Shown here: positions 1-64,000 of the stretch, in pieces | Numbering within the stretch: the stretch's first letter is position 1 | Layout: each line of letters opens with the position of its first letter | NCBI RefSeq assembly: GCF_010211745.1 | Contig: NZ_PDWQ01000002.1 | Span: 310,001-374,000 of the forward strand | Length of the DNA stretch: 64,000 bases | DNA from: Pseudoxanthomonas kalamensis DSM 18571 | Lineage (GTDB): Bacteria; Pseudomonadota; Gammaproteobacteria; Xanthomonadales; Xanthomonadaceae | Direction: 5' to 3' | The notes under the pieces: model-generated | What the model was told of the DNA's origin: nothing | The model's database searches: none | Seen by the model: the letters and a program-made list of their open reading frames with translations, nothing else | Made by a program: the position numbers and the translations under genes

Positions 1-480
<480 letters not shown>

Positions 481-507
481 TCGGCGCAGTCACTCTGTGC
501 AATATGG

Positions 508-534
508 AACGGGCGCCGCGAGGCGCCCGTTTTC
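508..534 (+). terminator. Rho-independent terminator of ahcY
   Basis: A perfect 10-bp stem (508-517 with 522-531) has a GCGA loop and runs into TTTTC. It begins 28 bases after the ahcY stop. The leftward DUF3228 gene ends on the other side, so it may also stop transcripts from that direction, although the T-run is on the rightward side. Confidence 0.8.
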
Positions 535-551
535 ATTCGAGGCAAACTCAT

Positions 552-1109
552 TCAGGGCCGCCAATTGGCGTTCGCCTCCCAGAATTCCACACTGCGCCGG
601 TAGGCCTCGCGGTCCAGCGGCACGCCGGAGCCGCCCTCTTCCACGCCGAGCGCGTTGCGCATCATGGTGATCGGCGCCATCGGGATTTCCTCCGGTCCGG
701 CCGTGTACAGGCAACCGACGATGCCCCAGTCGCCTTCGATGGGGGCGCCCTCCTTCGCCAGTTGCCCGGCGCTGTAGAGGATGACGACCAGGTAATCGGC
801 CACCGGCGGCTCGACGCCTTCGAACCAGCGCACCAGTACCGGCAACTCGTCGCGGCTGCGCGCCTCGTAGGCCGAGCGCAGCAGGTGACGGTTGCCATCG
901 TCGATCGGCACGGTCAGGCAGCGGGTCGAGGTCCAATTGCGATGCACATGCAGCTTGCAGAACGGCGCGTAGCCGTCCAGTACCTTCAGCGGCGGCTCCG
1001 TGTTCAGTCGTGCCTCGAACTGTTCCGGCGTGCAGTCACGGAGGGTGTTGCCGCGCAGCGGGCATGGGAACAGGCGGGTTCGGGCGAACGGGGTCAGGAC
1101 GATCGACAT
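552..1109 (-). CDS. DUF3228 family protein
   Basis: A 185-residue cytosolic protein beginning MSIVLTPFARTRLF. It matches my memory of the DUF3228 family, whose biochemical role is not known. Conserved-looking blocks are FCKLHVHRNW, LVRWFEGVEPPVADY and GDWGIVGCLYTA. The frame stays open for 20 codons upstream, but the ATG at 1109 is chosen because conserved sequence starts there and the upstream part is low-complexity. It lies between ahcY and metF on the opposite strand. No signal peptide or membrane segment is visible. Confidence 0.8.
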   Translation of the reverse strand: MSIVLTPFARTRLFPCPLRGNTLRDCTPEQFEARLNTEPPLKVLDGYAPFCKLHVHRNWTSTRCLTVPIDDGNRHLLRSAYEARSRDELPVLVRWFEGVEPPVADYLVVILYSAGQLAKEGAPIEGDWGIVGCLYTAGPEEIPMAPITMMRNALGVEEGGSGVPLDREAYRRSVEFWEANANWRP

Positions 1110-1228
1110 GCACGGTTCCGAGGACGGCGAATGGCGGTGCATCATCGACCAGCCGGGCGCGCCCGCCAATCTTCACATTCATCTTGATGGAGAGATATAA
1201 TTGCCCCGTCCTTGCCCGGCCCGCCGCC

Positions 1229-2053
1229 ATGACCGCCATCAGCCTCGAGTTCTATCCGCCCAAGACCGACGAACAGCGGCTGCAGCTGGATCGCACGGTG
1301 CGGAAGCTGAAGCCCTTCGGGCCGGAATTCGTGTCCTGCACGTTCGGCGCCGGCGGCTCGACCCTCAGCTACACCGCCGAAACCGTGCGTCACCTGCGCC
1401 AAGGCCACGCCTTGGACGCCGCGCCGCACCTGTCCTGCGTCGGCGGCAGTCGCGAACAGATCCGCGAACTGCTGCAGCTGTACCGCGCCATCGGCTGCCG
1501 GCGCATCGTCGCCCTGCGCGGCGACATGCCTTCGGGCATGGGCCACCCCGGCGACCTGCGCTACGCGACCGACCTGATTGCCTTCATCCGTGCCGAGCAC
1601 GGCGACCACTTCCACATCGAGGTCGGCTGCTACCCGGAAACCCATCCGGAAGCCGAGGACGCGGTGATCGACCTGCGCCACTTCAAGGCCAAGCTCGACG
1701 CTGGCGCCAAATCGGCCATCACCCAGTATTTCTACAACGCCGACGCGTACTTCCACTTCGTCGAAGCGGTACGCAAACTGGGCGTGGAAGCACCAATCGT
1801 GCCGGGCATCATGCCGATCTCCAATTTCAGCCAGTTGCGCCGTTTTTCCGAGCAATGCGGCGCCGAGATTCCGCGCTGGATCGGCAAGCGCATGCAGGCC
1901 TTCGGCGACGATGTCGACGGTATTCGCGAGTTCGGCGCCGATCTGGTCGCGGCGCTGTGCCGGCGCCTGCTGGATGGCGGCGCGCCCGGCCTGCATTTCT
2001 ATACCTTGAACCTGGCCCGCCCGACCCAGGCCGTGCTGTCGCGGCTTAGCTGA
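1229..2053 (+). CDS. metF: 5,10-methylenetetrahydrofolate reductase
   Basis: A 274-residue FAD enzyme that reduces 5,10-methylene-THF to 5-methyl-THF, the methyl donor for methionine synthesis. The N-terminus (SLEFYPPKT), VSCTFGAGGST, VALRGDMP, EVGCYPETHPEA, AITQYFYNAD and VPGIMPISN are the family blocks of the TIM-barrel. The frame is open much further upstream, but the ATG at 1229 gives the normal family N-terminus. With ahcY nearby it serves the same one-carbon/methionine cycle. No riboswitch-like structure was recognised in the 120 bases before it. Confidence 0.96.
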   Translation: MTAISLEFYPPKTDEQRLQLDRTVRKLKPFGPEFVSCTFGAGGSTLSYTAETVRHLRQGHALDAAPHLSCVGGSREQIRELLQLYRAIGCRRIVALRGDMPSGMGHPGDLRYATDLIAFIRAEHGDHFHIEVGCYPETHPEAEDAVIDLRHFKAKLDAGAKSAITQYFYNADAYFHFVEAVRKLGVEAPIVPGIMPISNFSQLRRFSEQCGAEIPRWIGKRMQAFGDDVDGIREFGADLVAALCRRLLDGGAPGLHFYTLNLARPTQAVLSRLS

Positions 2054-2107
2054 ACGACGACGGCATCGCGCATTCCGCGTTCACGCCGGCGACGGTAAGC
2101 TGCACGC

Positions 2108-2686
2108 ATGCGAGCGCTTTGCGGACTGTTGACCCTGCTGCTGGCCTTCGCCAGCATGGGATGGCCGAAGGATGCCGCCGCTCAGCAGGTACAGCGCTGC
2201 ACCAGCCTGAGCGGCGAAACCGTCTACACCGACAAGCGCTGCGAGGATGTCGGCGCGATCGACCGCCTGCCGGACGTGCGCCGGCCTTCGTCGTCCTCGT
2301 ATTACCGGCGTGGCTGCTCGCGCACGCTCAGCGATCTGGTCTACCAGATCACCGCGGCCATCGATGCCAGGGACGTCAACCGTCTGGCCGGGGTCTACCA
2401 ATGGGGGGGCGTCTCCGATGCGACCGCCAACCGCATCCTCGACCGGCTGGAAGCCATCGCGCAGCGGCCATTGGTGGACATCGTGCCGATCCGGCCCGAC
2501 CCGCCTCCGATTCTCGACGAGGAAGGCAACATCGTCGACGACAATGCCGATGGCTATTACCCGCAGACCACGCGCACCCGGCCGACCGGATTGCGGCTGG
2601 AGCAGACTTTGAAGAACAGCGCCACGCCTTCGACCACCGTGTTCGGTCTGCGCCGCGCCTACAACTGCTTCTGGATCACGCTGTAG
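2108..2686 (+). CDS. Exported protein with N-terminal DUF4124-like segment
   Basis: A 192-residue protein with a clear signal peptide (MRALCGLLTLLLAFASMGW, likely cleavage near AAA-QQ). The first mature stretch, with RCTSLSGETVYTDKRC, looks like the short DUF4124-type fold seen in many xanthomonad exported proteins. The rest, including DRLEAIAQRP and a C-terminal YNCFWITL, is not recognised. Four cysteines could form two periplasmic disulfides. Its TAG stop lies inside the inverted repeat that follows. Function unknown. Confidence 0.7.
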   Translation: MRALCGLLTLLLAFASMGWPKDAAAQQVQRCTSLSGETVYTDKRCEDVGAIDRLPDVRRPSSSSYYRRGCSRTLSDLVYQITAAIDARDVNRLAGVYQWGGVSDATANRILDRLEAIAQRPLVDIVPIRPDPPPILDEEGNIVDDNADGYYPQTTRTRPTGLRLEQTLKNSATPSTTVFGLRRAYNCFWITL

Positions 2687-2750
2687 GAGCAGCGTGAGCT
2701 GCGACCTGGCTTTCACGGGAAAGCTTCTTCGCGGCTGACGCCGCTCCTAC
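2683..2750. repeat. REP-like inverted repeat (GTAGGAGC type)
   Basis: The left arm GTAGGAGCAGCGTGAGCTGC and the right arm GCGGCTGACGCCGCTCCTAC are imperfect inverted copies about 28 bases apart. This GTAGGAGC...GCTCCTAC form resembles dispersed intergenic palindromes of xanthomonads and pseudomonads. It sits between two converging genes and overlaps the stop codon of one and the end of the other, so it probably also acts as a bidirectional terminator. Confidence 0.65.
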
Positions 2751-4057
2751 GTCGACGAAAATTTCAGCGTGGCGACCACGCCCTTTTCCTTGCCCGGATG
2801 CACGCCGACCTGCCAGCCATACAGGTCGCACAGGCGGCTGACGATCGACAGGCCGATACCACCACCCTGCGAGCGCCCGGCATGGGCGCCGCGATAGCCG
2901 CGCTCGAACAGTCGCGCAGCGTCTTCTTCGCTCAATCCCGGGCCGGTATCGATCACTTCCACCGCATCGGCCAGCAGCCGCACGGTCACGCTGCCCTCCT
3001 GGGTGTACTTGACCGCGTTGCCGATCAGGTTACCCAGCGCCACCGACAGCGCTGCTTCCGGCGCATCGACGGTCAGGCTGCTTTCGCCCTGCATGTGCAA
3101 CTCCAGCGGCTTGTTGCCCATCTGCGCGCGATGCGCGTCGAGCAACTGCTCGACCACCTTCGCCACCAGCGCATTGCCCTGCCCGCGCTCGTTGCGCGAC
3201 AGCTGCAACAGGGAACTGATCAGGTCGGTACATTGCTGCTCGGCGCGCTGGATCCGCGACAGACGCTGCCGCAGCTTGTCGTCGAGTGCAGGGTTGCTGA
3301 GCATCAGTTCGGTGGCGCCGCGAATCACCGCCAGCGGCGTGCGCAGTTCGTGACTGACGTCGGCATTGAATTCGCGATCGCGCTGAACCATTTCCGTCAA
3401 CCGGTCGGAATAGTCATCCAGCGCCTTGGCCAGTTCACCGACTTCGTCGTCGGGGAAATGCGATGCCAATTGCTTCGGGTTCTCGCTGCCGCGGTAGGCG
3501 CGCAATCGTGCCGCCAGTTCGGATACGGGACTCATAACTCGGGAAGCCGACCACCAGCCGATCAGCAGCGACAGCGCGCCGAAAACGAAAACGGCGACGA
3601 TCAGCCATATCTTGAGCTGCATCTGCCCTTTGCTGCTCTGGGTCATGTTGTAGGCAAGGAAAAACCAGGCATCCGGCGTCTTGCGCACGGCAAGCTTGTA
3701 CGAGAACGGTGCGCCGGTCTCGGCATCCACGCCACTCAGGTTGTGGATGCCGTCCTTGAATTCGTACCAGTCCGGCTCTTCCTGGCGAAGCTTCTCGAAA
3801 CCGTCCGGTCGCACGATCTGTCCGTACATCTGCTGTACGGGCAGATCGGTATTGTTGGGGTCCAGATAGAATCGACGCGCATATCCGTCGATGTTCTGGT
3901 TCATCACGTCTTCGACCAGTTCGTTCTCGACCCTCTGCCGCGCCATGTCGGTCAGATAGGCGAACAGGGCCGTCAGGCCGGTTCCCAGCAGGAAGAAGGA
4001 CAGGATGATGCGGGTCCGCAGCCGCCGCCGGAATGTCCTGCGCTTGCTCACCTGCAA
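2747..4057 (-). CDS. Two-component sensor histidine kinase, ColS-like
   Basis: 436 residues. Order: TM1 about 15-37, a roughly 110-residue periplasmic region, TM2 about 149-168, HAMP, HisKA with DVSHELRTPL (phospho-acceptor His236), then an HATPase domain with GNLIGNAVKYT and DTGPGLSEEDA. It phosphorylates the adjacent response regulator. The pair resembles ColRS/VgrRS systems that answer metal ions in pseudomonads and xanthomonads; an ELVE sequence at 46-49 just outside TM1 is an ExxE-type element of the sort used for metal sensing, but that link is inference. It ends in the REP-like repeat and starts 6 bases after the regulator stop. Confidence 0.88.
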   Translation of the reverse strand: MQVSKRRTFRRRLRTRIILSFFLLGTGLTALFAYLTDMARQRVENELVEDVMNQNIDGYARRFYLDPNNTDLPVQQMYGQIVRPDGFEKLRQEEPDWYEFKDGIHNLSGVDAETGAPFSYKLAVRKTPDAWFFLAYNMTQSSKGQMQLKIWLIVAVFVFGALSLLIGWWSASRVMSPVSELAARLRAYRGSENPKQLASHFPDDEVGELAKALDDYSDRLTEMVQRDREFNADVSHELRTPLAVIRGATELMLSNPALDDKLRQRLSRIQRAEQQCTDLISSLLQLSRNERGQGNALVAKVVEQLLDAHRAQMGNKPLELHMQGESSLTVDAPEAALSVALGNLIGNAVKYTQEGSVTVRLLADAVEVIDTGPGLSEEDAARLFERGYRGAHAGRSQGGGIGLSIVSRLCDLYGWQVGVHPGKEKGVVATLKFSST

Positions 4058-4063
4058 CGTAAA

Positions 4064-4756
4064 TCAGCTGCTGGCGTCGGGGGCAGCGATGCGGTACCCG
4101 ATACCGTGGCGGGTCTGGATATAGGGCGTTTCGAACGGCTTGTCGACCACCGCGCGCAAGCCGTGGATATGCACGCGCAACGAATCCGAATCGGGCAGTT
4201 CCTCGCCCCAGACTCGGGTTTCAAGTTCTTGCCGGGTCACCACCGCCGGCGAAGCCTCCATCAGCGCCTGCAGGATCTTCAGCGCGGTGGGATTGAGCTG
4301 CAGCAGCTTGCCTTGGCGCCGCACCTCGAGCGTATCCAGGTTGTATTCCATCTCGCCCACTTCCAGGATTCGCGTCTGCACCGCCTTGCCGCGACGGGCC
4401 AGGGCGTTCAGGCGCACCTCGACTTCCTGCAACGCGAACGGCTTGACCAGATAGTCGTCCGCGCCCGAATCGAATCCGGCAAGCTTGTTGTCCAGCGTGT
4501 CACGCGCCGTCAGCATCAACACCGGCGTCTGCTTGCGCGCCTCGTTGCGCAGCTTGCGGCAGACCTCCAGCCCGTCCATCCCGGGCAGGTTGAGGTCGAG
4601 CACGATCGCGTCGAACTCGTGCACCACCGCCAGATGCAAACCGGTCACGCCGTCGGCGGCAAAATCGACGGTATGTCCACGGTCTTCCAGATAATCGCCC
4701 AGGTTGGCGGCGATATCGCTGTTGTCTTCGATGACAAGTATGCGCATTTCAGTCAA
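4064..4756 (-). CDS. OmpR-family response regulator, ColR-like
   Basis: A receiver domain with the phospho-acceptor Asp in VLDLNLPG (residue 51 counted from MRILVIEDN), TARD and the Lys of VKPF, followed by a winged-helix DNA-binding domain ending HGIGYRI. The ATG at 4756 overlaps the TGA of the preceding exported-protein gene (ATGA), which implies coupled translation; the ATG at 4747 is an equally good start and gives the standard N-terminus. The receiver sequence is close to ColR. It forms one operon with the exported protein before it and the kinase after it. Confidence 0.9.
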   Translation of the reverse strand: MTEMRILVIEDNSDIAANLGDYLEDRGHTVDFAADGVTGLHLAVVHEFDAIVLDLNLPGMDGLEVCRKLRNEARKQTPVLMLTARDTLDNKLAGFDSGADDYLVKPFALQEVEVRLNALARRGKAVQTRILEVGEMEYNLDTLEVRRQGKLLQLNPTALKILQALMEASPAVVTRQELETRVWGEELPDSDSLRVHIHGLRAVVDKPFETPYIQTRHGIGYRIAAPDASS

Positions 4757-5244
4757 TTCTGTACGGGTGCTTTAAGACCTATGTTTTGCCGAACCGCGTC
4801 TTGTGACTGTTCGCGTGCCCTTCTACGCTCGGCCACTGTCATGCAATTCGTGGTTGTTCGATGCGATCCCACCTTCTTCTCACGAGTGCACACCAGACGA
4901 CTGTCCTCTCCAGCCTGCGTGAGAATCGCGTTCACCAGCTCCTGGTCATTGAACAACTCTGCCTTCTTGGCTTCGTCCAACGTTGTCAATCCGCCTGCAA
5001 CCGCCAATGAGCTGGAAATGCGATCAAGAGCAGTCTTGACCTTCTTGCGATCATCGCTGCTGATCTCGCTGTAAGTTTCACCATCCGCCAGATCACGTTC
5101 GATGGCTTGACGCTGCTCAATGAACGACTGATGCAAATCAAGAATGGAATCCGCGCCAGATGCTGCGGAACCGGATTGAATATTTGCGTACGCAGTACTC
5201 ATCGCAAGGCTGCAAACCAGTAATGCAGGTATCGAAAAACGCAT
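4753..5244 (-). CDS. Small exported protein coupled to a two-component system
   Basis: 163 residues with a signal peptide (MRFSIPALLVCSLAMSTAYA, cleavage after 20). The mature part is predicted mostly helical and charged (LHQSFIEQRQAIERDLADG). The C-terminal element C119-TREKK-x-GSH...C134-MTVAERRR resembles a cysteine-paired motif I recall from several uncharacterised periplasmic proteins of xanthomonads. First gene of the operon, with its stop overlapping the response-regulator start. Base composition is clearly less GC-rich than its neighbours. Function not known; a role in signal input to the kinase is a guess from position. Confidence 0.7.
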   Translation of the reverse strand: MRFSIPALLVCSLAMSTAYANIQSGSAASGADSILDLHQSFIEQRQAIERDLADGETYSEISSDDRKKVKTALDRISSSLAVAGGLTTLDEAKKAELFNDQELVNAILTQAGEDSRLVCTREKKVGSHRTTTNCMTVAERRRAREQSQDAVRQNIGLKAPVQN

Positions 5245-5343
5245 TTCGTCGAACCTCCTAAGATTTCGTGGGATGAATGCTTCGGAAACTGTAGCAGACC
5301 GAACGACAAGTCAAACGCGAAGAAGACACTTCGTAGTCCCCAG

Positions 5344-5375
5344 AAAAAGACCCGGGCGGCACGTGCCGCCCGGGT
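5344..5375 (-). terminator. Terminator downstream of rimK (leftward)
   Basis: A perfect 26-base palindrome at 5350-5375 (13-bp arms) is followed, reading leftward, by CTTTTTC. It lies 155 bases beyond the rimK stop. No other leftward gene ends nearby, so rimK is the natural client. The 286-base gap from 5245 to 5530 otherwise shows only an AT-rich stretch near 5480-5530. Confidence 0.65.
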
Positions 5376-5530
5376 TACAAGAACAACCCCGATTTACCGT
5401 AATCCTGTCGTTTCCAGAGCTGACGTGGTACGTGCAGAGTCGCGGCCCGGATCAAGCTATACCCAGCTCGATTAAGCGCACGTTAAAGTTTTCTTAACCT
5501 GCGAAACTGAACAGGATTTTCCCGCTATCT

Positions 5531-6424
5531 TCATGATCTAAAAGCATTTCTGGAACAAGCTGTTGCGATGTAGTCGATGATCTCGGTACCGATATCGCAG
5601 CCGCAAGCGTGCTCGATGCCTTCCAGTCCGGGGGTCGAATTCACCTCCAGCACCAGCGGGCCGCGGCGGGAGCGGATCAGGTCCACGCCGGCCAGCTCCA
5701 GACCCAAGGTCCGGGTGGCGCGGACCGCCACCTCGGCTTCCTGCGGGCTGATCTCGACCGGCTCGGCGGTGCCGCCCCGGTGCAGGTTGGAGCGGAAATC
5801 GCCTTCCGGCGCCTGCCGGCGCATGCTGGCCACGACCCGGTCGCCGACCACGAAGCAGCGTAGATCGGCACCTTCGGCCTCGGCAATGTATTCCTGCACC
5901 ACGAAGTTGGCGTACAGGCCGCGCAAGGCTTCGATCGCGCCCTTCGACGCCGACGGCTTCTCGGTCAGCATCACCCCCGCCCCCTGGGTACCCTCGGTCA
6001 GCTTGATCACGTGCGGTGGTGGACCCAGCATGTCGAGCAGGTCGGCGGTGTCGTCCGGGTTGTCGCCGAATACCGTGATCGGCAGGTCGATGCCTTCCCG
6101 CGCCAGCAACTGGTGCGCACGCAGCTTGTCGCGCGCGCGCAGGATGGCGTCGGAAGGATTGGGCGTGTAGGCGCCCATCAGTTCGAACTGCCGCAGCACG
6201 GCCGTACCGTAGCGGGTGATCGAAGTGCCGATGCGCGGGATGACGGCGTCGTAGTCGGCGACCGGCTTGCCGCGATAGTGCATGTCGAAACCGCCGCGGG
6301 CGATCCGCATGTAGCAACGCAACGGATCCAGCACGCGAACGCTGTGGCCACGCGCGCGCGCCGCCTCGACCAGACGCCGGGTCGAATACAGCTTGCTGTT
6401 GCGCGAAAGAATCGCCAGTTTCAT
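5531..6424 (-). CDS. rimK: RimK-type alpha-L-glutamate ligase
   Basis: A 297-residue ATP-grasp enzyme that adds glutamate to the C-terminus of ribosomal protein S6. Family blocks: MKLAILSRN at the start, [26 protein letters not shown] in the nucleotide-binding loop, [13 protein letters not shown] and the metal-binding [13 protein letters not shown]. Length is that of bacterial RimK. Start is the ATG at 6424. It is monocistronic, with a tRNA gene about 130 bases upstream on the same strand and a terminator downstream. Substrate specificity within the RimK family cannot be fixed from sequence alone. Confidence 0.9.
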
Positions 6425-6549
6425 CTTGCACGTGCCCGGTCTTGTTCATGCAACAGAATGACACGCCCTGAACCGTTCCTGGCAGTGCCGGACCGGAACC
6501 GGGGATCGCGGAAAGTCGGCGAGGGCGACTAGTGTGAGAAAGGGGTGAC

Positions 6550-6623
6550 TGGAGCGGGTGAAGGGAATCGAACCCTCGTCGTAAGCTTGGGAAGCTTCTG
6601 CTCTACCATTGAGCTACACCCGC
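6550..6623 (-). tRNA. tRNA-Gly (anticodon CCC)
   Basis: On the minus strand the arms read GCGGGTG / CACCCGC (acceptor), GCTC / GAGC (D arm), an anticodon loop TTCCCAA and a T arm GAGGG-TTCGATT-CCCTT. The anticodon is CCC, reading GGG. The CCA end is encoded (6550-6552). The first anticodon-stem pair (27-43) is G-A, a mismatch, and the last T-stem pair is G-T. The remaining stems pair fully, so the gene appears functional. Confidence 0.93.
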
Positions 6624-6703
6624 ACGGGCGCCCGTTGCAGGCCCCGGGAAAGTTTAGGTGGCGGCCCGGGGCGGCGCAATGGCCCACCCCGGTGCCGAGT
6701 CGG

Positions 6704-8524
6704 TCAGAATCGCCCGCCCAGGGTCAGGTACAGGCTGTTGTCGCTGCCCCCGGATTGGCCGACCGTGCCGATCGCGCCGATGTTGGCCTCCAGCTCGCCG
6801 AGGCCGATCCGCGCGCCCAGCCGCACCACGCCATAGTCCTGGTCCCAGTCGACGCCCGGAACCGCATAGGCGTCCAGCCCGCTTACCGACTCCAGCTGCG
6901 CGAAGACCTGCTCGTCGGCGTCCTCGAACTCATGCCGGTAGCTGGCCTGGAAATACGGGGTCACCCGGTCGTTGATCGCATAGCTGACCTGCCACCCCGC
7001 ATCGAGGGTCAGCGAATCCAGATCCTGGTCGGGATAGGCCAGCGACGTGGAGTTGTCCATGTTTTCGGCATAGCCATCGACCTTGATCTGCTGCATCAAC
7101 AGGCTGGCCACCGGCCCATGCTGCAGCCGGCCTTCGCCCATGCGGTAACCGGCGCTGACGCCGACGCCGAGATTGCTGCCATCGGCGCTGCCGTGATGAC
7201 TGCGGACCGCCGGCCCCAGCACCACGTCGCGCTTCACGTCATAGGACAGCCAGCTGTAGCTGAGCTGGGCATTGACCCAGGCACGGTCGCCATACCAGCC
7301 GGCAAAGCCGCCCAGCGTGGTGTCCGACTGACTGAAATCGCCGCTGTTCTGACCGAAATCCTGGGTGCCCTTGCCGTAGCCGGCAAAGCCGCCGAACACC
7401 CAGTCACCGCGCACGCTGTCCACGCCGAAGCTGCCCGACGGCGCCATCCCGTCGTACAGGTCGCCGTGATCGTAGCGCTGCATGTCGCCACGCAGGCCGC
7501 CCCACCAGCGCAAGCCGTCCTGCTCCGGCTTGCCGTCCAGATGCATGGCGACCATGTCCGCGCGTCCACGGCCAACCACGGCCGCCGAATGCGGCAGGAT
7601 GGAGATCAGGCGCGGACCCTCGATCACCGATACCGCGTACTGCGCCAGCAGCCGGTGGGCGGCGGTGCTGGGATGCACGCCATCAGCGAACGCATAGGTT
7701 TCCGCGGCGGAAGGATCGACATAGTTCAGCGGGCTGCAGGTCAGCGAAGACTCGATGTTGCAGGCGGTCCCGGTGACATTGGCGAAACCGTAGGTCCCCG
7801 GCGCAGCGGCGATCTCGCCGATGAAACTGAAGGTGTCGAGCGGGATCACCCGCAACCCGGCCGCGCCCAGGCTGGAATACAGCGCCTGGTTGTAGGTCGC
7901 CGCAAGCTGGGTACCGGCGGCGACACCCGCCGCGCCCTGGGCGAGGAACTGCGGCGTCTTGCCCAGATCGGGAATGTTGGGCACCAGCACGTACTGCGCA
8001 CCGGCGCCCTGCAGCGTGGCGATGGCGCCGAGCTGGGCGGTGATCGCCGCACCAATGGTCGCTTCCGCCGGCGCACCGGCGGCCACCGCGAACAGGTCGT
8101 TGGCACCCCCCCAGACGGTATAGAGCGCATTAGGATCGGCGCTGCCGCCATTCGCGGCGAGATAATTGCCCGTCTGAGTCAGCAGCGAGGGGACCGGGCC
8201 GAAATCGCTGCTGCGATCCTCGCCCGCAAGCGCGCCACCGACTGCATAGTTGGTCCCACCCTGATTGTCGCTGTCCGCATTGGTTCCGTAATAGTCGGCC
8301 AGGAACTCGGCCCAGACCCAACCCGGGTTGGTGGTGAAACGGCCCAGCACGGCCGCATCCGGACCAGCAACCTGGACCAGCGCGGGCCGGAAATGGCCCG
8401 AGTCGGTCAGGCTGTCGCCGATGAAGACCGTTTCGGAGAACGTGCTGCCGGCCATTGCCGGCGCCGTCGCCAGGGCCAGCGCCGCCGCGAGGGCGGAGCA
8501 GGCCGGGAATTTGATCGATTGCAT
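6704..8524 (-). CDS. GDSL-family esterase autotransporter (EstA-like)
   Basis: 606 residues. Signal peptide 1-25 (ends APAMA). A GDSL/SGNH hydrolase domain follows, with the nucleophile Ser in GDSLTDSG (about residues 36-43), the GGANDL block and the catalytic DGVHPS block. A C-terminal autotransporter beta-barrel of about 270 residues ends in aromatic GGRF. The enzyme is expected to stay on the outer surface and hydrolyse esters, as EstA does. The ATG at 8524 is preceded by AGGAGGG, which fixes the start although the frame is open upstream. Natural substrate unknown. Confidence 0.9.
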   Translation of the reverse strand: MQSIKFPACSALAAALALATAPAMAGSTFSETVFIGDSLTDSGHFRPALVQVAGPDAAVLGRFTTNPGWVWAEFLADYYGTNADSDNQGGTNYAVGGALAGEDRSSDFGPVPSLLTQTGNYLAANGGSADPNALYTVWGGANDLFAVAAGAPAEATIGAAITAQLGAIATLQGAGAQYVLVPNIPDLGKTPQFLAQGAAGVAAGTQLAATYNQALYSSLGAAGLRVIPLDTFSFIGEIAAAPGTYGFANVTGTACNIESSLTCSPLNYVDPSAAETYAFADGVHPSTAAHRLLAQYAVSVIEGPRLISILPHSAAVVGRGRADMVAMHLDGKPEQDGLRWWGGLRGDMQRYDHGDLYDGMAPSGSFGVDSVRGDWVFGGFAGYGKGTQDFGQNSGDFSQSDTTLGGFAGWYGDRAWVNAQLSYSWLSYDVKRDVVLGPAVRSHHGSADGSNLGVGVSAGYRMGEGRLQHGPVASLLMQQIKVDGYAENMDNSTSLAYPDQDLDSLTLDAGWQVSYAINDRVTPYFQASYRHEFEDADEQVFAQLESVSGLDAYAVPGVDWDQDYGVVRLGARIGLGELEANIGAIGTVGQSGGSDNSLYLTLGGRF

Positions 8525-8681
8525 GGATCCCTCCTGGGATTGTCGTACTGGTTCGGGGCAGGCCAGGTCGCCTGCCAGCAGCAGCCGTACGGCTGCGCAT
8601 GGGGACATATGCTTTCACCCCGCACGCCAACACACACGCTGCGCCGCGGCATGAACACGGGGGATCGGCGAGAATGACAGG

Positions 8682-8882
8682 ATGAACATCTTGCTCAACG
8701 GACAGCCCAGAGAACTGACTGCCACGGCCACGGTGGCGGACCTGCTGCAGGTCGAGAACCTGACCGAACGCCGGGTCGCGGTCGAGGTCAACGGCGAAAT
8801 CGTCCCGCGCAGTGCCCATGCCGTGCATGTGCTGGGCGAAGGCGACCGGATCGAGATCGTGCAGGCGATGGGCGGCGGCTGA
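8682..8882 (+). CDS. thiS: Sulfur carrier protein ThiS
   Basis: A 66-residue ubiquitin-like protein carrying sulfur as a C-terminal thiocarboxylate for the thiazole ring of thiamine. MNILLNGQPREL starts the fold, NGEIVPR is the usual central block, and the tail is MGGG, one glycine longer than the common GG end. thiG follows after 72 bases, so the two act together. No THI-box (TPP riboswitch) was recognised in the 157 bases upstream. Confidence 0.93.
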   Translation: MNILLNGQPRELTATATVADLLQVENLTERRVAVEVNGEIVPRSAHAVHVLGEGDRIEIVQAMGGG

Positions 8883-8954
8883 AGGCGCGCCCACGCCATC
8901 GACCAGGCCCTGCTTCGCCCCCCCTCGCCACGCAACATCGGCGATAATCATCGA

Positions 8955-9749
8955 ATGTCCACGCACGCCCTCACCGACCCGCTCGTCATCGCGGGCAAGA
9001 CCTATGCCTCGCGCCTGCTGACCGGCACCGGCAAGTACAAGGATTTCGAGGAAACCCGCCTCGCCACCGAGGCCGCCGGCGCCGAAATCGTCACCGTGGC
9101 GATCCGTCGCACCAACCTGGGCCAGTCGCCGAACGAGCCGAACCTGCTCGACGCGCTGCCGCCGGACCGCTTCACCATCCTGCCCAACACCGCCGGCTGC
9201 TACACCGCCGAGGACGCCGTGCGCACCTGCCGGCTGGCGCGCGAACTGCTTGACGGCCATGCGCTGATCAAGCTGGAAGTGCTGGGCGACCAGAAGACCC
9301 TGTACCCGGACGTGGTCCAGACGCTGAAGGCGGCCGAGACACTGGTCGCCGACGGCTTCCAGGTCATGGTCTATACCAGCGACGACCCGATCCTGGCCAA
9401 GCGGCTGGAGGAGATCGGCTGCGTCGCGGTGATGCCGCTGGCCGCGCCGATCGGCTCGGGCCTGGGCATCCAGAACAAGTGGAGCCTGCTGGAAATCGTC
9501 GACAACGCCAGGGTGCCGGTGATCGTCGATGCCGGCGTCGGCACCGCTTCGGACGCGACCATCGCGATGGAACTGGGCTGCGACGGCGTGCTGATGAACA
9601 CCGCCATCGCCGGCGCCCGCGATCCGTTGCTGATGGCCAGCGCGATGAAGAAGGCCGTGCAGGCCGGCCGCGAGGCCTTCCTGGCCGGACGCATCCCGCG
9701 CAAGCGCTACGCCAGCGCTTCCAGCCCGGTGGACGGCCTGATCGGCTGA
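8955..9749 (+). CDS. thiG: Thiazole synthase ThiG
   Basis: A 264-residue TIM-barrel enzyme that builds the thiazole phosphate of thiamine from deoxyxylulose phosphate, dehydroglycine and the ThiS thiocarboxylate. RLLTGTGKY near the start, VTVAIRR, LLPNTAGC, the catalytic Lys in LIKLEVLGD, the phosphate-binding blocks PIGSGLGI and VDAGVGT, and [10 protein letters not shown] are all present. The start is the ATG after a gap containing CATCGGCGATAATC. Third in the run is trmB, 2 bases after the stop, a gene order usual in this family of bacteria. Confidence 0.97.
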
Positions 9750-9751
9750 CG

Positions 9752-10492
9752 ATGACCGACCCGTTCGCCAGTCCCGGCGCCAAGGCTCCACCCAAGCCGT
9801 TCACGGCCACCGAAGGCCGCCGCCAGGTCCGCAGCTTCGTGCTGCGGCAGGGACGCTTCACCGAGGCGCAGCAGCGCGCCTTCGATACCCAGTGGCCGCG
9901 CTTCGGGCTGGATTACCGCGGCCAGCCGCGCGACTTCGATGCCGTCTTCGGCCGCCACGCGCCGCGCGTGCTGGAAATCGGCTTCGGCAACGGCCAGGCC
10001 TTGCGCTTCGCCGCGCGCCAGGACCCGGACCGCGACTACATCGGCATCGAGGTCCACGCCCCCGGTGTCGGCCGCCTGTTGAACGCCTTGGCCGAGGACG
10101 GCAGCGATCATGTGCGCCTCTACCACCATGACGCGGTGGAAGTGCTGCAGAACGAAATCGCCGATGACACGCTGGACGAGGTGCGGATCTACTTCCCCGA
10201 TCCCTGGCACAAGAAGCGCCACCACAAGCGCCGGCTGGTGCAGCCGGAGTTCGCCGCCCTTCTGGTGCGCAAACTGAGCCCAAGCGGACGCCTGCATCTG
10301 GCCACCGACTGGCAGGCGTATGTCGAGCACATGTGGGACGTGCTCGACGCCACCGCCGGGCTGCGGAACCGCAACGGGCCGCGCGGGCACGGGCCGCGTC
10401 CGCCGTGGCGACCGCAGACCCATTTCGAGACCCGCGGGCAGCGCCTGGGCCACGGTGTGTGGGACCTGATCTACGACCGCAGCGGACCCTGA
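9752..10492 (+). CDS. trmB: tRNA (guanine-N7-)-methyltransferase
   Basis: 246 residues. It methylates G46 of tRNA using [15 protein letters not shown] is the SAM-binding loop, [12 protein letters not shown] the next strand, [17 protein letters not shown] the signature catalytic/tRNA segment, and TDWQAY and [15 protein letters not shown] close the family pattern. The ATG at 9752 lies 2 bases after the thiG stop, so the two are co-transcribed. Nothing unusual is seen. Confidence 0.96.
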
Positions 10493-10498
10493 GCCGAC

Positions 10499-10723
10499 AT
10501 GCCGGCCCGCGGATTCGATCACTTCAACCTGCACGCCCCGCGCGAACTGCCGGAGAAGATGCGCCGGTTCTACCTTGATGCTATCGGCCTGCACGAAGGG
10601 CCGCGCCTGCCGTTCCGCAGCCACGGCTGCAGGTCGCTGCGCGAGGCAGCCGGCAACGGCATTGAGTTGAACTTTGCATCCGGCGCACAATTGCCCAAAC
10701 CCGACGGAGTGCCCGGCGCGTAA
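10499..10723 (+). pseudogene. Truncated VOC/glyoxalase-like fragment
   Basis: 74 residues. The first 44 (GFDHFNLHAPRELPEKMRRF, YLDAIGLHEGPRLPF) look like the first beta-alpha-beta module of a VOC metalloenzyme, including the metal-ligand-type DHFNL. After HGC the sequence loses all VOC character and ends with a short unrelated tail. VOC proteins of this kind are normally about 120-140 residues, so roughly two thirds is gone. It starts 6 bases after trmB and its TAA overlaps the ATG of the next gene (TAATG). Probably a decayed remnant; a short expressed protein cannot be excluded. Confidence 0.6.
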
Positions 10724-12582
10724 TGGATGCCGCCCTCACGCTGACCACCGACATGAAACTGGTCCTCGGGCTGGTGGTCTTCACCATGGCGATGTTCGTG
10801 TTCGAACGCATCCGCGCCGACCTGGTCGCGCTGGTGGTGCTGGTGGTGCTGGGCATCACCGGGCTGATCGCCCCCGAGGAAATCTTCGGCGGTTTTTCCG
10901 GCAACGCGGTGATGAGCATCATCGCCACGATGATCCTCGGCGCCGGCCTGGACCGTACCGGCGCGCTGAACCGCCTGGCCGCGTGGCTGCTGCGACGCGG
11001 CGCCGGCAAGGAATCGCGGCTGATGATGATGACCATGGGCATCGCCGGCCTGAACTCGTCCTTCATGCAGAACCCGTCGGTGATGTCGCTGTACCTGCCG
11101 GTGGCCGCACAGCTGTCGGCGCGGACCACGCTGTCGCTGCAGCGCCTGCTGCTGCCGATCGCCTCCGCCATCGTCATGGGCAGCGCGCTGACCATGGTCG
11201 GCAACTCGCCGCTGATCCTGCTCAACGACCTGCTGATCTCGGCCAACAACAACCTGCCCTCGGGCATGGCCACGCTGGAGCCGCTGCGGATGTTCGCGCC
11301 GCTGCCGATCGGCGTGGCCCTGCTGCTGGCCGCGCTGCTGTATTTCCGTTTCCACGGCGACGGCAAGCTGAAGGACGAGATCGAACCGAACACGGTGCCG
11401 ACCCGCACCGAGAGCTATTTCGCCACCACCTACGGCATCGAAGGCGACGTGTTCGAACTGACCGTCACCGCCGAAAGCCCGCTGGTCGGAATGACCCTGG
11501 GCGAGGCCGAAACCCTGCACGAAGCGCCGCTGATGCTGGCGCTGAAGACCGGCGACGACGTACGCCTGTCGCCGCCGGGCGACATGCGCATCTGGGTCGG
11601 CAGCGTGCTGGGGGTGATGGGCGGCCGCCAGCAGATCAAGGATTTTTCCCAGAACCAGTTCCTGCGCATGTCCTCGCGGCTGCGCGAATTCGGCGACCTG
11701 TTCAACCCCAGCCGCGCCGGCATTTCCGAAGCGGTGGTGCCGCCGACCTCGCGCTTCATCGGCAAGAGCGCCGCCGAGCTGCGGCTGCGCAAGCAGCAGG
11801 GCATCAGCCTGCTGGCGATCAACCGCGACAAGAAGGTGCTGCGCGACGACGTGCGCCAGGTCAAGCTGCGCGCCGGCGACATGCTGGTCTTCCACAGCAT
11901 CTGGCGCGACCTGGCGCAGGCGGCCGAAAGCCGCGACTTTGCCGTGGTCACCGACTACCCGACCGGCGAGCATCGCCCGCACAAGTTCAAGATCGCGATG
12001 GTGATCTTCGCGGTGACCATCCTGATCGCGCTGACCTCGAAGCTGCCGGTGGCGCTGACCCTGATGACCGGCGTGGCCGGCATGCTGCTGACCGGCGTAC
12101 TGCGGATGGACGAGGCCTATTCGGCGATCAACTGGAAGACCATCTTCCTGATGGCCGGGCTGATTCCGCTGGGCTGGGCGATGGACAGCAGCGGCGCGGC
12201 GGCCTGGGTCGCCGGGCACACGGTCGAACAGTTGCCCGAAGGCATCCCGGTGTGGCTGCTGGAAATCGCCCTGGCCCTGCTGGCCACCGGCTTTTCGCTG
12301 GTCATCAGCCATGTCGGCGCGACCATCGTCATGGTGCCGATCGCGATCAACCTGGCGCTGGCCACCGGCGGCAATCCGATCGCGTTCGCGCTGATCGTGG
12401 CGCTGTCGGCGTCCAACAACCTGATCACCTCGTCCAACCCGATCGTGTCAATGATCATCGGACCGGCCAACTACAGCCCACGCCAGCTGTGGCGGGTCGC
12501 CGGGCCGCTGATGCTGATCTATTCGATGGTGATCGTGCTGGTGATCAACCTGATGTTCTGGGTGCAGACTCGGCTAGGCTAG
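10723..12582 (+). CDS. SLC13-family permease with RCK_C domains
   Basis: 619 residues. About six N-terminal membrane segments (from residue 10) with FSGNAVMSIIATMILG and the NSSFMQNPSVM motif. A central cytosolic part of about 190 residues holds two TrkA-C/RCK_C-like units (FELTVTAESPLVGMTLGEA and SEAVVPPTSRFIGKSAAEL). A second membrane half contains SASNNLITSSNPIV. This layout is that of bacterial DASS/citT-type transporters with regulatory RCK_C inserts; the substrate (sulfate, dicarboxylate or other anion) cannot be told. The ATG overlaps the stop of the VOC fragment. It converges with the Rieske gene, overlapping by 4 bases. Confidence 0.82.
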   Translation: MDAALTLTTDMKLVLGLVVFTMAMFVFERIRADLVALVVLVVLGITGLIAPEEIFGGFSGNAVMSIIATMILGAGLDRTGALNRLAAWLLRRGAGKESRLMMMTMGIAGLNSSFMQNPSVMSLYLPVAAQLSARTTLSLQRLLLPIASAIVMGSALTMVGNSPLILLNDLLISANNNLPSGMATLEPLRMFAPLPIGVALLLAALLYFRFHGDGKLKDEIEPNTVPTRTESYFATTYGIEGDVFELTVTAESPLVGMTLGEAETLHEAPLMLALKTGDDVRLSPPGDMRIWVGSVLGVMGGRQQIKDFSQNQFLRMSSRLREFGDLFNPSRAGISEAVVPPTSRFIGKSAAELRLRKQQGISLLAINRDKKVLRDDVRQVKLRAGDMLVFHSIWRDLAQAAESRDFAVVTDYPTGEHRPHKFKIAMVIFAVTILIALTSKLPVALTLMTGVAGMLLTGVLRMDEAYSAINWKTIFLMAGLIPLGWAMDSSGAAAWVAGHTVEQLPEGIPVWLLEIALALLATGFSLVISHVGATIVMVPIAINLALATGGNPIAFALIVALSASNNLITSSNPIVSMIIGPANYSPRQLWRVAGPLMLIYSMVIVLVINLMFWVQTRLG

Positions 12583-12917
12583 GCCGTCCCGGACGCGACC
12601 AGCCACACGTCGTCGCCGATCTTCTCCACCGCCACCGCGCGCAAGGCGTCGCCGCGGCAGGGGCCGGCCACGCACTGGCCGTTTTCCAGTTCGAACGTCG
12701 CGCCATGCGCCGCGCACACCAGCAGGCCGTCCTTGCCGAGCAGGAACTTGCCGGGTGCCCAGTCCAGCCGGCGTCCCGCGTGCGGGCAGACGTTCCACCA
12801 CGCACGCACCGCATCGCCGCTGCGCAGCAGGATCAGCGACTCGCCGACGCCGTCGATTTCCACCTCGGTGGCAGCCGGCACGCCGTCGGGCAGGTCGGCA
12901 AGAGCAATCAAACGCAT
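12579..12917 (-). CDS. Rieske [2Fe-2S] domain protein
   Basis: A 112-residue cytosolic ferredoxin-like protein. The cluster ligands are in CPHAG (about residues 44-48) and CAAHGA (about 68-73), the two-Cys two-His Rieske pattern. There is no membrane anchor, so it is not a bc1 subunit; it resembles small ferredoxin subunits of dioxygenase-type systems or stand-alone Rieske proteins of unknown partner. No oxygenase gene is nearby. Start is the ATG at 12917. The tail overlaps the permease gene end-to-end. Confidence 0.85.
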   Translation of the reverse strand: MRLIALADLPDGVPAATEVEIDGVGESLILLRSGDAVRAWWNVCPHAGRRLDWAPGKFLLGKDGLLVCAAHGATFELENGQCVAGPCRGDALRAVAVEKIGDDVWLVASGTA

Positions 12918-12997
12918 GGTTTAACGAAGTCCTTACACGGTCATCGATCTGTCACCGGATACTCGTCGCACCGGCTCTCGCCATTCTCCCACGCCCG

Positions 12998-13285
12998 ATG
13001 CCCATGTACCGCAGCAGCTTCCAGTTCGGCCATGCACGCCTGCGCTCGATGTTCTCCCCGCGCAAGCCCCGGCATCCGCTGCTGCGGCTGCTGCTGGGCC
13101 TGGTCGGCGTAGCCATGCTGGGCGTGCTGATCGTGCTTGGCCTGTTCGTCGGCGCCGCCATGCTGGCCGGCGGCCTGCTGTACAAGCTGCTGCGCCAGCG
13201 CGGCCAGCCGATCGCGCAGGATCCGCGCGTGGTCGAAGGCGAATTCCGCGTGGTCGACAAGCCGGCCCTGCCTCTTTCCCGTTAG
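12998..13285 (+). CDS. Small membrane protein of unknown function
   Basis: 95 residues. The N-terminal 30 residues are basic (RLRSMFSPRKPRHP). One long or two tightly spaced hydrophobic segments follow at about 30-62 (LLRLLLGLVGVAMLGVLIVL, GLFVGAAMLAGGLLYKLL), then a polar tail. The frame is open further upstream, but the ATG at 12998 sits after the divergent Rieske promoter region and begins the sensible protein; a second ATG two codons on is possible. It lies 12 bases before the FAH-family gene, so it is likely co-transcribed. No family recognised. Confidence 0.6.
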   Translation: MPMYRSSFQFGHARLRSMFSPRKPRHPLLRLLLGLVGVAMLGVLIVLGLFVGAAMLAGGLLYKLLRQRGQPIAQDPRVVEGEFRVVDKPALPLSR

Positions 13286-13297
13286 GCTTCCCTCCCG

Positions 13298-14011
13298 ATG
13301 GTCGATATGTTCCCCCCGCCCGCGCAGGCGCGCGTCCCCGTGCGCGGTGGTGGCAGCTTTCCCGTACACCGCATCTACTGCGTCGGCCGCAACTTCGCCG
13401 ACCATGCGCGCGAGATGGGCGCAGCCGCGCCCGCTTCGAAAACCGATCGCGGCACTCCGGTGTTCTTCATGAAGCCGGCCGACGCCATCGTCTGCGGCGA
13501 TGCCGATGTGCCATACCCGCCCGCCACCGACGAACTGCATCATGAAGTCGAACTGGTGGTCGCGCTGGACCGCGACGCGCCCGCGGGCCGGCTCGACCCG
13601 GCCGACGCGCCCGCGCTGATCGCCGCCTACGGCGTCGGCCTGGATCTGACCCGCCGCGACCTGCAGGCCGCGGCCAAGGCCAAGGGCCTGCCCTGGGATA
13701 TCGCCAAGGGCTTCGATCATTCCGCGCCGATCAGTGAGCTGGTGCCCGCTGCCGAAGTCGGCCCGCTCGGCGCGCGCGACTTGCAGTTGTACGTCAATGG
13801 CGAGTTGCGCCAGCACGGCAGCCTCGGCGACCTGATCTGGGACGTGCCGGAGATCCTGCACGAACTGTCCACGCTGTACGCGCTGAAGGCCGGCGACCTG
13901 GTGTTCATGGGCACCCCGGCCGGCGTCGGTCCGCTGCACCCGGGGGATGTCTTTCGCGCCAGCCTGGACGGCGTGGCGACGCTTCAAGGACGCATCACCG
14001 GCGGGGTATAG
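13298..14011 (+). CDS. Fumarylacetoacetate hydrolase family protein
   Basis: 237 residues. The FAH-type fold used by acylpyruvases and related C-C hydrolases that cleave beta-diketo acids with a bound divalent metal. YCVGRNFADHAREMG, FMKPADAIV, the metal-binding Glu pair in HHEVELVVAL, GLDLTRRDLQ, WDIAKGFDHSAP and the C-terminal FMGTPAGVGPL block are all intact. Length matches the short bacterial family (about 220-240). A small membrane protein precedes it and mscL follows. The precise substrate is not deducible. Confidence 0.9.
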   Translation: MVDMFPPPAQARVPVRGGGSFPVHRIYCVGRNFADHAREMGAAAPASKTDRGTPVFFMKPADAIVCGDADVPYPPATDELHHEVELVVALDRDAPAGRLDPADAPALIAAYGVGLDLTRRDLQAAAKAKGLPWDIAKGFDHSAPISELVPAAEVGPLGARDLQLYVNGELRQHGSLGDLIWDVPEILHELSTLYALKAGDLVFMGTPAGVGPLHPGDVFRASLDGVATLQGRITGGV

Positions 14012-14053
14012 TGTGTCTTCTTCCCACTTCCGCATGCATTCGGGGACAGCGAC

Positions 14054-14467
14054 ATGGGCATGATCAGCGAATTCAAGGAATTCATTTCCAAGGGCAACGT
14101 GGTCGACCTGGCGGTCGGCGTGGTCATCGGCGCCGCGTTCGGCAAGATCGTCAGCGCGCTGGTCGAAGGCGTCGTCACCCCGCTGATCTCGCTGGCCACC
14201 GGCGGCGTCGATTTCGCCGACCTGGCGATCACCCTGCGCGAAGCCCAGCTGGATGCCGCCGGCAACGAGGTCGCGCCTGCCCTGCTGCTGAACTACGGCG
14301 GCCTGCTGCAGACCGCGCTGGATTTCCTGATCATCGCCTTCGTGATCTTCCTGTTCCTGAAGGCCTACAACAAGTCGCGCGCCCAGGCCGAAGAGCCGCC
14401 CGCGGAAGCGGAGCCGACCGAAGACATCCTGCTGCTGCGCGAGATCCGCGATTCGCTGAAAAAGTAG
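14054..14467 (+). CDS. mscL: Large-conductance mechanosensitive channel
   Basis: 137 residues. A homopentameric inner-membrane channel that opens under osmotic downshock. EFKEFISKGNVVDLAVGVVI is the N-terminal helix leading into TM1, with GAAFGKIVSALV following. A periplasmic loop is rich in charged residues, TM2 is about 85-106 (ALDFLIIAFVIFLFLKAYN), and the C-terminus ends with the conserved LLREIRDSLKK helix. Start ATG at 14054. A hairpin terminator follows the stop. Confidence 0.97.
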   Translation: MGMISEFKEFISKGNVVDLAVGVVIGAAFGKIVSALVEGVVTPLISLATGGVDFADLAITLREAQLDAAGNEVAPALLLNYGGLLQTALDFLIIAFVIFLFLKAYNKSRAQAEEPPAEAEPTEDILLLREIRDSLKK

Positions 14468-14493
14468 CCGCAGCTTCACGGCCACATCCTCCG

Positions 14494-14521
14494 GCAGCCG
14501 GATCCCAGCCGATCCGGCTGC
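14494..14521 (+). terminator. Likely terminator after mscL
   Basis: Perfect 11-bp arms (14494-14504 and 14511-14521) with a 6-base loop lie 27 bases after the mscL stop. The following bases are AATCATTCC, so the T-run is poor. Either a weak intrinsic terminator or an RNA-stabilising hairpin. Confidence 0.5.
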
Positions 14522-14549
14522 AATCATTCCCTGCCCCACGGAAACCGCC

Positions 14550-15962
14550 ATGCTTCGTTCCCGTCTGCTGCTTGCCCTCGGGTTTGCCTTCTGCTGCCAT
14601 GCCTCGGCCGAAACGGCCACCCGCATCCCGGCCCCGGCGCTGCACACGGCGGCGGAACTGCGCGAGCAGGCGCTGGCCGATGACACCGGCTGGCAGGTGC
14701 TGGAATCGCTGACCACCGAGATCGGCCCACGACTGGCCGGCAGCGAGGCCGATGCCCGCGCGGTCGAATGGGCCAAGGCGAAATTCCAGTCGCTCGGTTT
14801 CGACAAGGTCTGGACCGAGCCGGTGACCTTTCCCAAGTGGCAGCGCCGCAGCGAATCGGCCGAGGTGCTCGGCGCCGGCGCGCAGCCCTTGCACGTGACC
14901 GCGCTCGGCGGCAGCGCCGGCGGCACGGTCGAAGGCGAAGTCGTCCGCTTCGCCGACCTCGAGGCGCTGGAAGCCGCAGCGGAAGGCTCGCTGCAAGGCA
15001 AGATCGCCTTCGTCGATTACCGCATGTCGGCCGCGCGCGACGGCAGTGGCTATCGCATGGGCAGCATGGTTCGCGGCAAAGGCCCTTCGGCCGCGATCCG
15101 CAAGGGCGCGATCGGCTACGTGATGCGCTCGGCTGGCACCGACTCGCATCGCGTGCCGCATACCGGCATGACCCGATACGAAGAAGGGCTGACGCCGGTG
15201 CCGGCCGCGGCCCTGTCGATGCCCGACGCCGACCAGCTGGCGCGACTGGTCGCGCTTGGCCCCACCCGTCTGCGGCTGTCGCTCGACTGCGGCTGGGACG
15301 GCGAATACACCTCACAGAACGTGATCGGCGAAATCACCGGGCGCGAGCTGCCGGACGAAGTCGTGGTGATCGGCGGGCACCTGGATTCCTGGGATCTCGG
15401 CACCGGCGCCATCGACGACGGCGCCGGCGTGGCGATCACGATGGCCGCCGGCCATCTGATCGGAATGCTGAAGCAGGCGCCGAAGCGCAGCCTGCGCGTG
15501 ATCGCCTTCGCCAACGAAGAGCAAGGCCTGCTCGGCGGCAAGGCCTATGCCGAACGCCATGCCGGGGACGTAACCCAACACCAGATCGTTGCCGAAAGCG
15601 ACTTCGGCGCCGGCCGCATCTATGCCTTCAATACCGGTCCGGCGACCGCAGAAGCGTCACGCGAGGCAACGATGCAGATCGCCGACGCGCTGGCGCCGCT
15701 GGGCATCGAATACGCACCCGGCAAGGGCGGGCCCGGTCCCGACGTCAGCGCCATCGCCGGCAAGGGCGCCGCCTGGGGCTGGCTGGCGCAGGACGGCAGC
15801 GACTACTTCGACCTGCACCACACCGCCGACGACACCCTGGACAAGGTCGATCCGAAGGCGCTGGCGCAGAACGTGGCCGCCTACACCGTGTTCGCCTGGC
15901 TGGCCGCCGAAGCCGACGGCGGTTTCGGCAGTGCGCCGAAGGAAACCGCGGCTAGGCCGTGA
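14550..15962 (+). CDS. Exported M28-family metallopeptidase
   Basis: 470 residues with a signal peptide (MLRSRLLLALGFAFCCHASA). A PA (protease-associated) insert lies at about 130-250. The di-zinc M28 catalytic core follows, with GGHLDSWDLGTGAIDDGAGV (His and bridging Asp), ANEEQGL (general base Glu pair), ESDFG and the last His in DLHHTADDTLDKV. Such enzymes are exported aminopeptidases or carboxypeptidases acting in the periplasm or medium. It stands alone between mscL and the convergent methyltransferase. Side-chain preference cannot be predicted. Confidence 0.9.
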   Translation: MLRSRLLLALGFAFCCHASAETATRIPAPALHTAAELREQALADDTGWQVLESLTTEIGPRLAGSEADARAVEWAKAKFQSLGFDKVWTEPVTFPKWQRRSESAEVLGAGAQPLHVTALGGSAGGTVEGEVVRFADLEALEAAAEGSLQGKIAFVDYRMSAARDGSGYRMGSMVRGKGPSAAIRKGAIGYVMRSAGTDSHRVPHTGMTRYEEGLTPVPAAALSMPDADQLARLVALGPTRLRLSLDCGWDGEYTSQNVIGEITGRELPDEVVVIGGHLDSWDLGTGAIDDGAGVAITMAAGHLIGMLKQAPKRSLRVIAFANEEQGLLGGKAYAERHAGDVTQHQIVAESDFGAGRIYAFNTGPATAEASREATMQIADALAPLGIEYAPGKGGPGPDVSAIAGKGAAWGWLAQDGSDYFDLHHTADDTLDKVDPKALAQNVAAYTVFAWLAAEADGGFGSAPKETAARP

Positions 15963-15966
15963 AGGC

Positions 15967-16815
15967 CTAGGGCTGCCGGCGCTTCCATTCGGCCAGCAGC
16001 ACCGCGGTCGCCGCCGCCACGTTGAGGCTTTCCACCGCGCCGCTGCCGGGAATCGACAACCGTTGTTCGCAGTGCGCGGCCAGCGCCGCGTCCATGCCCT
16101 CGCCTTCGGCGCCCATCACGTAGACCAACCGGTGCGGCAACTCGGCCGCGAACAGATCCTCGCCATCGCGGACCACGGTGGCGGCCAACCGGAAACCGGC
16201 CCCGCGCAACTGCGCCAGCGCGTTGTCGGTCTGTCCCAGCCGCACCAGCGGCACCTGCTCGGCCCCACCTTCGGCGACCCGAGCCGCAGCGCCGGACAAC
16301 GCCAGCGCCGCATCGCGCGGCAGCAGCAATCCCGCCACGCCGAAATGCGCGGCCGAGCGCAAGATGGCGCCGAAGTTGTGCGGATTGCCGACCCCGTCCA
16401 GCCAGATCGCCAGTGCCGGCGCAGCGGACGGCAGCGCGTGCAGCCAGTCCGAAAGCCGCATTGGCTCGAGCTTCAGCACATCGGCGACCACGCCTTCGTG
16501 ATGCTGGCTGCCGGCCAGCCGGTCCAGGTCGCCCGACTCCACCACTCGGTAACCCAGCCGGTGCTGCACGCACCAGGCCAGCAGCGGTTTCAGTTCCGGC
16601 ATCCGCGATTCGAGCAGGTACAGCTTGCGCAACGCCTGCGGCCGGTGGCGGAACATCGCCAGCACCGCGTTCAGTCCGTACAGACGCTGTTCCGCCGCCT
16701 GTCCGCGCGCCGGCGGCGTCTCGGGCGCGCCTTCCTGCGCGACCCGGCGCGGGCGACCGGCCCACGGCGAATCGCGGCCCGGGCCGACCGGCTTGCGCGG
16801 ACCGCGTTCGCTCAC
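15967..16815 (-). CDS. SpoU/TrmH-family RNA 2'-O-ribose methyltransferase
   Basis: 282 residues. SpoU-type proteins methylate ribose in rRNA or tRNA with a knotted SAM site. Motif 1 is LDGVGNPHNFGAILRSAAHF, motif 2 YVMGAEGEGM and motif 3 IPGSGAVESLNVAAA; an N-terminal SpoU substrate-binding domain begins at RLYGLNAVLAMF. The layout is like RlmB (G2251 of 23S rRNA), but the longer N-terminal tail leaves the exact target open. I chose the GTG at 16815, whose GTGA overlaps the stop of the symporter upstream, implying translational coupling. Everything further upstream in this frame is antisense noise within the symporter. Confidence 0.85.
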   Translation of the reverse strand: MSERGPRKPVGPGRDSPWAGRPRRVAQEGAPETPPARGQAAEQRLYGLNAVLAMFRHRPQALRKLYLLESRMPELKPLLAWCVQHRLGYRVVESGDLDRLAGSQHHEGVVADVLKLEPMRLSDWLHALPSAAPALAIWLDGVGNPHNFGAILRSAAHFGVAGLLLPRDAALALSGAAARVAEGGAEQVPLVRLGQTDNALAQLRGAGFRLAATVVRDGEDLFAAELPHRLVYVMGAEGEGMDAALAAHCEQRLSIPGSGAVESLNVAAATAVLLAEWKRRQP

Positions 16816-18245
16816 TCCCGGTCGCGCCAGAAGTCGGCGTTGCGGATCTGCAGCGCCTCCGGATCGAAGCGGATCGGCTGCCCGGTCTTCTTGCGCCACT
16901 CGTAGTCGCGCAGTGCCTTCAGCGCCGGCTTCTGCAGGATCAGGATGGCAATGATGTTCAGCCACGCCATCAGGCCGACGCCGATATCGCCGAGCGTCCA
17001 TGCCGATGCCGCCTCGTGGACGGCACCATAGGTCACCGTGGCCAGCAGACCGATGCGCAGCACCTGGGTGATCCACGGCCGGTGCACCTTGCGATTGATG
17101 TAGGCGATGTTGGTCTCGGCCATGTAGTAATAGGCCACGATGGTGGTGAAGGCGAAGAACAGCAGCGCCAGTGCCACGAACATCTTGCCGAAGCCCGGCA
17201 TCACCGATTCCACCGCATTCTGGGCGAAGCCGGGACCGACCTCGACCCCCGGCAGGTTGCTGACGATGGCGACGCCGTCCGGTCCCATCACGTTGTACAT
17301 GCCGGTGGACAGGATCATGAAGGCGGTGGCCGTGCATACCAACAATGTGTCCACGTAGACCGAGAACGCCTGCACATAGCCCTGCTGCGCCGGGTGATCG
17401 ACCTCGGCCGCGGCGGCCGGATGCGGGCCGGTGCCCTGGCCCGCCTCGTTGGAATAGATGCCGCGCTTGACGCCCCACTCCACCGCCAGGCCGAGCACTG
17501 CGCCGAATGCCGCTTCGGCGCCGAATGCGCTGCGGAAGATCAGCGCGGCCACTTCCGGCAGCATGTGCATATTGAGGAACAGGATCACCAGCGCGACCAG
17601 GATGTAGCCCAGCGCCATGAACGGCACCACCACCTCGGCAAAGGTGGCGATGCGGCGCACGCCGCCGAAGATGATGAAGCCCAGCGCGATCACCACCACC
17701 GCAGCGGTCACCGTCGGTGCGATGCCCCAGGCCGTGTTCATGCCCAGGGCGATGCTGTTGGCCTGCACGCCCGGCAGCAGGAATCCGGTGGCGATCACCG
17801 TGACCACCGCGAACAACCATGCGTACCATTTCTGGCCCATCGCCTTCTCGATGTAGTAGGCCGGACCACCGCGATACTGGCCGTTGTCGTCCTTTTCCTT
17901 GTAGATCTGCGCCAGCGTCGATTCGACATAGGCCGTCGATGCGCCGAGGAAGGCCACCACCCACATCCAGAACACCGCGCCCGGCCCGCCGAAAGCGATC
18001 GCGGTGGCGACACCGGCGATGTTGCCGGTGCCGACACGCCCGGACAGCGACATCGCCAGCGCCTGGAACGAGGACACGCCGGATGCCGAGCTCTTGCCCT
18101 TGAACAGCAGGCGGATCATCTCGCCGACCCCGCGCACTTGCATGAAGCGGGTACGGACGGAGAAGTACAGGCCGGCGCCCAGGCACAGCGCGATCAGCGG
18201 ACGGCTCCAGAGCACGGAATTCAACCAGTTCAGTACGGCATCCAC
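16812..18245 (-). CDS. AGCS-family sodium:alanine/glycine symporter
   Basis: 477 residues, about eleven membrane segments. Conserved blocks include FSVRTRFMQVRGV, the SALAMSLSGRVGTGNIAGV-like motif (written here as SFQALAMSLSGRVGTGN), GGPGAVFWMW, GGPAYYIEKAMG, and the SNEAGQGTGPHPAAAA segment that defines the family. It takes up small amino acids with Na+. The start is the GTG at 18245: GAGAG lies about 8 bases upstream, and extending to the ATG 33 codons earlier adds only low-complexity sequence. The methyltransferase gene overlaps its stop. Confidence 0.92.
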   Translation of the reverse strand: MDAVLNWLNSVLWSRPLIALCLGAGLYFSVRTRFMQVRGVGEMIRLLFKGKSSASGVSSFQALAMSLSGRVGTGNIAGVATAIAFGGPGAVFWMWVVAFLGASTAYVESTLAQIYKEKDDNGQYRGGPAYYIEKAMGQKWYAWLFAVVTVIATGFLLPGVQANSIALGMNTAWGIAPTVTAAVVVIALGFIIFGGVRRIATFAEVVVPFMALGYILVALVILFLNMHMLPEVAALIFRSAFGAEAAFGAVLGLAVEWGVKRGIYSNEAGQGTGPHPAAAAEVDHPAQQGYVQAFSVYVDTLLVCTATAFMILSTGMYNVMGPDGVAIVSNLPGVEVGPGFAQNAVESVMPGFGKMFVALALLFFAFTTIVAYYYMAETNIAYINRKVHRPWITQVLRIGLLATVTYGAVHEAASAWTLGDIGVGLMAWLNIIAILILQKPALKALRDYEWRKKTGQPIRFDPEALQIRNADFWRDRE

Positions 18246-18357
18246 AGGCAGGCACTCTCCGGTAGGCAGGTGGGAAGCGGGCCGCGGACGTGCTGCCGCC
18301 GACACCCATCGACAAGATAACCGCATTCGCTCGGGCGTGCGCAAGCGCGCAAGCCGA

Positions 18358-18900
18358 TCAGGCCGGCAGATCCCGGGTGATGGCGAACAGGCGCAGATCG
18401 TGCACTTTCCCGTGCTTGAGCACCGCGCGACGCATGCAGCCTTCCTCGGCGAATCCGTTCTTCAGCAGTACCCTGGCCGAGGCCTGGTTGAAGTCCAGCA
18501 CGGTGGCCTGCAGCCGATGCAGGTCGAGCGCGCCCATCACCCACGGCACGTAGGCGCCGACGATCCGGCTCATCCGGCCCTGTCCCCAATGACGCTGGCC
18601 GATCCAGTAGCCCAGCTCGGCGCCGACCCGGCGTTCGCCCGCCAGCCTGCGCGCGCCGATGGCGCCGCAGGCCTGGCCGTCGATCTCGATGGCGAACACC
18701 GGATCGTCCAGATCGACCACCTTGCCCGACAGGAAGGCCTCGGCGTCGGTACGGGTGTACGGATACGGGAAGCGGTCGCTCAGTCCGCGTCCGACCGCCT
18801 CGTCGTTGGCGTGCAGCAACAGCGCATCGGCATCGTCTTCGCGCCAGCGACGCAGGCGCATGTCGTCTCCGATCGTGATGACGGCAGCGTGCCAGTCCAT
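18358..18900 (-). CDS. GNAT N-acetyltransferase, RimJ/RimL type
   Basis: 180 residues. The acetyl-CoA loop is GYWIGQRHWGQGRMS and the C-terminal NQASARVLLKNGFAEEGCMR is the RimJ/RimL-type end. The first strands (MRLRRWREDDADALLLHAND) fit acetyltransferase_3. The target may be a protein N-terminus or a small molecule; sequence does not decide. It begins 3 bases after the stop of the RND pump gene, so it is the last gene of that operon. An ATG at codon 14 is an alternative start. Confidence 0.88.
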   Translation of the reverse strand: MDWHAAVITIGDDMRLRRWREDDADALLLHANDEAVGRGLSDRFPYPYTRTDAEAFLSGKVVDLDDPVFAIEIDGQACGAIGARRLAGERRVGAELGYWIGQRHWGQGRMSRIVGAYVPWVMGALDLHRLQATVLDFNQASARVLLKNGFAEEGCMRRAVLKHGKVHDLRLFAITRDLPA

Positions 18901-18903
18901 GAG

Positions 18904-21900
18904 TCAGGCATGCCCGCCGACCTGCGGGGTGTCGGCTTCCAGTTTCTCCAGCGTCTTCGCCAGCGCATCGGGCGAACGCGTGTACGGCGCCAGCAGGGCA
19001 TAGAACGCGGGCACGATGAACAGCGACAGCAAGGTCGAGAACGACACGCCGAAGATGATCACGATGCCAATGGTCGCGCGGCTCGCCGAACCGGGTCCGC
19101 CGGCGACGACCAGCGGTACCGCGCCGGCGACGGTGGCGATGGAGGTCATCAGGATCGGGCGCAGGCGCACCGACGCCGATTCGACGATGGCCTGGTGCAC
19201 GTTCCTGCCTTCGTCGCGCAACTGGTTGGCGAACTCGACGATCAGGATGCCGTTCTTGGCCGCCAGCCCCACCAGCATGACGATGCCGATCTGGCTGAAC
19301 AGGTTCAGCGTGCCGCCTGTCGCCCACAGGCCGATCAGTGCGCCAAGCACGCCCAGCGGCACGGTCAGCATGATCACCACCGGATGCAGGAAACTCTCGA
19401 ACTGCGCCGCCAGCACCAGATAGACGATCAGCAACGCCATCGCGAAGGTCAGCATCACCGCGCCGCCAGCCCTCTGGAATTCGCGCGACTCGCCCTTCCA
19501 GTCGATCTGCGCGTATTCGGGCAGTTCTTCCTCGACCACCTGCTGCGCCCAGTGGACCGCGTCGCCGAGCCGGTAGCCGGGCGCCAGGCCAGCGCTGATG
19601 GTGATCGAACGCAGGCGGTTGAAGCGGTTGAGGCGGCCGGGCTCGGCAATTTCCTGCAGGGTGACCAGGTTGGACAGCGGAATCAGTTCGCCGCGGTCGG
19701 AACGCACCTGGATCGAGGACAGGTCCATCGGCGTGGCGCGATCGCCGCGGCCGGCCTGGACCAGCACGTCGTACTCCTCGCCGTTGTCGACGAAGGTGGT
19801 CACCCGCTTGGAGCCCATCATCGTCTCCAGCGTGCTGCCGATCTCGGTCACCGACACGCCGAGGTCGGCGGCGCGTTCGCGATCGATGTTCACCCGCATC
19901 TGCGGACGGGTTTCCTTGTAGTCCGAATCAGGGCCGACCAGACCCGGGTTCTCTTCCATCCGCGCCAGGATGCGGTCGCGCCACTGCGCCAGTTCGGCGT
20001 AGTCCGGACCGCCCAGCACCATCTGGAACGGTTGTCCGCGGGTACGCACCAGACCGCCACCGACCTGGCTGCGCACGCGCACGCCCGGCAGCACGGACAG
20101 CTCCTTCTGCACCTGCGCGGCGACCTCGGCAGTGGTCACGTCGCGCTGGTTCCAGGGCTGCAGGAAGGTGCTGACTCGTCCAGTATGCATTTCCTCGCTG
20201 CTGCCGAAGCTGCCGGGCACGCGCGGACTGGCGCGCAGGATCGGCTTGTCCGGCCCGGTCAGCCCGGCCATGATCTTTTCCACCTGCTGCATCTGTTCGA
20301 CCGTGTAGTCGAACCCGGCGCCCTCGGGCCCTTCCAGCATCACGAAGAACACACCGCGATCTTCCTGCGGTGCGAGCTCGGACGGAATCGTGCGGAACAG
20401 CAGCACGGTCGCGGCGATCGCGGCCAGCACCAGCGCGCCATACAGCCACGGGCGATCCACGCTGCGCTCGAGCAGGCCGCGATAGGCGCGACTCAGCCGT
20501 TCGAACTGGCGGTCGATCCACAAGCTGATCCGCAGCCGCTTCTCGCCGGCATGCGGGCGCAGCAGCTTGGACGACATCATCGGGGTCAGGGTCAGGGCGA
20601 CGAAGGCCGAAATCGCCACCGCCGCTGCCAGTGCCACCGACAATTCACGGAACAGACGACCGGTATTGCCTTCCAGGAATCCCACCGGCAGGAACACCGC
20701 GATCAGCACCCCCGTGGTCGCGATCACCGCGAAAGCGACCTGCGCGGTGCCACGCCGCGCCGCGACCAGCGGCGGTTCGCCCAGGTCGATGCGGCGCTGG
20801 ATGTTCTCGACCACGACGATGGCGTCGTCGACCACCAGGCCGATGCACAGCACCAGTGCCAGCAGGGTCAGCAGGTTGATCGAAAAGCCGAACACGTACA
20901 GCGCGATGAAGGCGGTGACCAGGCACACCGGCACCGTGACCGCCGGGATCAGCGCTGCGCGCACGCTGCCCAGGAACAGCCAGATCACCACCAGCACCAA
21001 TGCAATCGCCTCGGCCAAGGTCGCGTAGACGCGCTCGACCGACGCCTCGATGAACTGGGTGGTGTCGTAGGAGACGAAGATGTCGGTCCCGTTGGGTAGC
21101 GTCGGCCGGATGCGGTCGGCTTCCTCCTGCGCGGCGCGCGCCACCTCCAGGCTGTTGGCGGTCGAAGTCTTGATCACGCCAATACCGATATTCGACTCGC
21201 CGTTGCTGCGGTAATAGGAACGACGCTCGGCCGAGGCCAGCTCGACCTGGGCCACATCGCCCAGCCGCACCACATAGCCATCGCTACCCTTGCCCAGCGG
21301 AATCTCGGCGAAATCCTTCGGCGTCTGGTAGTCGCGGCTGACCCGCAGGGTGAAGTCGCGCTGTTGGGATTCCAGCCGCCCGGCCGGCAGTTCGACGTTC
21401 TCGCTGCGCAGGGCGGCTTCCACGTCGCCGACAGTCAGACCGCGCGCGGCCAGCTGGTCGCGATCCAGCCAGATCCGCATGGCGTAACGCTGCTGACCAC
21501 CGATCCGCACCCGGGCCACACCATCGATGGTCGAGAATCGGTCGCGGATATAGCGGTCGACATAATCGCTGAGCTGCAGCGCGTCCATCGTCTGCGAGGA
21601 CATGTTGAACCAGATGATGACGTCGGCGTCGGCCTCGACCTTGGCGATCTCCGGCGGTCGCGCCTCGTCCGGCATCCGGTCCACGACCCGGCTGACCGCA
21701 TCGCGCACGTCATTGGCCGCGGCCTCGATGTCGCGGGTGGACTTGAACTCGATGGTGATGTCCGAGCGGCCGTTGGTGCTGCGCGCCTCGATGGTCTCGA
21801 TACCCTCGATGCCGGACAGGCCGTCTTCCAGGATCTGGGTGATGCGGGTCTCGATCACTCCGGCCGAAGCGCCCGGATAGCTGACCTCGACCGACACGAT

Positions 21901-22029
21901 CGGCGGATCGATCGCCGGCAACTCGCGCAGGGTCAGACGGCTGAACGACATGATGCCGAGCACGACCAGCATCAGGCTCATCACCACCGCGAACACTGGA
22001 CGCTTGATCGACAGCTCGGACAGGTTCAT
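18904..22029 (-). CDS. RND multidrug efflux permease (HAE1 type)
   Basis: A 1041-residue inner-membrane pump subunit: TM1 at 10-30, large periplasmic loops, and the proton-relay TM4 motif with a DD pair at about 400-407 (GLVVDDAIVVVEN). A second set of TM helices ends with the PLGVLGALIGLW and GLAAKNGILIVEFAN blocks. It exports hydrophobic drugs or similar compounds with an adaptor and an outer-membrane channel. The adaptor is the gene before it (6 bases upstream). No outer-membrane partner is encoded next to it, so it presumably borrows a TolC/OprM protein. Natural substrate unknown. Confidence 0.93.
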   Translation of the reverse strand: MNLSELSIKRPVFAVVMSLMLVVLGIMSFSRLTLRELPAIDPPIVSVEVSYPGASAGVIETRITQILEDGLSGIEGIETIEARSTNGRSDITIEFKSTRDIEAAANDVRDAVSRVVDRMPDEARPPEIAKVEADADVIIWFNMSSQTMDALQLSDYVDRYIRDRFSTIDGVARVRIGGQQRYAMRIWLDRDQLAARGLTVGDVEAALRSENVELPAGRLESQQRDFTLRVSRDYQTPKDFAEIPLGKGSDGYVVRLGDVAQVELASAERRSYYRSNGESNIGIGVIKTSTANSLEVARAAQEEADRIRPTLPNGTDIFVSYDTTQFIEASVERVYATLAEAIALVLVVIWLFLGSVRAALIPAVTVPVCLVTAFIALYVFGFSINLLTLLALVLCIGLVVDDAIVVVENIQRRIDLGEPPLVAARRGTAQVAFAVIATTGVLIAVFLPVGFLEGNTGRLFRELSVALAAAVAISAFVALTLTPMMSSKLLRPHAGEKRLRISLWIDRQFERLSRAYRGLLERSVDRPWLYGALVLAAIAATVLLFRTIPSELAPQEDRGVFFVMLEGPEGAGFDYTVEQMQQVEKIMAGLTGPDKPILRASPRVPGSFGSSEEMHTGRVSTFLQPWNQRDVTTAEVAAQVQKELSVLPGVRVRSQVGGGLVRTRGQPFQMVLGGPDYAELAQWRDRILARMEENPGLVGPDSDYKETRPQMRVNIDRERAADLGVSVTEIGSTLETMMGSKRVTTFVDNGEEYDVLVQAGRGDRATPMDLSSIQVRSDRGELIPLSNLVTLQEIAEPGRLNRFNRLRSITISAGLAPGYRLGDAVHWAQQVVEEELPEYAQIDWKGESREFQRAGGAVMLTFAMALLIVYLVLAAQFESFLHPVVIMLTVPLGVLGALIGLWATGGTLNLFSQIGIVMLVGLAAKNGILIVEFANQLRDEGRNVHQAIVESASVRLRPILMTSIATVAGAVPLVVAGGPGSASRATIGIVIIFGVSFSTLLSLFIVPAFYALLAPYTRSPDALAKTLEKLEADTPQVGGHA

Positions 22030-22035
22030 GGCCGC

Positions 22036-23130
22036 TCAGCCCTGCCCGTCACCGACCGCAGGCGGTACACCTTTGGCGGCTGCACTTTCGTCGACGATCA
22101 AAGTCCCCGCGCGCAGCTTGCTGGTACCGTCGACCACGATACGGTCGCCGGCACGCAGACCATCGTCCACCGCCACCCGGCCGGATACCCGGCTACCGGG
22201 CCGGACATCGACACGCTCGACGGTGTTGTCGTCCCTGGCCCGCCACACGAAGCTGTCGCTGCCGACCTGGACCACCGCGATCTCCGGCAGCACCAGCGCC
22301 TGCCGCTGCGGCAACTGCAACCGCACCTGCATCAGCATGCCGGGACGCAGCTCACGCCCGGGGTTGGGAAACATGCCGCGCACCGTCACCGCACGGGTGT
22401 CCGGATCGATGCGCGCATCGATGGTCTCGACCTTGCCTTCGAACTCGCGCCCCGGCCAGGCCACGCTGGTCGCGGTCAGCCGCTCGTCGCGCTGCAGGTT
22501 CGACAGCCGCGCCTCGGGGACCGGGAAATCGACATAAACCCGCGAGATGTCGTCCAGGGTGGCGATCACCGTGCCCGGCGTCACCAGCGCACCCGGACTG
22601 ACCTGGCGGATGCCCAGGGTGCCGGCGAACGGGGCGCGGATGCTGCGGTCGCCAATGTCGGCGCGCATCTGCGCCACCCTGGCCCGTGCCGCATCGAGGG
22701 TGGCGCGCTGGGTGTCCAAGGTGGCGCGCGCGATCAACTGCTGGCGCACCAGTTCCATGCCGCGGTTGTACTGGCGCTCGGCGTCGGCGGCCTCGGCCTC
22801 GGCCGCCTGCAGCGCGGCGTGCTGCTGGTTGCCCGACAAGGTGATCAGGGTCGCACCGGCCGCGACCTCGTCGCCGCTGTCGAAATGCACCTGCTGCACG
22901 ACTTCGCTGACCTTGGCGGTCATCGTCACCGACTCGTGCGCGGTCACCGTGCCCAGCGCGGACAGCACGTCGTTCCACGGCTCCTCGACCAGCGTCAGCG
23001 TGGTGACGGGGACCGCCTCGGCGGCCGCGCGTGCCGACCCCACATTCGGCCCGCCCCTTCCGTTGCAGGCGGACAACGCAAGCATCAACAGCGCAATGCT
23101 GCCCAATCGCACGGCGGGTCGGCGGGACAT
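22036..23130 (-). CDS. RND efflux adaptor (membrane fusion lipoprotein)
   Basis: 364 residues. A lipoprotein signal (LMLALSACNG, Cys22) anchors it to the membrane. A barrel-sandwich/lipoyl half-motif lies at VVQQVHFDSGDEVAAG, then a coiled-coil hairpin of about 60 residues (AALQAAEAEAADAERQYNRG), the second lipoyl half (IRAPFAGTLGIRQVSPGALV) and beta-barrel and membrane-proximal domains. It bridges the RND permease downstream to an outer-membrane channel. A 120-base gap separates it from cysNC on the same strand and may hold its own promoter; nothing specific was recognised there. Confidence 0.92.
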   Translation of the reverse strand: MSRRPAVRLGSIALLMLALSACNGRGGPNVGSARAAAEAVPVTTLTLVEEPWNDVLSALGTVTAHESVTMTAKVSEVVQQVHFDSGDEVAAGATLITLSGNQQHAALQAAEAEAADAERQYNRGMELVRQQLIARATLDTQRATLDAARARVAQMRADIGDRSIRAPFAGTLGIRQVSPGALVTPGTVIATLDDISRVYVDFPVPEARLSNLQRDERLTATSVAWPGREFEGKVETIDARIDPDTRAVTVRGMFPNPGRELRPGMLMQVRLQLPQRQALVLPEIAVVQVGSDSFVWRARDDNTVERVDVRPGSRVSGRVAVDDGLRAGDRIVVDGTSKLRAGTLIVDESAAAKGVPPAVGDGQG

Positions 23131-23250
23131 ATGGAACCTTGTCGGACGAACCGTTCAAGTCTAACGTCTCTTGTCTGGCAAATGACCGCACTCGCGACCC
23201 ATTGCAGGCATGACGATCGGCCCTTGCGCAACCACGCTCGCGGCGCTCCG

Positions 23251-25128
23251 TTATCGCAACCCCAGCGCCTGCAGGACCTGCCCGGCCAACGCTTCGGGCA
23301 ACTGACCGTCCGCGTCCAGACGCAGCTCGGGCCGCTCGGGCGCTTCGTAAGGCGAGTCGATTCCGGTGAAGTTGGGAATCTGCCCGCTGCGCGCCTTGCG
23401 ATACAACCCCTTCGGGTCGCGCGATTCGACCACCGGCAACGGCGCATCGACGAAGATCTCGAGGAATTCGCCCTCGTCGAACAGTTCGCGCGCCATCCGC
23501 CGCTCGCTGCGGAACGGCGAGATGAAGCTGACCAGCACGATCAGGCCTGCTTCCGCCATCAGCTTGGCCACCTCGGCGACCCGGCGGATATTCTCGACCC
23601 GGTCGGCGTCGGTGAAACCCAGGTCGCGGTTCAATCCGTGGCGCACGTTGTCGCCGTCGAGAATGAAGCTGTGATAGCCCAGCGCATGCAGGCGCTTGTC
23701 CACCAGGTTGGCGATGGTCGATTTGCCGGCGCCGGACAGGCCGGTGAACCACAGCACCTTAGGCGTCTGTCCCTTGATCCGTGCGCGCGCCGCCTTGTCC
23801 ACGTCCAGATGCTGCCAGTGCACGTTGCCGGCCCGGCGCAGCGCGAACTCCAGCATGCCGGCGCCGGCGGTGGCGTTGTCGTAGCGGTCGATCAGGATGA
23901 AACCGCCGAGCGCGCGGTTGTCCACATAGGGCGAAAACGCAAGCGGCTCGCCCAGCGACAGGTTGCAGTAGCCGACCTCGTTGAGCTCCAGCTGGCGGGC
24001 CGCTAGATGCTCCTGCGTGCTCACGTCGATCCGGTGCTTGATCTCGGTGACGGTGGCGGCCACGGTGCGGGTGCCGATCTTCAGCCAGTACGGCCGCCCC
24101 GGCAGCAGTGGCTGTTCGGACATCCACAGCAGGTGGGCGGCGAACTGGTCGGCCACTTCCGGTGGATCGTCGGCCGCCGCGATCACGTCGCCGCGGCTGA
24201 CATCCACCTCGTCGGCCAAGGTCAGGGTCACCGCCTGCCCAGCCTGCGCCGATTCCACATCGCCGCCGTCGGCCGCCAGCACCCGCTCCACCCGCGTGCG
24301 CCGCGCCGAAGGCAACACCACCACCGCATCGCCGGGGCGCACGCTGCCACTGACCACGGTGCCGGCGAAGCCGCGGAAATCCTGATCGGGGCGGTTGACC
24401 CACTGCACCGGCAGGCGCAGTCCGCGTTCGGCGCCATGCACGGCCGGCTGCACCGTTTCCAGATGCTGCAATAGCGCGGGGCCGTCGTACCACGACATGC
24501 GCGCGGACTTCGCGCTCAGGTTGTCGCCTTCCAGCGCCGACAGCGGGATGCACTGCACACGACCGATGCCCAGACGTTCGGCCAGTTCCCGATACTCGGC
24601 GGCAATGGTGTCGAACACGCCCTGGTCGTAACCGACCAGATCCATCTTGTTGACCGCCAGCACCACCTCGCCGATGCCCAGCAGGGAGACGATGAAACTG
24701 TGCCGGCGGGTCTGCGTCAGCACGCCCTTGCGCGCATCGACCAGCACCACCGCCAGGTCGGCAGTGGAGGCGCCGGTGGCCATGTTGCGGGTGTACTGCT
24801 CGTGGCCCGGGCAATCGGCGACGATGAACTTGCGCTTGTCGGTATCGAAATAGCGGTAGGCCACGTCGATGGTGATGCCCTGCTCGCGCTCGGCCGACAG
24901 CCCGTCCAGCAATAACGCGTAGTCGATCCGCTCGCCCTGGGTGCCGTGCTTGCGGCTTTCGGCCTCCAGCGCCGCCAGCTGGTCGTCGAACAGGCACTTG
25001 CTGTCGTACAGCAGGCGACCGATCAGGGTGCTCTTGCCGTCGTCCACGCTGCCGCAGGTGATGAACCGCAGCATCGGCTTGGACTCGTGCGCCTTCAGGT
25101 AGGCGGCGATGTCGGTCTGGGCGCCCAT
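23251..25128 (-). CDS. cysNC: Bifunctional sulfate adenylyltransferase subunit 1 / APS kinase
   Basis: A 625-residue fusion. The N-terminal CysN GTPase has GSVDDGKST (26-34), DCPGHE (105-110) and NKMD (160-163), followed by EF-Tu-like beta-barrels. The C-terminal CysC kinase has GLSGAGKST (about 463-471), [11 protein letters not shown] and the [14 protein letters not shown] block. CysN drives ATP sulfurylase activity (APS formation) with CysD; CysC phosphorylates APS to PAPS. Its ATG at 25128 abuts the cysD stop, so the two are one operon. Fused NC proteins are common in xanthomonads and rhizobia (NodQ). Confidence 0.96.
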
Positions 25129-26036
25129 CAGAAATACCCTTCCCGCTTCTTCTTCTCCATCGAGGCAGACGGGTCGTGGTCGATCACCCGTCCCTGCCGT
25201 TCCGAGGTGGTGGCGACCAGCATCTCGGCAATGATCTTCTCCAGGCTGTCGGCGTCGGATTCGATGGCCCCGGTCAGCGGATAACAGCCCAGGGTGCGGA
25301 AGCGCACCCGGCGCAGCTGCGGGGTTTCGCCGGCGCGCAGCGGCAGGCGCTCGTCATCGACCATGATCAGCGCGCCGTCGCGTTCGACCACGGGACGCTC
25401 GGCGGCGAAATACAACGGCACCACCGGAATGTTTTCGCGGTAGATGTACAGCCACACATCCAGCTCGGTCCAGTTCGACAGCGGGAACACGCGCACGCTC
25501 TCACCGGTATTGATCCGGGTGTTGTACAGGTTCCACAGTTCCGGACGCTGCTGCTTGGGGTCCCAGCGGTGGGCGCTGCTGCGGAACGAGAACACCCGCT
25601 CCTTCGCCCGCGACTTCTCCTCGTCGCGCCGCGCGCCGCCGATGGCGGCATCGAACTTCCACTTCTCCAGCGCCTGCTTCAGACCCTGGGTCTTCATCAC
25701 GTCGGTATGCACGGCGGCCCCGTGGCTGACCGGACCGATGTCGCGGGCGATACCGTCCGGATTGACGTGCACGCGCAGGTCCACGCCGGTTTCGGCGGCG
25801 CGGCGGTCGCGGAAGCTGATCATCTCGCCGAACTTCCAGCGCGTGTCCACGTGCAGCAGCGGTATCGGCGGCCGCGACGGGGCGAAGGCCTTCTGCAGCA
25901 GGTGCAGCAACACCGAGCTGTCCTTGCCGATCGAGTACAGCAGCACCGGATTGGCGAAGCTGGCCGCCACTTCACGCAGGATGTGGATGCTTTCGGCCTC
26001 CAGCGCATCGAGGTGGGATAGGCGGGCAAGCGGCAT
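25128..26036 (-). CDS. cysD: Sulfate adenylyltransferase subunit 2
   Basis: 302 residues, the catalytic PP-loop subunit that makes adenosine 5'-phosphosulfate from ATP and sulfate. PP-loop [12 protein letters not shown], then [27 protein letters not shown]-type block (here [14 protein letters not shown]), [28 protein letters not shown] and [14 protein letters not shown] are conserved. First gene of cysD-cysNC. It diverges from arsR; the 104-base gap holds the arsR palindrome, which could also affect cysD. Confidence 0.97.
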
Positions 26037-26110
26037 GTGACGTGATCGCTTCGTAAGCAGGCTGAACGCGCATGTTAGTGGGTCGCCGCCGCCTGACTGG
26101 GATACTTGAT

Positions 26111-26142
26111 ATAATTCTATATTTCTGGAAATATAGAATTAT
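26111..26142. promoter_or_regulatory. Perfect palindromic operator at arsR start
   Basis: Two perfect 15-bp arms separated by TG (ATAATTCTATATTTC, TG, then its exact inverse) run into the A and T of the arsR start codon. A consensus -10 (TATAAT, 26110-26115) overlaps its left end. AT-rich interrupted palindromes of this kind are classic ArsR operators. Repressor bound here would cover the promoter and start site. Confidence 0.8.
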
Positions 26143-26476
26143 GGATGCCGCTACCACCGTCACCGCGCTCAAGGCTCTGGCCCACGACAGCCGCCTGGCG
26201 GCCTATCGCACCCTCGTCCAGGCTGGGCCGGCGGGCTTGGCCGTGGGCGAATTGCGCGATGCGCTGGGTCTGCCGCCGGCCACCCTGACCGCGCACCTGA
26301 ACGTGCTGCGCGCCGCCGGCCTGATCCAGGACGAACGCGAAGGCCGGGTCATCCGCCTGCGCACCGATTTCGCGCAAATGAATGCGCTGCTCGGCTACCT
26401 GACCGAAAACTGCTGCGGCGGCGAACCCTGCGCGCCGGCGGCCTGCTCCGCCTCTACCCGAGAAATCTCCGCATGA
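26141..26476 (+). CDS. arsR: Arsenic-responsive ArsR-family repressor
   Basis: 111 residues. A winged-helix domain with GELRDALGLPPATLTAHLNV as the recognition-helix region. A C-terminal cysteine cluster, C91-C92, C97 and C102, resembles the As(III) site of the Acidithiobacillus-type ArsR rather than the E. coli CxC site. The ATG at 26141 is chosen because conserved sequence begins there; it has no clear ribosome-binding site and overlaps the operator palindrome, so a short leader is expected. Its stop overlaps the arsC start. It is expected to repress arsR-arsC-aquaporin until arsenite binds. Confidence 0.88.
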   Translation: MDAATTVTALKALAHDSRLAAYRTLVQAGPAGLAVGELRDALGLPPATLTAHLNVLRAAGLIQDEREGRVIRLRTDFAQMNALLGYLTENCCGGEPCAPAACSASTREISA

Positions 26477-26970
26477 CCGACCGCGTCTACCACGTGCTGT
26501 TCCTGTGCACCGGCAACTCGGCGCGCAGCATCATGGCCGAAGCCCTGCTCAACGTGCTCGGCAAGGGCCGCTTCCGTGCCTGGAGCGCCGGCAGCCACCC
26601 GAGCGGACAGGTGCAGCCGATGGCCGCGGAACTGGCCGCCGCGCTCGGCTACCCGACCGACGCCTTGCGCAGCAAGAGCTGGGACGAGTTCGCGGACGCG
26701 CAGGCGCCGGTGATGGATTTCGTCATTACCGTCTGCGACAACGCCGCCGGCGAAACCTGCCCGTACTGGCCCGGGCAACCGATGCTCGCGCACTGGGGCG
26801 CGCCCGACCCGGCGGCCGTGCAAGGCGACGACGACAGGCGCCGCCACGCCTACATGAACGCCTTTTCACTGCTGCGCCGGCGGGTGGAACTGCTGGTCTC
26901 GCTGCCGGACGAAAAACTCGAGCGCCTGGAAGCGCAGGCGCAACTGCACGCGATCGGCAAGACGACGTGA
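26473..26970 (+). CDS. arsC: Arsenate reductase, low-Mr phosphatase type
   Basis: 165 residues. The phosphatase-like loop CTGNSARS (Cys12) binds arsenate, and Cys88 and Cys96 occupy the places of the relay cysteines of the S. aureus-type, thioredoxin-coupled ArsC. This supports arsenate reduction rather than plain phosphotyrosine hydrolysis. It reduces As(V) to As(III) in the cytosol. ATGA overlaps the arsR end and its TGA overlaps the GTG of the next gene, so the three genes are translationally coupled. Confidence 0.87.
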   Translation: MTDRVYHVLFLCTGNSARSIMAEALLNVLGKGRFRAWSAGSHPSGQVQPMAAELAAALGYPTDALRSKSWDEFADAQAPVMDFVITVCDNAAGETCPYWPGQPMLAHWGAPDPAAVQGDDDRRRHAYMNAFSLLRRRVELLVSLPDEKLERLEAQAQLHAIGKTT

Positions 26971-27638
26971 CCCGCAAACTGCTGGCCGAATTCTGCGCCA
27001 GCTTGCTGCTGCTGGCGGTGGTGATCGGTTCCGGGGTCATGGCCGAACGCCTGGCCGGCGGCAACCTGGCAATCGCGCTGCTGGCCAACACCGCGGCCAC
27101 GATGGCCGCGCTGTACGTGCTGATCGAACTGTTCGGCCCGGTCAGCGGCGCGCACATGAATCCCGCCGTCAGCCTGGCGATGGCGCTGCGCGGCGAATTG
27201 CCGTGGAACGCCTTTGCGCCGTATCTGCTGGCGCAACTGGCCGGCGCGGCATGCGGCGCCTGGCTGGTGCATGCGATGTTCGACTTGCCGGTGCTGCAAT
27301 GGTCGCAGCACGCACGGCATGGCGGCGGGCAGTGGCTGGCCGAGATCGTGGCGACCGCCGGCCTGCTGCTGATCGTGCTGCGGGCACCATCGTCGCGGGT
27401 TGCGGCGCTGGTCGCCTGCTGGATCGGCGCGGGTTACTGGTTCACGTCCTCGACCGCGTTCGCCAACCCGGCCGCCGCGTTCGGGCGCATGTTCAGCGAC
27501 AGCTTCGCCGGCATCGCCCCGGCCGATGTCCCCGGCTTCGTGCTGGCCGAACTGGTCGGCATGGCGCTGGCCCTGGGTTTGCATCGTGCGTTGGGAATCG
27601 GAGCCGCAAGCACACAGGCCTCGGGTGCCCGTGCCTGA
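26967..27638 (+). CDS. MIP-family channel of the ars operon (AqpS-like)
   Basis: 223 residues, six membrane segments, with the two pore boxes HMNPAV (NPA at 65-67) and FANPAAA (NPA at 167-169). The Arg that follows the second NPA box in most aquaporins is displaced to GR four residues on, as expected for AqpS-type channels. In S. meliloti such a channel beside ArsC lets arsenite flow out down its gradient. Start is the GTG overlapping the arsC stop. No ArsB or Acr3 pump is encoded here, so this channel is the likely exit. The last 12 residues are low-complexity. Confidence 0.85.
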   Translation: MTRKLLAEFCASLLLLAVVIGSGVMAERLAGGNLAIALLANTAATMAALYVLIELFGPVSGAHMNPAVSLAMALRGELPWNAFAPYLLAQLAGAACGAWLVHAMFDLPVLQWSQHARHGGGQWLAEIVATAGLLLIVLRAPSSRVAALVACWIGAGYWFTSSTAFANPAAAFGRMFSDSFAGIAPADVPGFVLAELVGMALALGLHRALGIGAASTQASGARA

Positions 27639-27700
27639 GGGTCACCGGCGCACCTTCTCCCTGCTTGCCGAGCGGGCATACCCATAACGGCGTGACCCAA

Positions 27701-27766
27701 GGTGGGCCAAGGCCCACCCTACGCAAACATTACAACCCTCAACCGTGGGGCGGGCTCAAGCCCGCC
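27701..27766. repeat. Two short intergenic palindromes
   Basis: GGTGGGCCAAGGCCCACC (27701-27718) and GGCGGGCTCAAGCCCGCC (27749-27766) are near-perfect inverted repeats between the aquaporin gene and the cassette array. Both are of the GC-rich dispersed palindrome type common in xanthomonads. They may terminate the ars operon; there is no T-run. They also mark the place where the attC half-site was cut. Confidence 0.5.
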
Positions 27767-27779
27767 TTGCGCGGGTTGT

Positions 27780-27820
27780 CGAGACCGCGAAGCGGGCTCG
27801 GCTTGGATGAATTGTTAGGT
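27780..27820 (-). repeat. Truncated attC site (left end of cassette array)
   Basis: Read on the minus strand, the site begins ACCTAACAATTCATCCAAGC and runs into CGAGCCCGCTTCGCGG, the R'' box and the first arm of a Xanthomonas-type attC. The matching second arm and R' core (GTTRRRY) are absent; other palindromic DNA lies there instead. It abuts the 3' end of the first cassette gene, whose TAA stop is inside the R'' box, the normal position in integron cassettes. Confidence 0.7.
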
Positions 27821-28612
27821 GCTTGGCTCGGAAGCACCGACAAACGGGCTGGGATCGTCCTTAAAGGGGATCGGGACTATTACCCAGTCGTTTTCGGTAA
27901 TTATCCCTTCAGCCAACACCATGCAGACGCCATCAAAGACTTCCCAGCACTTATCGCCATAGTATTCCAGCTGTTTAAAGAGCCATACACGCGCCTCGTC
28001 TATGGCCTTTTCTCGTTCGCCGACGAAGTCCTTGTTCCCCATGGCATCGATGTACGTATTGAGAATTGCCAAGCGAGCCAATTCAGGATCTGCATGGCGA
28101 TGGCGCCTTTGGTGTACGTGGGAACCGCGTGTTTCTATTAGATCACCAAGCTGCTCAAATACCAGCTTTCTAAGGGACTCGCACACCTCAACGACTGGCT
28201 CCGAGAAATCCTTGTCCTTCTTATACTTTCGCTCGACGTACTTAAGAAGATCGAGGATGCGTTGCTGAAAGATGTAGACCTCATTGAGGTAAGCCTCGTT
28301 CCAGAACGTGATCACGGTCGAGGCATGCTCTGACGGTGTGGTGTGCAAGGTCTGACGGACCAACACATCTACTACATCGAGCGTTTCGCAAGACTGCATG
28401 CACTCGTAAAAGATGTTGAACAAGTCCCGCAGAAAGGTGACTTCGCGCGACTCATCAACAACGCCTTGGTCGTACCCCCATGGCGTCTTGATCAGCTTGA
28501 TGCTCCGCTCATGCGCGTGCCGATTCCTATCTTCCTTTTGCCTAAGCTTGGCAGCGGGTTTGCTTAGAGCCCGGAGGAAGCGAGCAACGTGGTCCGGTAG
28601 TTCGCGGCTCAT
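27815..28612 (-). CDS. Integron cassette protein with HEPN-like motif
   Basis: 265 residues, soluble, helical, no signal peptide. Not a family I can name. Between residues 148 and 190 a helix pair carries R162-GSHV-H167 within ETRGSHVHQRR, an RX4H pattern as in HEPN RNases; a second RNRHAH (29-34) occurs near the N-terminus. Charged helices such as LLKYVERKYKKDKDFSEP separate them. GC content is visibly below the chromosome. It lies reversed between an attC half-site (downstream) and a full attC (upstream). A HEPN toxin or defence nuclease is a hypothesis only. Confidence 0.7.
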   Translation of the reverse strand: MSRELPDHVARFLRALSKPAAKLRQKEDRNRHAHERSIKLIKTPWGYDQGVVDESREVTFLRDLFNIFYECMQSCETLDVVDVLVRQTLHTTPSEHASTVITFWNEAYLNEVYIFQQRILDLLKYVERKYKKDKDFSEPVVEVCESLRKLVFEQLGDLIETRGSHVHQRRHRHADPELARLAILNTYIDAMGNKDFVGEREKAIDEARVWLFKQLEYYGDKCWEVFDGVCMVLAEGIITENDWVIVPIPFKDDPSPFVGASEPST

Positions 28613-28623
28613 TGTCTACAAGT

Positions 28624-28732
28624 ACCTAACGCCTGAGTTAAGCCGGGCCGCTTTGCGGCCACGGCAGAGTGACCATGTTACGACGCTCTACCGTGGCCGC
28701 GAAGCGGGCCCGGCTTGAACGAATTGTTAGGC
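28624..28732 (-). repeat. Complete integron attC site (109 bp)
   Basis: On the plus strand the ends are ACCTAAC (28624-28630) and GTTAGGC (28726-28732). GCCTGAGTTAAGCC leads one arm and CGGCTTGAACGAATT the other. The arms continue inward as an imperfect hairpin of about 25 bp per side (GGGCCGCTTTGCGGCCACGG against its partner) around a short variable loop. Size, end boxes and arm sequences are those of a Xanthomonas-type attC. Orientation agrees with both cassette genes reading leftward. Confidence 0.9.
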
Positions 28733-28752
28733 TGCACGCCTCTTATGAAGCA

Positions 28753-29394
28753 TCAGAATGCAGCGTCAGCATCAAGCATCAGGAAGAAAATGTCACCGCA
28801 AGACATGTCGTTGTGAATGACCTTACGTCCGTTGTCGGCTTGACTGTAGTTGAGGCCGAAATGAGAAACAGGAAGAATCGACGGGAACATGTGTATGGAT
28901 CCGCCATGGCTCATTGCATCTCGAATGACGGCTGCGAACTGAAGTACGGCAGGCCATTGATTGCATTTTCTCTTGCCGTGTGTCGATTCAATCAAATCTA
29001 GGTTTGTCTCCCAATATCGAGTGAACATCGACTGGGCAAGACCTTCAAGAACTTGCGCTACAGCGACTGTCGAGTCGCCAGTAATCTGATCGAAAGTTGG
29101 CTTGACAAGATAGGGGATTTGCCCGGTCCGCATATCGCGGTTGAAAACGTTAGTCAGAATATCGTGTGGAACTAGCTCCAGATTTTTTCCGCTCGCTAGT
29201 CCGGCAAATGCGGCGGTCGGGTACTGCGGCGCCCCATTTTCCGTATGCGGTGCAAACGTTGCGACAGAACGGCCGTGATAAGCGCCAATGTAACGCCCGA
29301 TCGCGCAAGACGCCACGGCGAAGTCCAGCGCAAATTCGTAGCACCTGTGGTTGGTGGGAATGAACTGAATCCCTGGAATCTGATCAATAGACAT
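28753..29394 (-). CDS. Integron cassette protein, HEPN-like motif near C-terminus
   Basis: 213 residues, soluble. Unknown family. The segment 157-165 reads IRDAMSHGG, giving R158-DAMS-H163, a good RX4H HEPN-type catalytic pattern set at the start of a helix and followed by a small Gly-rich turn. Upstream helices (AVAQVLEGLAQSMFTRYWET) would fit a four-helix bundle. The N-terminal half contains a YIGAYHGRSVATF stretch of no known role. Lower GC than the chromosome. It is followed by its own complete attC and preceded by a half site. Ribonuclease activity is inferred from the motif alone. Confidence 0.7.
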   Translation of the reverse strand: MSIDQIPGIQFIPTNHRCYEFALDFAVASCAIGRYIGAYHGRSVATFAPHTENGAPQYPTAAFAGLASGKNLELVPHDILTNVFNRDMRTGQIPYLVKPTFDQITGDSTVAVAQVLEGLAQSMFTRYWETNLDLIESTHGKRKCNQWPAVLQFAAVIRDAMSHGGSIHMFPSILPVSHFGLNYSQADNGRKVIHNDMSCGDIFFLMLDADAAF

Positions 29395-29432
29395 ATCTCA
29401 CTCGATGGTTGAGGAAGCTGCATGCTTGTGCA

Positions 29433-29455
29433 GCCTAACACCTGATTAGACCGCT
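29433..29455 (-). repeat. Degenerate attC/attI half-site (right end of array)
   Basis: On the minus strand TCTAATCAGGTGTTAGGC resembles the R' side of an attC (usual form TTAACTCAGGCGTTAGGC), giving the recombination core GTTAGGC at 29433-29439. No matching R'' arm was found to its right and no integrase gene follows; cysB starts at once. It marks the leading edge of the array. Confidence 0.6.
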
Positions 29456-29581
29456 AAATTGCAGCACTAATTGGAGTATCCTCAATCCACGACAGGCGGC
29501 AAATCCAGCGTCTTGCCGGATCATGTGCTTCCCTTAACATTGCCGAAGCCGGGAATCACCCGCAGCTATCCGCAACCCACC

Positions 29582-30562
29582 TCAAATCGTGATCGTCTGG
29601 CTCAACGATTCCCAACTCGGGGGTGCAGGCCATTTGGCTTCCTGGTTGCCTTCCATCACCCGGCGCAGGTCGCGTTTGTCGATCTGCGGGGCCAGTGCCT
29701 GCACCAAGTCCAAAGCGTAGTCGCGCAGCACGCGTTCGCGCGGCAGCACGGCCCAGGCGACGCATTCGTTGATCTGCTTCGGCGCCGGCCATGCGCGCAG
29801 GTCGGCGTCGGTGGCGCTGATCGCCATTTCCGCCAGCAGGCCCACGCCCAGGCCGGCACGCACGTAGGTCTTGATCAGGTCCGCGTCCAGCGCGGTCAGG
29901 GCGATACTCGGTTCCAGCCCTAAACTGGCGAAGGCGCGCTGCAGCGACGATTCCGGGCGGGTCGAGGACTCGTAGCTGATCAGCGGTTGCGCGGCCAGTG
30001 CCGCCATGTCCGGCGCCTCGGCGCTGTCCAGCGGATGGCCGCGCGGCACCAGCGCCAGCCGCCGCCAGCGGTACAGCGGCACCGCCACTCCGGCCTGCGG
30101 CACGTCGCCTGCGGTGCTGACCACGGCCATGTCGGCATCGCCGGCGCCCAGCAGGTCCAACGCGGTGCTTTCGGCGGCCTGTTGCAAATGCACGCTGACC
30201 TGCGGATAAGCCTGCTTGATGCGGGCGATGGCCGGCGGCAGCACGAACCGGGCCTGGGTGTGGGTGGTGACCACCACCAGCTGACCCTGGCTTTCGCGGC
30301 GCTGATTGGCGGCGTAGGTGCGGATGTTGTTGGCTTCAGCCAGCACCGCGCGGGCGCGGGCGATGACTTCCTCGCCGGCCGGGGTCACCGATTCCAGGCT
30401 GCGGCCCTTGCGCACGAACAACAGGAACCCCAGCTCGTCTTCCAACTGCTTGAGCTGCTTGGACAAGCCCGGCTGGGTGGCGTGCACATGCGACGCCGCC
30501 TGCGTGATGTTGAGCTCGGCGTCGGCAATGGCGATCAGGTAGCGCAGCTGGGTCAGGGTCAT
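29582..30562 (-). CDS. cysB: LysR-type regulator CysB
   Basis: 326 residues. An N-terminal winged helix (MTLTQLRYLIAIADAELNIT, then QAASHVHATQPGLSKQLKQL) and a periplasmic-binding-like effector domain. The sequence VVTTHTQARFVLPPAI is typical of CysB/Cbl, which sense N-acetylserine and sulfate/thiosulfate and activate cysteine biosynthesis genes. It diverges from cysK and is probably its activator, with cysD-cysNC also likely targets. The ATG at 30562 is chosen over an upstream extension because the conserved MTLTQLRYL starts there. Confidence 0.9.
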   Translation of the reverse strand: MTLTQLRYLIAIADAELNITQAASHVHATQPGLSKQLKQLEDELGFLLFVRKGRSLESVTPAGEEVIARARAVLAEANNIRTYAANQRRESQGQLVVVTTHTQARFVLPPAIARIKQAYPQVSVHLQQAAESTALDLLGAGDADMAVVSTAGDVPQAGVAVPLYRWRRLALVPRGHPLDSAEAPDMAALAAQPLISYESSTRPESSLQRAFASLGLEPSIALTALDADLIKTYVRAGLGVGLLAEMAISATDADLRAWPAPKQINECVAWAVLPRERVLRDYALDLVQALAPQIDKRDLRRVMEGNQEAKWPAPPSWESLSQTITI

Positions 30563-30704
30563 GGGGGAGCAGGGTTCCGGGTAACGGACAGGAAATCGGG
30601 GCACAACTCCGGCGGCGACTGTAGAGGAACCCACAACTGATCGGGCCCTCCAGCTTATAACCAACGGAAATAAGTCGAAAGCCGCTGGTCATTTCTCATC
30701 CCAT

Positions 30705-30719
30705 ATAACCGGGGGTTAT
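30705..30719. promoter_or_regulatory. Inverted repeat in the cysB-cysK intergenic region
   Basis: ATAACC-GGG-GGTTAT is a 6-bp inverted repeat 65 bases before the cysK ATG. A related half (TTATAACC) lies about 50 bases upstream at 30654. LysR-type regulators bind such partly symmetric, AT-containing sites near the promoter they activate, so this is a candidate CysB site. Not verified against a known CysB matrix. Confidence 0.4.
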
Positions 30720-30783
30720 CGTCGCCACGATTTCAGCATCTGCCGATTTCGGCCGTTGCACATTCCCTCGCCCGGAGCCGGAC

Positions 30784-31743
30784 ATGGCCATCCACGACAG
30801 CATCCTCGACACCATCGGCCGCACCCCGGTGGTTCGCCTCAACCGCATCTCGCCACCGGGCAAGACCTTGTACGCCAAGGTCGAGTCCTTCAATCCGGGC
30901 GGCTCGGTCAAGGACCGGCTGGCGCTGGCGATCATTCTGGACGCCGAGGCACGCGGCGTGCTGAAACCCGGTGACACCGTGGTCGAAGCGACCTCCGGCA
31001 ATACCGGCGTGGCGCTGGCGATGGTCTGTGCCGCGCGTGGCTACAAGTTCGTGGCGACGATGACCGAAACCTTCTCGGTCGAGCGACGCAAACTGATGCG
31101 CGCCTATGGCGCCAAGGTCATCCTGACCCCGGCCGCCGAACGCGGCACCGGCATGGTGCGCAAGGCCAAGGAACTGGCCGACACGCATGGCTGGTTCCTG
31201 GCCAGCCAGTTCGCCAACCCGGCCAACCCGGCCTATCACCGGCAGACCACGGCGGCGGAAATCCTGCGCGATTTCGCCGGCCTGCGGCTGGACCATTTCG
31301 TCAGCGGCTGGGGCACCGGCGGCACCCTGACCGGGGTCGGCGAAGTGCTGAAGCTGGCGCGCCCCGAAGTGAAGATCACCGCCGCCGAACCGGCCAACGC
31401 GCCGCTGCTGCAGGGCAAGGAATGGACGCCGCACAAGATCCAGGGCTGGACTCCCGACTTCGTGCCCGACGTGCTGAACCGCGAGGTCGCCGACCAGATC
31501 CTGTCGATCGCCGATGCCGACGCGGTCGCCGTCTCGCGGCGGTTGGCGGCCGAGGAAGGCATCTTCGTCGGCATCTCGGCCGGTGCCACCGTCAGTGCCG
31601 CCCTGCAGGTCGCTGAATCGGCGGCCGACGGCGCGGTGATCCTGGCGATGCTGCCCGACACCGGCGAGCGCTATTTCTCCACCCCGCTGTTCGAAGGCGT
31701 CAACGAAGGCTCGGACGACGACTGGCTGGCGTCGCTGGACTGA
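30784..31743 (+). CDS. cysK: Cysteine synthase A (O-acetylserine sulfhydrylase)
   Basis: 319 residues, PLP enzyme joining O-acetylserine and sulfide to cysteine. Signature features: GRTPVVRLNRI, the PLP Lys in SFNPGGSVKDRLAL, the substrate loop EATSGNTGVALAMV, GTGGTLTGVGEVL for phosphate binding, and SAGATVSAAL near the end. Length is normal. It is transcribed away from cysB and converges with the emrB-like gene. Completes the assimilatory route begun by cysD-cysNC, although cysH, cysI and cysJ are not in the window. Confidence 0.96.
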   Translation: MAIHDSILDTIGRTPVVRLNRISPPGKTLYAKVESFNPGGSVKDRLALAIILDAEARGVLKPGDTVVEATSGNTGVALAMVCAARGYKFVATMTETFSVERRKLMRAYGAKVILTPAAERGTGMVRKAKELADTHGWFLASQFANPANPAYHRQTTAAEILRDFAGLRLDHFVSGWGTGGTLTGVGEVLKLARPEVKITAAEPANAPLLQGKEWTPHKIQGWTPDFVPDVLNREVADQILSIADADAVAVSRRLAAEEGIFVGISAGATVSAALQVAESAADGAVILAMLPDTGERYFSTPLFEGVNEGSDDDWLASLD

Positions 31744-31762
31744 GGCATCGGGGCATCCGGAA

Positions 31763-33316
31763 TCAATGCGCGGCCGCCGCGTCGCCGGCGGCATGCGCGC
31801 GGTTCACTCCGCTTTGCATCAGCAGCACCAGCGGCATCGACAGCAGGGTCAGCCACATCATCAGGTAGAAGTCGTTGATGTAGCCGATGGCCAGCGATTG
31901 CCGCAGCACTTCGCCCTCCAGCAGCGCGCGGCCGCTGGCGGTGGCCGGGTCGGCCAGCGCCGGCAGCAGGCCGGTTTTGGCGCCGAAGGCGGGAATGCGC
32001 GCACCAATCTCGGCGTGGTTGACCTGCAGCGCGCGCGACAGCAGGGTCATCACCACCGAGATGCCGACCGAGGAACCGATGTTGCGGACCAGGCTGAACA
32101 GGCTGGCCGCCTCGGTTCTCTGCCAAGGCTCCAGCGTGGCATAGGCCACGGTCGAGATCGGCACAAACACCAGCCCCAGCCCCAGCCCCTGCACCACACC
32201 CAGCCAGACCACGTCGTGCATCGGCGCCTCGACGCCGAACCGGCTCATGCCGTACAGCGAGTACACCATCATCGCCATGCCGACCAGGATCGGCCCGCGC
32301 GCATCGACCCGTCCCAGCAGGCGGCCGACCACCATCATGCTGACCATGGTGCCCATGCCGCGCGGGGCCAGCACCAGACCGATGGTCAGCACCGGATAAT
32401 TCATCAGCGAACTCAGGTACGGCGGCAGCAGCGCCAGGGTGGCGAACAGCACGATGCCGACCACGAAGATCAGCACGCAGCTGATGGCGAAGTTGCGGTT
32501 GCGCAGCAGGTCGAGATCGAGCAGCGCCTGTTCGCGCCTGCGCAGCCACCACAGCACATACATGTACAGGCCGAGACAGGCCAGCGCGGCTTCGATCCGG
32601 ATCTCCATGCTGCCGAACCAGTCCTCGCCCTGGCCGCGGTCGAGGAACAGTTGCAGGCCGCCGATTCCCAGCGCCAGCAGGGCCAGACCGACGCCGTCCA
32701 ACGGTCGCCGGTGTGGCTGATCGTGACCGACGCTGACCATGATCCCGAGCAGCGCCAGCAAGCCGACCGGCAGGTTGATCAGGAACACCCAGTGCCAGCT
32801 GTAGTACTCGGTCAGGTAACCGCCCAGCGGCGGACCGAGGATCGGCCCGACCAGGATGCCCATGCCCCACAGCGCCATCGCCGCGCCGTGCTTCTCCTTC
32901 GGGAAGGCATCCAGCAGCAACGATTGCGAGATCGGCACCAGCGAAGCGCCGAACACGCCCTGCAGGATGCGGAACAGCACCATCTCGCCGATGCTGCCGG
33001 CAATGCCGCACAGCAGCGAGGCGACGGTGAAACCGCTGACGGCGATGATCAGCAGCCGTCGCCGTCCAAGCCAGCCGGACAGCCAGCCGGTCACCGGGGT
33101 CAGGATCGCCGCGGCCACGATGTAGCTGGTGAGCACCCAGGAAATCTGGTCCCGACTGGCCGCCAACGAGCCCTGCATATCCGGCAAGGCGACGTTGGCG
33201 ATGGTGGTGTCCAGCGCCTGCATCAGCGTGGCCAGCATCACCGACACCACCAGCAGGGCGCGACTGCCTTCGCCGGCCCTGGCGTTTGCGCGCGCCTGTC
33301 GCAACGATCCGATCAT
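31763..33316 (-). CDS. emrB: DHA2-family multidrug MFS transporter (EmrB-like)
   Basis: 517 residues, 14 predicted membrane segments. LMQALDTTIANVALPDMQGS with the DTTI motif of the DHA2 family, WVLTSYIVAAAILTPVTGWL, GWLGRRRLLI (motif A) and PILGPPLGGYLTE (motif C) are present. It exports hydrophobic compounds by proton antiport, with the EmrA-like adaptor upstream by 34 bases and an outer-membrane channel supplied elsewhere. The ATG at 33316 is used; residues upstream in the frame are proline/arginine-rich noise. Confidence 0.93.
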   Translation of the reverse strand: MIGSLRQARANARAGEGSRALLVVSVMLATLMQALDTTIANVALPDMQGSLAASRDQISWVLTSYIVAAAILTPVTGWLSGWLGRRRLLIIAVSGFTVASLLCGIAGSIGEMVLFRILQGVFGASLVPISQSLLLDAFPKEKHGAAMALWGMGILVGPILGPPLGGYLTEYYSWHWVFLINLPVGLLALLGIMVSVGHDQPHRRPLDGVGLALLALGIGGLQLFLDRGQGEDWFGSMEIRIEAALACLGLYMYVLWWLRRREQALLDLDLLRNRNFAISCVLIFVVGIVLFATLALLPPYLSSLMNYPVLTIGLVLAPRGMGTMVSMMVVGRLLGRVDARGPILVGMAMMVYSLYGMSRFGVEAPMHDVVWLGVVQGLGLGLVFVPISTVAYATLEPWQRTEAASLFSLVRNIGSSVGISVVMTLLSRALQVNHAEIGARIPAFGAKTGLLPALADPATASGRALLEGEVLRQSLAIGYINDFYLMMWLTLLSMPLVLLMQSGVNRAHAAGDAAAAH

Positions 33317-33350
33317 GCCGGTCCGTTCCCCGTGGGCGGGACAGTCCGCA

Positions 33351-34439
33351 TCAACGCGCGGCGGTCGCCGCCGCCTTGGTGCCGTCGCGCAGATCGACAT
33401 CGACCTCCGCACTCATGCCGGCGCGCAGCACCGGCTTGTCGGTCGAGGTGTCGTCGATCTCCAGCCGTACCGGAATCCGCTGCACGATCTTGACCCAGTT
33501 GCCGGTGGCATTCTGCGCCGGCAGCACGCTGAATTCGGAACCGGACGCCGGCGCGATCGAAGCCACGTGCGCCTTCCACTTCACGCCCGGGTAGGTATCG
33601 ACCTCGATCGTGGCCGGCTGGCCGACCTGCATCTTCGTCAGTTCGGTTTCCTTGAAGTTGGCTTCCACCCAGATCGGCGCGATGGCCACCATCGGCATCG
33701 CCGCCTGGCCGACGTTGACGTACTCGCCTACCTGCAGATCGTGCAGGCCGACGATGCCGTCCACCGGCGCGCGCACTTCGGCGTGCGACAGATCCAGCCG
33801 CGCCTTGTCCAGCATCGCCTGCGCGATGCGGTAGGCCGGCAGCTTTTCCAGCGGCGTGCCGACGTTGCCGCTGAGGTCGGCGGTGGCCTGCGACTCGGAG
33901 GCGATGGCGTCGGCCAGGTCGGTCCGCGCTTCGGCCACGGCGTGACGCGCATCGTCCAGGTCCTTGCGCGCGACCAGTTCCCTGGCCGCCAGCCCTTCCA
34001 GGCGCGACAGGTCGCGCAGCGCCCAGCTCAGCGTTTCCCGCGCCGACTGCACCGAACTGCCGGCGCCGCTGACCTTGGCGCGGCTGGCGTTGGCGCTGTT
34101 GGCCATGTAGGCGACCGAGGCCTCATTCTGTTCCACCGCGATCTGCAGCGGCTCCGGGTCGATCCGGAACAGCAGGTCGCCCTGCTTGACCGGCTGGTTC
34201 TGGCCGACCGCCACTTCGACCACCCGACCGCCGACCTGCGGCGCGATCAGCAGGGTATCGGCCTTGATGTAGGCGTTGTCGGTGCCGACGTGGCGGCTGG
34301 ACATCCACCACTGCCAACCGAAGATGCCGACCACCAGCAACGGACCGAGAATCCATAGCAGCGCGCGCGAACGGCGACGCGGCGCGGGAGGGGTGGCGGC
34401 CGCCGGGATTTCCGCGGCTTCGTTGATCTTGCTGGTCAT
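33351..34439 (-). CDS. emrA: EmrA-like membrane fusion protein
   Basis: 362 residues. One N-terminal membrane anchor (LLWILGPLLVVGIFGWQWW), then TDNAYIKADTLLIAPQVGGR typical of HlyD/EmrA adaptors. The two lipoyl half-motifs are VVEVAVGQNQPVKQGDLLFR and the APVDGIVGLHDLQVGEYV block, either side of a coiled-coil hairpin of about 85 residues. It links EmrB to an outer-membrane tunnel. It lies 5 bases after the MarR regulator gene and 34 before emrB. Confidence 0.92.
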   Translation of the reverse strand: MTSKINEAAEIPAAATPPAPRRRSRALLWILGPLLVVGIFGWQWWMSSRHVGTDNAYIKADTLLIAPQVGGRVVEVAVGQNQPVKQGDLLFRIDPEPLQIAVEQNEASVAYMANSANASRAKVSGAGSSVQSARETLSWALRDLSRLEGLAARELVARKDLDDARHAVAEARTDLADAIASESQATADLSGNVGTPLEKLPAYRIAQAMLDKARLDLSHAEVRAPVDGIVGLHDLQVGEYVNVGQAAMPMVAIAPIWVEANFKETELTKMQVGQPATIEVDTYPGVKWKAHVASIAPASGSEFSVLPAQNATGNWVKIVQRIPVRLEIDDTSTDKPVLRAGMSAEVDVDLRDGTKAAATAAR

Positions 34440-34444
34440 GGGGG

Positions 34445-34912
34445 TCAAGCCTGCTTTGCGGGGGAGTCGCCGCGGCTTTCGCGGTCGAGTTGGATAAGGG
34501 TTTCGCGGATCCGGTTCAGCACCTTCATCGTGGTGTCCAGTTCGCCGGGATCGATGTCGGTCAGGCTGTCCTCGCGCAGCGAAGAAGCCACCGCCAGGAT
34601 CGCGTCCATCAGCTGGTTGCTCTGCGGCAACAGGTACAGCCGCCAGCAACGGCGGTCGTTGGCGTCGCTGCGGCGTTCGACGAAACCGGCCTTCTGCAGG
34701 CGATCGACCAAGCGGCCGACCGCGATCGGCTCCATGTCGATCTGTTCGGCCAGTGCGGTCTGGGTCAGACCTTCCTCGTCGTGAATGCGCTTGAGCGCAC
34801 GCCACTGCGAGCGGGTCAGGCCCAGATGCGCGGCACGGCGGTCGAACACGCGCCGGAACAGCTGCCCGAGGTCGGTCACCAGATAGCCGATGTTGGCAGA
34901 GTTTTGCTGCAT
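34445..34912 (-). CDS. MarR-family repressor (EmrR/MprA-like)
   Basis: 155 residues, a winged-helix dimer. LTRSQWRALKRIHDEEGLTQ, TALAEQIDMEPIAVGRLVDR and the wing FVERRSDANDRRCWRLYL give the MarR fold. First gene of the regulator-emrA-emrB operon, so autoregulation and control of the pump are likely. The ATG at 34912 is chosen because the protein is then of normal length; an in-frame TTG 27 bases upstream has no ribosome-binding site. The likely operator lies against the start codon. Confidence 0.88.
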   Translation of the reverse strand: MQQNSANIGYLVTDLGQLFRRVFDRRAAHLGLTRSQWRALKRIHDEEGLTQTALAEQIDMEPIAVGRLVDRLQKAGFVERRSDANDRRCWRLYLLPQSNQLMDAILAVASSLREDSLTDIDPGELDTTMKVLNRIRETLIQLDRESRGDSPAKQA

Positions 34913-34913
34913 G

Positions 34914-34931
34914 GCAGCATAATATACCTGC
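34914..34931. promoter_or_regulatory. Candidate MarR operator before the regulator gene
   Basis: GCAGCATAATATACCTGC has GCAG/CTGC ends around an AT-rich centre with a possible -10 (TATTAT on the minus strand). It lies directly before the start codon of the MarR gene. Symmetry is only partial, so this is a suggestion from position and form. Confidence 0.35.
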
Positions 34932-35010
34932 TTAGGCAATAATGTCTACAGCACCCATATAAGACCAATCGGAATCGGGACATCGCTCAAGCCGACGCTA
35001 TGCTGTGGCC

Positions 35011-35634
35011 ATGCGCCCGCAGGCCCGCAACCTGATCCTGTCCAACCTGCTGACCCTGGTCCTGGCCCTGATCCTGCATTGGGAGCCGGCCTGGCTGGTC
35101 TGGCCGTACTGGATCCAGAGCGTGGTGATCGGCTGGTATGCGCGCAAACGCATGCTGGCGCTGGACCGCTTCAGCACCGAAGGCTTCACTTCCAACGACC
35201 GGCCGGTGCCGGAAGACGAGCGCGGCAAGCGCTCCACCGCCACATTCTTCAGCCTGCACTACGGCCTGTTCCACCTGGCCTATCTGGTCTTTCTGTGCAT
35301 CCAGCATCCGGTCGCCGCCCCGCGCGATCTGACGCTGCTGGCGCTGTGCGGGCTGTCCTTCGTGCTGGCGCAGCGACAGACCTACCAGGTCCAGCACGCG
35401 GCCGACCTGCGCGGCCGGCCCAACCTGGGCTCGCTGATGTTCCTGCCCTACATCCGCATCCTGCCGATGCACCTGATCATCCTTGCCGGCGGGGCGATCT
35501 CCGGCGGCACGTTCACCCTGGTCGCCTTCACCGTGCTGAAGACGCTGGCCGATCTCGGCCTGGACGCAGCCGACCGCAGGATCGCCGAGAACGCGGCCAG
35601 GCGCGCCGCGCCGGCACCCAGGACGGAAGGCTGA
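35011..35634 (+). CDS. DUF6498-containing membrane protein
   Basis: 207 residues with four or five membrane segments (LILSNLLTLVLALILHWEPA, LVWPYWIQSVVIGWYARKRM, and later YGLFHLAYLVFLC and LTLLALCGLSFVLA). The blocks WPYWIQSVVIGWYARKRM and FHLAYLVFL are what I recall of DUF6498, a family with no known function. A GTG two codons earlier is also possible. It stands alone, diverging from the MarR operon and converging with the aldolase gene. Confidence 0.7.
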   Translation: MRPQARNLILSNLLTLVLALILHWEPAWLVWPYWIQSVVIGWYARKRMLALDRFSTEGFTSNDRPVPEDERGKRSTATFFSLHYGLFHLAYLVFLCIQHPVAAPRDLTLLALCGLSFVLAQRQTYQVQHAADLRGRPNLGSLMFLPYIRILPMHLIILAGGAISGGTFTLVAFTVLKTLADLGLDAADRRIAENAARRAAPAPRTEG

Positions 35635-35640
35635 AACGAC

Positions 35641-35663
35641 GACGCCGGCACAGGGCCGGCGTC
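35641..35663. terminator. Hairpin between converging DUF6498 and aldolase genes
   Basis: Arms GACGCCGGC (35641-35649) and GCCGGCGTC (35655-35663) pair perfectly with a 5-base loop. Reading leftward the tail is GTCGTTTC, a weak T-run. It sits a few bases past the DUF6498 stop and 27 bases past the aldolase stop, so it may serve both. Confidence 0.5.
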
Positions 35664-35689
35664 GCGCGAAAAGACCTGACGGAACCCGC

Positions 35690-36694
35690 TCAGCCCTTCC
35701 ACTGCCCCAGCGCAGCCTGGCCGTTCTCGCGGGCGCGCTCGTAGACTACCGCCTGCGCCTTGGCGAAGTTGCCGACCAGGTCTTCCGACCACAGCTTCAG
35801 CGCGGCCTGCTGCATGGCGCGGCCGTAGGAGAAGCTCAGCGGCCACGGCAGATTGCCGAGCTGGTTCATCAGGTTCAGGTGTGAGGTGGACTGCTCGTCG
35901 GTCTGGCCGCCGGACAGGAACACGATCCCCGGCAGGATCGCCGGCACCGTGCTCTTCAGGCACATCACCGTGGACTCGGCCACTTCATCGGCATCGGCCT
36001 GCTCCTCGCAGCCTTTGCCGGCGATGACCATCGAGGCCTTCAGGATAGTGCCTTCCAGCAGCACGTTCTGCTCGTACAGGGCGCCGAACAGCGAACGCAG
36101 GGTGGCCTCGGTGACCTCGTAGCAGGTCTGGATGTCGTGGTTGCCGTCCATCAGCACTTCCGGCTCGACCATCGGCACCAGGCCCTGCTCCTGGCACAGC
36201 GCGGCATAGCGCGCCAGCGCGTGGGTGTTGGCCTCGATGCAGGTGCCGGACGGGATGTCCTCGCCGATGTTGATGACCGCACGCCACTTGGCGAAGCGCG
36301 CGCCCAGCGTGTAGTACTCCTCCAGCCGCGCGCGCAGGCCGTCCAGGCCTTCGGTGACCACCTCGCCGGGGAAACCGGCCAGCGCATGGGTGCCCTTGTC
36401 GACCTTGATCCCAGGGATCATGCCGTGCTCGCTCATGTACTTGGCGAACGGCACGCCGTCGCTGGTCGACTGGCGGATGGTCTCGTCGAACAGGATCGCG
36501 CCGGAAATGTAGTCGGACAATTTCGGCGTGGTCAGCAGCAGTTCGCGGTAGCGGCGGCGGTTCTCTTCGGTGTTGTCGATGCCGACGCCGGCGAAACGCT
36601 TGGCACAGGTGCCGGCCGATTCGTCGATGGCGATGATGCCCTTGCCCGGGGCGACCATGGCCTGGGCGGTTTCGGCAAGCTGTTCGATGCTCAT
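35690..36694 (-). CDS. fba: Class I fructose-bisphosphate aldolase
   Basis: 334 residues. Schiff-base aldolase of eukaryotic type: LAETAQAMVAPGKGIIAIDE, STSDGVPFAKY, LGARFAKWRAVI with the catalytic Glu/Lys region, GTILKASMVIAG with the Schiff-base Lys, and LSGGQTDEQSTSHLN. It splits fructose 1,6-bisphosphate. The ATG at 36694 gives the family N-terminus; the frame is open a little further. It is the last gene of the glycolytic run. The 142-base gap to pyk may carry its own promoter; no site was recognised. Confidence 0.95.
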   Translation of the reverse strand: MSIEQLAETAQAMVAPGKGIIAIDESAGTCAKRFAGVGIDNTEENRRRYRELLLTTPKLSDYISGAILFDETIRQSTSDGVPFAKYMSEHGMIPGIKVDKGTHALAGFPGEVVTEGLDGLRARLEEYYTLGARFAKWRAVINIGEDIPSGTCIEANTHALARYAALCQEQGLVPMVEPEVLMDGNHDIQTCYEVTEATLRSLFGALYEQNVLLEGTILKASMVIAGKGCEEQADADEVAESTVMCLKSTVPAILPGIVFLSGGQTDEQSTSHLNLMNQLGNLPWPLSFSYGRAMQQAALKLWSEDLVGNFAKAQAVVYERARENGQAALGQWKG

Positions 36695-36836
36695 GTCGAT
36701 CCTGTGGAGTCGGCTGGAAAAGACCAATTATAGACCGGACTCGCCCTTGCAGCAGCGGCGCAAGCCGCGAACGGAAGCACCCGAGTCCGCACGTATTTTC
36801 GCGAAGCGCCGAACGTGGCGGCGGCTTGTGCCGGGT

Positions 36837-38306
36837 TTACAACTCGCCCAGCCCGACCGCCTTGCCGCCCTCGCCGATCTGCAGCAGGCGCAGGGTGTTG
36901 GTCGCGCCGTGGCGCTCCATGTGGTCGCCGCTGGTGAAAACGACGCGGTCGCCGCCGACCAGCAGTTCGCGGTCGAACAGTACCCGCAGCGAATCGCGCG
37001 CGGCCTCGCGCGGGGCCAGCCCGCGGCTGTCGAAGGCGATCGGGAACACGTCACGCATCAGCGCCATCCGCCGGCGCGCGCCGTCGTGGCGCGAGAAGGC
37101 GTAGATCGGCGAGCCGCTGCGGAAACGCGACAGATAGCGCGCGGTGCCGCCGGATTCGGTCATCGCCACGATCGCGCGCACGCCGATGTGCTCGGACAGG
37201 AACATCGCCGCCATCGCGATCGCCTGGTCGGCGCGCTGCAGGTTGCGCGGCGCCGCTTCGAAGTCGGTATCGGCATGGAACTGCTTTTCCGCGCCCAGGC
37301 AGATCCGCGCCATCGCCTGCACCGCCTTGACCGGATAGCTGCCGGCCGCGGTTTCCTGCGACAGCATCACCGCGTCGGTGCCGTCGATCACCGCGTTGGC
37401 CACGTCCAGCACCTCGGCACGGGTCGGCATCGGGCTGTCGACCATCGACTGCAGCATCTGGGTGGCAGTGATCACCACCCGGTTGCGCGCCAGCGATTCG
37501 CGGATGATCTTCTTCTGCAGACCGGGCAGCTCGGCATCGCCGATCTCCACGCCCAGATCGCCGCGCGCCACCATCACCACGTCGCTGGCCTCGATGATCT
37601 CGGACAGGTTCTCGATCGCCTCGGTGCGCTCGATCTTGGATACCAGCGCCGCATCGCTGCCGTTCTCCTGGGCGATCCTGCGCGCTTCCTGCATGTCCTC
37701 GGCGTTGCGGCAGAACGATACCGCGATGAAGTCCACGCCGATGTTCTGCGCCACGTAGGCGATCAGTTCGCGGTCGCGGTCGGTCAGCGCGCCCAGCGAC
37801 AGGCCGCCGCCCTGCTTGTTCAGGCCCTTGCGGTCGGACAGCACGCCGTCGTTGAGCACGCGGGTGACGATGCGCTCGCCATCGACCTGCTCGACCTGCA
37901 ACTGCATCAGGCCGTCGTCCAGCAGCAGCACGTCGCCGGCAGCGACGTCGCCAGGCAGGCCCAGGTAGCTGACGCCGACCTGGGACGCATCGCCCGCCGG
38001 CGCATCGGCGCTGGCGACCAGGTCGAAGCGTTCGCCCAGCTTCAATGACACCTTGCCCTCGGCGAAACGTTCGATGCGGATCTTCGGCCCCGGCAGGTCG
38101 GCGAGGATGCCGACTTCGGCGCCGGCCCGTTGCGCGGCCGCGCGCACGGCGGCGGCGCGCTTGGCCTGGGCGGACGGATCGCCGTGGGAGAAGTTCAGCC
38201 GCACCACGTTGACGCCGGCGCGGATCAGTTCGTCGAGTACGCCCGGCGCATCGGTCGCCGGACCGAGCGTGGCCAGAATTTTGGTATGCCGTTGGTATGC
38301 AGTCAT
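36837..38306 (-). CDS. pyk: Pyruvate kinase
   Basis: 489 residues. TKILATLGPATDAP starts the barrel domain, RLNFSHGDP, DLPGPKIRIERF, KGLNKQGGGLSLGALT, IVSKIERTEAIEN-type block (here LVSKIERTEAIEN), VMVARGDLGVEIG, ATQMLQSM and NAVIDGTDAVMLSQETAAG are conserved; a C-terminal regulatory domain follows with ALMRDVFPI. It makes pyruvate and ATP from phosphoenolpyruvate. Same strand as pgk, but a terminator lies between them, so it has its own transcript or partial read-through. Confidence 0.97.
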   Translation of the reverse strand: MTAYQRHTKILATLGPATDAPGVLDELIRAGVNVVRLNFSHGDPSAQAKRAAAVRAAAQRAGAEVGILADLPGPKIRIERFAEGKVSLKLGERFDLVASADAPAGDASQVGVSYLGLPGDVAAGDVLLLDDGLMQLQVEQVDGERIVTRVLNDGVLSDRKGLNKQGGGLSLGALTDRDRELIAYVAQNIGVDFIAVSFCRNAEDMQEARRIAQENGSDAALVSKIERTEAIENLSEIIEASDVVMVARGDLGVEIGDAELPGLQKKIIRESLARNRVVITATQMLQSMVDSPMPTRAEVLDVANAVIDGTDAVMLSQETAAGSYPVKAVQAMARICLGAEKQFHADTDFEAAPRNLQRADQAIAMAAMFLSEHIGVRAIVAMTESGGTARYLSRFRSGSPIYAFSRHDGARRRMALMRDVFPIAFDSRGLAPREAARDSLRVLFDRELLVGGDRVVFTSGDHMERHGATNTLRLLQIGEGGKAVGLGEL

Positions 38307-38375
38307 CTTCCCTCTCCCTGAGCGCCCAAACTACCACAGAACACTGTGATATCAGCCGTCTGGGGAGCGCAGAAA

Positions 38376-38405
38376 CGAAAATGTCCCGGGATGGTCCGGG
38401 ACATT
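38376..38405 (-). terminator. Rho-independent terminator of pgk
   Basis: Perfect 10-bp arms (38380-38389 with 38396-38405, AATGTCCCGG and its inverse) have a 6-base loop and are followed leftward by TTTTCGTTTC. It starts 37 bases beyond the pgk stop. It separates the pgk transcript from pyk. Confidence 0.85.
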
Positions 38406-38441
38406 GAATACCAACTAATTACCAATTATGGCGCCCGCGAC

Positions 38442-39617
38442 TCAGCCGCCGCGCGCCTCCAGCGCCGCCACCGCCGGCAGGGTCTTGCCCTCGAGGAATT
38501 CGAGGAAAGCGCCGCCGCCGGTCGAGATGTAGCCGACCTTGTCGGCGATCCCGTACTTGTCCACCGCGGCCAGGGTGTCGCCGCCGCCGGCGATGGAGAA
38601 CGCCGGCGAATCGGCGATCGCCTGCGCCAGGGTCGCGGTGCCGTGGCCGAAAGCGTCGAATTCGAACACCCCGACCGGCCCATTCCAGACCACGGTACCG
38701 GCGCGGGCGATCAGCCCGGCGTAGCGCGCGGCGGTGTCCGGGCCGATGTCCAGGATCAGGTCGTCCTCGGCCACCGCATCGACTGCCTTGATGCTGGCCG
38801 GCGCGTCCGGCATGAACTGCTTGGCCGTCACCACATCGCTCGGCAGCGGAATGTCGGCGCCGCGCGCCTTTGCCGCCTCGACGATCTTGCCTGCGGTTTC
38901 CAGCAGATCCGGTTCGCACAGCGACTTGCCGACCGCATGCCCGGCCGCGGCGATGAAGGTGTTGGCGATGCCACCGCCGACGATCAGCTGGTCGACCTTT
39001 CCGACCAGGTTGCTCAGCAGTTCCAGCTTGGTCGAGACCTTGCTACCGGCGACGATCGCCAGCAGCGGCCGCGCCGGCTTGTCCAGCGCCTTGCCCAGCG
39101 CATCCAGTTCGGCCATCAGCAGCGGCCCGCCGGCGGCGACCGGGGCGAAGCGGATCACGCCGTGGGTCGAGGCCTGCGCGCGGTGCGCGGTGCCGAAGGC
39201 ATCCATGACGAACACGTCGCACAGCGCCGCGTACTTCTTCGACAGCGCTTCGTCATCGGCTTTCTCGCCGACGTTCATCCGGCAGTTCTCCAGCAGCACG
39301 ACCGCACCCGGCTCGACCTGCACGCCATCGACCCAGTCGCGCACCAGCGGCACCGGCTTGCCCAGCAGTTCGGACAGGCGGCGCGCCACCGGCGCCAGCG
39401 AATCGGCTTCGCTCCATTGCCCTTCTTTCGGCCGCCCCAGGTGCGAGACGACCATCACCGCCGCGCCCTTCTCCAACGCCAGCTTCAGCGTCGGCAACGA
39501 GGCGGTGATGCGCTGTTCGGAGGTGATCCGGCCGTTGTCGATCGGCACGTTGAGGTCCTGCCGGATCAGCACGCGCTTGCCGGCAAGGTCGAGATCGGTC
39601 ATGCGAAGAATTGTCAT
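38442..39617 (-). CDS. pgk: Phosphoglycerate kinase
   Basis: 391 residues. [119 protein letters not shown] and the nucleotide loop [15 protein letters not shown]. It transfers the acyl phosphate of 1,3-bisphosphoglycerate to ADP. An ATG five codons in (39602) is an alternative start. The 48-base gap upstream separates it from the DUF3999 gene, so they are probably transcribed together. Confidence 0.97.
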
Positions 39618-39665
39618 GTTCTACTCGATGCGTGATTCGATGTGGAGAGAGAGTTGTGTGGCCGC

Positions 39666-41030
39666 TCAGCTTTCGCCATTCGGCTTGCGCAGCAGGCTGA
39701 AGGCGAAACCGGCGACCAGCGCCGCGCCGCACAGCAGCAGCGCCCACAGCAGCCAGGATTTCCAGTCGCGCGCCGGCGGCAGCGGCTGCAATGCGGCTTC
39801 GCCGGCGGCGTCCTGCGCCTGCCCCGGCACCGCGGCCACCGGCTGCCAGGCCTGTCCGCGCTGGGTGCGCAACGCCTGCAGCAACGAAGCCACCGCCGCC
39901 TCGCCGCGTACGGTACGCGCACTGCCGGCGAACACGGCAAACGGCACCTGCCCCTCGGCGACGAATACCAGCGTCTCCGGGCGATAGCCCAGCCGTAGCA
40001 CCGGCACCGCGTCGTTGACCGGGGTGCGCGTCTGCAATTGCCAGTAGCGATGCCGCAACCGCCCGCGCAGGCTCTGCGGCGGCGAACGGTCGGCACCGCC
40101 GGACTCCTGCAGCTGGAACGCCAGCCACGGCCCGGCCACGCTCTGCCACGCGGCATCGGTGTCGTCGCGCGCGGACAGGGTCCATTCGCGGCTGTTGTTG
40201 CCGGGCAGCAGCACGTCGGCCTGTTCGATCGGGAAACGACCGTCCAGCTCGTAGCGGTACACAACCACGCCGTCTTCCTCGACCCGCTGCCCGCTCAATT
40301 CGCGCCACTGCCAGGCCGGCGCTTCGGCGCGCGCCTGCAGTTCGGCCTGCAACCCGCTCAGGCGCAACGGCGGCCGTGCTTCGTCCAGCGGTACCAGCCG
40401 CAGGTAACGCGCACGCACCGGCTCGGACAGCGCGATCCGCCGCTGCAGCAGACGCTGGCCGTTGTTGTCCAGGTCGAGCAGGCGTGCCTCGTCCTGGGCG
40501 ATGCTCCAGTGCTTCAGGTCGTCCGAGGCGACCACGCGAAAACGGCGCTCGAACGGCGCCTGCTGCGGGTCCCACTCCACGCGCAGGGCGGCCACCGGCT
40601 CCTGCACGCGGCTCAGGTCGACCAGGACCTCGCCGGCCGCGTCGTCGCCGGCCGGCTGCTGCATCAGCACCCGGCGCAGGCTGCCATCGGCAGCGATCTC
40701 GCTGATCGAGGCCACGTCGGCGCCGCTGTCCGGCACCGCGGCCGGCAGCGGGAACCACGGCACCTCGCGGGTCGAGGCCGGCAACAATGGCGACTGCCCC
40801 GCCGGGAACAGCGCCGAAGGCACTTCCACCCCGGCCGCATTGGCCACCGTGACGTCGTCGAGCCGCGGCGAACGCGCCTGCCGGTAGATCTCCGGCGTCA
40901 GTTCGACGCGGTAGGCGCCGGCTACGGTGTCGTCGAGCTGCAACGGCCATTGCCGCGCGTAATCGTCGCGAACGCCGGCCACGGCCAGCCATGGCACCCA
41001 CAGCAGGGCGGCCATCAGGATCTTCTTCAT
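39666..41030 (-). CDS. DUF3999 family exported membrane-anchored protein
   Basis: 454 residues: signal peptide (MKKILMAALLWVPWLAVAG), a large periplasmic region of beta-rich repeats (for example LPAAVPDSGADVASISEIAA, PLRLSGLQAELQARAEAP), and one C-terminal membrane helix at about 424-446 followed by a basic tail. I recall the DUF3999 family, always next to a DUF2339 membrane protein; function unknown. Its start overlaps the DUF2339 stop by 4 bases (ATGA), so the pair is translationally coupled and probably forms one envelope complex. Confidence 0.8.
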   Translation of the reverse strand: MKKILMAALLWVPWLAVAGVRDDYARQWPLQLDDTVAGAYRVELTPEIYRQARSPRLDDVTVANAAGVEVPSALFPAGQSPLLPASTREVPWFPLPAAVPDSGADVASISEIAADGSLRRVLMQQPAGDDAAGEVLVDLSRVQEPVAALRVEWDPQQAPFERRFRVVASDDLKHWSIAQDEARLLDLDNNGQRLLQRRIALSEPVRARYLRLVPLDEARPPLRLSGLQAELQARAEAPAWQWRELSGQRVEEDGVVVYRYELDGRFPIEQADVLLPGNNSREWTLSARDDTDAAWQSVAGPWLAFQLQESGGADRSPPQSLRGRLRHRYWQLQTRTPVNDAVPVLRLGYRPETLVFVAEGQVPFAVFAGSARTVRGEAAVASLLQALRTQRGQAWQPVAAVPGQAQDAAGEAALQPLPPARDWKSWLLWALLLCGAALVAGFAFSLLRKPNGES

Positions 41031-43723
41031 GCTTGCGTTTCCTCACTCGGCTTGCGCGGCGGCGCCGGGGCGAAATAGCCCACCAGCGTGCACAGCAGGC
41101 CATAGGCGATGAACGAGGCGATCCCCAGCACGTTGCCGAGGTTGCCGCGATCGACCAGAACCAGCTTGACCAGTACCACCGCCATCAGCAGCGCGCCAGC
41201 CAGCCACAAGCCGCGATTGCCGCGGCGCGAACCGATCACCCAGCCGATCACGCCCAGAACGCTCCAGACCACGGTCAGGCTGGTCTGCGCCAGGCCGGAC
41301 GACAACAGATCGGCATCCCAACCCAGGCCGCCCCAATGGTGTACGGCATGCAGGGTGATCGAGGTGACCAGCAGGAAACCGGCCGCGGCCATCTTGAATA
41401 CCCGCAATGGCCGCAGCCAGGTCGGCGCCTGCGCCGACCACAGCCAGTGCGCGGCCAGCGCCAGTACCGCCAGCTGGCCCAGCTCTATCGGGTTGAGCAG
41501 CGGCAACCACGGCAACGGCGCGCTGTCGCCGGAAGAAAACACCGCCACCATCCACCAGAAACCGAGCACGACGAACAGCACCACCATCAAGCCGCGGCGC
41601 AGCGGATCGAACCCGCTGCCCAGCGGCGCGGCCAGCCACGGCCAGCGGAACTGGGCCAGCGCCGCGACCAGCAGCCACGGCAGCGCCAGCCCCAGCAACG
41701 ACCAGCCCTCGGCCAGCTGCAGATGACCGGACAGCCAGCCAAGCAGCAGCGATGCCGCCAACGGCCATACCAGCCACCACACGAACTGCGCCCACGCGGC
41801 GAAACGATCGCCCGCCGCACGCAGGCACAACAGGCTGCGCACGCCCAGCAGCGCGAACGCCAGCCATGCCCATACGCCATGACCGGCGAACGGCTGGTCG
41901 TGCTGAGCGGTCTGTGCCAGCGCCAATGGCGCCGCCAGCGCGAAGGCAGCCAGCGTGGTCAGTGCCAGCAACAGCGCCGGCCGCCGGCGATGCGCCTCGG
42001 CTGCCAGCCAGCCGCTCAGCGCCGCCAGGGCCAGCAGCGCATCGGCTTCGGCATTCCACTCTCGCGGCATGAATTCGAACACCTCGCGCATCAGCGCGAA
42101 GCACCACCATGCCAGCGCCCACAGGTAGTAGATCGCCGCGTATTGCGGCTTGCCGGCGTTGCGACAGGCCGCGGCGCTGGCGAAGCCGGCCACCGCCAGC
42201 AGCAGCGCACCCATGAAGGTCGGGTTGGCGAAAGCGACGGTATCCCGGCTCCAGGCCGCCATCGACAGCAACAGCGCGAACGCCGCGGCCAGTTGCAGGC
42301 CGGCGCCGGTCAGCTGCGGCAACCAGCGCCGCTGGCGCAGCCCCAGCCAGACCAGGGCCGCGCCTTCCAGCGCGAACACCGAAGCAGTCGCGCGCGCCGA
42401 CAGCGCCAGCGGCACCGCCAGCGTGGCGAAGCCGACCGCCAGCAAGGCATACGACTGACCCAGCGCGGCGTAGCGTTCGCGATGAATGAAGATCCTGGCC
42501 AGCACCGCGTACAGCGCAGCCAATCCCAGTGCCCACAATGCCAGCGTCATCCGCGGCTGGTCGTGCAACAACGCGGCCTGCAGCGAGAACGCCACCAGCG
42601 GCGTGCCGAACACCAGGCAGCCGTCGATGAAATCGCGCCGGCTGGCCGGTCGCCGCCGCGCGTACAGCAGCGGGATCAGCAGATAGAAAGCGAAGAACAG
42701 CAGCAGGAACGGCTGCGTGCTGGCGTACTTGTCCGGCGCGTAGTCCAGCACGCCCCACAGCGTGCCGATGCCGAAGGTGAAGACGAAACCCAGCAGGTTC
42801 AGCACCCGCCACGGCCGCCACCAGGCGATGACCAGGATCGCCGCGTTCAGCACCGCGTAGTACGAGAACAGCGCGACATGGTTGCCGCTGCCGGTGGACA
42901 GCCAGATCGGCGCCAGGAACCCGGCCAGCAGCGCGAACACTGCCAGCGCACGGCTATTCTGCAATACCGCCAGCATGCCGGCCCCGGCGATCAGCACCAC
43001 GCTGAATGCAAAAGCTGCCGAGGCCGGGATCAGTTCGTAGCGGCGGAACGCGGCGAACGCGACCAGCAGCAGGATGCCGATCATCCCGCCCTGCAGGCTC
43101 AAAGCAAAGCTGCGGTTGCTCAGCCGCTTGCGCCAGCCGAACACCAGTCCGGCCATCGCGGCGGCGGCGATGCCGGCCAGACGCAGTTCGATCGGCATCC
43201 GCAGCCAACCCTGGTCGCTGGCGTACTTCAGCAGCGCGGCCACGCCGGCGAACAACACCAGCATGCCGATCTTGACCGGCACGTTGCCGACGGTGAGCCA
43301 GCGCTTGGCCGCGCGCAGACCCAGGGTGAACGGATCGGGGCGCGCCGGCGTGGCGGGTGCAGTTTCGAATATCGGCTTGGGCTTCGACGCCGCCGCAGCA
43401 ACTGGCCGTGCCGGTTCCGGCGGCAACGGCGGCGGCAGCCCGGGAGCAGCCGTTTCGACATCGGCCGGCGATTCGACCGGCGACTCGGGTTGCGGGTCGG
43501 ATAGCGGTGCCGGCTCAGGCTCGAATTCGGGTTCCGGCTCGGCGGCGGTGGCAGCCTCACCGTGCGAAGGAACCGCCGACGCGCGCCACTGCGCCAACTC
43601 GCTTTCCAGCGCCCCGACCCGGCCTTTGAGTCGCGACAGCGAGACCAGGGCCACGACCAGCAGCACCGGCACCGCCAGCACAGCGAGGCCGATCAGGGTC
43701 AGGATTGCCGCCAAATCGTCCAT
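41027..43723 (-). CDS. DUF2339 multi-pass membrane protein
   Basis: 898 residues. An N-terminal helix and short coiled coil (ALVSLSRLKGRVGALESELA) lead into a Pro/Glu-rich linker (about 45-105), then roughly 24 hydrophobic segments to the end. Blocks such as VPVKIGMLVLFAGVAALLKY and GGMIGILLLVAFAAFRRYEL are typical of DUF2339. No enzymatic motif is apparent. It sits between gap and the DUF3999 partner. Its role is not known; the size and many helices suggest a transporter, channel or scaffold of the inner membrane. Confidence 0.85.
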   Translation of the reverse strand: MDDLAAILTLIGLAVLAVPVLLVVALVSLSRLKGRVGALESELAQWRASAVPSHGEAATAAEPEPEFEPEPAPLSDPQPESPVESPADVETAAPGLPPPLPPEPARPVAAAASKPKPIFETAPATPARPDPFTLGLRAAKRWLTVGNVPVKIGMLVLFAGVAALLKYASDQGWLRMPIELRLAGIAAAAMAGLVFGWRKRLSNRSFALSLQGGMIGILLLVAFAAFRRYELIPASAAFAFSVVLIAGAGMLAVLQNSRALAVFALLAGFLAPIWLSTGSGNHVALFSYYAVLNAAILVIAWWRPWRVLNLLGFVFTFGIGTLWGVLDYAPDKYASTQPFLLLFFAFYLLIPLLYARRRPASRRDFIDGCLVFGTPLVAFSLQAALLHDQPRMTLALWALGLAALYAVLARIFIHRERYAALGQSYALLAVGFATLAVPLALSARATASVFALEGAALVWLGLRQRRWLPQLTGAGLQLAAAFALLLSMAAWSRDTVAFANPTFMGALLLAVAGFASAAACRNAGKPQYAAIYYLWALAWWCFALMREVFEFMPREWNAEADALLALAALSGWLAAEAHRRRPALLLALTTLAAFALAAPLALAQTAQHDQPFAGHGVWAWLAFALLGVRSLLCLRAAGDRFAAWAQFVWWLVWPLAASLLLGWLSGHLQLAEGWSLLGLALPWLLVAALAQFRWPWLAAPLGSGFDPLRRGLMVVLFVVLGFWWMVAVFSSGDSAPLPWLPLLNPIELGQLAVLALAAHWLWSAQAPTWLRPLRVFKMAAAGFLLVTSITLHAVHHWGGLGWDADLLSSGLAQTSLTVVWSVLGVIGWVIGSRRGNRGLWLAGALLMAVVLVKLVLVDRGNLGNVLGIASFIAYGLLCTLVGYFAPAPPRKPSEETQA

Positions 43724-43785
43724 TCAGGCGCTTCTCTGTCCGCGGTCCTGCCCGAGCGGCGGCCGAACAGAGGATCGTGTCTGGT

Positions 43786-44826
<1,041 letters not shown>

Positions 44827-44874
44827 CTAGCAGGCGCGCTGCGGGCCGGTCCTGCCTGAACCCCGCCCATCGCA

Positions 44875-44888
44875 TTGATCCCGATCAA
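44875..44888. promoter_or_regulatory. FNR/Anr-type box upstream of ompW
   Basis: TTGAT-CCCG-ATCAA is the exact FNR consensus. Its centre (44881.5) is about 65 bases before the ompW ATG. CAGAAT at 44911-44916 is placed as a -10 would be for a class II site (box at -41.5, start near 44923). E. coli ompW is FNR-controlled, which fits. The gap start is about 90 bases away on the other side. Confidence 0.7.
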
Positions 44889-44946
44889 GGTGCGAATAAC
44901 GCGACCGTAACAGAATCCCGCCATCCAACAAGACGGAAGCAAGACC

Positions 44947-45585
44947 ATGAAGACCAAATACCTGCCCCTCGCCCTGCTGGCGGCTGCCGGCCTTTCCAGC
45001 CCCGCCTTGGCCCAGTCAGCCGGCGACTGGACCTTGGGGGTAGGCGTGCACAACGTCGACCCGAAGTCCGACAACGGCAACCTCGACGCCACCGCGCTTG
45101 AGTTGGGGGTGTTGCCGCCAACCGAAGTGGACAGCAGCGTGCGGCCGACGGTGACCTTTGAATACTTCGTCGCCAACAACCTCGGCATCGAAGTACTGGC
45201 GGCCCTGCCGTTCCAGCATGACATCAGCATCCAGGGTGTCGGCAAGGTCGGCAGCACCAAGCAGCTGCCGCCGGTGGTATCGCTGCAGTACCACTTCGCC
45301 AACAGCAGCAAGGTGACCCCGTTCGTCGGCGCCGGCCTCAATTACACCCTCTTCTTCAGTGAGGACACCACGGGCGCGCTGGCCGGTACCGACCTGAAGC
45401 TGGACGACTCCTGGGGCTTGGCGGCCCATGTTGGCGTCGACTTCGCCCTGAGCGATCGCAGCGCGCTGCGCGTCGATGCGCGCTGGGCCGATATCGACAC
45501 CGATGTCGAGGTCAACGGCATCAAGGTCGGCACCGCCGAGATCGACCCGATCGTGTATGGCATGGCCTGGGTCATGAAGTTCTGA
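44947..45585 (+). CDS. ompW: OmpW-family outer-membrane protein
   Basis: 212 residues: signal peptide (MKTKYLPLALLAAAGLSSPALA), then an eight-stranded barrel beginning GDWTLGVGVHNVDPKSDNG and ending in the aromatic signature VMKF. Internal blocks PTVTFEYFVANNLGIEVLAA and FVGAGLNYTLFF match the family. OmpW passes small hydrophobic molecules across the outer membrane and is often induced by low oxygen or stress. The FNR-type box upstream supports oxygen control. A gene of unrelated function follows. Confidence 0.92.
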   Translation: MKTKYLPLALLAAAGLSSPALAQSAGDWTLGVGVHNVDPKSDNGNLDATALELGVLPPTEVDSSVRPTVTFEYFVANNLGIEVLAALPFQHDISIQGVGKVGSTKQLPPVVSLQYHFANSSKVTPFVGAGLNYTLFFSEDTTGALAGTDLKLDDSWGLAAHVGVDFALSDRSALRVDARWADIDTDVEVNGIKVGTAEIDPIVYGMAWVMKF

Positions 45586-45669
45586 ACGCCGCGGACGTGA
45601 AGCAGCAATCGCCGCAGCAGTCACGTCCCGTCGCTTCGGGGGCAGGTCGTGTCGGATAGAATGTCCGGC

Positions 45670-46515
45670 ATGATCCGCCCCCTCCTTCTTTCGCTGTTCG
45701 TACTGCTCCTGCTGCCCTCGCCGGACGCGCGTGCCTGGGGCCGGCAGGGCCATCGTCTGGTGGCGGAACTGGCCGAGGCCGACCTGACCCCGCGCGCGCG
45801 CGCCGAAGTCGATGCGCTGCTGCACGACGAGCCCGAACCCGGCCTGGGCGCGATCGCCAGCTGGGCCGACGACTTGCGCGGCACCGATCCCGGGGAGTTC
45901 CGCCGCACCTCGCGCTGGCACTACATCAACGCCCGCGGCGGTGGCTGCGATTTCGACCTGGTCCGCGACTGCCCGGATGGCAATTGCGTGGTGATGGCAA
46001 TCGAGAACCAGCTGAAGATACTGGCCGATCCCTCGCAAGCGGCGAACGCGCGACGCGACGCGCTGAAGTTCGTCGTCCATTTCGTCGGCGACGCGCACCA
46101 GCCGATGCATGCCGGCAGCCGTCCGGACAAGGGCGGCAACGATTTCCAGATCAGCCTGCGGACCGACATCGAACCGGAAGCGTACGCGCGCAACCGCTAT
46201 GCCGATGGCGTGATGGGCACCAACCTGCATTCGGTGTGGGATTACTACATCCTCGCCAACGCGCGGCTGTCGACACCCGCCTATCTCGAACGACTGACCG
46301 CCTTGCCCGCACCCGATGCCGCCGCGGACAACGTTCCACTCGACTGGGCGCGCGAATCCTGCCGCCTGATCGACGCCGACCAGTTGTATCCGGACTCGCA
46401 CAGGCTCGACAGCCGCTACCTCGACGCCATGCGGCCGCTGGCCGAACGGCAATTGCGCCTGGCCGGCCTGCGCCTGGCCAGGGTGCTCAACGACGCGCTC
46501 GACCCTGCGCCCTAG
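45670..46515 (+). CDS. S1/P1-type nuclease, exported
   Basis: 281 residues. The signal peptide ends DARA, so the mature protein starts with Trp (residue 23), as S1/P1 enzymes require: that Trp1, His6 (GRQGHR), Asp (SWADDLR), His (WHYINA), the HFVGDAHQPMH cluster, and NLHSVWD complete the three-zinc set. It degrades single-stranded DNA and RNA to 5'-nucleotides in the periplasm or medium. ATG at 45661 (three codons upstream) is an alternative start. Nine residues of tail overlap nothing; the last 4 bases overlap the convergent LysR gene. Confidence 0.92.
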   Translation: MIRPLLLSLFVLLLLPSPDARAWGRQGHRLVAELAEADLTPRARAEVDALLHDEPEPGLGAIASWADDLRGTDPGEFRRTSRWHYINARGGGCDFDLVRDCPDGNCVVMAIENQLKILADPSQAANARRDALKFVVHFVGDAHQPMHAGSRPDKGGNDFQISLRTDIEPEAYARNRYADGVMGTNLHSVWDYYILANARLSTPAYLERLTALPAPDAAADNVPLDWARESCRLIDADQLYPDSHRLDSRYLDAMRPLAERQLRLAGLRLARVLNDALDPAP

Positions 46516-47456
46516 CTTGCCGCTTTCGGCGACCAGGGCCGGATGTTGCGCGTAGCCCACTCGCGCATGAAGCCACCCAGTTGCAGGAACGAATCGGCGC
46601 GCGGCGAATGCTTGCGCCAGCACAGGCCGATCGTGCGCGCATTGGCTTGATCGCCCAGCGGACGCACGACCACGTCGCTGCCTTCCAGGATACCGCCGAC
46701 GATCGCCAAGTCGGGCAGGAAAGTCGCGCCCATACCTTCGGCCACCATCGCCACCAGCGTGTGCAGGCTGGTGGAGGAAAAGTTGGCCTTTTCGATTTCG
46801 GCCGCGCGCTGCAGCGCCGGCAGCGCATGGCTGTGCAGACAATGGTCGTGCTCCAGCAACAGCAGGTTCTGCCCACCGTCGTCGGCATCCGGCAGGAAAC
46901 CGCTCCGGTCTGACGGCAACGGCGCCGAAGCGCTGGCGCTGACGAAACGGTAGGCGTCATCGAACAGCATGTACGTCTCCAGCCCCGGCGTTTCGTAGGG
47001 AAACGCCATCAGCACCAGGTCCAGCCGCCCCTCGACCAGGCGATCAAGCAACAGCCGCGTCTTGTCCTCGCGCAGGGCCAGGCGGAGATGCGGGAACCTG
47101 CGGCCGACATCGGGCACCAACCGCGGCAGCAAAAACGGGCCGATCGTCGGCAGCACACCCATCTCCATCACCCCGGACATCGGCTGGCTGGCTTCGCGCC
47201 CCATGGCCATCAGCGCTTCGGCATCCCGCAGCAGCAGGCGCGCCCGCGTGACCAGCTGCCGTCCGATCGGAGTGATCACCACCGAACGCTTGCTGCGCTC
47301 GGCCACCGCGACCCCGGTCGCGCTTTCAAGTTCGCGGATACCGGCGCTCAAGGTGGATTGGGTGACGAAGCAGGCTTCGGCCGCCCGACTGAAATTCAAG
47401 TGATCGTGCAGCGCCACCAGATAACGCAGGTGGCGCAGGTTGGGTAGAGCATTCAT
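46512..47456 (-). CDS. OxyR-like LysR regulator with a single effector-domain sensing cysteine
   Basis: 314 residues. LysR winged helix (HLRYLVALHDHLNFSRAAEA, then CFVTQSTLSAGIREL) and an OxyR-type effector domain (GVLPTIGPFLLPRLVPDV, GRLDLVLMAFPYETPGLE). Cys206 in LLLLEHDHCLHSHAL aligns with the peroxidatic Cys199 of E. coli OxyR, but no cysteine stands at the Cys208 place; other cysteines are 29 and 279. So it cannot form the usual 199-208 disulfide. It faces the persulfide dioxygenase and peroxiredoxin genes and probably controls them. The ATG at 47456 is chosen for the family N-terminus. OxyR paralogue rather than true OxyR seems likelier. Confidence 0.85.
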   Translation of the reverse strand: MNALPNLRHLRYLVALHDHLNFSRAAEACFVTQSTLSAGIRELESATGVAVAERSKRSVVITPIGRQLVTRARLLLRDAEALMAMGREASQPMSGVMEMGVLPTIGPFLLPRLVPDVGRRFPHLRLALREDKTRLLLDRLVEGRLDLVLMAFPYETPGLETYMLFDDAYRFVSASASAPLPSDRSGFLPDADDGGQNLLLLEHDHCLHSHALPALQRAAEIEKANFSSTSLHTLVAMVAEGMGATFLPDLAIVGGILEGSDVVVRPLGDQANARTIGLCWRKHSPRADSFLQLGGFMREWATRNIRPWSPKAAS

Positions 47457-47525
47457 GTGCGCAGTTCCTCCCGACGCCGACTTGGCGTGCTGCACGGTTG
47501 CCGGGACAACATATCGGAAAAAACG

Positions 47526-47559
47526 ATCAATTCAATTGAATTTATTCGTTTCCATTGAT
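47526..47559. promoter_or_regulatory. AT-rich symmetric elements between LysR and dioxygenase genes
   Basis: AATTCAATTGAATT (47529-47542) is a perfect 14-base palindrome, and ATCAAT (47526-47531) and ATTGAT (47554-47559) form an outer inverted pair. The region is strikingly AT-rich against the surroundings and lies midway between the divergent starts (47456 and 47615). It is the natural binding region for the LysR protein. Confidence 0.55.
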
Positions 47560-47614
47560 TTGTCAGCAGGCATATCGTCTCCGCAGGCCAAACGAACCGA
47601 TATGGAGACACGAC

Positions 47615-48511
47615 ATGGCAGCCCCGATTCCCCACCCCGTCGATCTGGACACCCGTCCCGAGGTGACCTCCTTCTTCGACGAGGCCACCAACACCGTCAG
47701 TCATGTGGTCAAGGATCCGGCCAGCCAGGCCTGCGCCATCATCGATTCGGTCATGGACTTCGATTACGCCGCCGGCCGGATCGCCTTCGAACACGCCGAC
47801 CGCATCATCGAACACGTCCGTCAGCACGGCCTGGAAGTGCAGTGGCTGATCGAGACCCATGTCCATGCCGACCATCTGTCCGCAGCCCCTTATCTGCAAC
47901 AGCAGCTGGGCGGCCGCATCGGCATCGGCGAGCACATCGTCCAGGTGCAGGAAACCTTCGGCAAGGTGTTCAACGAAGGCACCGAGTTCCAGCGCGACGG
48001 CAGCCAGTTCGATCGCCTGTTCGCCGATGGCGAGCGCTACCGGATCGGCAGCATGGAGGCTTTCGCGATGCATACGCCGGGCCACACGCCGGCCTGCATG
48101 ACGCATGTGATCGGCGATGCCGCTTTTGTCGGCGACACCTTGTTCATGCCCGATGGCGGCACCGCGCGGGCGGATTTTCCCGGCGGCGATGCGGCCACGC
48201 TGTACCGCTCGGTGCGCCGGATTCTCGAACTGCCGTCCCCGGTTCGCCTGTTCATGTGCCACGACTACGGCCCGGGTGGACGCGAGATCCGCTGGGAAAC
48301 CACGGTCGGCGAGCAGCGTGCCGGCAACATCCACGTCCATGACGGCGTCGACGAGAACGACTTCGTCGAACTGCGCACCGGTCGCGACGCGACCCTGTCG
48401 ATGCCGCGCCTGATCCTGCCGTCGCTGCAGGTCAACATGCGCGCCGGCCAGCTGCCGCCGGCCGACGCCGATGGCAGGCATTTCCTGAAGGTTCCGCTGA
48501 ACACGCTTTGA
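47615..48511 (+). CDS. MBL-fold persulfide dioxygenase (ETHE1/Blh-like)
   Basis: 298 residues. Iron ligands expected at H82 and H84 of THVHADH, H157 (PGHTP), D174 (GDTLF) and H216 (FMCHDYG). The sequence HLSAAPYLQQQLGGRIGIG and the RWETTVGEQRAGN block are typical of sulfur dioxygenases of the Blh/CstB type rather than glyoxalase II. It oxidises glutathione persulfide to sulfite and glutathione in the cytosol. The ATG at 47615 (after GGAGACA) is used; the frame is open 20 codons further. It leads a rightward operon with peroxiredoxin, DUF442 and TauE. Confidence 0.9.
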   Translation: MAAPIPHPVDLDTRPEVTSFFDEATNTVSHVVKDPASQACAIIDSVMDFDYAAGRIAFEHADRIIEHVRQHGLEVQWLIETHVHADHLSAAPYLQQQLGGRIGIGEHIVQVQETFGKVFNEGTEFQRDGSQFDRLFADGERYRIGSMEAFAMHTPGHTPACMTHVIGDAAFVGDTLFMPDGGTARADFPGGDAATLYRSVRRILELPSPVRLFMCHDYGPGGREIRWETTVGEQRAGNIHVHDGVDENDFVELRTGRDATLSMPRLILPSLQVNMRAGQLPPADADGRHFLKVPLNTL

Positions 48512-48593
48512 GTTCTTCGTCGACGGCGCCACTGCGTCGCCCTGCACCGCCGACGCCCTTCCCTGACGCACCCCCCAACGAGGAGACAATCCC

Positions 48594-49328
48594 ATGAGCT
48601 GCACCGATTCCGATCCGAAAATCACCGCCGCGGCTGCCGCCAGTGCCGTCGCTCCGGCGACGACCGTTGCCGTGGCACCTGCCGCCGAGCCTGCCGTCAT
48701 CGGCATTCCCCGCATCAACGAACCCGCGCCCGCCTTCCAGGCGCAGACCACCCATGGCCCGCGCTCGCTGGCCGACTACAAGGGCAAGTGGCTGGTGCTG
48801 TTCTCGCATCCGGCCGACTTCACGCCGGTCTGCACCACCGAGTTCACCGCTTTCGCCAAGGCCTCCGGCGAGTTCGCCGCCCTCAACACCGAGCTGCTGG
48901 GCCTGTCGATCGACTCGGTGTTCTCGCACCTGGCCTGGGTGCAGAACATCAAGGAAAAGTTCGGCGTCGAAATCCCGTTCCCGATCATCGAAGACCTGTC
49001 GATGAACGTGGCCCGCGCCTACGGCATGATCCACCCGGGTGCCTCCGACACCTCGGCGGTACGTGCCACCTTCGTCATCGACGACAAGGGCATCCTGCGC
49101 GCGATGGTCTATTACCCGATGACCAACGGCCGTTCGGTCGCCGAGATCCTGCGCCTGGTCAAGGGCCTGCAATACAGCCTGGCCAACGGCGTCGCCACTC
49201 CGGAAGGCTGGCAGCCGGGCGAGAAGGTGCTGCTGGGTGCGCCGAAGAGCGTGGCCGAACTGGAAAGCCGCGCCGGGCAGTCGCTGGAAACGGTGGACTG
49301 GTACTTCTCGATGAAGCCGGGCGCCTGA
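48594..49328 (+). CDS. Peroxiredoxin with alanine-rich N-terminal extension
   Basis: 244 residues. The thioredoxin-fold domain starts near residue 37. The peroxidatic Cys80 is in SHPADFTPVCTTE, with the Thr/Arg active-site set conserved. VYYPMTNGRSVAEILRLVKG and the long C-terminal part point to the Prx6-like group. Cys3 is the only other cysteine, so a resolving cysteine of usual type is lacking. The first 36 residues are Ala/Val/Pro-rich (ITAAAAASAVAPATTVAVAP) and not part of the fold. Peroxides or hydropersulfides may be substrates; a separate thiol reductant would be needed. Confidence 0.88.
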   Translation: MSCTDSDPKITAAAAASAVAPATTVAVAPAAEPAVIGIPRINEPAPAFQAQTTHGPRSLADYKGKWLVLFSHPADFTPVCTTEFTAFAKASGEFAALNTELLGLSIDSVFSHLAWVQNIKEKFGVEIPFPIIEDLSMNVARAYGMIHPGASDTSAVRATFVIDDKGILRAMVYYPMTNGRSVAEILRLVKGLQYSLANGVATPEGWQPGEKVLLGAPKSVAELESRAGQSLETVDWYFSMKPGA

Positions 49329-49398
49329 GTCCGGGTGGCAATCGCGTCGATGCGGGCGAAGACCTCGCCCGCATCGGCCTTCCGGTCATTCACTCTCT

Positions 49399-49770
49399 AT
49401 GTACAGGCACTCGACCGCGGAGTCCCCCGTGCTTTCGATCACACCCGTTTCCGATACCTACCACGTCTGCGCGCAACTGCATCCGCAGGACGTGGTCGAA
49501 GTCGCGCGTGCCGGCTACGCGACCCTGATCTGCATGCGCCCGGACGATGAAGTGGACGGGCAGCCCGCCTGGGCCGACATTGCCGCGCAGGCACGCAGGC
49601 ATGGCCTGGATTTCCACTTCATTCCAGCGCGATCCGGCGCGGTGACACCGCAGCAGGCCGCCCGCCTGCGCGAAGTCATGAACGGCGCACCCGGCAGGGT
49701 CCTGTCCTACTGCGCCTCCGGCAATCGCTGCACGCTGGCCTGGCACATGGCCATGAATGAGCACGGCTGA
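49399..49770 (+). CDS. DUF442/TIGR01244-family sulfur transferase
   Basis: 123 residues. A phosphatase-like fold with the active-site loop SYCASGNRC (Cys105, CX4R to Arg110). The core is TYHVCAQLHPQDVVEVARAG, then TLICMRPDDEVDGQPAW. Members of this family often occur next to or fused with persulfide dioxygenases and are thought to move or bind sulfane sulfur. Its end overlaps the TauE start by 14 bases. A GTG at 49429 would remove ten poorly conserved residues and is an alternative start. Confidence 0.82.
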   Translation: MYRHSTAESPVLSITPVSDTYHVCAQLHPQDVVEVARAGYATLICMRPDDEVDGQPAWADIAAQARRHGLDFHFIPARSGAVTPQQAARLREVMNGAPGRVLSYCASGNRCTLAWHMAMNEHG

Positions 49771-50572
49771 AAACATGAGCTTGCACGTCATCCTGCAGAC
49801 ACTGGCCTCGTTGGGTTCCGGCGCCCTCGTCGGTTTCATCCTGGGCCTGATCGGCGGCGGCGGCTCGATCCTGGCAACGCCGCTGCTGCTGTACGTGGTC
49901 GGGATCGCCGAACCGCATGTCGCCATCGGGACCGGCGCCCTGGCCGTTTCCGCCAATGCCTACTCCAACTTCATCGCCCATGCGCGCAAACGCAACGTCT
50001 GCTGGCGTTGCGCGGTGTTGTTCGCCGTGGTCGGCACGCTCGGTGCGCTTGCCGGGTCCAGCCTCGGCAAGTCGCTGAACGGACAGCTGCTGCTGTTCCT
50101 GTTCGGTCTGGTCATGATCGTGGTCGGCCTGGCCATGCTGCGTCCCCGCCGCGAACGCGGCGGCGATGCCGATGTCACCACCCTGCGCAATTGTCTGCGT
50201 ACGGCAGCGGTCGCGCTGGTCGCCGGTGGCGCATCGGGTTTCTTCGGAATCGGCGGCGGTTTCCTGATCGTGCCGGCGCTGATGCTGGCCACCGGCATGT
50301 CGATGGCCAATGCGGTGGGTTCGTCGCTGCTGGCGGTCGGCACCTTCGGCCTGGCCACCGCGCTGAACTACGCCGCTTCCGGCCTGATCGACTGGAAAGT
50401 CGCCGCGCTATTCATCGCCGGCGGCATCGGCGGCGGCCTGCTCGGCACGCGGCTCTCGCTGCAGCTGGGCCGCCAGCGCGATGTGCTGGCGCGAATCTTC
50501 GCCGGCACCGTGTTCATGGTCGCGCTGTACATCCTCTACCGCAGCGGCGCCAGCCTGCTGGCCGGCGCATGA
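49757..50572 (+). CDS. TauE/SafE-family sulfite exporter
   Basis: 271 residues, eight predicted membrane segments in two halves (for example GSGALVGFILGLIGGGGSIL and, later, GGASGFFGIGGGFLIVPALM). The GLIGGGGS and FFGIGGG glycine motifs are those of TauE/SafE. Carriers of this kind beside sulfur-oxidising enzymes export sulfite, the product of the dioxygenase three genes upstream. The ATG at 49757 overlaps the DUF442 end; an ATG at 49775 would trim six residues. The gene ends 77 bases from the convergent lipoprotein gene. Confidence 0.88.
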   Translation: MSTAENMSLHVILQTLASLGSGALVGFILGLIGGGGSILATPLLLYVVGIAEPHVAIGTGALAVSANAYSNFIAHARKRNVCWRCAVLFAVVGTLGALAGSSLGKSLNGQLLLFLFGLVMIVVGLAMLRPRRERGGDADVTTLRNCLRTAAVALVAGGASGFFGIGGGFLIVPALMLATGMSMANAVGSSLLAVGTFGLATALNYAASGLIDWKVAALFIAGGIGGGLLGTRLSLQLGRQRDVLARIFAGTVFMVALYILYRSGASLLAGA

Positions 50573-50649
50573 GGTCATAGGACGACCGGCCACACCGAAC
50601 TTCAATGGATCACTGCGACCTGATCGCAGGGCCCTGTCGCCCGCGACGG

Positions 50650-51207
50650 TTACGGACAGGCCGCGGCCAAGCAAGTATCGATGGGCGCTTCCTGCAGCAA
50701 CTCGCGCACGCGCGCTTCGGTCGAACGCATGCCAGCATCGCGCCCCAGCTGCAGCGCCTGCTCCGGGTCCATGCCGGTCTGCATCTGCGCCAGCGCCAGC
50801 AGTGCGCCGGCGCGGTTGGCCGAGGCGCAATGCAGCAGCACCTTGCCCGACGCCGCGGCCAGCAGTTCGCGCAGCCGGGTCGCGTTGTCCGCATCAAGGT
50901 CGGCCGCACCGGCCACCGGCAGGCTCAGGTACTGCATGCCCGCCGCCGCCACTTCGGCAGCCTCGTCGCGACCCTGCATTTCCGCCTCGGGCCGCAGGTT
51001 GATCACCGTGGCCACGCCCTGCGCGGCGATACCGGCCCAGTCCGACGCCGTCGGCTGCCCGGCGGTCAGCAGTTCCGGCAACGGCGCATACAGCGGCACC
51101 TCCACCGTGGCCACCTTCGCCACTGCCGGTGATGGCGGCGGCGAAGCGCAGGCGCCGACCAGAGCCAGCGACAAGGCCAGCGTGGCCCGGAGGATCCTTG
51201 AATGCAT
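50650..51207 (-). CDS. DUF442-like lipoprotein with CX4R loop
   Basis: 185 residues. A lipoprotein signal (LALVGAC, Cys20) puts the protein in the periplasm or on the inner face of the outer membrane. The domain repeats the DUF442 pattern: PELLTAGQPTASDWAGIAAQ, then TVINLRPEAEM and the active loop LLHCASANRAG (Cys127, Arg132). It is last in the nine-gene sqr operon and the second such domain in the region, in a different compartment from the first. A further pair of cysteines ends the protein (DTCLAAACP). Activity unknown; sulfur transfer is the reasonable guess. Confidence 0.8.
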   Translation of the reverse strand: MHSRILRATLALSLALVGACASPPPSPAVAKVATVEVPLYAPLPELLTAGQPTASDWAGIAAQGVATVINLRPEAEMQGRDEAAEVAAAGMQYLSLPVAGAADLDADNATRLRELLAAASGKVLLHCASANRAGALLALAQMQTGMDPEQALQLGRDAGMRSTEARVRELLQEAPIDTCLAAACP

Positions 51208-51236
51208 GTTCGACTCCTTCGTGCGCGGCGACACGC

Positions 51237-52364
51237 TCAACGATACGCCTTCAGGTAGCGATCCTCGAACTTGCGCTTCAGCCAGTGGAACAGGCGAAGG
51301 CGTGGCAGCACGAGGTTGCGCTTGTCGTTGCGGAACACCAGCATGCCGCTGTCGAGACTGTCGACAATGCACACCAGCTCGGTCTTGAACCCGTGCCGCG
51401 CCGGCTGCCCACGCAGTTCGGCAGCGATGTTCCTGGCCACCGCCGCCGCCTGCAGATCGGCCTGGTGCGCCTGCTTGGCCATCCAGTCCGGTCCGGGGTA
51501 GCTGCCGGCGTCGCCGGCCACGTACACCCGCGGCATGCCTTGCGCACGACAGTTCGCATCGGCGGCGACGAAGCCACCTTCCGAACGCGGCAGCTCGCTG
51601 CCCTCCAGCCAGGTCGGGCCGGTCAGGCCAGGCATGAACAGAATCAGGTCGGCATCGAACTCACCGCCTTCGGTCACCACCTTGCCGGACTCCAGCCGCA
51701 CCATCTTGTGGCCCAGATGGGTATCGATGTCCTGCCGCGCCATCTGCGCCAGCAGGTTCGACACCGCCGACGGACCCAGCCGCTGGCCCGGCTGCGGCGA
51801 AGGATTGAAGAACACCAGCCGGAACTTGTCGCGTCGGCCCTGCTGGCGCAGCAGGGTGTCGATGCCGAACAGGAACTCGAACATCGGCCCACCGCGCACC
51901 GCGCCGGGTTCCTTGGGATTGGTGGCGAAACCGACGGCGATGGTGCCGCCTTCCAGCGCCGCCAGCCGGTCGCGGATCGACTCGGCCGCGGCAATGCCTT
52001 CGCAGGGGATGATCGCGTGCTCGATCCCCGGCAACTTGCGCAGGTAGCGCCCGCCGGTGGCGATCACCAGGTAATCATTTTCGACTTCACCGCGATCGGT
52101 CAGCACACGACGACCGCCGTTCAGCACCTGCTGCACACTACCCTGGTGCCAGCGCACCCGCTGACGGGAGAAGAAGTCCTGCAACGGAATGCGCAGATCC
52201 TCGCCGCGCTTGCGGCCCGACGGCAGCCAGATCAGGCTCGGCAGGTACACCAGTTCGGCGCGCGGCGAGACCACCGTGATCTCCGCATCCACCCCCTGCT
52301 TGCGCAGCTCGCGGATCGCGGTCAGCGCGGCGAACCCGCTGCCGAGGATGCTGATCCGGCTCAT
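51237..52364 (-). CDS. SQR-like FAD-dependent oxidoreductase
   Basis: 375 residues. N-terminal FAD motif ISILGSGFAALTAIREL, then VVSPRAELVYLPSLIWLPSG, YLVIATGGRYLRKLPGIEHA, and the second FAD block VYVAGDAGSYPGPDWMAKQA. The layout is that of sulfide:quinone reductase/flavocytochrome c FAD subunits, but the three catalytic cysteines of type I SQR are not placed as in the other SQR of this operon (Cys appears at IIPCEG and ADANCRAQ). It may act on another sulfur species or donate to quinone. A C-terminal basic amphipathic stretch (LFHWLKRKFEDRYLKAYR) would fit membrane binding. Confidence 0.82.
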   Translation of the reverse strand: MSRISILGSGFAALTAIRELRKQGVDAEITVVSPRAELVYLPSLIWLPSGRKRGEDLRIPLQDFFSRQRVRWHQGSVQQVLNGGRRVLTDRGEVENDYLVIATGGRYLRKLPGIEHAIIPCEGIAAAESIRDRLAALEGGTIAVGFATNPKEPGAVRGGPMFEFLFGIDTLLRQQGRRDKFRLVFFNPSPQPGQRLGPSAVSNLLAQMARQDIDTHLGHKMVRLESGKVVTEGGEFDADLILFMPGLTGPTWLEGSELPRSEGGFVAADANCRAQGMPRVYVAGDAGSYPGPDWMAKQAHQADLQAAAVARNIAAELRGQPARHGFKTELVCIVDSLDSGMLVFRNDKRNLVLPRLRLFHWLKRKFEDRYLKAYR

Positions 52365-52380
52365 CTCGTGCCTTCCATAC

Positions 52381-52836
52381 TCACGACCGACCCACGGCAG
52401 CCAGTTGCGCCTGCGCCCAGCGCACGATGTCGGCCGTGCCCATCGCCCCGGACTGCCGCGCCAGTTCGCGCCCCTGGCGGAACAGCACCATCGTCGGGAT
52501 GCTGCGGATGCCGAAGCGCGTGCCCAGATCGGGAAGTGCCTGGGTGTCGAGCTTGGCCAGCCGCATGGACGGTTCCAGTTGCGCGGCGGCAGCTTCGAAA
52601 TGCGGCGCCATCATCCGGCACGGACCGCACCACGGCGCCCAGAAATCCACCAGCAGCGGCAGATCGGCCTTGACCGCATGCGCCTCGAACATCGCCGCCG
52701 ACTCCAGCGCCAACGGATGCGCGGCAAACAGCGCCTGATGGCAACGCCCGCATTTCGGCGCCTCGCCCAGGCGCGCGGCCGGCACCCGGTTCAGCGCCAT
52801 GCAGTGCGGACAGGCAAGCTGCAGCATGTCGTTCAT
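52381..52836 (-). CDS. trxC: Thioredoxin 2 (TrxC type)
   Basis: 151 residues. An N-terminal zinc ribbon (Cys9-x2-Cys12 and Cys29-x2-Cys32) followed by a thioredoxin domain with WCGPC (69-73) and the cis-Pro in IRSIPTMVLF. TrxC-type proteins handle oxidative or thiol stress; here it is a good candidate to reduce persulfides or the peroxiredoxin. Its ATG overlaps the OsmC stop by 4 bases and the next gene lies 16 bases on, so it is firmly inside the operon. Confidence 0.92.
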   Translation of the reverse strand: MNDMLQLACPHCMALNRVPAARLGEAPKCGRCHQALFAAHPLALESAAMFEAHAVKADLPLLVDFWAPWCGPCRMMAPHFEAAAAQLEPSMRLAKLDTQALPDLGTRFGIRSIPTMVLFRQGRELARQSGAMGTADIVRWAQAQLAAVGRS

Positions 52837-53309
52837 GCCGGCTCCGCGGAACCACTGTCGTAGACCACGGCACCGGTGCCGTCCTTGACCGTCACCCCGA
52901 CCTCGATCCCGGCGCGCACGCTCTGGGTGACCACGCAGAAGTTCTCGAACTGCTCGAGGATGCGCGAGAACTGCTGGTAGTCGTCGGCCGGGTCGGCCAG
53001 TTGCAATTCGACCTGCACCGACGGAATCCGCCAGCGGCCGTCGGCATTGCGCTCGGTGCCGGCGCTGATGCTGGCGTGCAGCTTGCCCGGCGTGTTCTTG
53101 AACTTGCGCAGGGCGAACAGCAGGCTGGCGGCCATGCAGTTGGCGATCGCCGCCAGCAGCAGGCGCGAAGGATTCGGTCCCTGGTCGTGGCCGAGCGGCG
53201 CGGGCTCGTCGGTCAGCAGCGGGTCCAGTTCGGTATCGTCGAAGCTGATGCGGAAGGCATAGTCGCTCTCCTGTTCCAGGCCGACACGGATCGGTTGTCC
53301 GGTACTCAT
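52833..53309 (-). CDS. OsmC-family peroxide/thiol-stress protein
   Basis: 158 residues. OsmC fold with both conserved cysteines: C58 in LLAAIANCMAASLLFAL and C125 in FENFCVVTQSV, the pair that reduces organic hydroperoxides in OsmC/Ohr. OsmC proteins have also been linked to persulfide removal in other bacteria. The ATG at 53309 follows GAGGAG at the right distance. It is joined to trxC by an ATGA overlap, which suggests thioredoxin 2 recycles it. Confidence 0.88.
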   Translation of the reverse strand: MSTGQPIRVGLEQESDYAFRISFDDTELDPLLTDEPAPLGHDQGPNPSRLLLAAIANCMAASLLFALRKFKNTPGKLHASISAGTERNADGRWRIPSVQVELQLADPADDYQQFSRILEQFENFCVVTQSVRAGIEVGVTVKDGTGAVVYDSGSAEPA

Positions 53310-53363
53310 GTACAACTCCTCGATGATCGGCGCGGAATCCGGGTTCGTCCGCGCCGGGAAGGA

Positions 53364-54005
53364 TCAGGGTTGCCCGGCAGGCACTTCCACCCACAGGGCG
53401 CCACGCAGGTCGCCGACCTCGAAGCCGGTGGCCGCGTCGTCAGGATAATGCGCACGGATGGCCGCCTGCACCGGCGCCGCGACCGCGCTGCCGTGGCACG
53501 CCAGGCACGGCGGTTCGGTGGCGATGCCGCGCATCATCCGCAGCGACACGCCGTCCGGCAGCCCGTCGCGCTGCACGCGCAGCTGCGCGGCCGCCGGTTC
53601 GCCCGCGGCCACCGCCTGCTGGAACTGCTGCAAGGTTTCCAGCTGCCAGTCCTGCGCCGCCTGGCCCGGATTGCGGTTGCGGCCGGGCAGAGCGACCCGA
53701 CCCAGGCGCACATGATGTTGCCGCATCACCTCGTCGGCGATCCCGGGGGCCTGCGTGTGGCAGACGTCCACGGCCGCCACCGGCCCGCCGGACTGCATCG
53801 ACTGCTGCAGGGCTGCGCGCAGCTGGCCGCTGAAATCGGCGGCCGCGGCCTGCGCGCGCAGCAACGCCGGGTCCGGCGCCTGGGTTTCGGCCACCGGCGC
53901 CGGGGTCGCGGTATCGGCGTCTTGCGCATCCGCGGAAGGCGAAGCCCCCTGACATGCCGCCAGCAGCAACGCCGACGACAACACGATCATTCTTTGCAGG
54001 TTCAT
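53364..54005 (-). CDS. DUF3365 haem-type periplasmic lipoprotein
   Basis: 213 residues. Lipoprotein signal (LLLAACQG, Cys18), a low-complexity Ala/Pro/Asp linker (21-48), then a DUF3365 domain with one CXXCH haem site (C167-LA-CH171 in EPPCLACHGSA) and the conserved VDVCHTQAP and GRNRNPGQAAQDW blocks. DUF3365 proteins are haem-binding sensors or electron carriers. Its start overlaps the stop of the RND pump gene by 4 bases. Why a covalent haem protein should be co-translated with an efflux pump is not obvious. Confidence 0.85.
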   Translation of the reverse strand: MNLQRMIVLSSALLLAACQGASPSADAQDADTATPAPVAETQAPDPALLRAQAAAADFSGQLRAALQQSMQSGGPVAAVDVCHTQAPGIADEVMRQHHVRLGRVALPGRNRNPGQAAQDWQLETLQQFQQAVAAGEPAAAQLRVQRDGLPDGVSLRMMRGIATEPPCLACHGSAVAAPVQAAIRAHYPDDAATGFEVGDLRGALWVEVPAGQP

Positions 54006-57000
54006 GCGATGGCCTCCTGTGTATCCTGCCGCGCCCGCTTGCGCTTCAGCAGTCCGTAGTACAGCAGCGGAATGACGACCAGGGTCAGCACCGTGCTGAC
54101 CAGGATGCCGAAGATCAGCGAGATCGCCAGGCCGTTGAAGATCGGGTCGTCGAGGATGAAGAACGCACCGCCCATCGCCGCCAGTGCGGTCAGCGCAATC
54201 GGCTGCGCGCGCACCGCGCAGGCATCGACCACCGCGCTTTCGAGCGACTGCCCGCGTTCGACCAGATGGTTGATGAAGTCCACCAGCAGGATCGAGTTGC
54301 GCACGATGATGCCGGCCAGGGCGATCATGCCGATCATCGAGGTGGCGGTGAACTGCGCGCCCAGCAGCGCATGGCCCGGCATCACTCCGATCACCGTCAG
54401 CGGGATCGGCGCCATGATCACCAGCGGCACCACGTAGTTGCGGAAGTACGCCACCACCAGCAGGTAGATCAGGATCATCCCGGCCGCATAGGCGATGCCC
54501 ATGTCGCGGAAGGTCTCGTAGGTGATCTGCCATTCGCCGTCCCACTTGATCGCGAAACTGTCGGTCTCCGGTGGCTGGCGGATGAAGAACTGCTGCAGCG
54601 CCTGCCCGCCGATGGCGTTGTCGGACACCTGGCCGACCAGGTCGAACATGCCGTACAGCGGGCTGTCGATGCGGCTGCTCTCGTCGCCCATCACGTACAC
54701 CACCGGCAGCAGGTCCTTGTGCTGGATCGCGCCGTCCCAGCCGGCCTTGCGCACCTGCACCAGCTCCGACAGCGGCACCAGCTGACCGCTGCCCCCGCGC
54801 ACGCGCAGCGACAACAGGTCGTCCAGCGTGTCCTGATCGGCAGGCGGCAGGCGCAGGCGGATCGGTCGCGGGTACTTGGAGCTGCCGTCGACCAGATGGC
54901 TGGCATCCATGCCGGACAGGCCGGCGGCAATCGCGTCGGCGATGTCCGATTGCGCCACGCCCAGCCGCGCGGCGCGCACGCGGTCGATTGCCAGCACATC
55001 GCGCGCGGCGTCGGCCTCGACGCTGGTATCGACATCGACGATGCCCTCGGTGGCGAGGAAGCGCTGTTCCAGCGCGCGTCCCAGTTCGCGGCTGCGCGCG
55101 TAGTCGGGGCCGTACAACTCGGCCACGATCGGCGACAGCACCGGCGGGCCCGGCGGCACTTCCACCACCTTCACCGAGGCGTCGTGGCGACGGCCAATCC
55201 CGGCCAGCTGCGGCCGCAGGTCCGAGGCGATCTCGTGGCTCTTGCGACTGCGTTCGTGGCGATCGACCAGATTGACCTGCAGGTCGCCGACGTTGGCGCC
55301 TTCGCGCAGATAGTACTGGCGCACCAGCCCGTTGAAGTTGATCGGTGCAGCGCTGCCGGCATACCCCTGGTAATCGAGCACTTCCGGGGTGCGGTCGAGC
55401 ACCGCGGCCAGTTCGGTCAGCAGCGCGTTGGTGTCTTCCAGCGTGCGCCCTTCCGGCAGGTCGACGACCACCTGGAACTCGGACTTGTTGTCGAACGGCA
55501 GCATCTTCAGCACCACCAGCTTGAACACCGCCAGGCTGCAGGCCAACAGCACCAGACCGACCATGCCGAGGAACAGCAGGCGCCGACGCTTGTTGCCGCT
55601 GTCGCGGTCGAGGAACGGGGTCATCACCCGTTCGAACAGCCGGTGCAGGCGCGCGGCCATCGTGCCCGGCGCATGGCCATGATTGCCGTCGGCGGCATCG
55701 CCGGCATGATCGTCCGCACCGGCGTGGTGACGCAGCAGCTTCAGCGACAGCCACGGCGTGACCACCAGCGCGATCATCAGCGACAACAGCATGCCGACCG
55801 AGGCATTGACCGGAATCGGGCGCATGTACGGCCCCATCAGGCCGGTGACGAAGGCCATCGGCATCAGCGCAGCGATCACGGTGAAGGTGGCCAGGATGGT
55901 CGGGCCGCCGACTTCGTCGACCGCCGGTGGAATCGCTTCGCGCAGGCTCTTGCCGCCCTGGCTCATGTGGCGGTGGATGTTCTCGACCACCACGATGGCG
56001 TCATCGACCAGGATGCCGATCGAGAAGATCAGCGCGAACAGCGAAACCCGGTTCAGGGTGAAGCCCATCGCCAGCGAGGCGAACAGCGTCACCGACAAGG
56101 TCAGGATCACCGCCGAGCCGATCACCACCGCCTCGCGCCGGCCTAGCGCGAACAGCACCAGCAGGATGACCAGGCCGGTGGCGAACACCAGCTTCTTCAT
56201 CAGCGTCTGCGCCTTGTCGCTGGCAGTCAGGCCGTAGTCGCGGGTGACTTCGATCTCGATGCCGTCGGGGATGACCTGCCCGCGCAGCGCCTCGATGCGC
56301 TGCTGCACCGCCTGGGTGATGTCCGAAGCGTTGCTACCCGGCTTCTTGGCGATCGCCAGGGTCACCGCCGGGGCGATGCCAGTGGCCGGACCGTCGCGGC
56401 CGGCCGGCGCGCCGTGCCAGACATAGCTCGCCGGAGTGTCGGCGGCATCGGTCACCATGGCCACATCCTGCAGCCGCACCGGCTGGCCGCCGGCGACGCC
56501 CAGCACCAGGCTGGCGACGTCGTCGCGGTCGGCCAGGAACTGTCCGGAGGTCACTTGCACCACCCCGTCCGGACCGATCCGCTCGCCCGCTTGGCGCGCC
56601 AGATTGGCCGTCTGCAGTGCGCCGGCTAGGTCGGCCACGGCCAAACCATGGCTGGCCAGCCGCGCCGGATCCAGCGTCACCATCACTGCACGCTCCGGTG
56701 CGCCGATGGTGTAGACGTCGCGGGTGCCAGGGATGCGCTTGAGCTCGTTCTCCAGCGTGTGCGCCACTTCGGCCAGTTCCACCGCGCTGCGTTGCGGATC
56801 GTCGGTCCACAGCGTCAGCGCCATCACCGGCACGTCGTCGATGCCCTTGGGCTTGATGATCGGTTGGCCGATGCCGAGTCCGCGCGGCATCCAGTCCTGA
56901 TTGGAATAGACCTTGTCGTACAGCCGCACCAGCGCCGGCTGCCGCTTCACGCCGACCTCGAATTCGACCGTCAGCACCGCCATGCCAGGACGGCTGATCG

Positions 57001-57277
57001 AATAGGTGTGCTTGATCTGCTCGATCTCGGACAGGGTCTGCTCCAGCGGGTAGCTGACCATCTGCTCGACCTGGCGCGCGTCCGCGCCGGGGAACGGCAC
57101 GATGACGTTGGCCATGGTCACGTCGATCTGCGGTTCTTCCTCGCGCGGGGTGACCATCAGCGCAACCATGCCCAGCAACAGGCCCAGCAACGCCAGGATC
57201 GGCGTCAGCGGGTTGTCCTGGAAGGTACGCGCGATGCGCCCGGAAATGCCGAGGCGGTGCGGAGCTCCGGACGGCAT
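54002..57277 (-). CDS. RND efflux permease within the sulfide operon
   Basis: 1091 residues, the usual RND plan: TM1 at 26-44, two large periplasmic loops, TM4 with the DD pair (GILVDDAIVVVEN, about 420-432) and a C-terminal half ending in a basic tail. REEEPQIDVTMANVIVPFPG near the N-terminus, GARQ-type pore loops and IALAGIIVRNSILLVDFIN resemble the HAE1/AcrB-like group rather than the metal CzcA/CusA group (no Met-rich pore signature was seen). A His/Asp-rich insert lies in the linker (HHAGADDHAGDAADGNHGHA, about 520-545). Export substrate unknown; sulfur compounds are possible from context. Confidence 0.9.
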   Translation of the reverse strand: MPSGAPHRLGISGRIARTFQDNPLTPILALLGLLLGMVALMVTPREEEPQIDVTMANVIVPFPGADARQVEQMVSYPLEQTLSEIEQIKHTYSISRPGMAVLTVEFEVGVKRQPALVRLYDKVYSNQDWMPRGLGIGQPIIKPKGIDDVPVMALTLWTDDPQRSAVELAEVAHTLENELKRIPGTRDVYTIGAPERAVMVTLDPARLASHGLAVADLAGALQTANLARQAGERIGPDGVVQVTSGQFLADRDDVASLVLGVAGGQPVRLQDVAMVTDAADTPASYVWHGAPAGRDGPATGIAPAVTLAIAKKPGSNASDITQAVQQRIEALRGQVIPDGIEIEVTRDYGLTASDKAQTLMKKLVFATGLVILLVLFALGRREAVVIGSAVILTLSVTLFASLAMGFTLNRVSLFALIFSIGILVDDAIVVVENIHRHMSQGGKSLREAIPPAVDEVGGPTILATFTVIAALMPMAFVTGLMGPYMRPIPVNASVGMLLSLMIALVVTPWLSLKLLRHHAGADDHAGDAADGNHGHAPGTMAARLHRLFERVMTPFLDRDSGNKRRRLLFLGMVGLVLLACSLAVFKLVVLKMLPFDNKSEFQVVVDLPEGRTLEDTNALLTELAAVLDRTPEVLDYQGYAGSAAPINFNGLVRQYYLREGANVGDLQVNLVDRHERSRKSHEIASDLRPQLAGIGRRHDASVKVVEVPPGPPVLSPIVAELYGPDYARSRELGRALEQRFLATEGIVDVDTSVEADAARDVLAIDRVRAARLGVAQSDIADAIAAGLSGMDASHLVDGSSKYPRPIRLRLPPADQDTLDDLLSLRVRGGSGQLVPLSELVQVRKAGWDGAIQHKDLLPVVYVMGDESSRIDSPLYGMFDLVGQVSDNAIGGQALQQFFIRQPPETDSFAIKWDGEWQITYETFRDMGIAYAAGMILIYLLVVAYFRNYVVPLVIMAPIPLTVIGVMPGHALLGAQFTATSMIGMIALAGIIVRNSILLVDFINHLVERGQSLESAVVDACAVRAQPIALTALAAMGGAFFILDDPIFNGLAISLIFGILVSTVLTLVVIPLLYYGLLKRKRARQDTQEAIA

Positions 57278-57278
57278 G

Positions 57279-58364
57279 TCAGTCTCCGCCCTTGCGCGCG
57301 GCCACCAACGCCTGCACTGCGGCCACCGGGTCGACGGCGATCTTCTCGCCCGGCTTCAACCCGGAGATCACTTCGACCGTGTCGCCGGACTGTTCGCCCA
57401 GGCGCAGCTGACGCAGGCTCAGCCGGCCATCGGCCAGCACGTAGACCGCATTGATTTCGCCACGCCGCACCAGCGCCGATACCGGCACCCGCGGATACGC
57501 CGCGCCCGTCACCGCCGGGAACGCCACCTTGGCGGTGCCACCGGGCTGCGGCGCCGGATCCAGCACCGGCAGGTTGATCCGCACCTTGACCGCATGGGTG
57601 GCCGGATCGGCGCTCGGGAACACCACGACACCCGCTGCAGCAACGCGGCGACCGTCGTCGAAGCTCACCCTCGCCTCCGGCCGCGCGCGGACCCGCTCGG
57701 CCTCCGATTGCGGCACGCTGACCTCGATCCGCAACTCATCGGGCGCAAACACCGTCATCAGCGTCTGTCCGCCGATCAGGTCGCCGCCGAAGACCACGCT
57801 TTCGCCCGGCTCCACGTTGCGCGAACTGACCACACCATCGAACGGCGCGCGCACCTGGGTATAGCCCAGCGACTGCCGCGCCTGCGCCAGCCCGGCGGCG
57901 GCGGCATTACGGGCGGCCAACGCCGAATCGCGCCCCGCGCGCATCTGGTCCAGCTGCGACTTCGACACGTACTGGCTGCCGGCCAGTGCCTGATAGCGTT
58001 TGTAGTTGCTTTCGGCCTCGGCCAGCGAGGCTTCGGCGGAACGCAATTGCGCCACCGCGCTGTCCACCCCGGCCTGCTGCTCGACCACGCTGAGCCGCAG
58101 CAGCACCGCGCCGGCCTTGACCCGGTCGTTGACGTCGTAGTTGACCGCGGCCACCCGGCCGCTGGTCTGCGCGGTCAGCGTGGCCTGGCGTACCGCCTCC
58201 ACCACGCCATCCCAGGCGCGTCCCTCCGCGCCATCGGCAGCGGTCACTTCCAGGGTCTTCAAGCCCTGGATCGCCGCCGGTGCGTGCGCTTCGTCGTGCC
58301 CGCCACAGGCCGCCAGCGTCGATGCCAGCAGCAGCGGCAGTGTGAATCGTCCGCTCATCGCCAT
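57279..58364 (-). CDS. RND adaptor lipoprotein of the sulfide operon
   Basis: 361 residues. Lipobox STLAACGG near residue 20; first lipoyl half at VAAVNYDVNDRVKAGAVLLR, coiled-coil hairpin (QLRSAEASLAEAESNYKRYQ), second half VRAPFDGVVSSRNVEPGESV, then barrel and membrane-proximal parts. It precedes the RND gene by 1 base and belongs to it. The ATG at 58364 is chosen because the lipoprotein signal begins there; the frame is open 12 codons upstream and runs into the preceding gene. No outer-membrane channel gene is present in the operon. Confidence 0.9.
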   Translation of the reverse strand: MAMSGRFTLPLLLASTLAACGGHDEAHAPAAIQGLKTLEVTAADGAEGRAWDGVVEAVRQATLTAQTSGRVAAVNYDVNDRVKAGAVLLRLSVVEQQAGVDSAVAQLRSAEASLAEAESNYKRYQALAGSQYVSKSQLDQMRAGRDSALAARNAAAAGLAQARQSLGYTQVRAPFDGVVSSRNVEPGESVVFGGDLIGGQTLMTVFAPDELRIEVSVPQSEAERVRARPEARVSFDDGRRVAAAGVVVFPSADPATHAVKVRINLPVLDPAPQPGGTAKVAFPAVTGAAYPRVPVSALVRRGEINAVYVLADGRLSLRQLRLGEQSGDTVEVISGLKPGEKIAVDPVAAVQALVAARKGGD

Positions 58365-58386
58365 CTTCGACCTCACGGGCGTTTCC

Positions 58387-58590
58387 TCACTTGAATGCAC
58401 AACCGCTGGAGACGCCCAGCTTGCGGAAGATCATCGCCGCCGGGCAGAAGCCGGTGAAACTGGCCTGCAGCATGTTCAAGCCGATGAAGGCGGTGAACAG
58501 CAGCCACCACGGCGACACGAAGTGCACCAGGGCGACGCTGATCAGGATCATCACGCCGGCGAAGGCGAGGACGGCACGGTCAAGGTTCAT
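58387..58590 (-). CDS. DUF2892 small inner-membrane protein
   Basis: 67 residues: MNLDRAVLAFAGVMILISVA forms TM1 and WWLLFTAFIGLNMLQASFTG TM2, then FCPAAMIFRKLGVSSGCAFK. The FCPA...G-C pattern is that of the DUF2892 family, a domain found fused to rhodanese in YgaP. With sqr just upstream (28 bases) it is probably the membrane partner for sulfane sulfur handling. Two cysteines (FTGFCP and SGCAF) lie on the same side of the membrane. Confidence 0.85.
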   Translation of the reverse strand: MNLDRAVLAFAGVMILISVALVHFVSPWWLLFTAFIGLNMLQASFTGFCPAAMIFRKLGVSSGCAFK

Positions 58591-58618
58591 GGGAATTCTC
58601 CGTTGGGTATCGTTGGGG

Positions 58619-59890
58619 TCAGCGGGTGCGCACGATGCCGAGCAGCTTGAGCACGTACTTTTCGTAGATCGGCTCGGTGTTGCCCGATTTGATCTTCATC
58701 ATGAAGTACTTTTCGAAGGCGATCTTGGCCAGGTGCACCCACTTGCCGACCTTGGCCCAGGTGACGTTGCGCGGCGGGATCTGCGGCAGCGCCACGAAGG
58801 CCGCGCCGGTGTCGCCCATGTCGGCCAGGCAGATCGCGTTCCAGGTCGCCTCGGCGCTGCCTGCTTCGCCCTTCAGCTCGGCCTCGATATTCTTGGCTAC
58901 CGCGGTGACCATCGATTCGATCATGAAGCCGGTCTTCGGCGCGCCGGTCGGCACCAGGGTGGCTTCCACCGGCGGAATCGCCACGCAGACGCCGATCGAG
59001 TAGATGTTCTTGTACGCAGGATTGCGCTGGTGCTTGTCGATCAGGATGAAACCGCGCGGATTGCACAAGCCTTCGCCCTGGCGCACCGCGTCCACGCCGG
59101 TGAACGCCGGCAGCACCATCGAATACTTGAACGGCAGCGTGTGGGTCTTCTTCGGCTGGCCGTCCTCGCCGATCTCGGCCACGTCCATCTCGCCGTCGCG
59201 AACCTCGGTGATCTTCGCGTTGACGATCCACTGGATATGGCGCTGGCGGAACTCGGACTCCATCAGGCCCTTGGAATCGCCCACCCCGCCCAAGCCCATG
59301 TGGCCGACGTACGGCTCCGGGCTGACGTAGGTGATCGGCACCTTGTCGCGCAGCTTGCGCTTGCGCAGATCCTTGTCGAGGATCATCGCGAATTCGTAGG
59401 CGGGACCGAAGCAGCTGGCGCCGGCCGCCGCGCCGACCACGATCGGACCCGGCGCCTTCAGGAATTCCTGATAGGCGTCCCAGCCGGTGGCCGCATGCCC
59501 GGTGGTGCAAATGGATTGTGTGTAACCACCCTCCGGACCGAGGCCGGGGATCTCGTCGAACGCCAGTCGCGGGCCGGTGGCGATGACCAGGTAGTCGTAG
59601 TCGATGTAGCGGCCGTCGCGCAGCAGCACCCGGTTCGCGTCCGGCTCGACCTTGTCGGCGCCGGCACCTTCGAAGGCGATCCTGTGCTTGGCCAGGCGCG
59701 GCGGCACCTGAATCTGCACCTCGGACGGCTTGCGCCAGCCCACCGCCACCCAGGGATTGGACGGAGTGAACGAGAAGTTGTCGCCTTCGCCGATGACGGT
59801 GATGTCCACCCCCGCACCCAGCGTCCCGCGCAGCTCATAGGCCGCGCTCATGCCTCCGATGCCCGCTCCCAACACCACGATATGAGTCAT
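58619..59890 (-). CDS. sqr: Sulfide:quinone oxidoreductase (type I)
   Basis: 423 residues. N-terminal FAD motif VVLGAGIGGMSAAYEL. All three catalytic cysteines are present: Cys128 (QSICTT), Cys160 (GASCFGPAYE) and Cys354 (NAICLADMGD), matching 128, 160 and 356 of the Acidithiobacillus enzyme. GHMGLGGVGDSKGLMES, AIPPVEATLVPTGAPKTGFM and the C-terminal quinone/membrane segment with FEKYFMMKIKSG are conserved. It oxidises sulfide to sulfane sulfur and reduces quinone at the inner membrane. First gene of a nine-gene leftward operon whose promoter lies at about 59891-60005. Confidence 0.95.
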   Translation of the reverse strand: MTHIVVLGAGIGGMSAAYELRGTLGAGVDITVIGEGDNFSFTPSNPWVAVGWRKPSEVQIQVPPRLAKHRIAFEGAGADKVEPDANRVLLRDGRYIDYDYLVIATGPRLAFDEIPGLGPEGGYTQSICTTGHAATGWDAYQEFLKAPGPIVVGAAAGASCFGPAYEFAMILDKDLRKRKLRDKVPITYVSPEPYVGHMGLGGVGDSKGLMESEFRQRHIQWIVNAKITEVRDGEMDVAEIGEDGQPKKTHTLPFKYSMVLPAFTGVDAVRQGEGLCNPRGFILIDKHQRNPAYKNIYSIGVCVAIPPVEATLVPTGAPKTGFMIESMVTAVAKNIEAELKGEAGSAEATWNAICLADMGDTGAAFVALPQIPPRNVTWAKVGKWVHLAKIAFEKYFMMKIKSGNTEPIYEKYVLKLLGIVRTR

Positions 59891-59952
59891 TGCAACGCCC
59901 TCCCGCGTCTCCGGCGCCCACCCCGGAATGGATGGGCCTGCTCCGGTTGCAG

Positions 59953-59977
59953 TTATATTAGCAATGTCTTATATTAG
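59953..59977. promoter_or_regulatory. Paired direct repeats in the sqr-rhodanese promoter region
   Basis: TTATATTAG occurs at 59953-59961 and again at 59969-59977, a 16-base period, in an otherwise GC-rich 115-base divergent gap. The leftward sqr operon and the rightward rhodanese operon both start here. The BigR-like repressor coded at the end of the rightward operon is the obvious candidate binder, but the direct rather than inverted layout is unlike a textbook ArsR site. Confidence 0.55.
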
Positions 59978-60005
59978 TCTCAACGAATCCAAGGAGCAAG
60001 CCCCC

Positions 60006-60395
60006 ATGACCTTGCAGGTATCCGATCTGGTCGCCCAGGCACGCGCCGAGATCCGCGAGATTTCCCCCGCCCAACTGGCCGCCGAAGGTCTGGAGTCGGC
60101 GACGCTGGTCGATGTGCGCGAAGCCGCCGAATACGCCACCGGTCACCTGCCGGGCGCGGTCAACATCCCGCGCGGGCTGATCGAGTTCCAGATCGAGGCC
60201 CTGCCGGCCGGCGGCTGCGTCACCGATCCGGCGCTGTCGGCCAAAGACCGTCCGCTGCTGCTGTACTGCCTGAGCGGCGGTCGCTCGGCACTGGCGGCAC
60301 GCAACCTGCAATTGCTCGGGTTTACCGCGGTGAAGTCGCTGGACGGCGGCATCAACGCGTGGCGTGCGGCCGGCCTGCCGGTCGTGCAGCGCTAG
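60006..60395 (+). CDS. Rhodanese-family sulfurtransferase
   Basis: 129 residues, one rhodanese domain: LVDVREAAEYATGHLPGAVN and the active loop LYCLSGGRS with Cys88. CLSGGR is a short loop of six residues, as in sulfane-sulfur transfer rhodaneses. The ATG at 60006 follows AAGGAGC at good distance; the frame is open upstream. First gene of the rightward operon opposite sqr; it probably takes sulfur from SQR to glutathione or another acceptor for the dioxygenase. Confidence 0.9.
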   Translation: MTLQVSDLVAQARAEIREISPAQLAAEGLESATLVDVREAAEYATGHLPGAVNIPRGLIEFQIEALPAGGCVTDPALSAKDRPLLLYCLSGGRSALAARNLQLLGFTAVKSLDGGINAWRAAGLPVVQR

Positions 60396-60406
60396 AGGCA
60401 ACCTCG

Positions 60407-60766
60407 ATGTTCGGACTGATCAAATCGCTGTTCGGCCTGGCCGGTCCGCAGATCGGCCCGGCCGAAGCGGTCGGCAAGCAGAATGCCGGCGCGCTGATGC
60501 TGGACGTGCGCGAAGCGCACGAATTCACCGCTGGCAGCATCCCCGGCGCGATCAACCTGCCCCTGAGCCGGCTCGATCCGGCCGCGCTGCCTGCCGGCGA
60601 ACAGGAGATCGTGCTGTTCTGCCAAAGCGGCATGCGATCGCGGATGGCGCAGGGCAAGTTGTCCGGCAAGACCGCTCGGTCGCTGAGCAATCTCAGTGGC
60701 GGCATCCTGGCCTGGTCGCAATCGGGTCTGCCGGTACGCAAACCCGGCAAGGCGCCCCGTTCTTGA
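60407..60766 (+). CDS. Second rhodanese-like protein
   Basis: 119 residues. A short N-terminal hydrophobic/amphipathic lead (MFGLIKSLFGLAGPQIG), then the rhodanese core LMLDVREAHEFTAGSIPGAI and loop FCQSGMRSRMAQ with Cys72 (CQSGMR). It lies 11 bases after the first rhodanese. The lead suggests weak membrane contact. Having two single-domain rhodaneses side by side gives two steps or two acceptors for sulfane sulfur. Confidence 0.88.
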   Translation: MFGLIKSLFGLAGPQIGPAEAVGKQNAGALMLDVREAHEFTAGSIPGAINLPLSRLDPAALPAGEQEIVLFCQSGMRSRMAQGKLSGKTARSLSNLSGGILAWSQSGLPVRKPGKAPRS

Positions 60767-60780
60767 ACGCCTTCGACGCG

Positions 60781-61416
60781 ATGAACGAGAAAGCCGACAC
60801 CGCCCGCTGGGACCAGCGCTACGCCACCGACGATTACGTCTTCGGCACCGCGCCCAATGCCTTCCTTGCCAGTCAAGCCTTCCGCCTGCAGCCCGGCATG
60901 CAGGCGCTGGCGGTCGCCGACGGCGAAGGACGCAATGGCGTCTGGCTTGCCGAGCAGGGACTGCAGGTGCTGTCGGTGGATGCTTCGGACGTCGGTCTGC
61001 ACAAGGCCGCGGCGCTGGCCGCCGCACGCGGCGTGAGCTTGCGCACCGAACTGGCCGATCTCGGCGAATGGGATTGGGGCCGCGGGGACTACGACATCGT
61101 CGTCGCCATCTTCATCCAGTTCGCCGGTCCGGCGTTGCGTCGACGCCTGTTCGAAGGCATGCGCGCCGCGCTGAAGCCAGGCGGCCTGCTGTTGCTGCAG
61201 GGCTACCGGCCCGAGCAACTCGGCTACGGCACCGGCGGGCCGAAGGAAGCCGAAAACCTGTATACCGCCGAACTGCTGCGTGAAGCCTTCGCCGGCATGG
61301 ACATCCTGCACCTGCACGCGCACGACAGCGAGATCGCCGAAGGTCACGGCCACCACGGCATGTCCGCGCTGATCGACCTGGTGGCGCGCAAGCCGGAGGT
61401 GTCTCCGGCGGAATGA
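60781..61416 (+). CDS. Class I SAM-dependent methyltransferase
   Basis: 211 residues. ARWDQRYATDDYVFGTAPNA at the start, then the SAM loop QALAVADGEGRNGVWLAEQG and VLSVDASDVGLHKA. The family resembles TehB/thiopurine-type methyltransferases of small molecules. In a sulfide locus, methylation of a thiol or of sulfide itself is an inviting possibility but is inference. The ATG at 60781 is preceded by no clear ribosome-binding site; a TTG at 60763 is an alternative. A 95-base gap separates it from the repressor gene. Confidence 0.85.
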   Translation: MNEKADTARWDQRYATDDYVFGTAPNAFLASQAFRLQPGMQALAVADGEGRNGVWLAEQGLQVLSVDASDVGLHKAAALAAARGVSLRTELADLGEWDWGRGDYDIVVAIFIQFAGPALRRRLFEGMRAALKPGGLLLLQGYRPEQLGYGTGGPKEAENLYTAELLREAFAGMDILHLHAHDSEIAEGHGHHGMSALIDLVARKPEVSPAE

Positions 61417-61511
61417 CGGTACATTTTCCGCCTGCGCGGCGTTGCCGGAGTACATCCTCCCCTCGCGCTCCCGCACGCCGCCAGGCACCCGATATCGCAA
61501 GGACGACCCGC

Positions 61512-61865
61512 ATGAACGCTTCACCCACCACTGCCGCCTCCGCACCCGAACGCATCAATCCCGAAGCGATGCGCAGCCATTCCGCTTCCGCGGCCCGCCT
61601 GCTCAAAGCGCTGGGCAACGAGAACCGGCTGATGTTGCTGTGCCTGCTGGTCGATGGCGAACAGTCGGTCGGCGAACTGAACGCCAAGCTGGACCTCAGC
61701 CAGTCGGCGTTGTCGCAGCACCTGGCGATCCTGCGCCAGGACGGTCTGGTCAGCACCCGCCGCGAAGCGCAGACCATCTACTATTCGCTGATTCCGGGGC
61801 CGGCACAGCGGATCATCGATACCCTGCACGGCATCTACTGCTCGCAGAAACCGCTGTGCGAATGA
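61512..61865 (+). CDS. ArsR-family persulfide-responsive repressor (BigR/SqrR-like)
   Basis: 117 residues. Winged helix with KALGNENRLMLLCLLVDGEQ, then VGELNAKLDLSQSALSQHLA and a wing QTIYYSL. Cys44 (LLCLL) and Cys110 (GIYC) sit where BigR and SqrR have the cysteine pair that forms a tetrasulfide or disulfide with persulfides; a third, Cys116, is at the end. So it is very likely the sulfide sensor of this locus, releasing DNA when persulfide rises. It is the last gene of the rightward operon opposite sqr and probably represses both operons. Confidence 0.9.
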   Translation: MNASPTTAASAPERINPEAMRSHSASAARLLKALGNENRLMLLCLLVDGEQSVGELNAKLDLSQSALSQHLAILRQDGLVSTRREAQTIYYSLIPGPAQRIIDTLHGIYCSQKPLCE

Positions 61866-61913
61866 ACCCGCACGATCACCCCGTCATAACCCCTTTTTCG
61901 GCACCCTGATCGC

Positions 61914-62246
61914 ATGTCCCAAGCTCCCAACAAGGCCGACCGCCTGCGCCAGGCGCTGTCGGCGCTGCAACCGACCCATCTGGACGTGGTCGACGAAAGC
62001 CACACCCACCACGTCGGCGAGGAAAGCCACTACAAGGCGGTGGTGGTCAGCCCGGTCTTCGCCGGCAAGCGGTTGTTGCAGCGCCACCAGACCGTGTACG
62101 CCGCGCTGGAAGGGCTGATGCGCGAAATCCACGCCCTCGCCCTGCATACCTACACCCCAGAGGAATGGGCCGAACAGGGCGCGGCACCGGAATCGCCGCG
62201 CTGCCGTGGCGGCGGCCTGCACGACCGGCGCACGCACGGGAGCTGA
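61914..62246 (+). CDS. BolA-family protein
   Basis: 110 residues. BolA fold: DRLRQALSALQPTHLDVVDE, SHTHHVGEESHYKAVVVSP, and FAGKRLLQRHQTVYAALEGL with the invariant His residues. It binds [2Fe-2S] clusters with a monothiol glutaredoxin and affects envelope stress and iron regulation. The C-terminal 20 residues (EQGAAPESPRCRGGGLHD) are beyond the usual domain. It starts 48 bases after the repressor gene on the same strand. Subtype (BolA or IbaG/YrbA) is not decided. Confidence 0.9.
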   Translation: MSQAPNKADRLRQALSALQPTHLDVVDESHTHHVGEESHYKAVVVSPVFAGKRLLQRHQTVYAALEGLMREIHALALHTYTPEEWAEQGAAPESPRCRGGGLHDRRTHGS

Positions 62247-62323
62247 GCCCCGCACGCACGTCCGGCCGGCGGAAACGGCGGACCGGATTCGGCTCCACCG
62301 CCCTGCCGGACCTTCGACGAAGA

Positions 62324-62785
62324 TCAGTGCTGCATGTGCGCGCTGCCGGCGCCCATCTCGCGCACTTCGAACTCCACCGGGATCGCGCCGGCATGTTCGA
62401 ACACCAGCGTCACGCTGAAGCGTTCGCCCGCCGTCAATGCATGGGTCGGGCGGATGAACATCAGGTGATATCCGCCGGGCGCCAGCTCGACCTTGCCGCC
62501 GGCCGGCACCGCCAATCCGTCGGCCAGCGCGCGCATCCGCATCATCCCGTCCTCGTGGCGCATCTCGTGGATTTCCACCCGTTCGGCGATCCCGCTCTCG
62601 GCCCGCAACAGACGATCATCCTTCGTGCCCGTGTTGACCACGGTCAGGAAACCGCCGGCCACCGGCGCCGCCGCCACCGTCGCCCGCGCCCACGCACCTT
62701 CGACGCGTACGCCTTGCTTCGGTTCGGCGGAACACGCCGCCGTCGCCAGCAGCAGGGCCATGGCCCAAAACAGCATTCGTTTCAT
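62324..62785 (-). CDS. Periplasmic copper chaperone PCu(A)C
   Basis: 153 residues. Signal peptide with a lipobox-like LATAACSA (Cys18). The copper site is His73, Met84, His107 and Met109 (IHEMRHEDGMMRM and HLMFIR), the H(M)X10MX~21HXM pattern of PCu(A)C. It delivers Cu(I) for cytochrome oxidase assembly. The ATG at 62785 follows GGGAGAAA; the frame is open 12 codons further. The gene lies 25 bases downstream of a small membrane protein and the TonB receptor, as one leftward operon. Confidence 0.9.
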   Translation of the reverse strand: MKRMLFWAMALLLATAACSAEPKQGVRVEGAWARATVAAAPVAGGFLTVVNTGTKDDRLLRAESGIAERVEIHEMRHEDGMMRMRALADGLAVPAGGKVELAPGGYHLMFIRPTHALTAGERFSVTLVFEHAGAIPVEFEVREMGAGSAHMQH

Positions 62786-62810
62786 CGCTTTTTCTCCCAT
62801 GCTCATGTTT

Positions 62811-62951
62811 TCAAAGTTCAATCACATCGCCGTCCAGCAGGCTCAATGGCCGGCCGGCGTCAATGCGTTGCAACAGGGCCTGACCCAGGAATACCGTCCA
62901 GGCCAGCAACCAGACGCCGATGCCGGCAAGGAACAACAGCACGACATTCAT
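62811..62951 (-). CDS. 46-residue inner-membrane protein
   Basis: MNVVLLFLAGIGVWLLAWTV then FLGQALLQRIDAGRPLSLLD, ending GDVIEL. One transmembrane helix with its N-terminus outside or inside undecided, then a short soluble tail. GGGAGGAGG ends 5 bases before the ATG, a very strong ribosome-binding site. It lies between the TonB receptor (22 bases before it) and the PCu(A)C gene, within the same operon. No family recognised. A role in copper handling or cytochrome oxidase assembly is suggested by context only. Confidence 0.65.
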   Translation of the reverse strand: MNVVLLFLAGIGVWLLAWTVFLGQALLQRIDAGRPLSLLDGDVIEL

Positions 62952-62973
62952 CTTCGCCTCCTCCCGTCGCGGC

Positions 62974-64000
62974 TCAATACTTGAAACCCAGCTTCACCCA
63001 GACGCTGCGACCCGGCTCGTCGATCCGCACCGGCATCGCCGGATAGCCGAAGTCGGCACTGCCGGCCAGGTTCAGATGCTCGCTGTAATCACGGTCGAAC
63101 AGGTTGTCGATGCCGGCGGTCAGCTGCAGCCGGTCGTTGAAGCGGTAACCACCGTTCAATGCCACCGTGACGAAGCCCGCGCTGGAGCCCAGATCCCGGC
63201 CGACCACGTTGCCCTGCCCCACCGCCACCCGGTCCTGCGCATCGACCGCGCGCACCAGCACGCCAGCGGTCCAGCGTGGGCCGTCATAGGCCGCGGTCAG
63301 CTTCGCCTCCAGCGGGGTCATCTGCGGCAATGGCGTGCCGGCGCTGCGGTTCTCGCCCCAGGCCCAGGCCACGCTGCCGCCCAGTTTCCAGTACGCGGCC
63401 GGGCGGAACTCCAGACCCGCCTCAGCACCGTGGATGCGCGCATCGACATTGGCCACCGAGGACATCGAACCCATCATGCCGCCGCTGCTGTAGGTGAACA
63501 GGATGTAGTCGTCGACCCTGCCCGCGTAGGCCGACACCCAGGCATCCAGCCGCTCGCTGCGGTACTGCGCGCCGATGTCGAGCTGGGTGGTCTTCTCCGG
63601 CTCGACGCCGGCGAAAGCGTTGGCCGCACCCATCGGCCCCATGTCCGGCGAGAACAGTTCCCAGTAGTCCGGCATGCGCCCGGTGTGGCCCAGGCCGGCG
63701 TACCAGCCGAAACCGCTGTCGGCGATGTCGTGCTCGTAGCGCAGGAAGCCGCCGGACAGGGTTTTCTCGCGGGTCACGCCGGCGGTCGGGTTGGGCATGC
63801 TCATCATCCCGCCCATGCCCATCATGCTCACGGTGGCTCGATGGTCGCTGACCTCGGCACGGTCGGCACGCGCACCGGCGACCACGCGCTGGCCGGGCGC
63901 CAGCGTCCACGTCGCTTCGGCGAACAGGCCCAGATTGCGGAACTCGGCATCCTCGGACCATGGCAACTCGCGATAGGCGCCGCGGCCCATCGCGCTACGC
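62974..64000 (-). CDS. TonB-dependent receptor, probably copper-related (C-terminal part)
   Basis: 342 residues of the beta-barrel remain; the frame is open to the window end, so the plug domain and N-terminus lie outside. Barrel strands include RVVAGARADRAEVSDHRATV and WYAGLGHTGRMPDYWELFSP, and the end is GRSVWVKLGFKY with a terminal aromatic. A Met/Gly-rich surface loop (MMGMGGMMSMPN) and another SSGGMMGSMSS suit copper binding, as in NosA/OprC-type receptors. The following PCu(A)C chaperone supports copper import. Substrate assigned by context. Confidence 0.85.
   Translation of the reverse strand, partial: RSAMGRGAYRELPWSEDAEFRNLGLFAEATWTLAPGQRVVAGARADRAEVSDHRATVSMMGMGGMMSMPNPTAGVTREKTLSGGFLRYEHDIADSGFGWYAGLGHTGRMPDYWELFSPDMGPMGAANAFAGVEPEKTTQLDIGAQYRSERLDAWVSAYAGRVDDYILFTYSSGGMMGSMSSVANVDARIHGAEAGLEFRPAAYWKLGGSVAWAWGENRSAGTPLPQMTPLEAKLTAAYDGPRWTAGVLVRAVDAQDRVAVGQGNVVGRDLGSSAGFVTVALNGGYRFNDRLQLTAGIDNLFDRDYSEHLNLAGSADFGYPAMPVRIDEPGRSVWVKLGFKY

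Follow-up and report, generated by a model that had tools for sequence, protein, structure and literature searches.

A cassette gene in a 64,000-nucleotide stretch of Pseudoxanthomonas kalamensis DNA (hereafter the window) encodes a protein, P0001, in which an arginine and a histidine are separated by four residues. The initial annotation took this string for the catalytic motif of the HEPN ribonucleases, with which bacteria shut down their own growth under phage attack; this raises the question whether the gene encodes such an enzyme and, if it does, whether the protein works alone or as one half of a toxin-antitoxin pair. We infer, with a probability of roughly 60%, that P0001 is a stand-alone RNase of the HEPN superfamily, both in fold and in activity, and that it belongs to a rare family, nameless in the libraries searched, that would serve phage defence or dormancy. 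The features on which the argument turns are listed in Table 1.

Table 1. Positions in the window of the P0001 gene, its proposed active-site codons and the associated cassette elements
Feature	Position	Strand	Remarks
Cassette gene, proposed stand-alone HEPN-type RNase (P0001)	28753..29394	minus	213 aa, ATG start, family of 14
R158-D-A-M-S-H163 codons, proposed RNase active-site motif RX4H	28906..28923	minus	R and H invariant, 14/14
E129 codon, candidate conserved acidic residue of helix 2	29008..29010	minus	E in 9/13 rows with a residue; inside predicted helix 108-139
Complete attC, downstream end of the P0001 cassette	28625..28731	minus	25-nt arms 88% and 72% complementary
Upstream cassette end, TGTTAGGCTGCAC	29428..29440	minus	13/13 complementary to start of own attC (28725-28737), inverted repeat
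First part of attC after the second cassette	27780..27819	minus	88% identical over 40 nt to 28692-28731
Next cassette gene, 265 aa, own R-GSHV-H motif	27815..28612	minus	motif conserved in one relative

Conservation of the motif in the P0001 family

The reading frame of P0001 is intact and contains no stop. As first described, the 213-residue protein carries R158-DAMS-H163 at residues 158-163, with G164-G165 directly after. A second string of the same general form, R34-YIGAY-H40, is present as well, and 50,000 shuffles of P0001 contained on average 1.07 strings of the form RX4-6H. Because 69% of the shuffles had at least one, the bare motif was not counted as evidence, and statistics of this kind were rejected as an argument for a HEPN protein. 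The fuller pattern R[NDH]xx[AS]HGG, which was picked after the sequence had been seen, occurred in 0.004% of 50,000 shuffles. The weight of the motif comes, as far as sequence comparison goes, from the conservation of R158 and H163 in a family that can be recognised without it.

This family was represented by an alignment of 14 members. Omitted from it were L001, L004 and L016 (the P0001 gene again), L017 and L018 (the same genes as L006 and L005), L009, L010, L015, L053, L057 and L058 (on contigs shared with L007, L008 and L011), and L012 and L013, which match PF18736 and were kept for comparison. Two rows are partial, L006 (136 aa) and L023 (80 aa). L014 was included from a weak match to L007 (E 7e-3), and later scored E 1e-14, or 3.6e-6 when masked. 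For a leave-one-out test, residues 150-168 were masked and every member was compared with a profile built from the remaining members, masked likewise; the near twins L019 and L020 were not used for each other. All 14 members outranked the 4,200 shuffled decoys, with E values from 1e-28 to 2.5e-5, in a test that is somewhat favoured by the alignment having been built jointly with the held-out rows. Judged by these masked profiles, membership of the family is independent of the motif.

Across the 14 members R158 and H163 are the sole invariant columns, and the same two residues alone were invariant in an earlier set of eight. The N-terminal halves align poorly. Excerpts of the HEPN survey PMC3710099 give as hallmarks of the superfamily an RX4-6H motif with a polar residue (N, D or H) after the arginine, a position of the motif at the close of helix 3 and, in many families, an acidic residue in helix 2. 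A polar residue follows R158 in every member of the P0001 family (N in nine, D in five), in agreement with the first of these hallmarks, and the position preceding H163 is A or S throughout. An acidic residue at the place expected is found in the E129 column (E in 9 of the 13 rows having a residue there), the helix in question being taken from the predicted model. The initial reading of the string as HEPN-type is thus strengthened by the invariance of R158 and H163 in a family recognisable without the motif.

The integron cassette setting

The P0001 gene is a true integron cassette, with its own foldable attC of the type common to the array in this genome. The complete attC folds far better than shuffled sequence on either strand (z -7.5 and -7.3), and the perfect complementarity between the upstream end of the cassette and the start of the attC fits gene and attC having formed one original cassette. 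The GC content of the cassette is 51%, against 67% for the window. A search of the genome for attC gave 62 rows, 61 of them additional to the P0001 attC; many rows represent parts of a single site. An integron integrase scoring above the TIGR02249 cut-off is encoded in the same genome on another contig. Carriage by an integron, part of the original proposal, is well borne out by the foldable attC, the matching rows and the integrase.

Of the 62 rows, nine map neither to contig C149 nor to the terminal array of contig C94, and two of these nine are the window's own. Single or partial attC sites far from the main array are found on contigs C73, C84 and C94, which suggests that cassettes are present at secondary chromosomal sites. 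On the contig that carries the integrase, the product of another cassette (L048:1357-1782, minus strand) is a HEPN protein of the DUF4145/HepT-like kind (E 2.9e-9 to Pfam DUF4145), so the genome holds at least one other HEPN cassette.

The cassette pair in the window is a displaced group outside the main array. It lies downstream of a LysR-type gene, which we take to be cysB-like; the P0001 gene follows that gene on the same strand after 188 bases. In all seven same-genus stretches compared, no alignment continues immediately past the cysB-like gene; in one of them (L071) the gene at window 26105-26421 aligns, some 3.8 kb away. The similarity to these stretches ends at 29582-29588, at the end of the LysR-type gene, which may mark a variable site.

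A HEPN-type cassette displaced from its array might simply be stored unexpressed. This reading is compatible with our preferred explanation, and we regard it as possible, if somewhat doubtful. It is favoured by the location of the pair and of the integrase on different contigs and by a consensus scan that found no promoter-like site in 27600-29900. The partial attC after the second cassette points the same way, as it folds weakly (z -2.5) and the remainder of the site, including its end, is not recognisable. On the other side, the frame has stayed intact, and read-through from the LysR-type gene is possible because the two genes share a strand, are separated by 188 bases and have no terminator-like site that we could find between them.

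Predicted structure and library searches

AlphaFold2 models, built with five sequences, were obtained for P0001 and for its viral relative L007 (mean pLDDT 54.8 and 51.2, respectively). The main helices span residues 16-42, 108-139, 149-162 and 199-212 in P0001 and 32-52, 115-145, 154-167 and 205-218 in L007; an extra short helix (79-84), in the low-pLDDT part of the P0001 model, was left out of this count. In these low-to-middling models the predicted order is the same: helix 1 is followed by strands, then by a long second helix and a third that closes with the motif and, after a hairpin, by the final helix. The 10-residue blocks around the motif are modelled best (mean pLDDT 87 and 79 in P0001, 86 and 71 in L007). 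Confidence falls below 50 over residues 1-111 of P0001 and 1-121 of L007, so that helix 1 and the bundle as a whole are unproven. The initial annotation had placed the motif at the start of a helix; both models instead predict that it closes the third main helix.

Fold searches with these models returned little. Foldseek found nothing at E <= 0.001 in the PDB with either model, nor in BFVD with the one model tried. VIA-align reached at most Z 3.0, with unrelated proteins uppermost; its sole row from a family counted as HEPN in the excerpts of PMC3710099 was AbiV at Z 2.0, which was not used as evidence. Rows for ribosome recycling factor and for bromodomains were dismissed as common helical arrangements. 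The structural check proposed at the outset gave four predicted main helices, the third closing with the motif, but no HEPN structure of any weight was matched and helix 1 lies in the region below pLDDT 50.

Sequence libraries gave a similar picture. At E <= 10 neither Pfam nor PADLOC had a match for P0001. NCBIfam gave a transporter row at chance level (E 0.06, well short of the cut-off), and PHROGs a family of unassigned function (E 0.26). With all 14 members as queries, Pfam listed seven weak families at E <= 1, one of them HEPN (E 0.076), and PADLOC listed four families with a best E of 0.031. No Pfam HEPN family reached its cut-off in any of the 14.

These results leave room for a family of mixed helices and strands outside the HEPN superfamily, in which R158 and H163 would be kept because they stabilise the protein or bind a ligand or nucleic acid. 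Besides the fold searches, such a reading can draw on the strands before helix 2 and after the motif, which are foreign to the basic HEPN bundle. We consider it rather unlikely, as the arginine, the polar N or D, the A or S, the histidine, the upstream acidic residue and the helix-end position of the motif together fit HEPN, and a beta-hairpin directly after the motif has been described for the Csx1 HEPN family (PMC3710099, excerpts).

Distribution of the family

The family is rare in the collections searched, with distant relatives on three IMG/VR contigs, on two plasmids and in other genomes of the same order. Counts that include the genome of origin were 1 of 38 genomes in the genus and 2 of 198 in the taxonomic family (P0001 as query), 8 of 348 in the order (8-row profile, E <= 0.01, which added more distant branches), 1 of 274 in the class (14-row profile) and 2 of 398 in the phylum (3-row profile). 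The relative on a Cylindrospermopsis plasmid shares 26% identity across 98% of the protein, and that on a Rhizobium plasmid (L014) was reached weakly from L007, at the E of 7e-3 given above. A relative in Xanthomonas populi is a fragment with a stop and, by position, is at the same place as the match in genome G175. Queries with P0001 and with the L007 protein found no relatives in named phage genomes; none were found in E. coli genomes at the DNA level, or in viral and genome contigs with P0001 alone. Further single-protein scans returned the contig of the query only, and plasmid searches with two further members added nothing.

On the IMG/VR contigs, the L007 gene adjoins portal and terminase genes, and the L008 gene lies just downstream of a portal gene. 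On L011, in the region 3179-7466, the relative is flanked by an HNH_5 nuclease gene and a gene for a 704-aa AAA_15/AAA_21 ATPase, a defence-like arrangement. The neighbourhoods of L007, L008 and L011 fit cargo or defence genes, without proving such a role. A gene for a Y-family (UmuC/DinB-like) DNA polymerase lies beside the member both in L007 (586-1848, viral contig) and in L014 (3290-4384); the two polymerases share 29% over 206 residues, and the L014 copy is annotated as DNA polymerase IV. A reverse transcriptase gene is also near the member in L014.

BLAST matched the attC of the P0001 cassette in none of the 16 relatives' loci. With a looser pattern, two unconfirmed candidates turned up in these loci, one within the L011 gene and the other at L022:1365-1501. 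The latter is an attC-like inverted repeat over the 3' end of a distant member, which may be a second cassette-borne member or a chance match. From these loci the family does not look integron-specific.

The next cassette and the search for an antitoxin

The original description saw no antitoxin beside P0001 unless the next cassette served as one. The 265-aa product of that cassette has no Pfam match at E <= 10. Its TRGSHVHxRR string is shared with a protein on a Paraburkholderia plasmid (L056:2878-3531), with 27% identity over 115 residues. The R-GSHV-H motif of the neighbour is also of the RX4H form and may mark a second HEPN-like protein.

Among 503 frames of at least 40 aa within 1.5 kb of the 14 members, no recurring small partner was found. 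Two further minus-strand frames (64 and 81 aa) overlap the P0001 gene itself. The sole likeness between loci is the Y-family polymerase of L007 and L014, thus no partner gene recurs. In the HepT/MntA module a nucleotidyltransferase gene is adjacent, and here the neighbours are the protein without a Pfam match and the LysR-type gene. Among the neighbours scanned, no recognisable antitoxin was seen at this locus, nor a recurrent small neighbour beside the relatives. That P0001 is instead the toxin of a toxin-antitoxin pair, with its antitoxin supplied by the next cassette or from elsewhere, was raised at the outset and has in its favour the head-to-tail order of the two genes on one strand and the HEPN toxins with nucleotidyltransferase partners described in the excerpts of PMC3710099, but we hold it improbable, given that the neighbour carries its own R-GSHV-H and lacks a Pfam match, that a separate attC, or part of one, goes with each gene, and that no small partner recurs.

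A model for P0001 and its place among known systems

For the stand-alone HEPN RNase that we prefer, we infer the fold, the RNase activity, the trigger and the role in defence from the features described above. P0001 would consist of four main helices, with beta strands between helices 1 and 2 and a beta-hairpin between helices 3 and 4. A metal-independent RNA-cleaving site would be made up of R158 and H163 where helix 3 ends, with H163 promoting attack by the 2'-OH, R158 holding the phosphate, and D159 and E129 assisting. As a single gene with no recognised antitoxin, P0001 would most likely stay silent or weakly active until a trigger, such as a phage product, switched it on. Cleavage of RNA would then stop growth, resulting in abortive infection or dormancy. 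The gene itself travels as an integron cassette. More tentatively, and in our opinion with well under an even chance, this HEPN RNase family without a library name could constitute a one-gene, antitoxin-free anti-phage system that is traded between phages, plasmids and integron cassettes, in which the beta inserts flanking the hairpin of helices 2 and 3 could form a sensing surface.

A protein of this kind is already known, and what P0001 adds is a family without a name in the libraries searched. In the excerpts of PMC3710099, 'Integron cassette HEPN' (3jrt) is one of the families listed, and dormancy driven by an RNase is the role proposed for cassettes of this sort; as both HEPN integron cassettes and their role were proposed there in 2013, P0001 is not surprising in kind. 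Integrons are described as stores of anti-phage genes in the available portions of PMC12444791 and PMC12409362, which make no mention of HEPN. According to work cited in the former, 20% of the V. cholerae cassettes that lacked a predicted function proved to be anti-phage, and annotation tools miss them. The titles and opening lines of abstracts of other literature on HEPN proteins and integrons contained nothing that points to the P0001 family. The P0001 cassette is of the sort that annotation misses, being unnamed by Pfam, NCBIfam, PADLOC and PHROGs, and the 14-member family picks out two candidate catalytic residues, which makes the cassette directly testable.

Among known HEPN families, PF18736 (HEPN pEK499_p136) was compared most closely. 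The match of L007 to it (E 0.076) covers the motif and the following residues, and its 13.2 bits fall short of the cut-off of 26.6. The likeness consists of R-x4-H with a polar residue after the arginine, followed by a stretch that is strand-rich by eye and by a last helix. Members of PF18736 are often plasmid genes annotated as 'HEPN family nuclease' (judged from the 60 listed of 743 records); at about 155-165 aa, they differ from P0001 in lacking the long first half found in its family. L013, itself a sub-threshold PF18736 match (E 3e-4), gave a 16-column alignment to the family profile, situated at the motif (E 5.5e-4). The comparison of the family profile with five PF18736 members extended over 13 columns around the motif (E 0.06), and that with the 8-row alignment gave E 0.28. 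As controls, the same five members against a DUF4145/HepT-like cassette protein, both accepted HEPN, gave E 0.1, and an unrelated LysR protein against the family profile gave E 0.49. Because an accepted HEPN pair scores only E 0.1, profile comparison is insensitive and decides neither way. What the P0001 family shares with other HEPN families is no larger than the motif and could have arisen by convergence.

The HEPN_Apea family (PF18739) was found in 0 of 90 genomes and 0 of 14 controls and is thus uninformative for comparison. The DUF4145/HepT-like HEPN proteins (PF13643, PF01934) have an RNxxAH motif like that of the P0001 family; against the family profile their similarity is weak and confined to the motif (E 0.37). 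In the Csx1-type HEPN RNases of CRISPR systems a beta-hairpin comes right after RX4-6H (PMC3710099, excerpts), as predicted by the P0001 model; P0001 itself has no sign of a CRISPR sensor domain, because Pfam gave no match at E <= 10. In PDB sequence searches at E <= 10, neither P0001 nor the 14-member profile retrieved the Integron cassette HEPN protein (PDB 3jrt). It has in common with P0001 that it, too, is a HEPN protein encoded by an integron cassette (Anantharaman et al., 2013; PMC3710099, excerpts).
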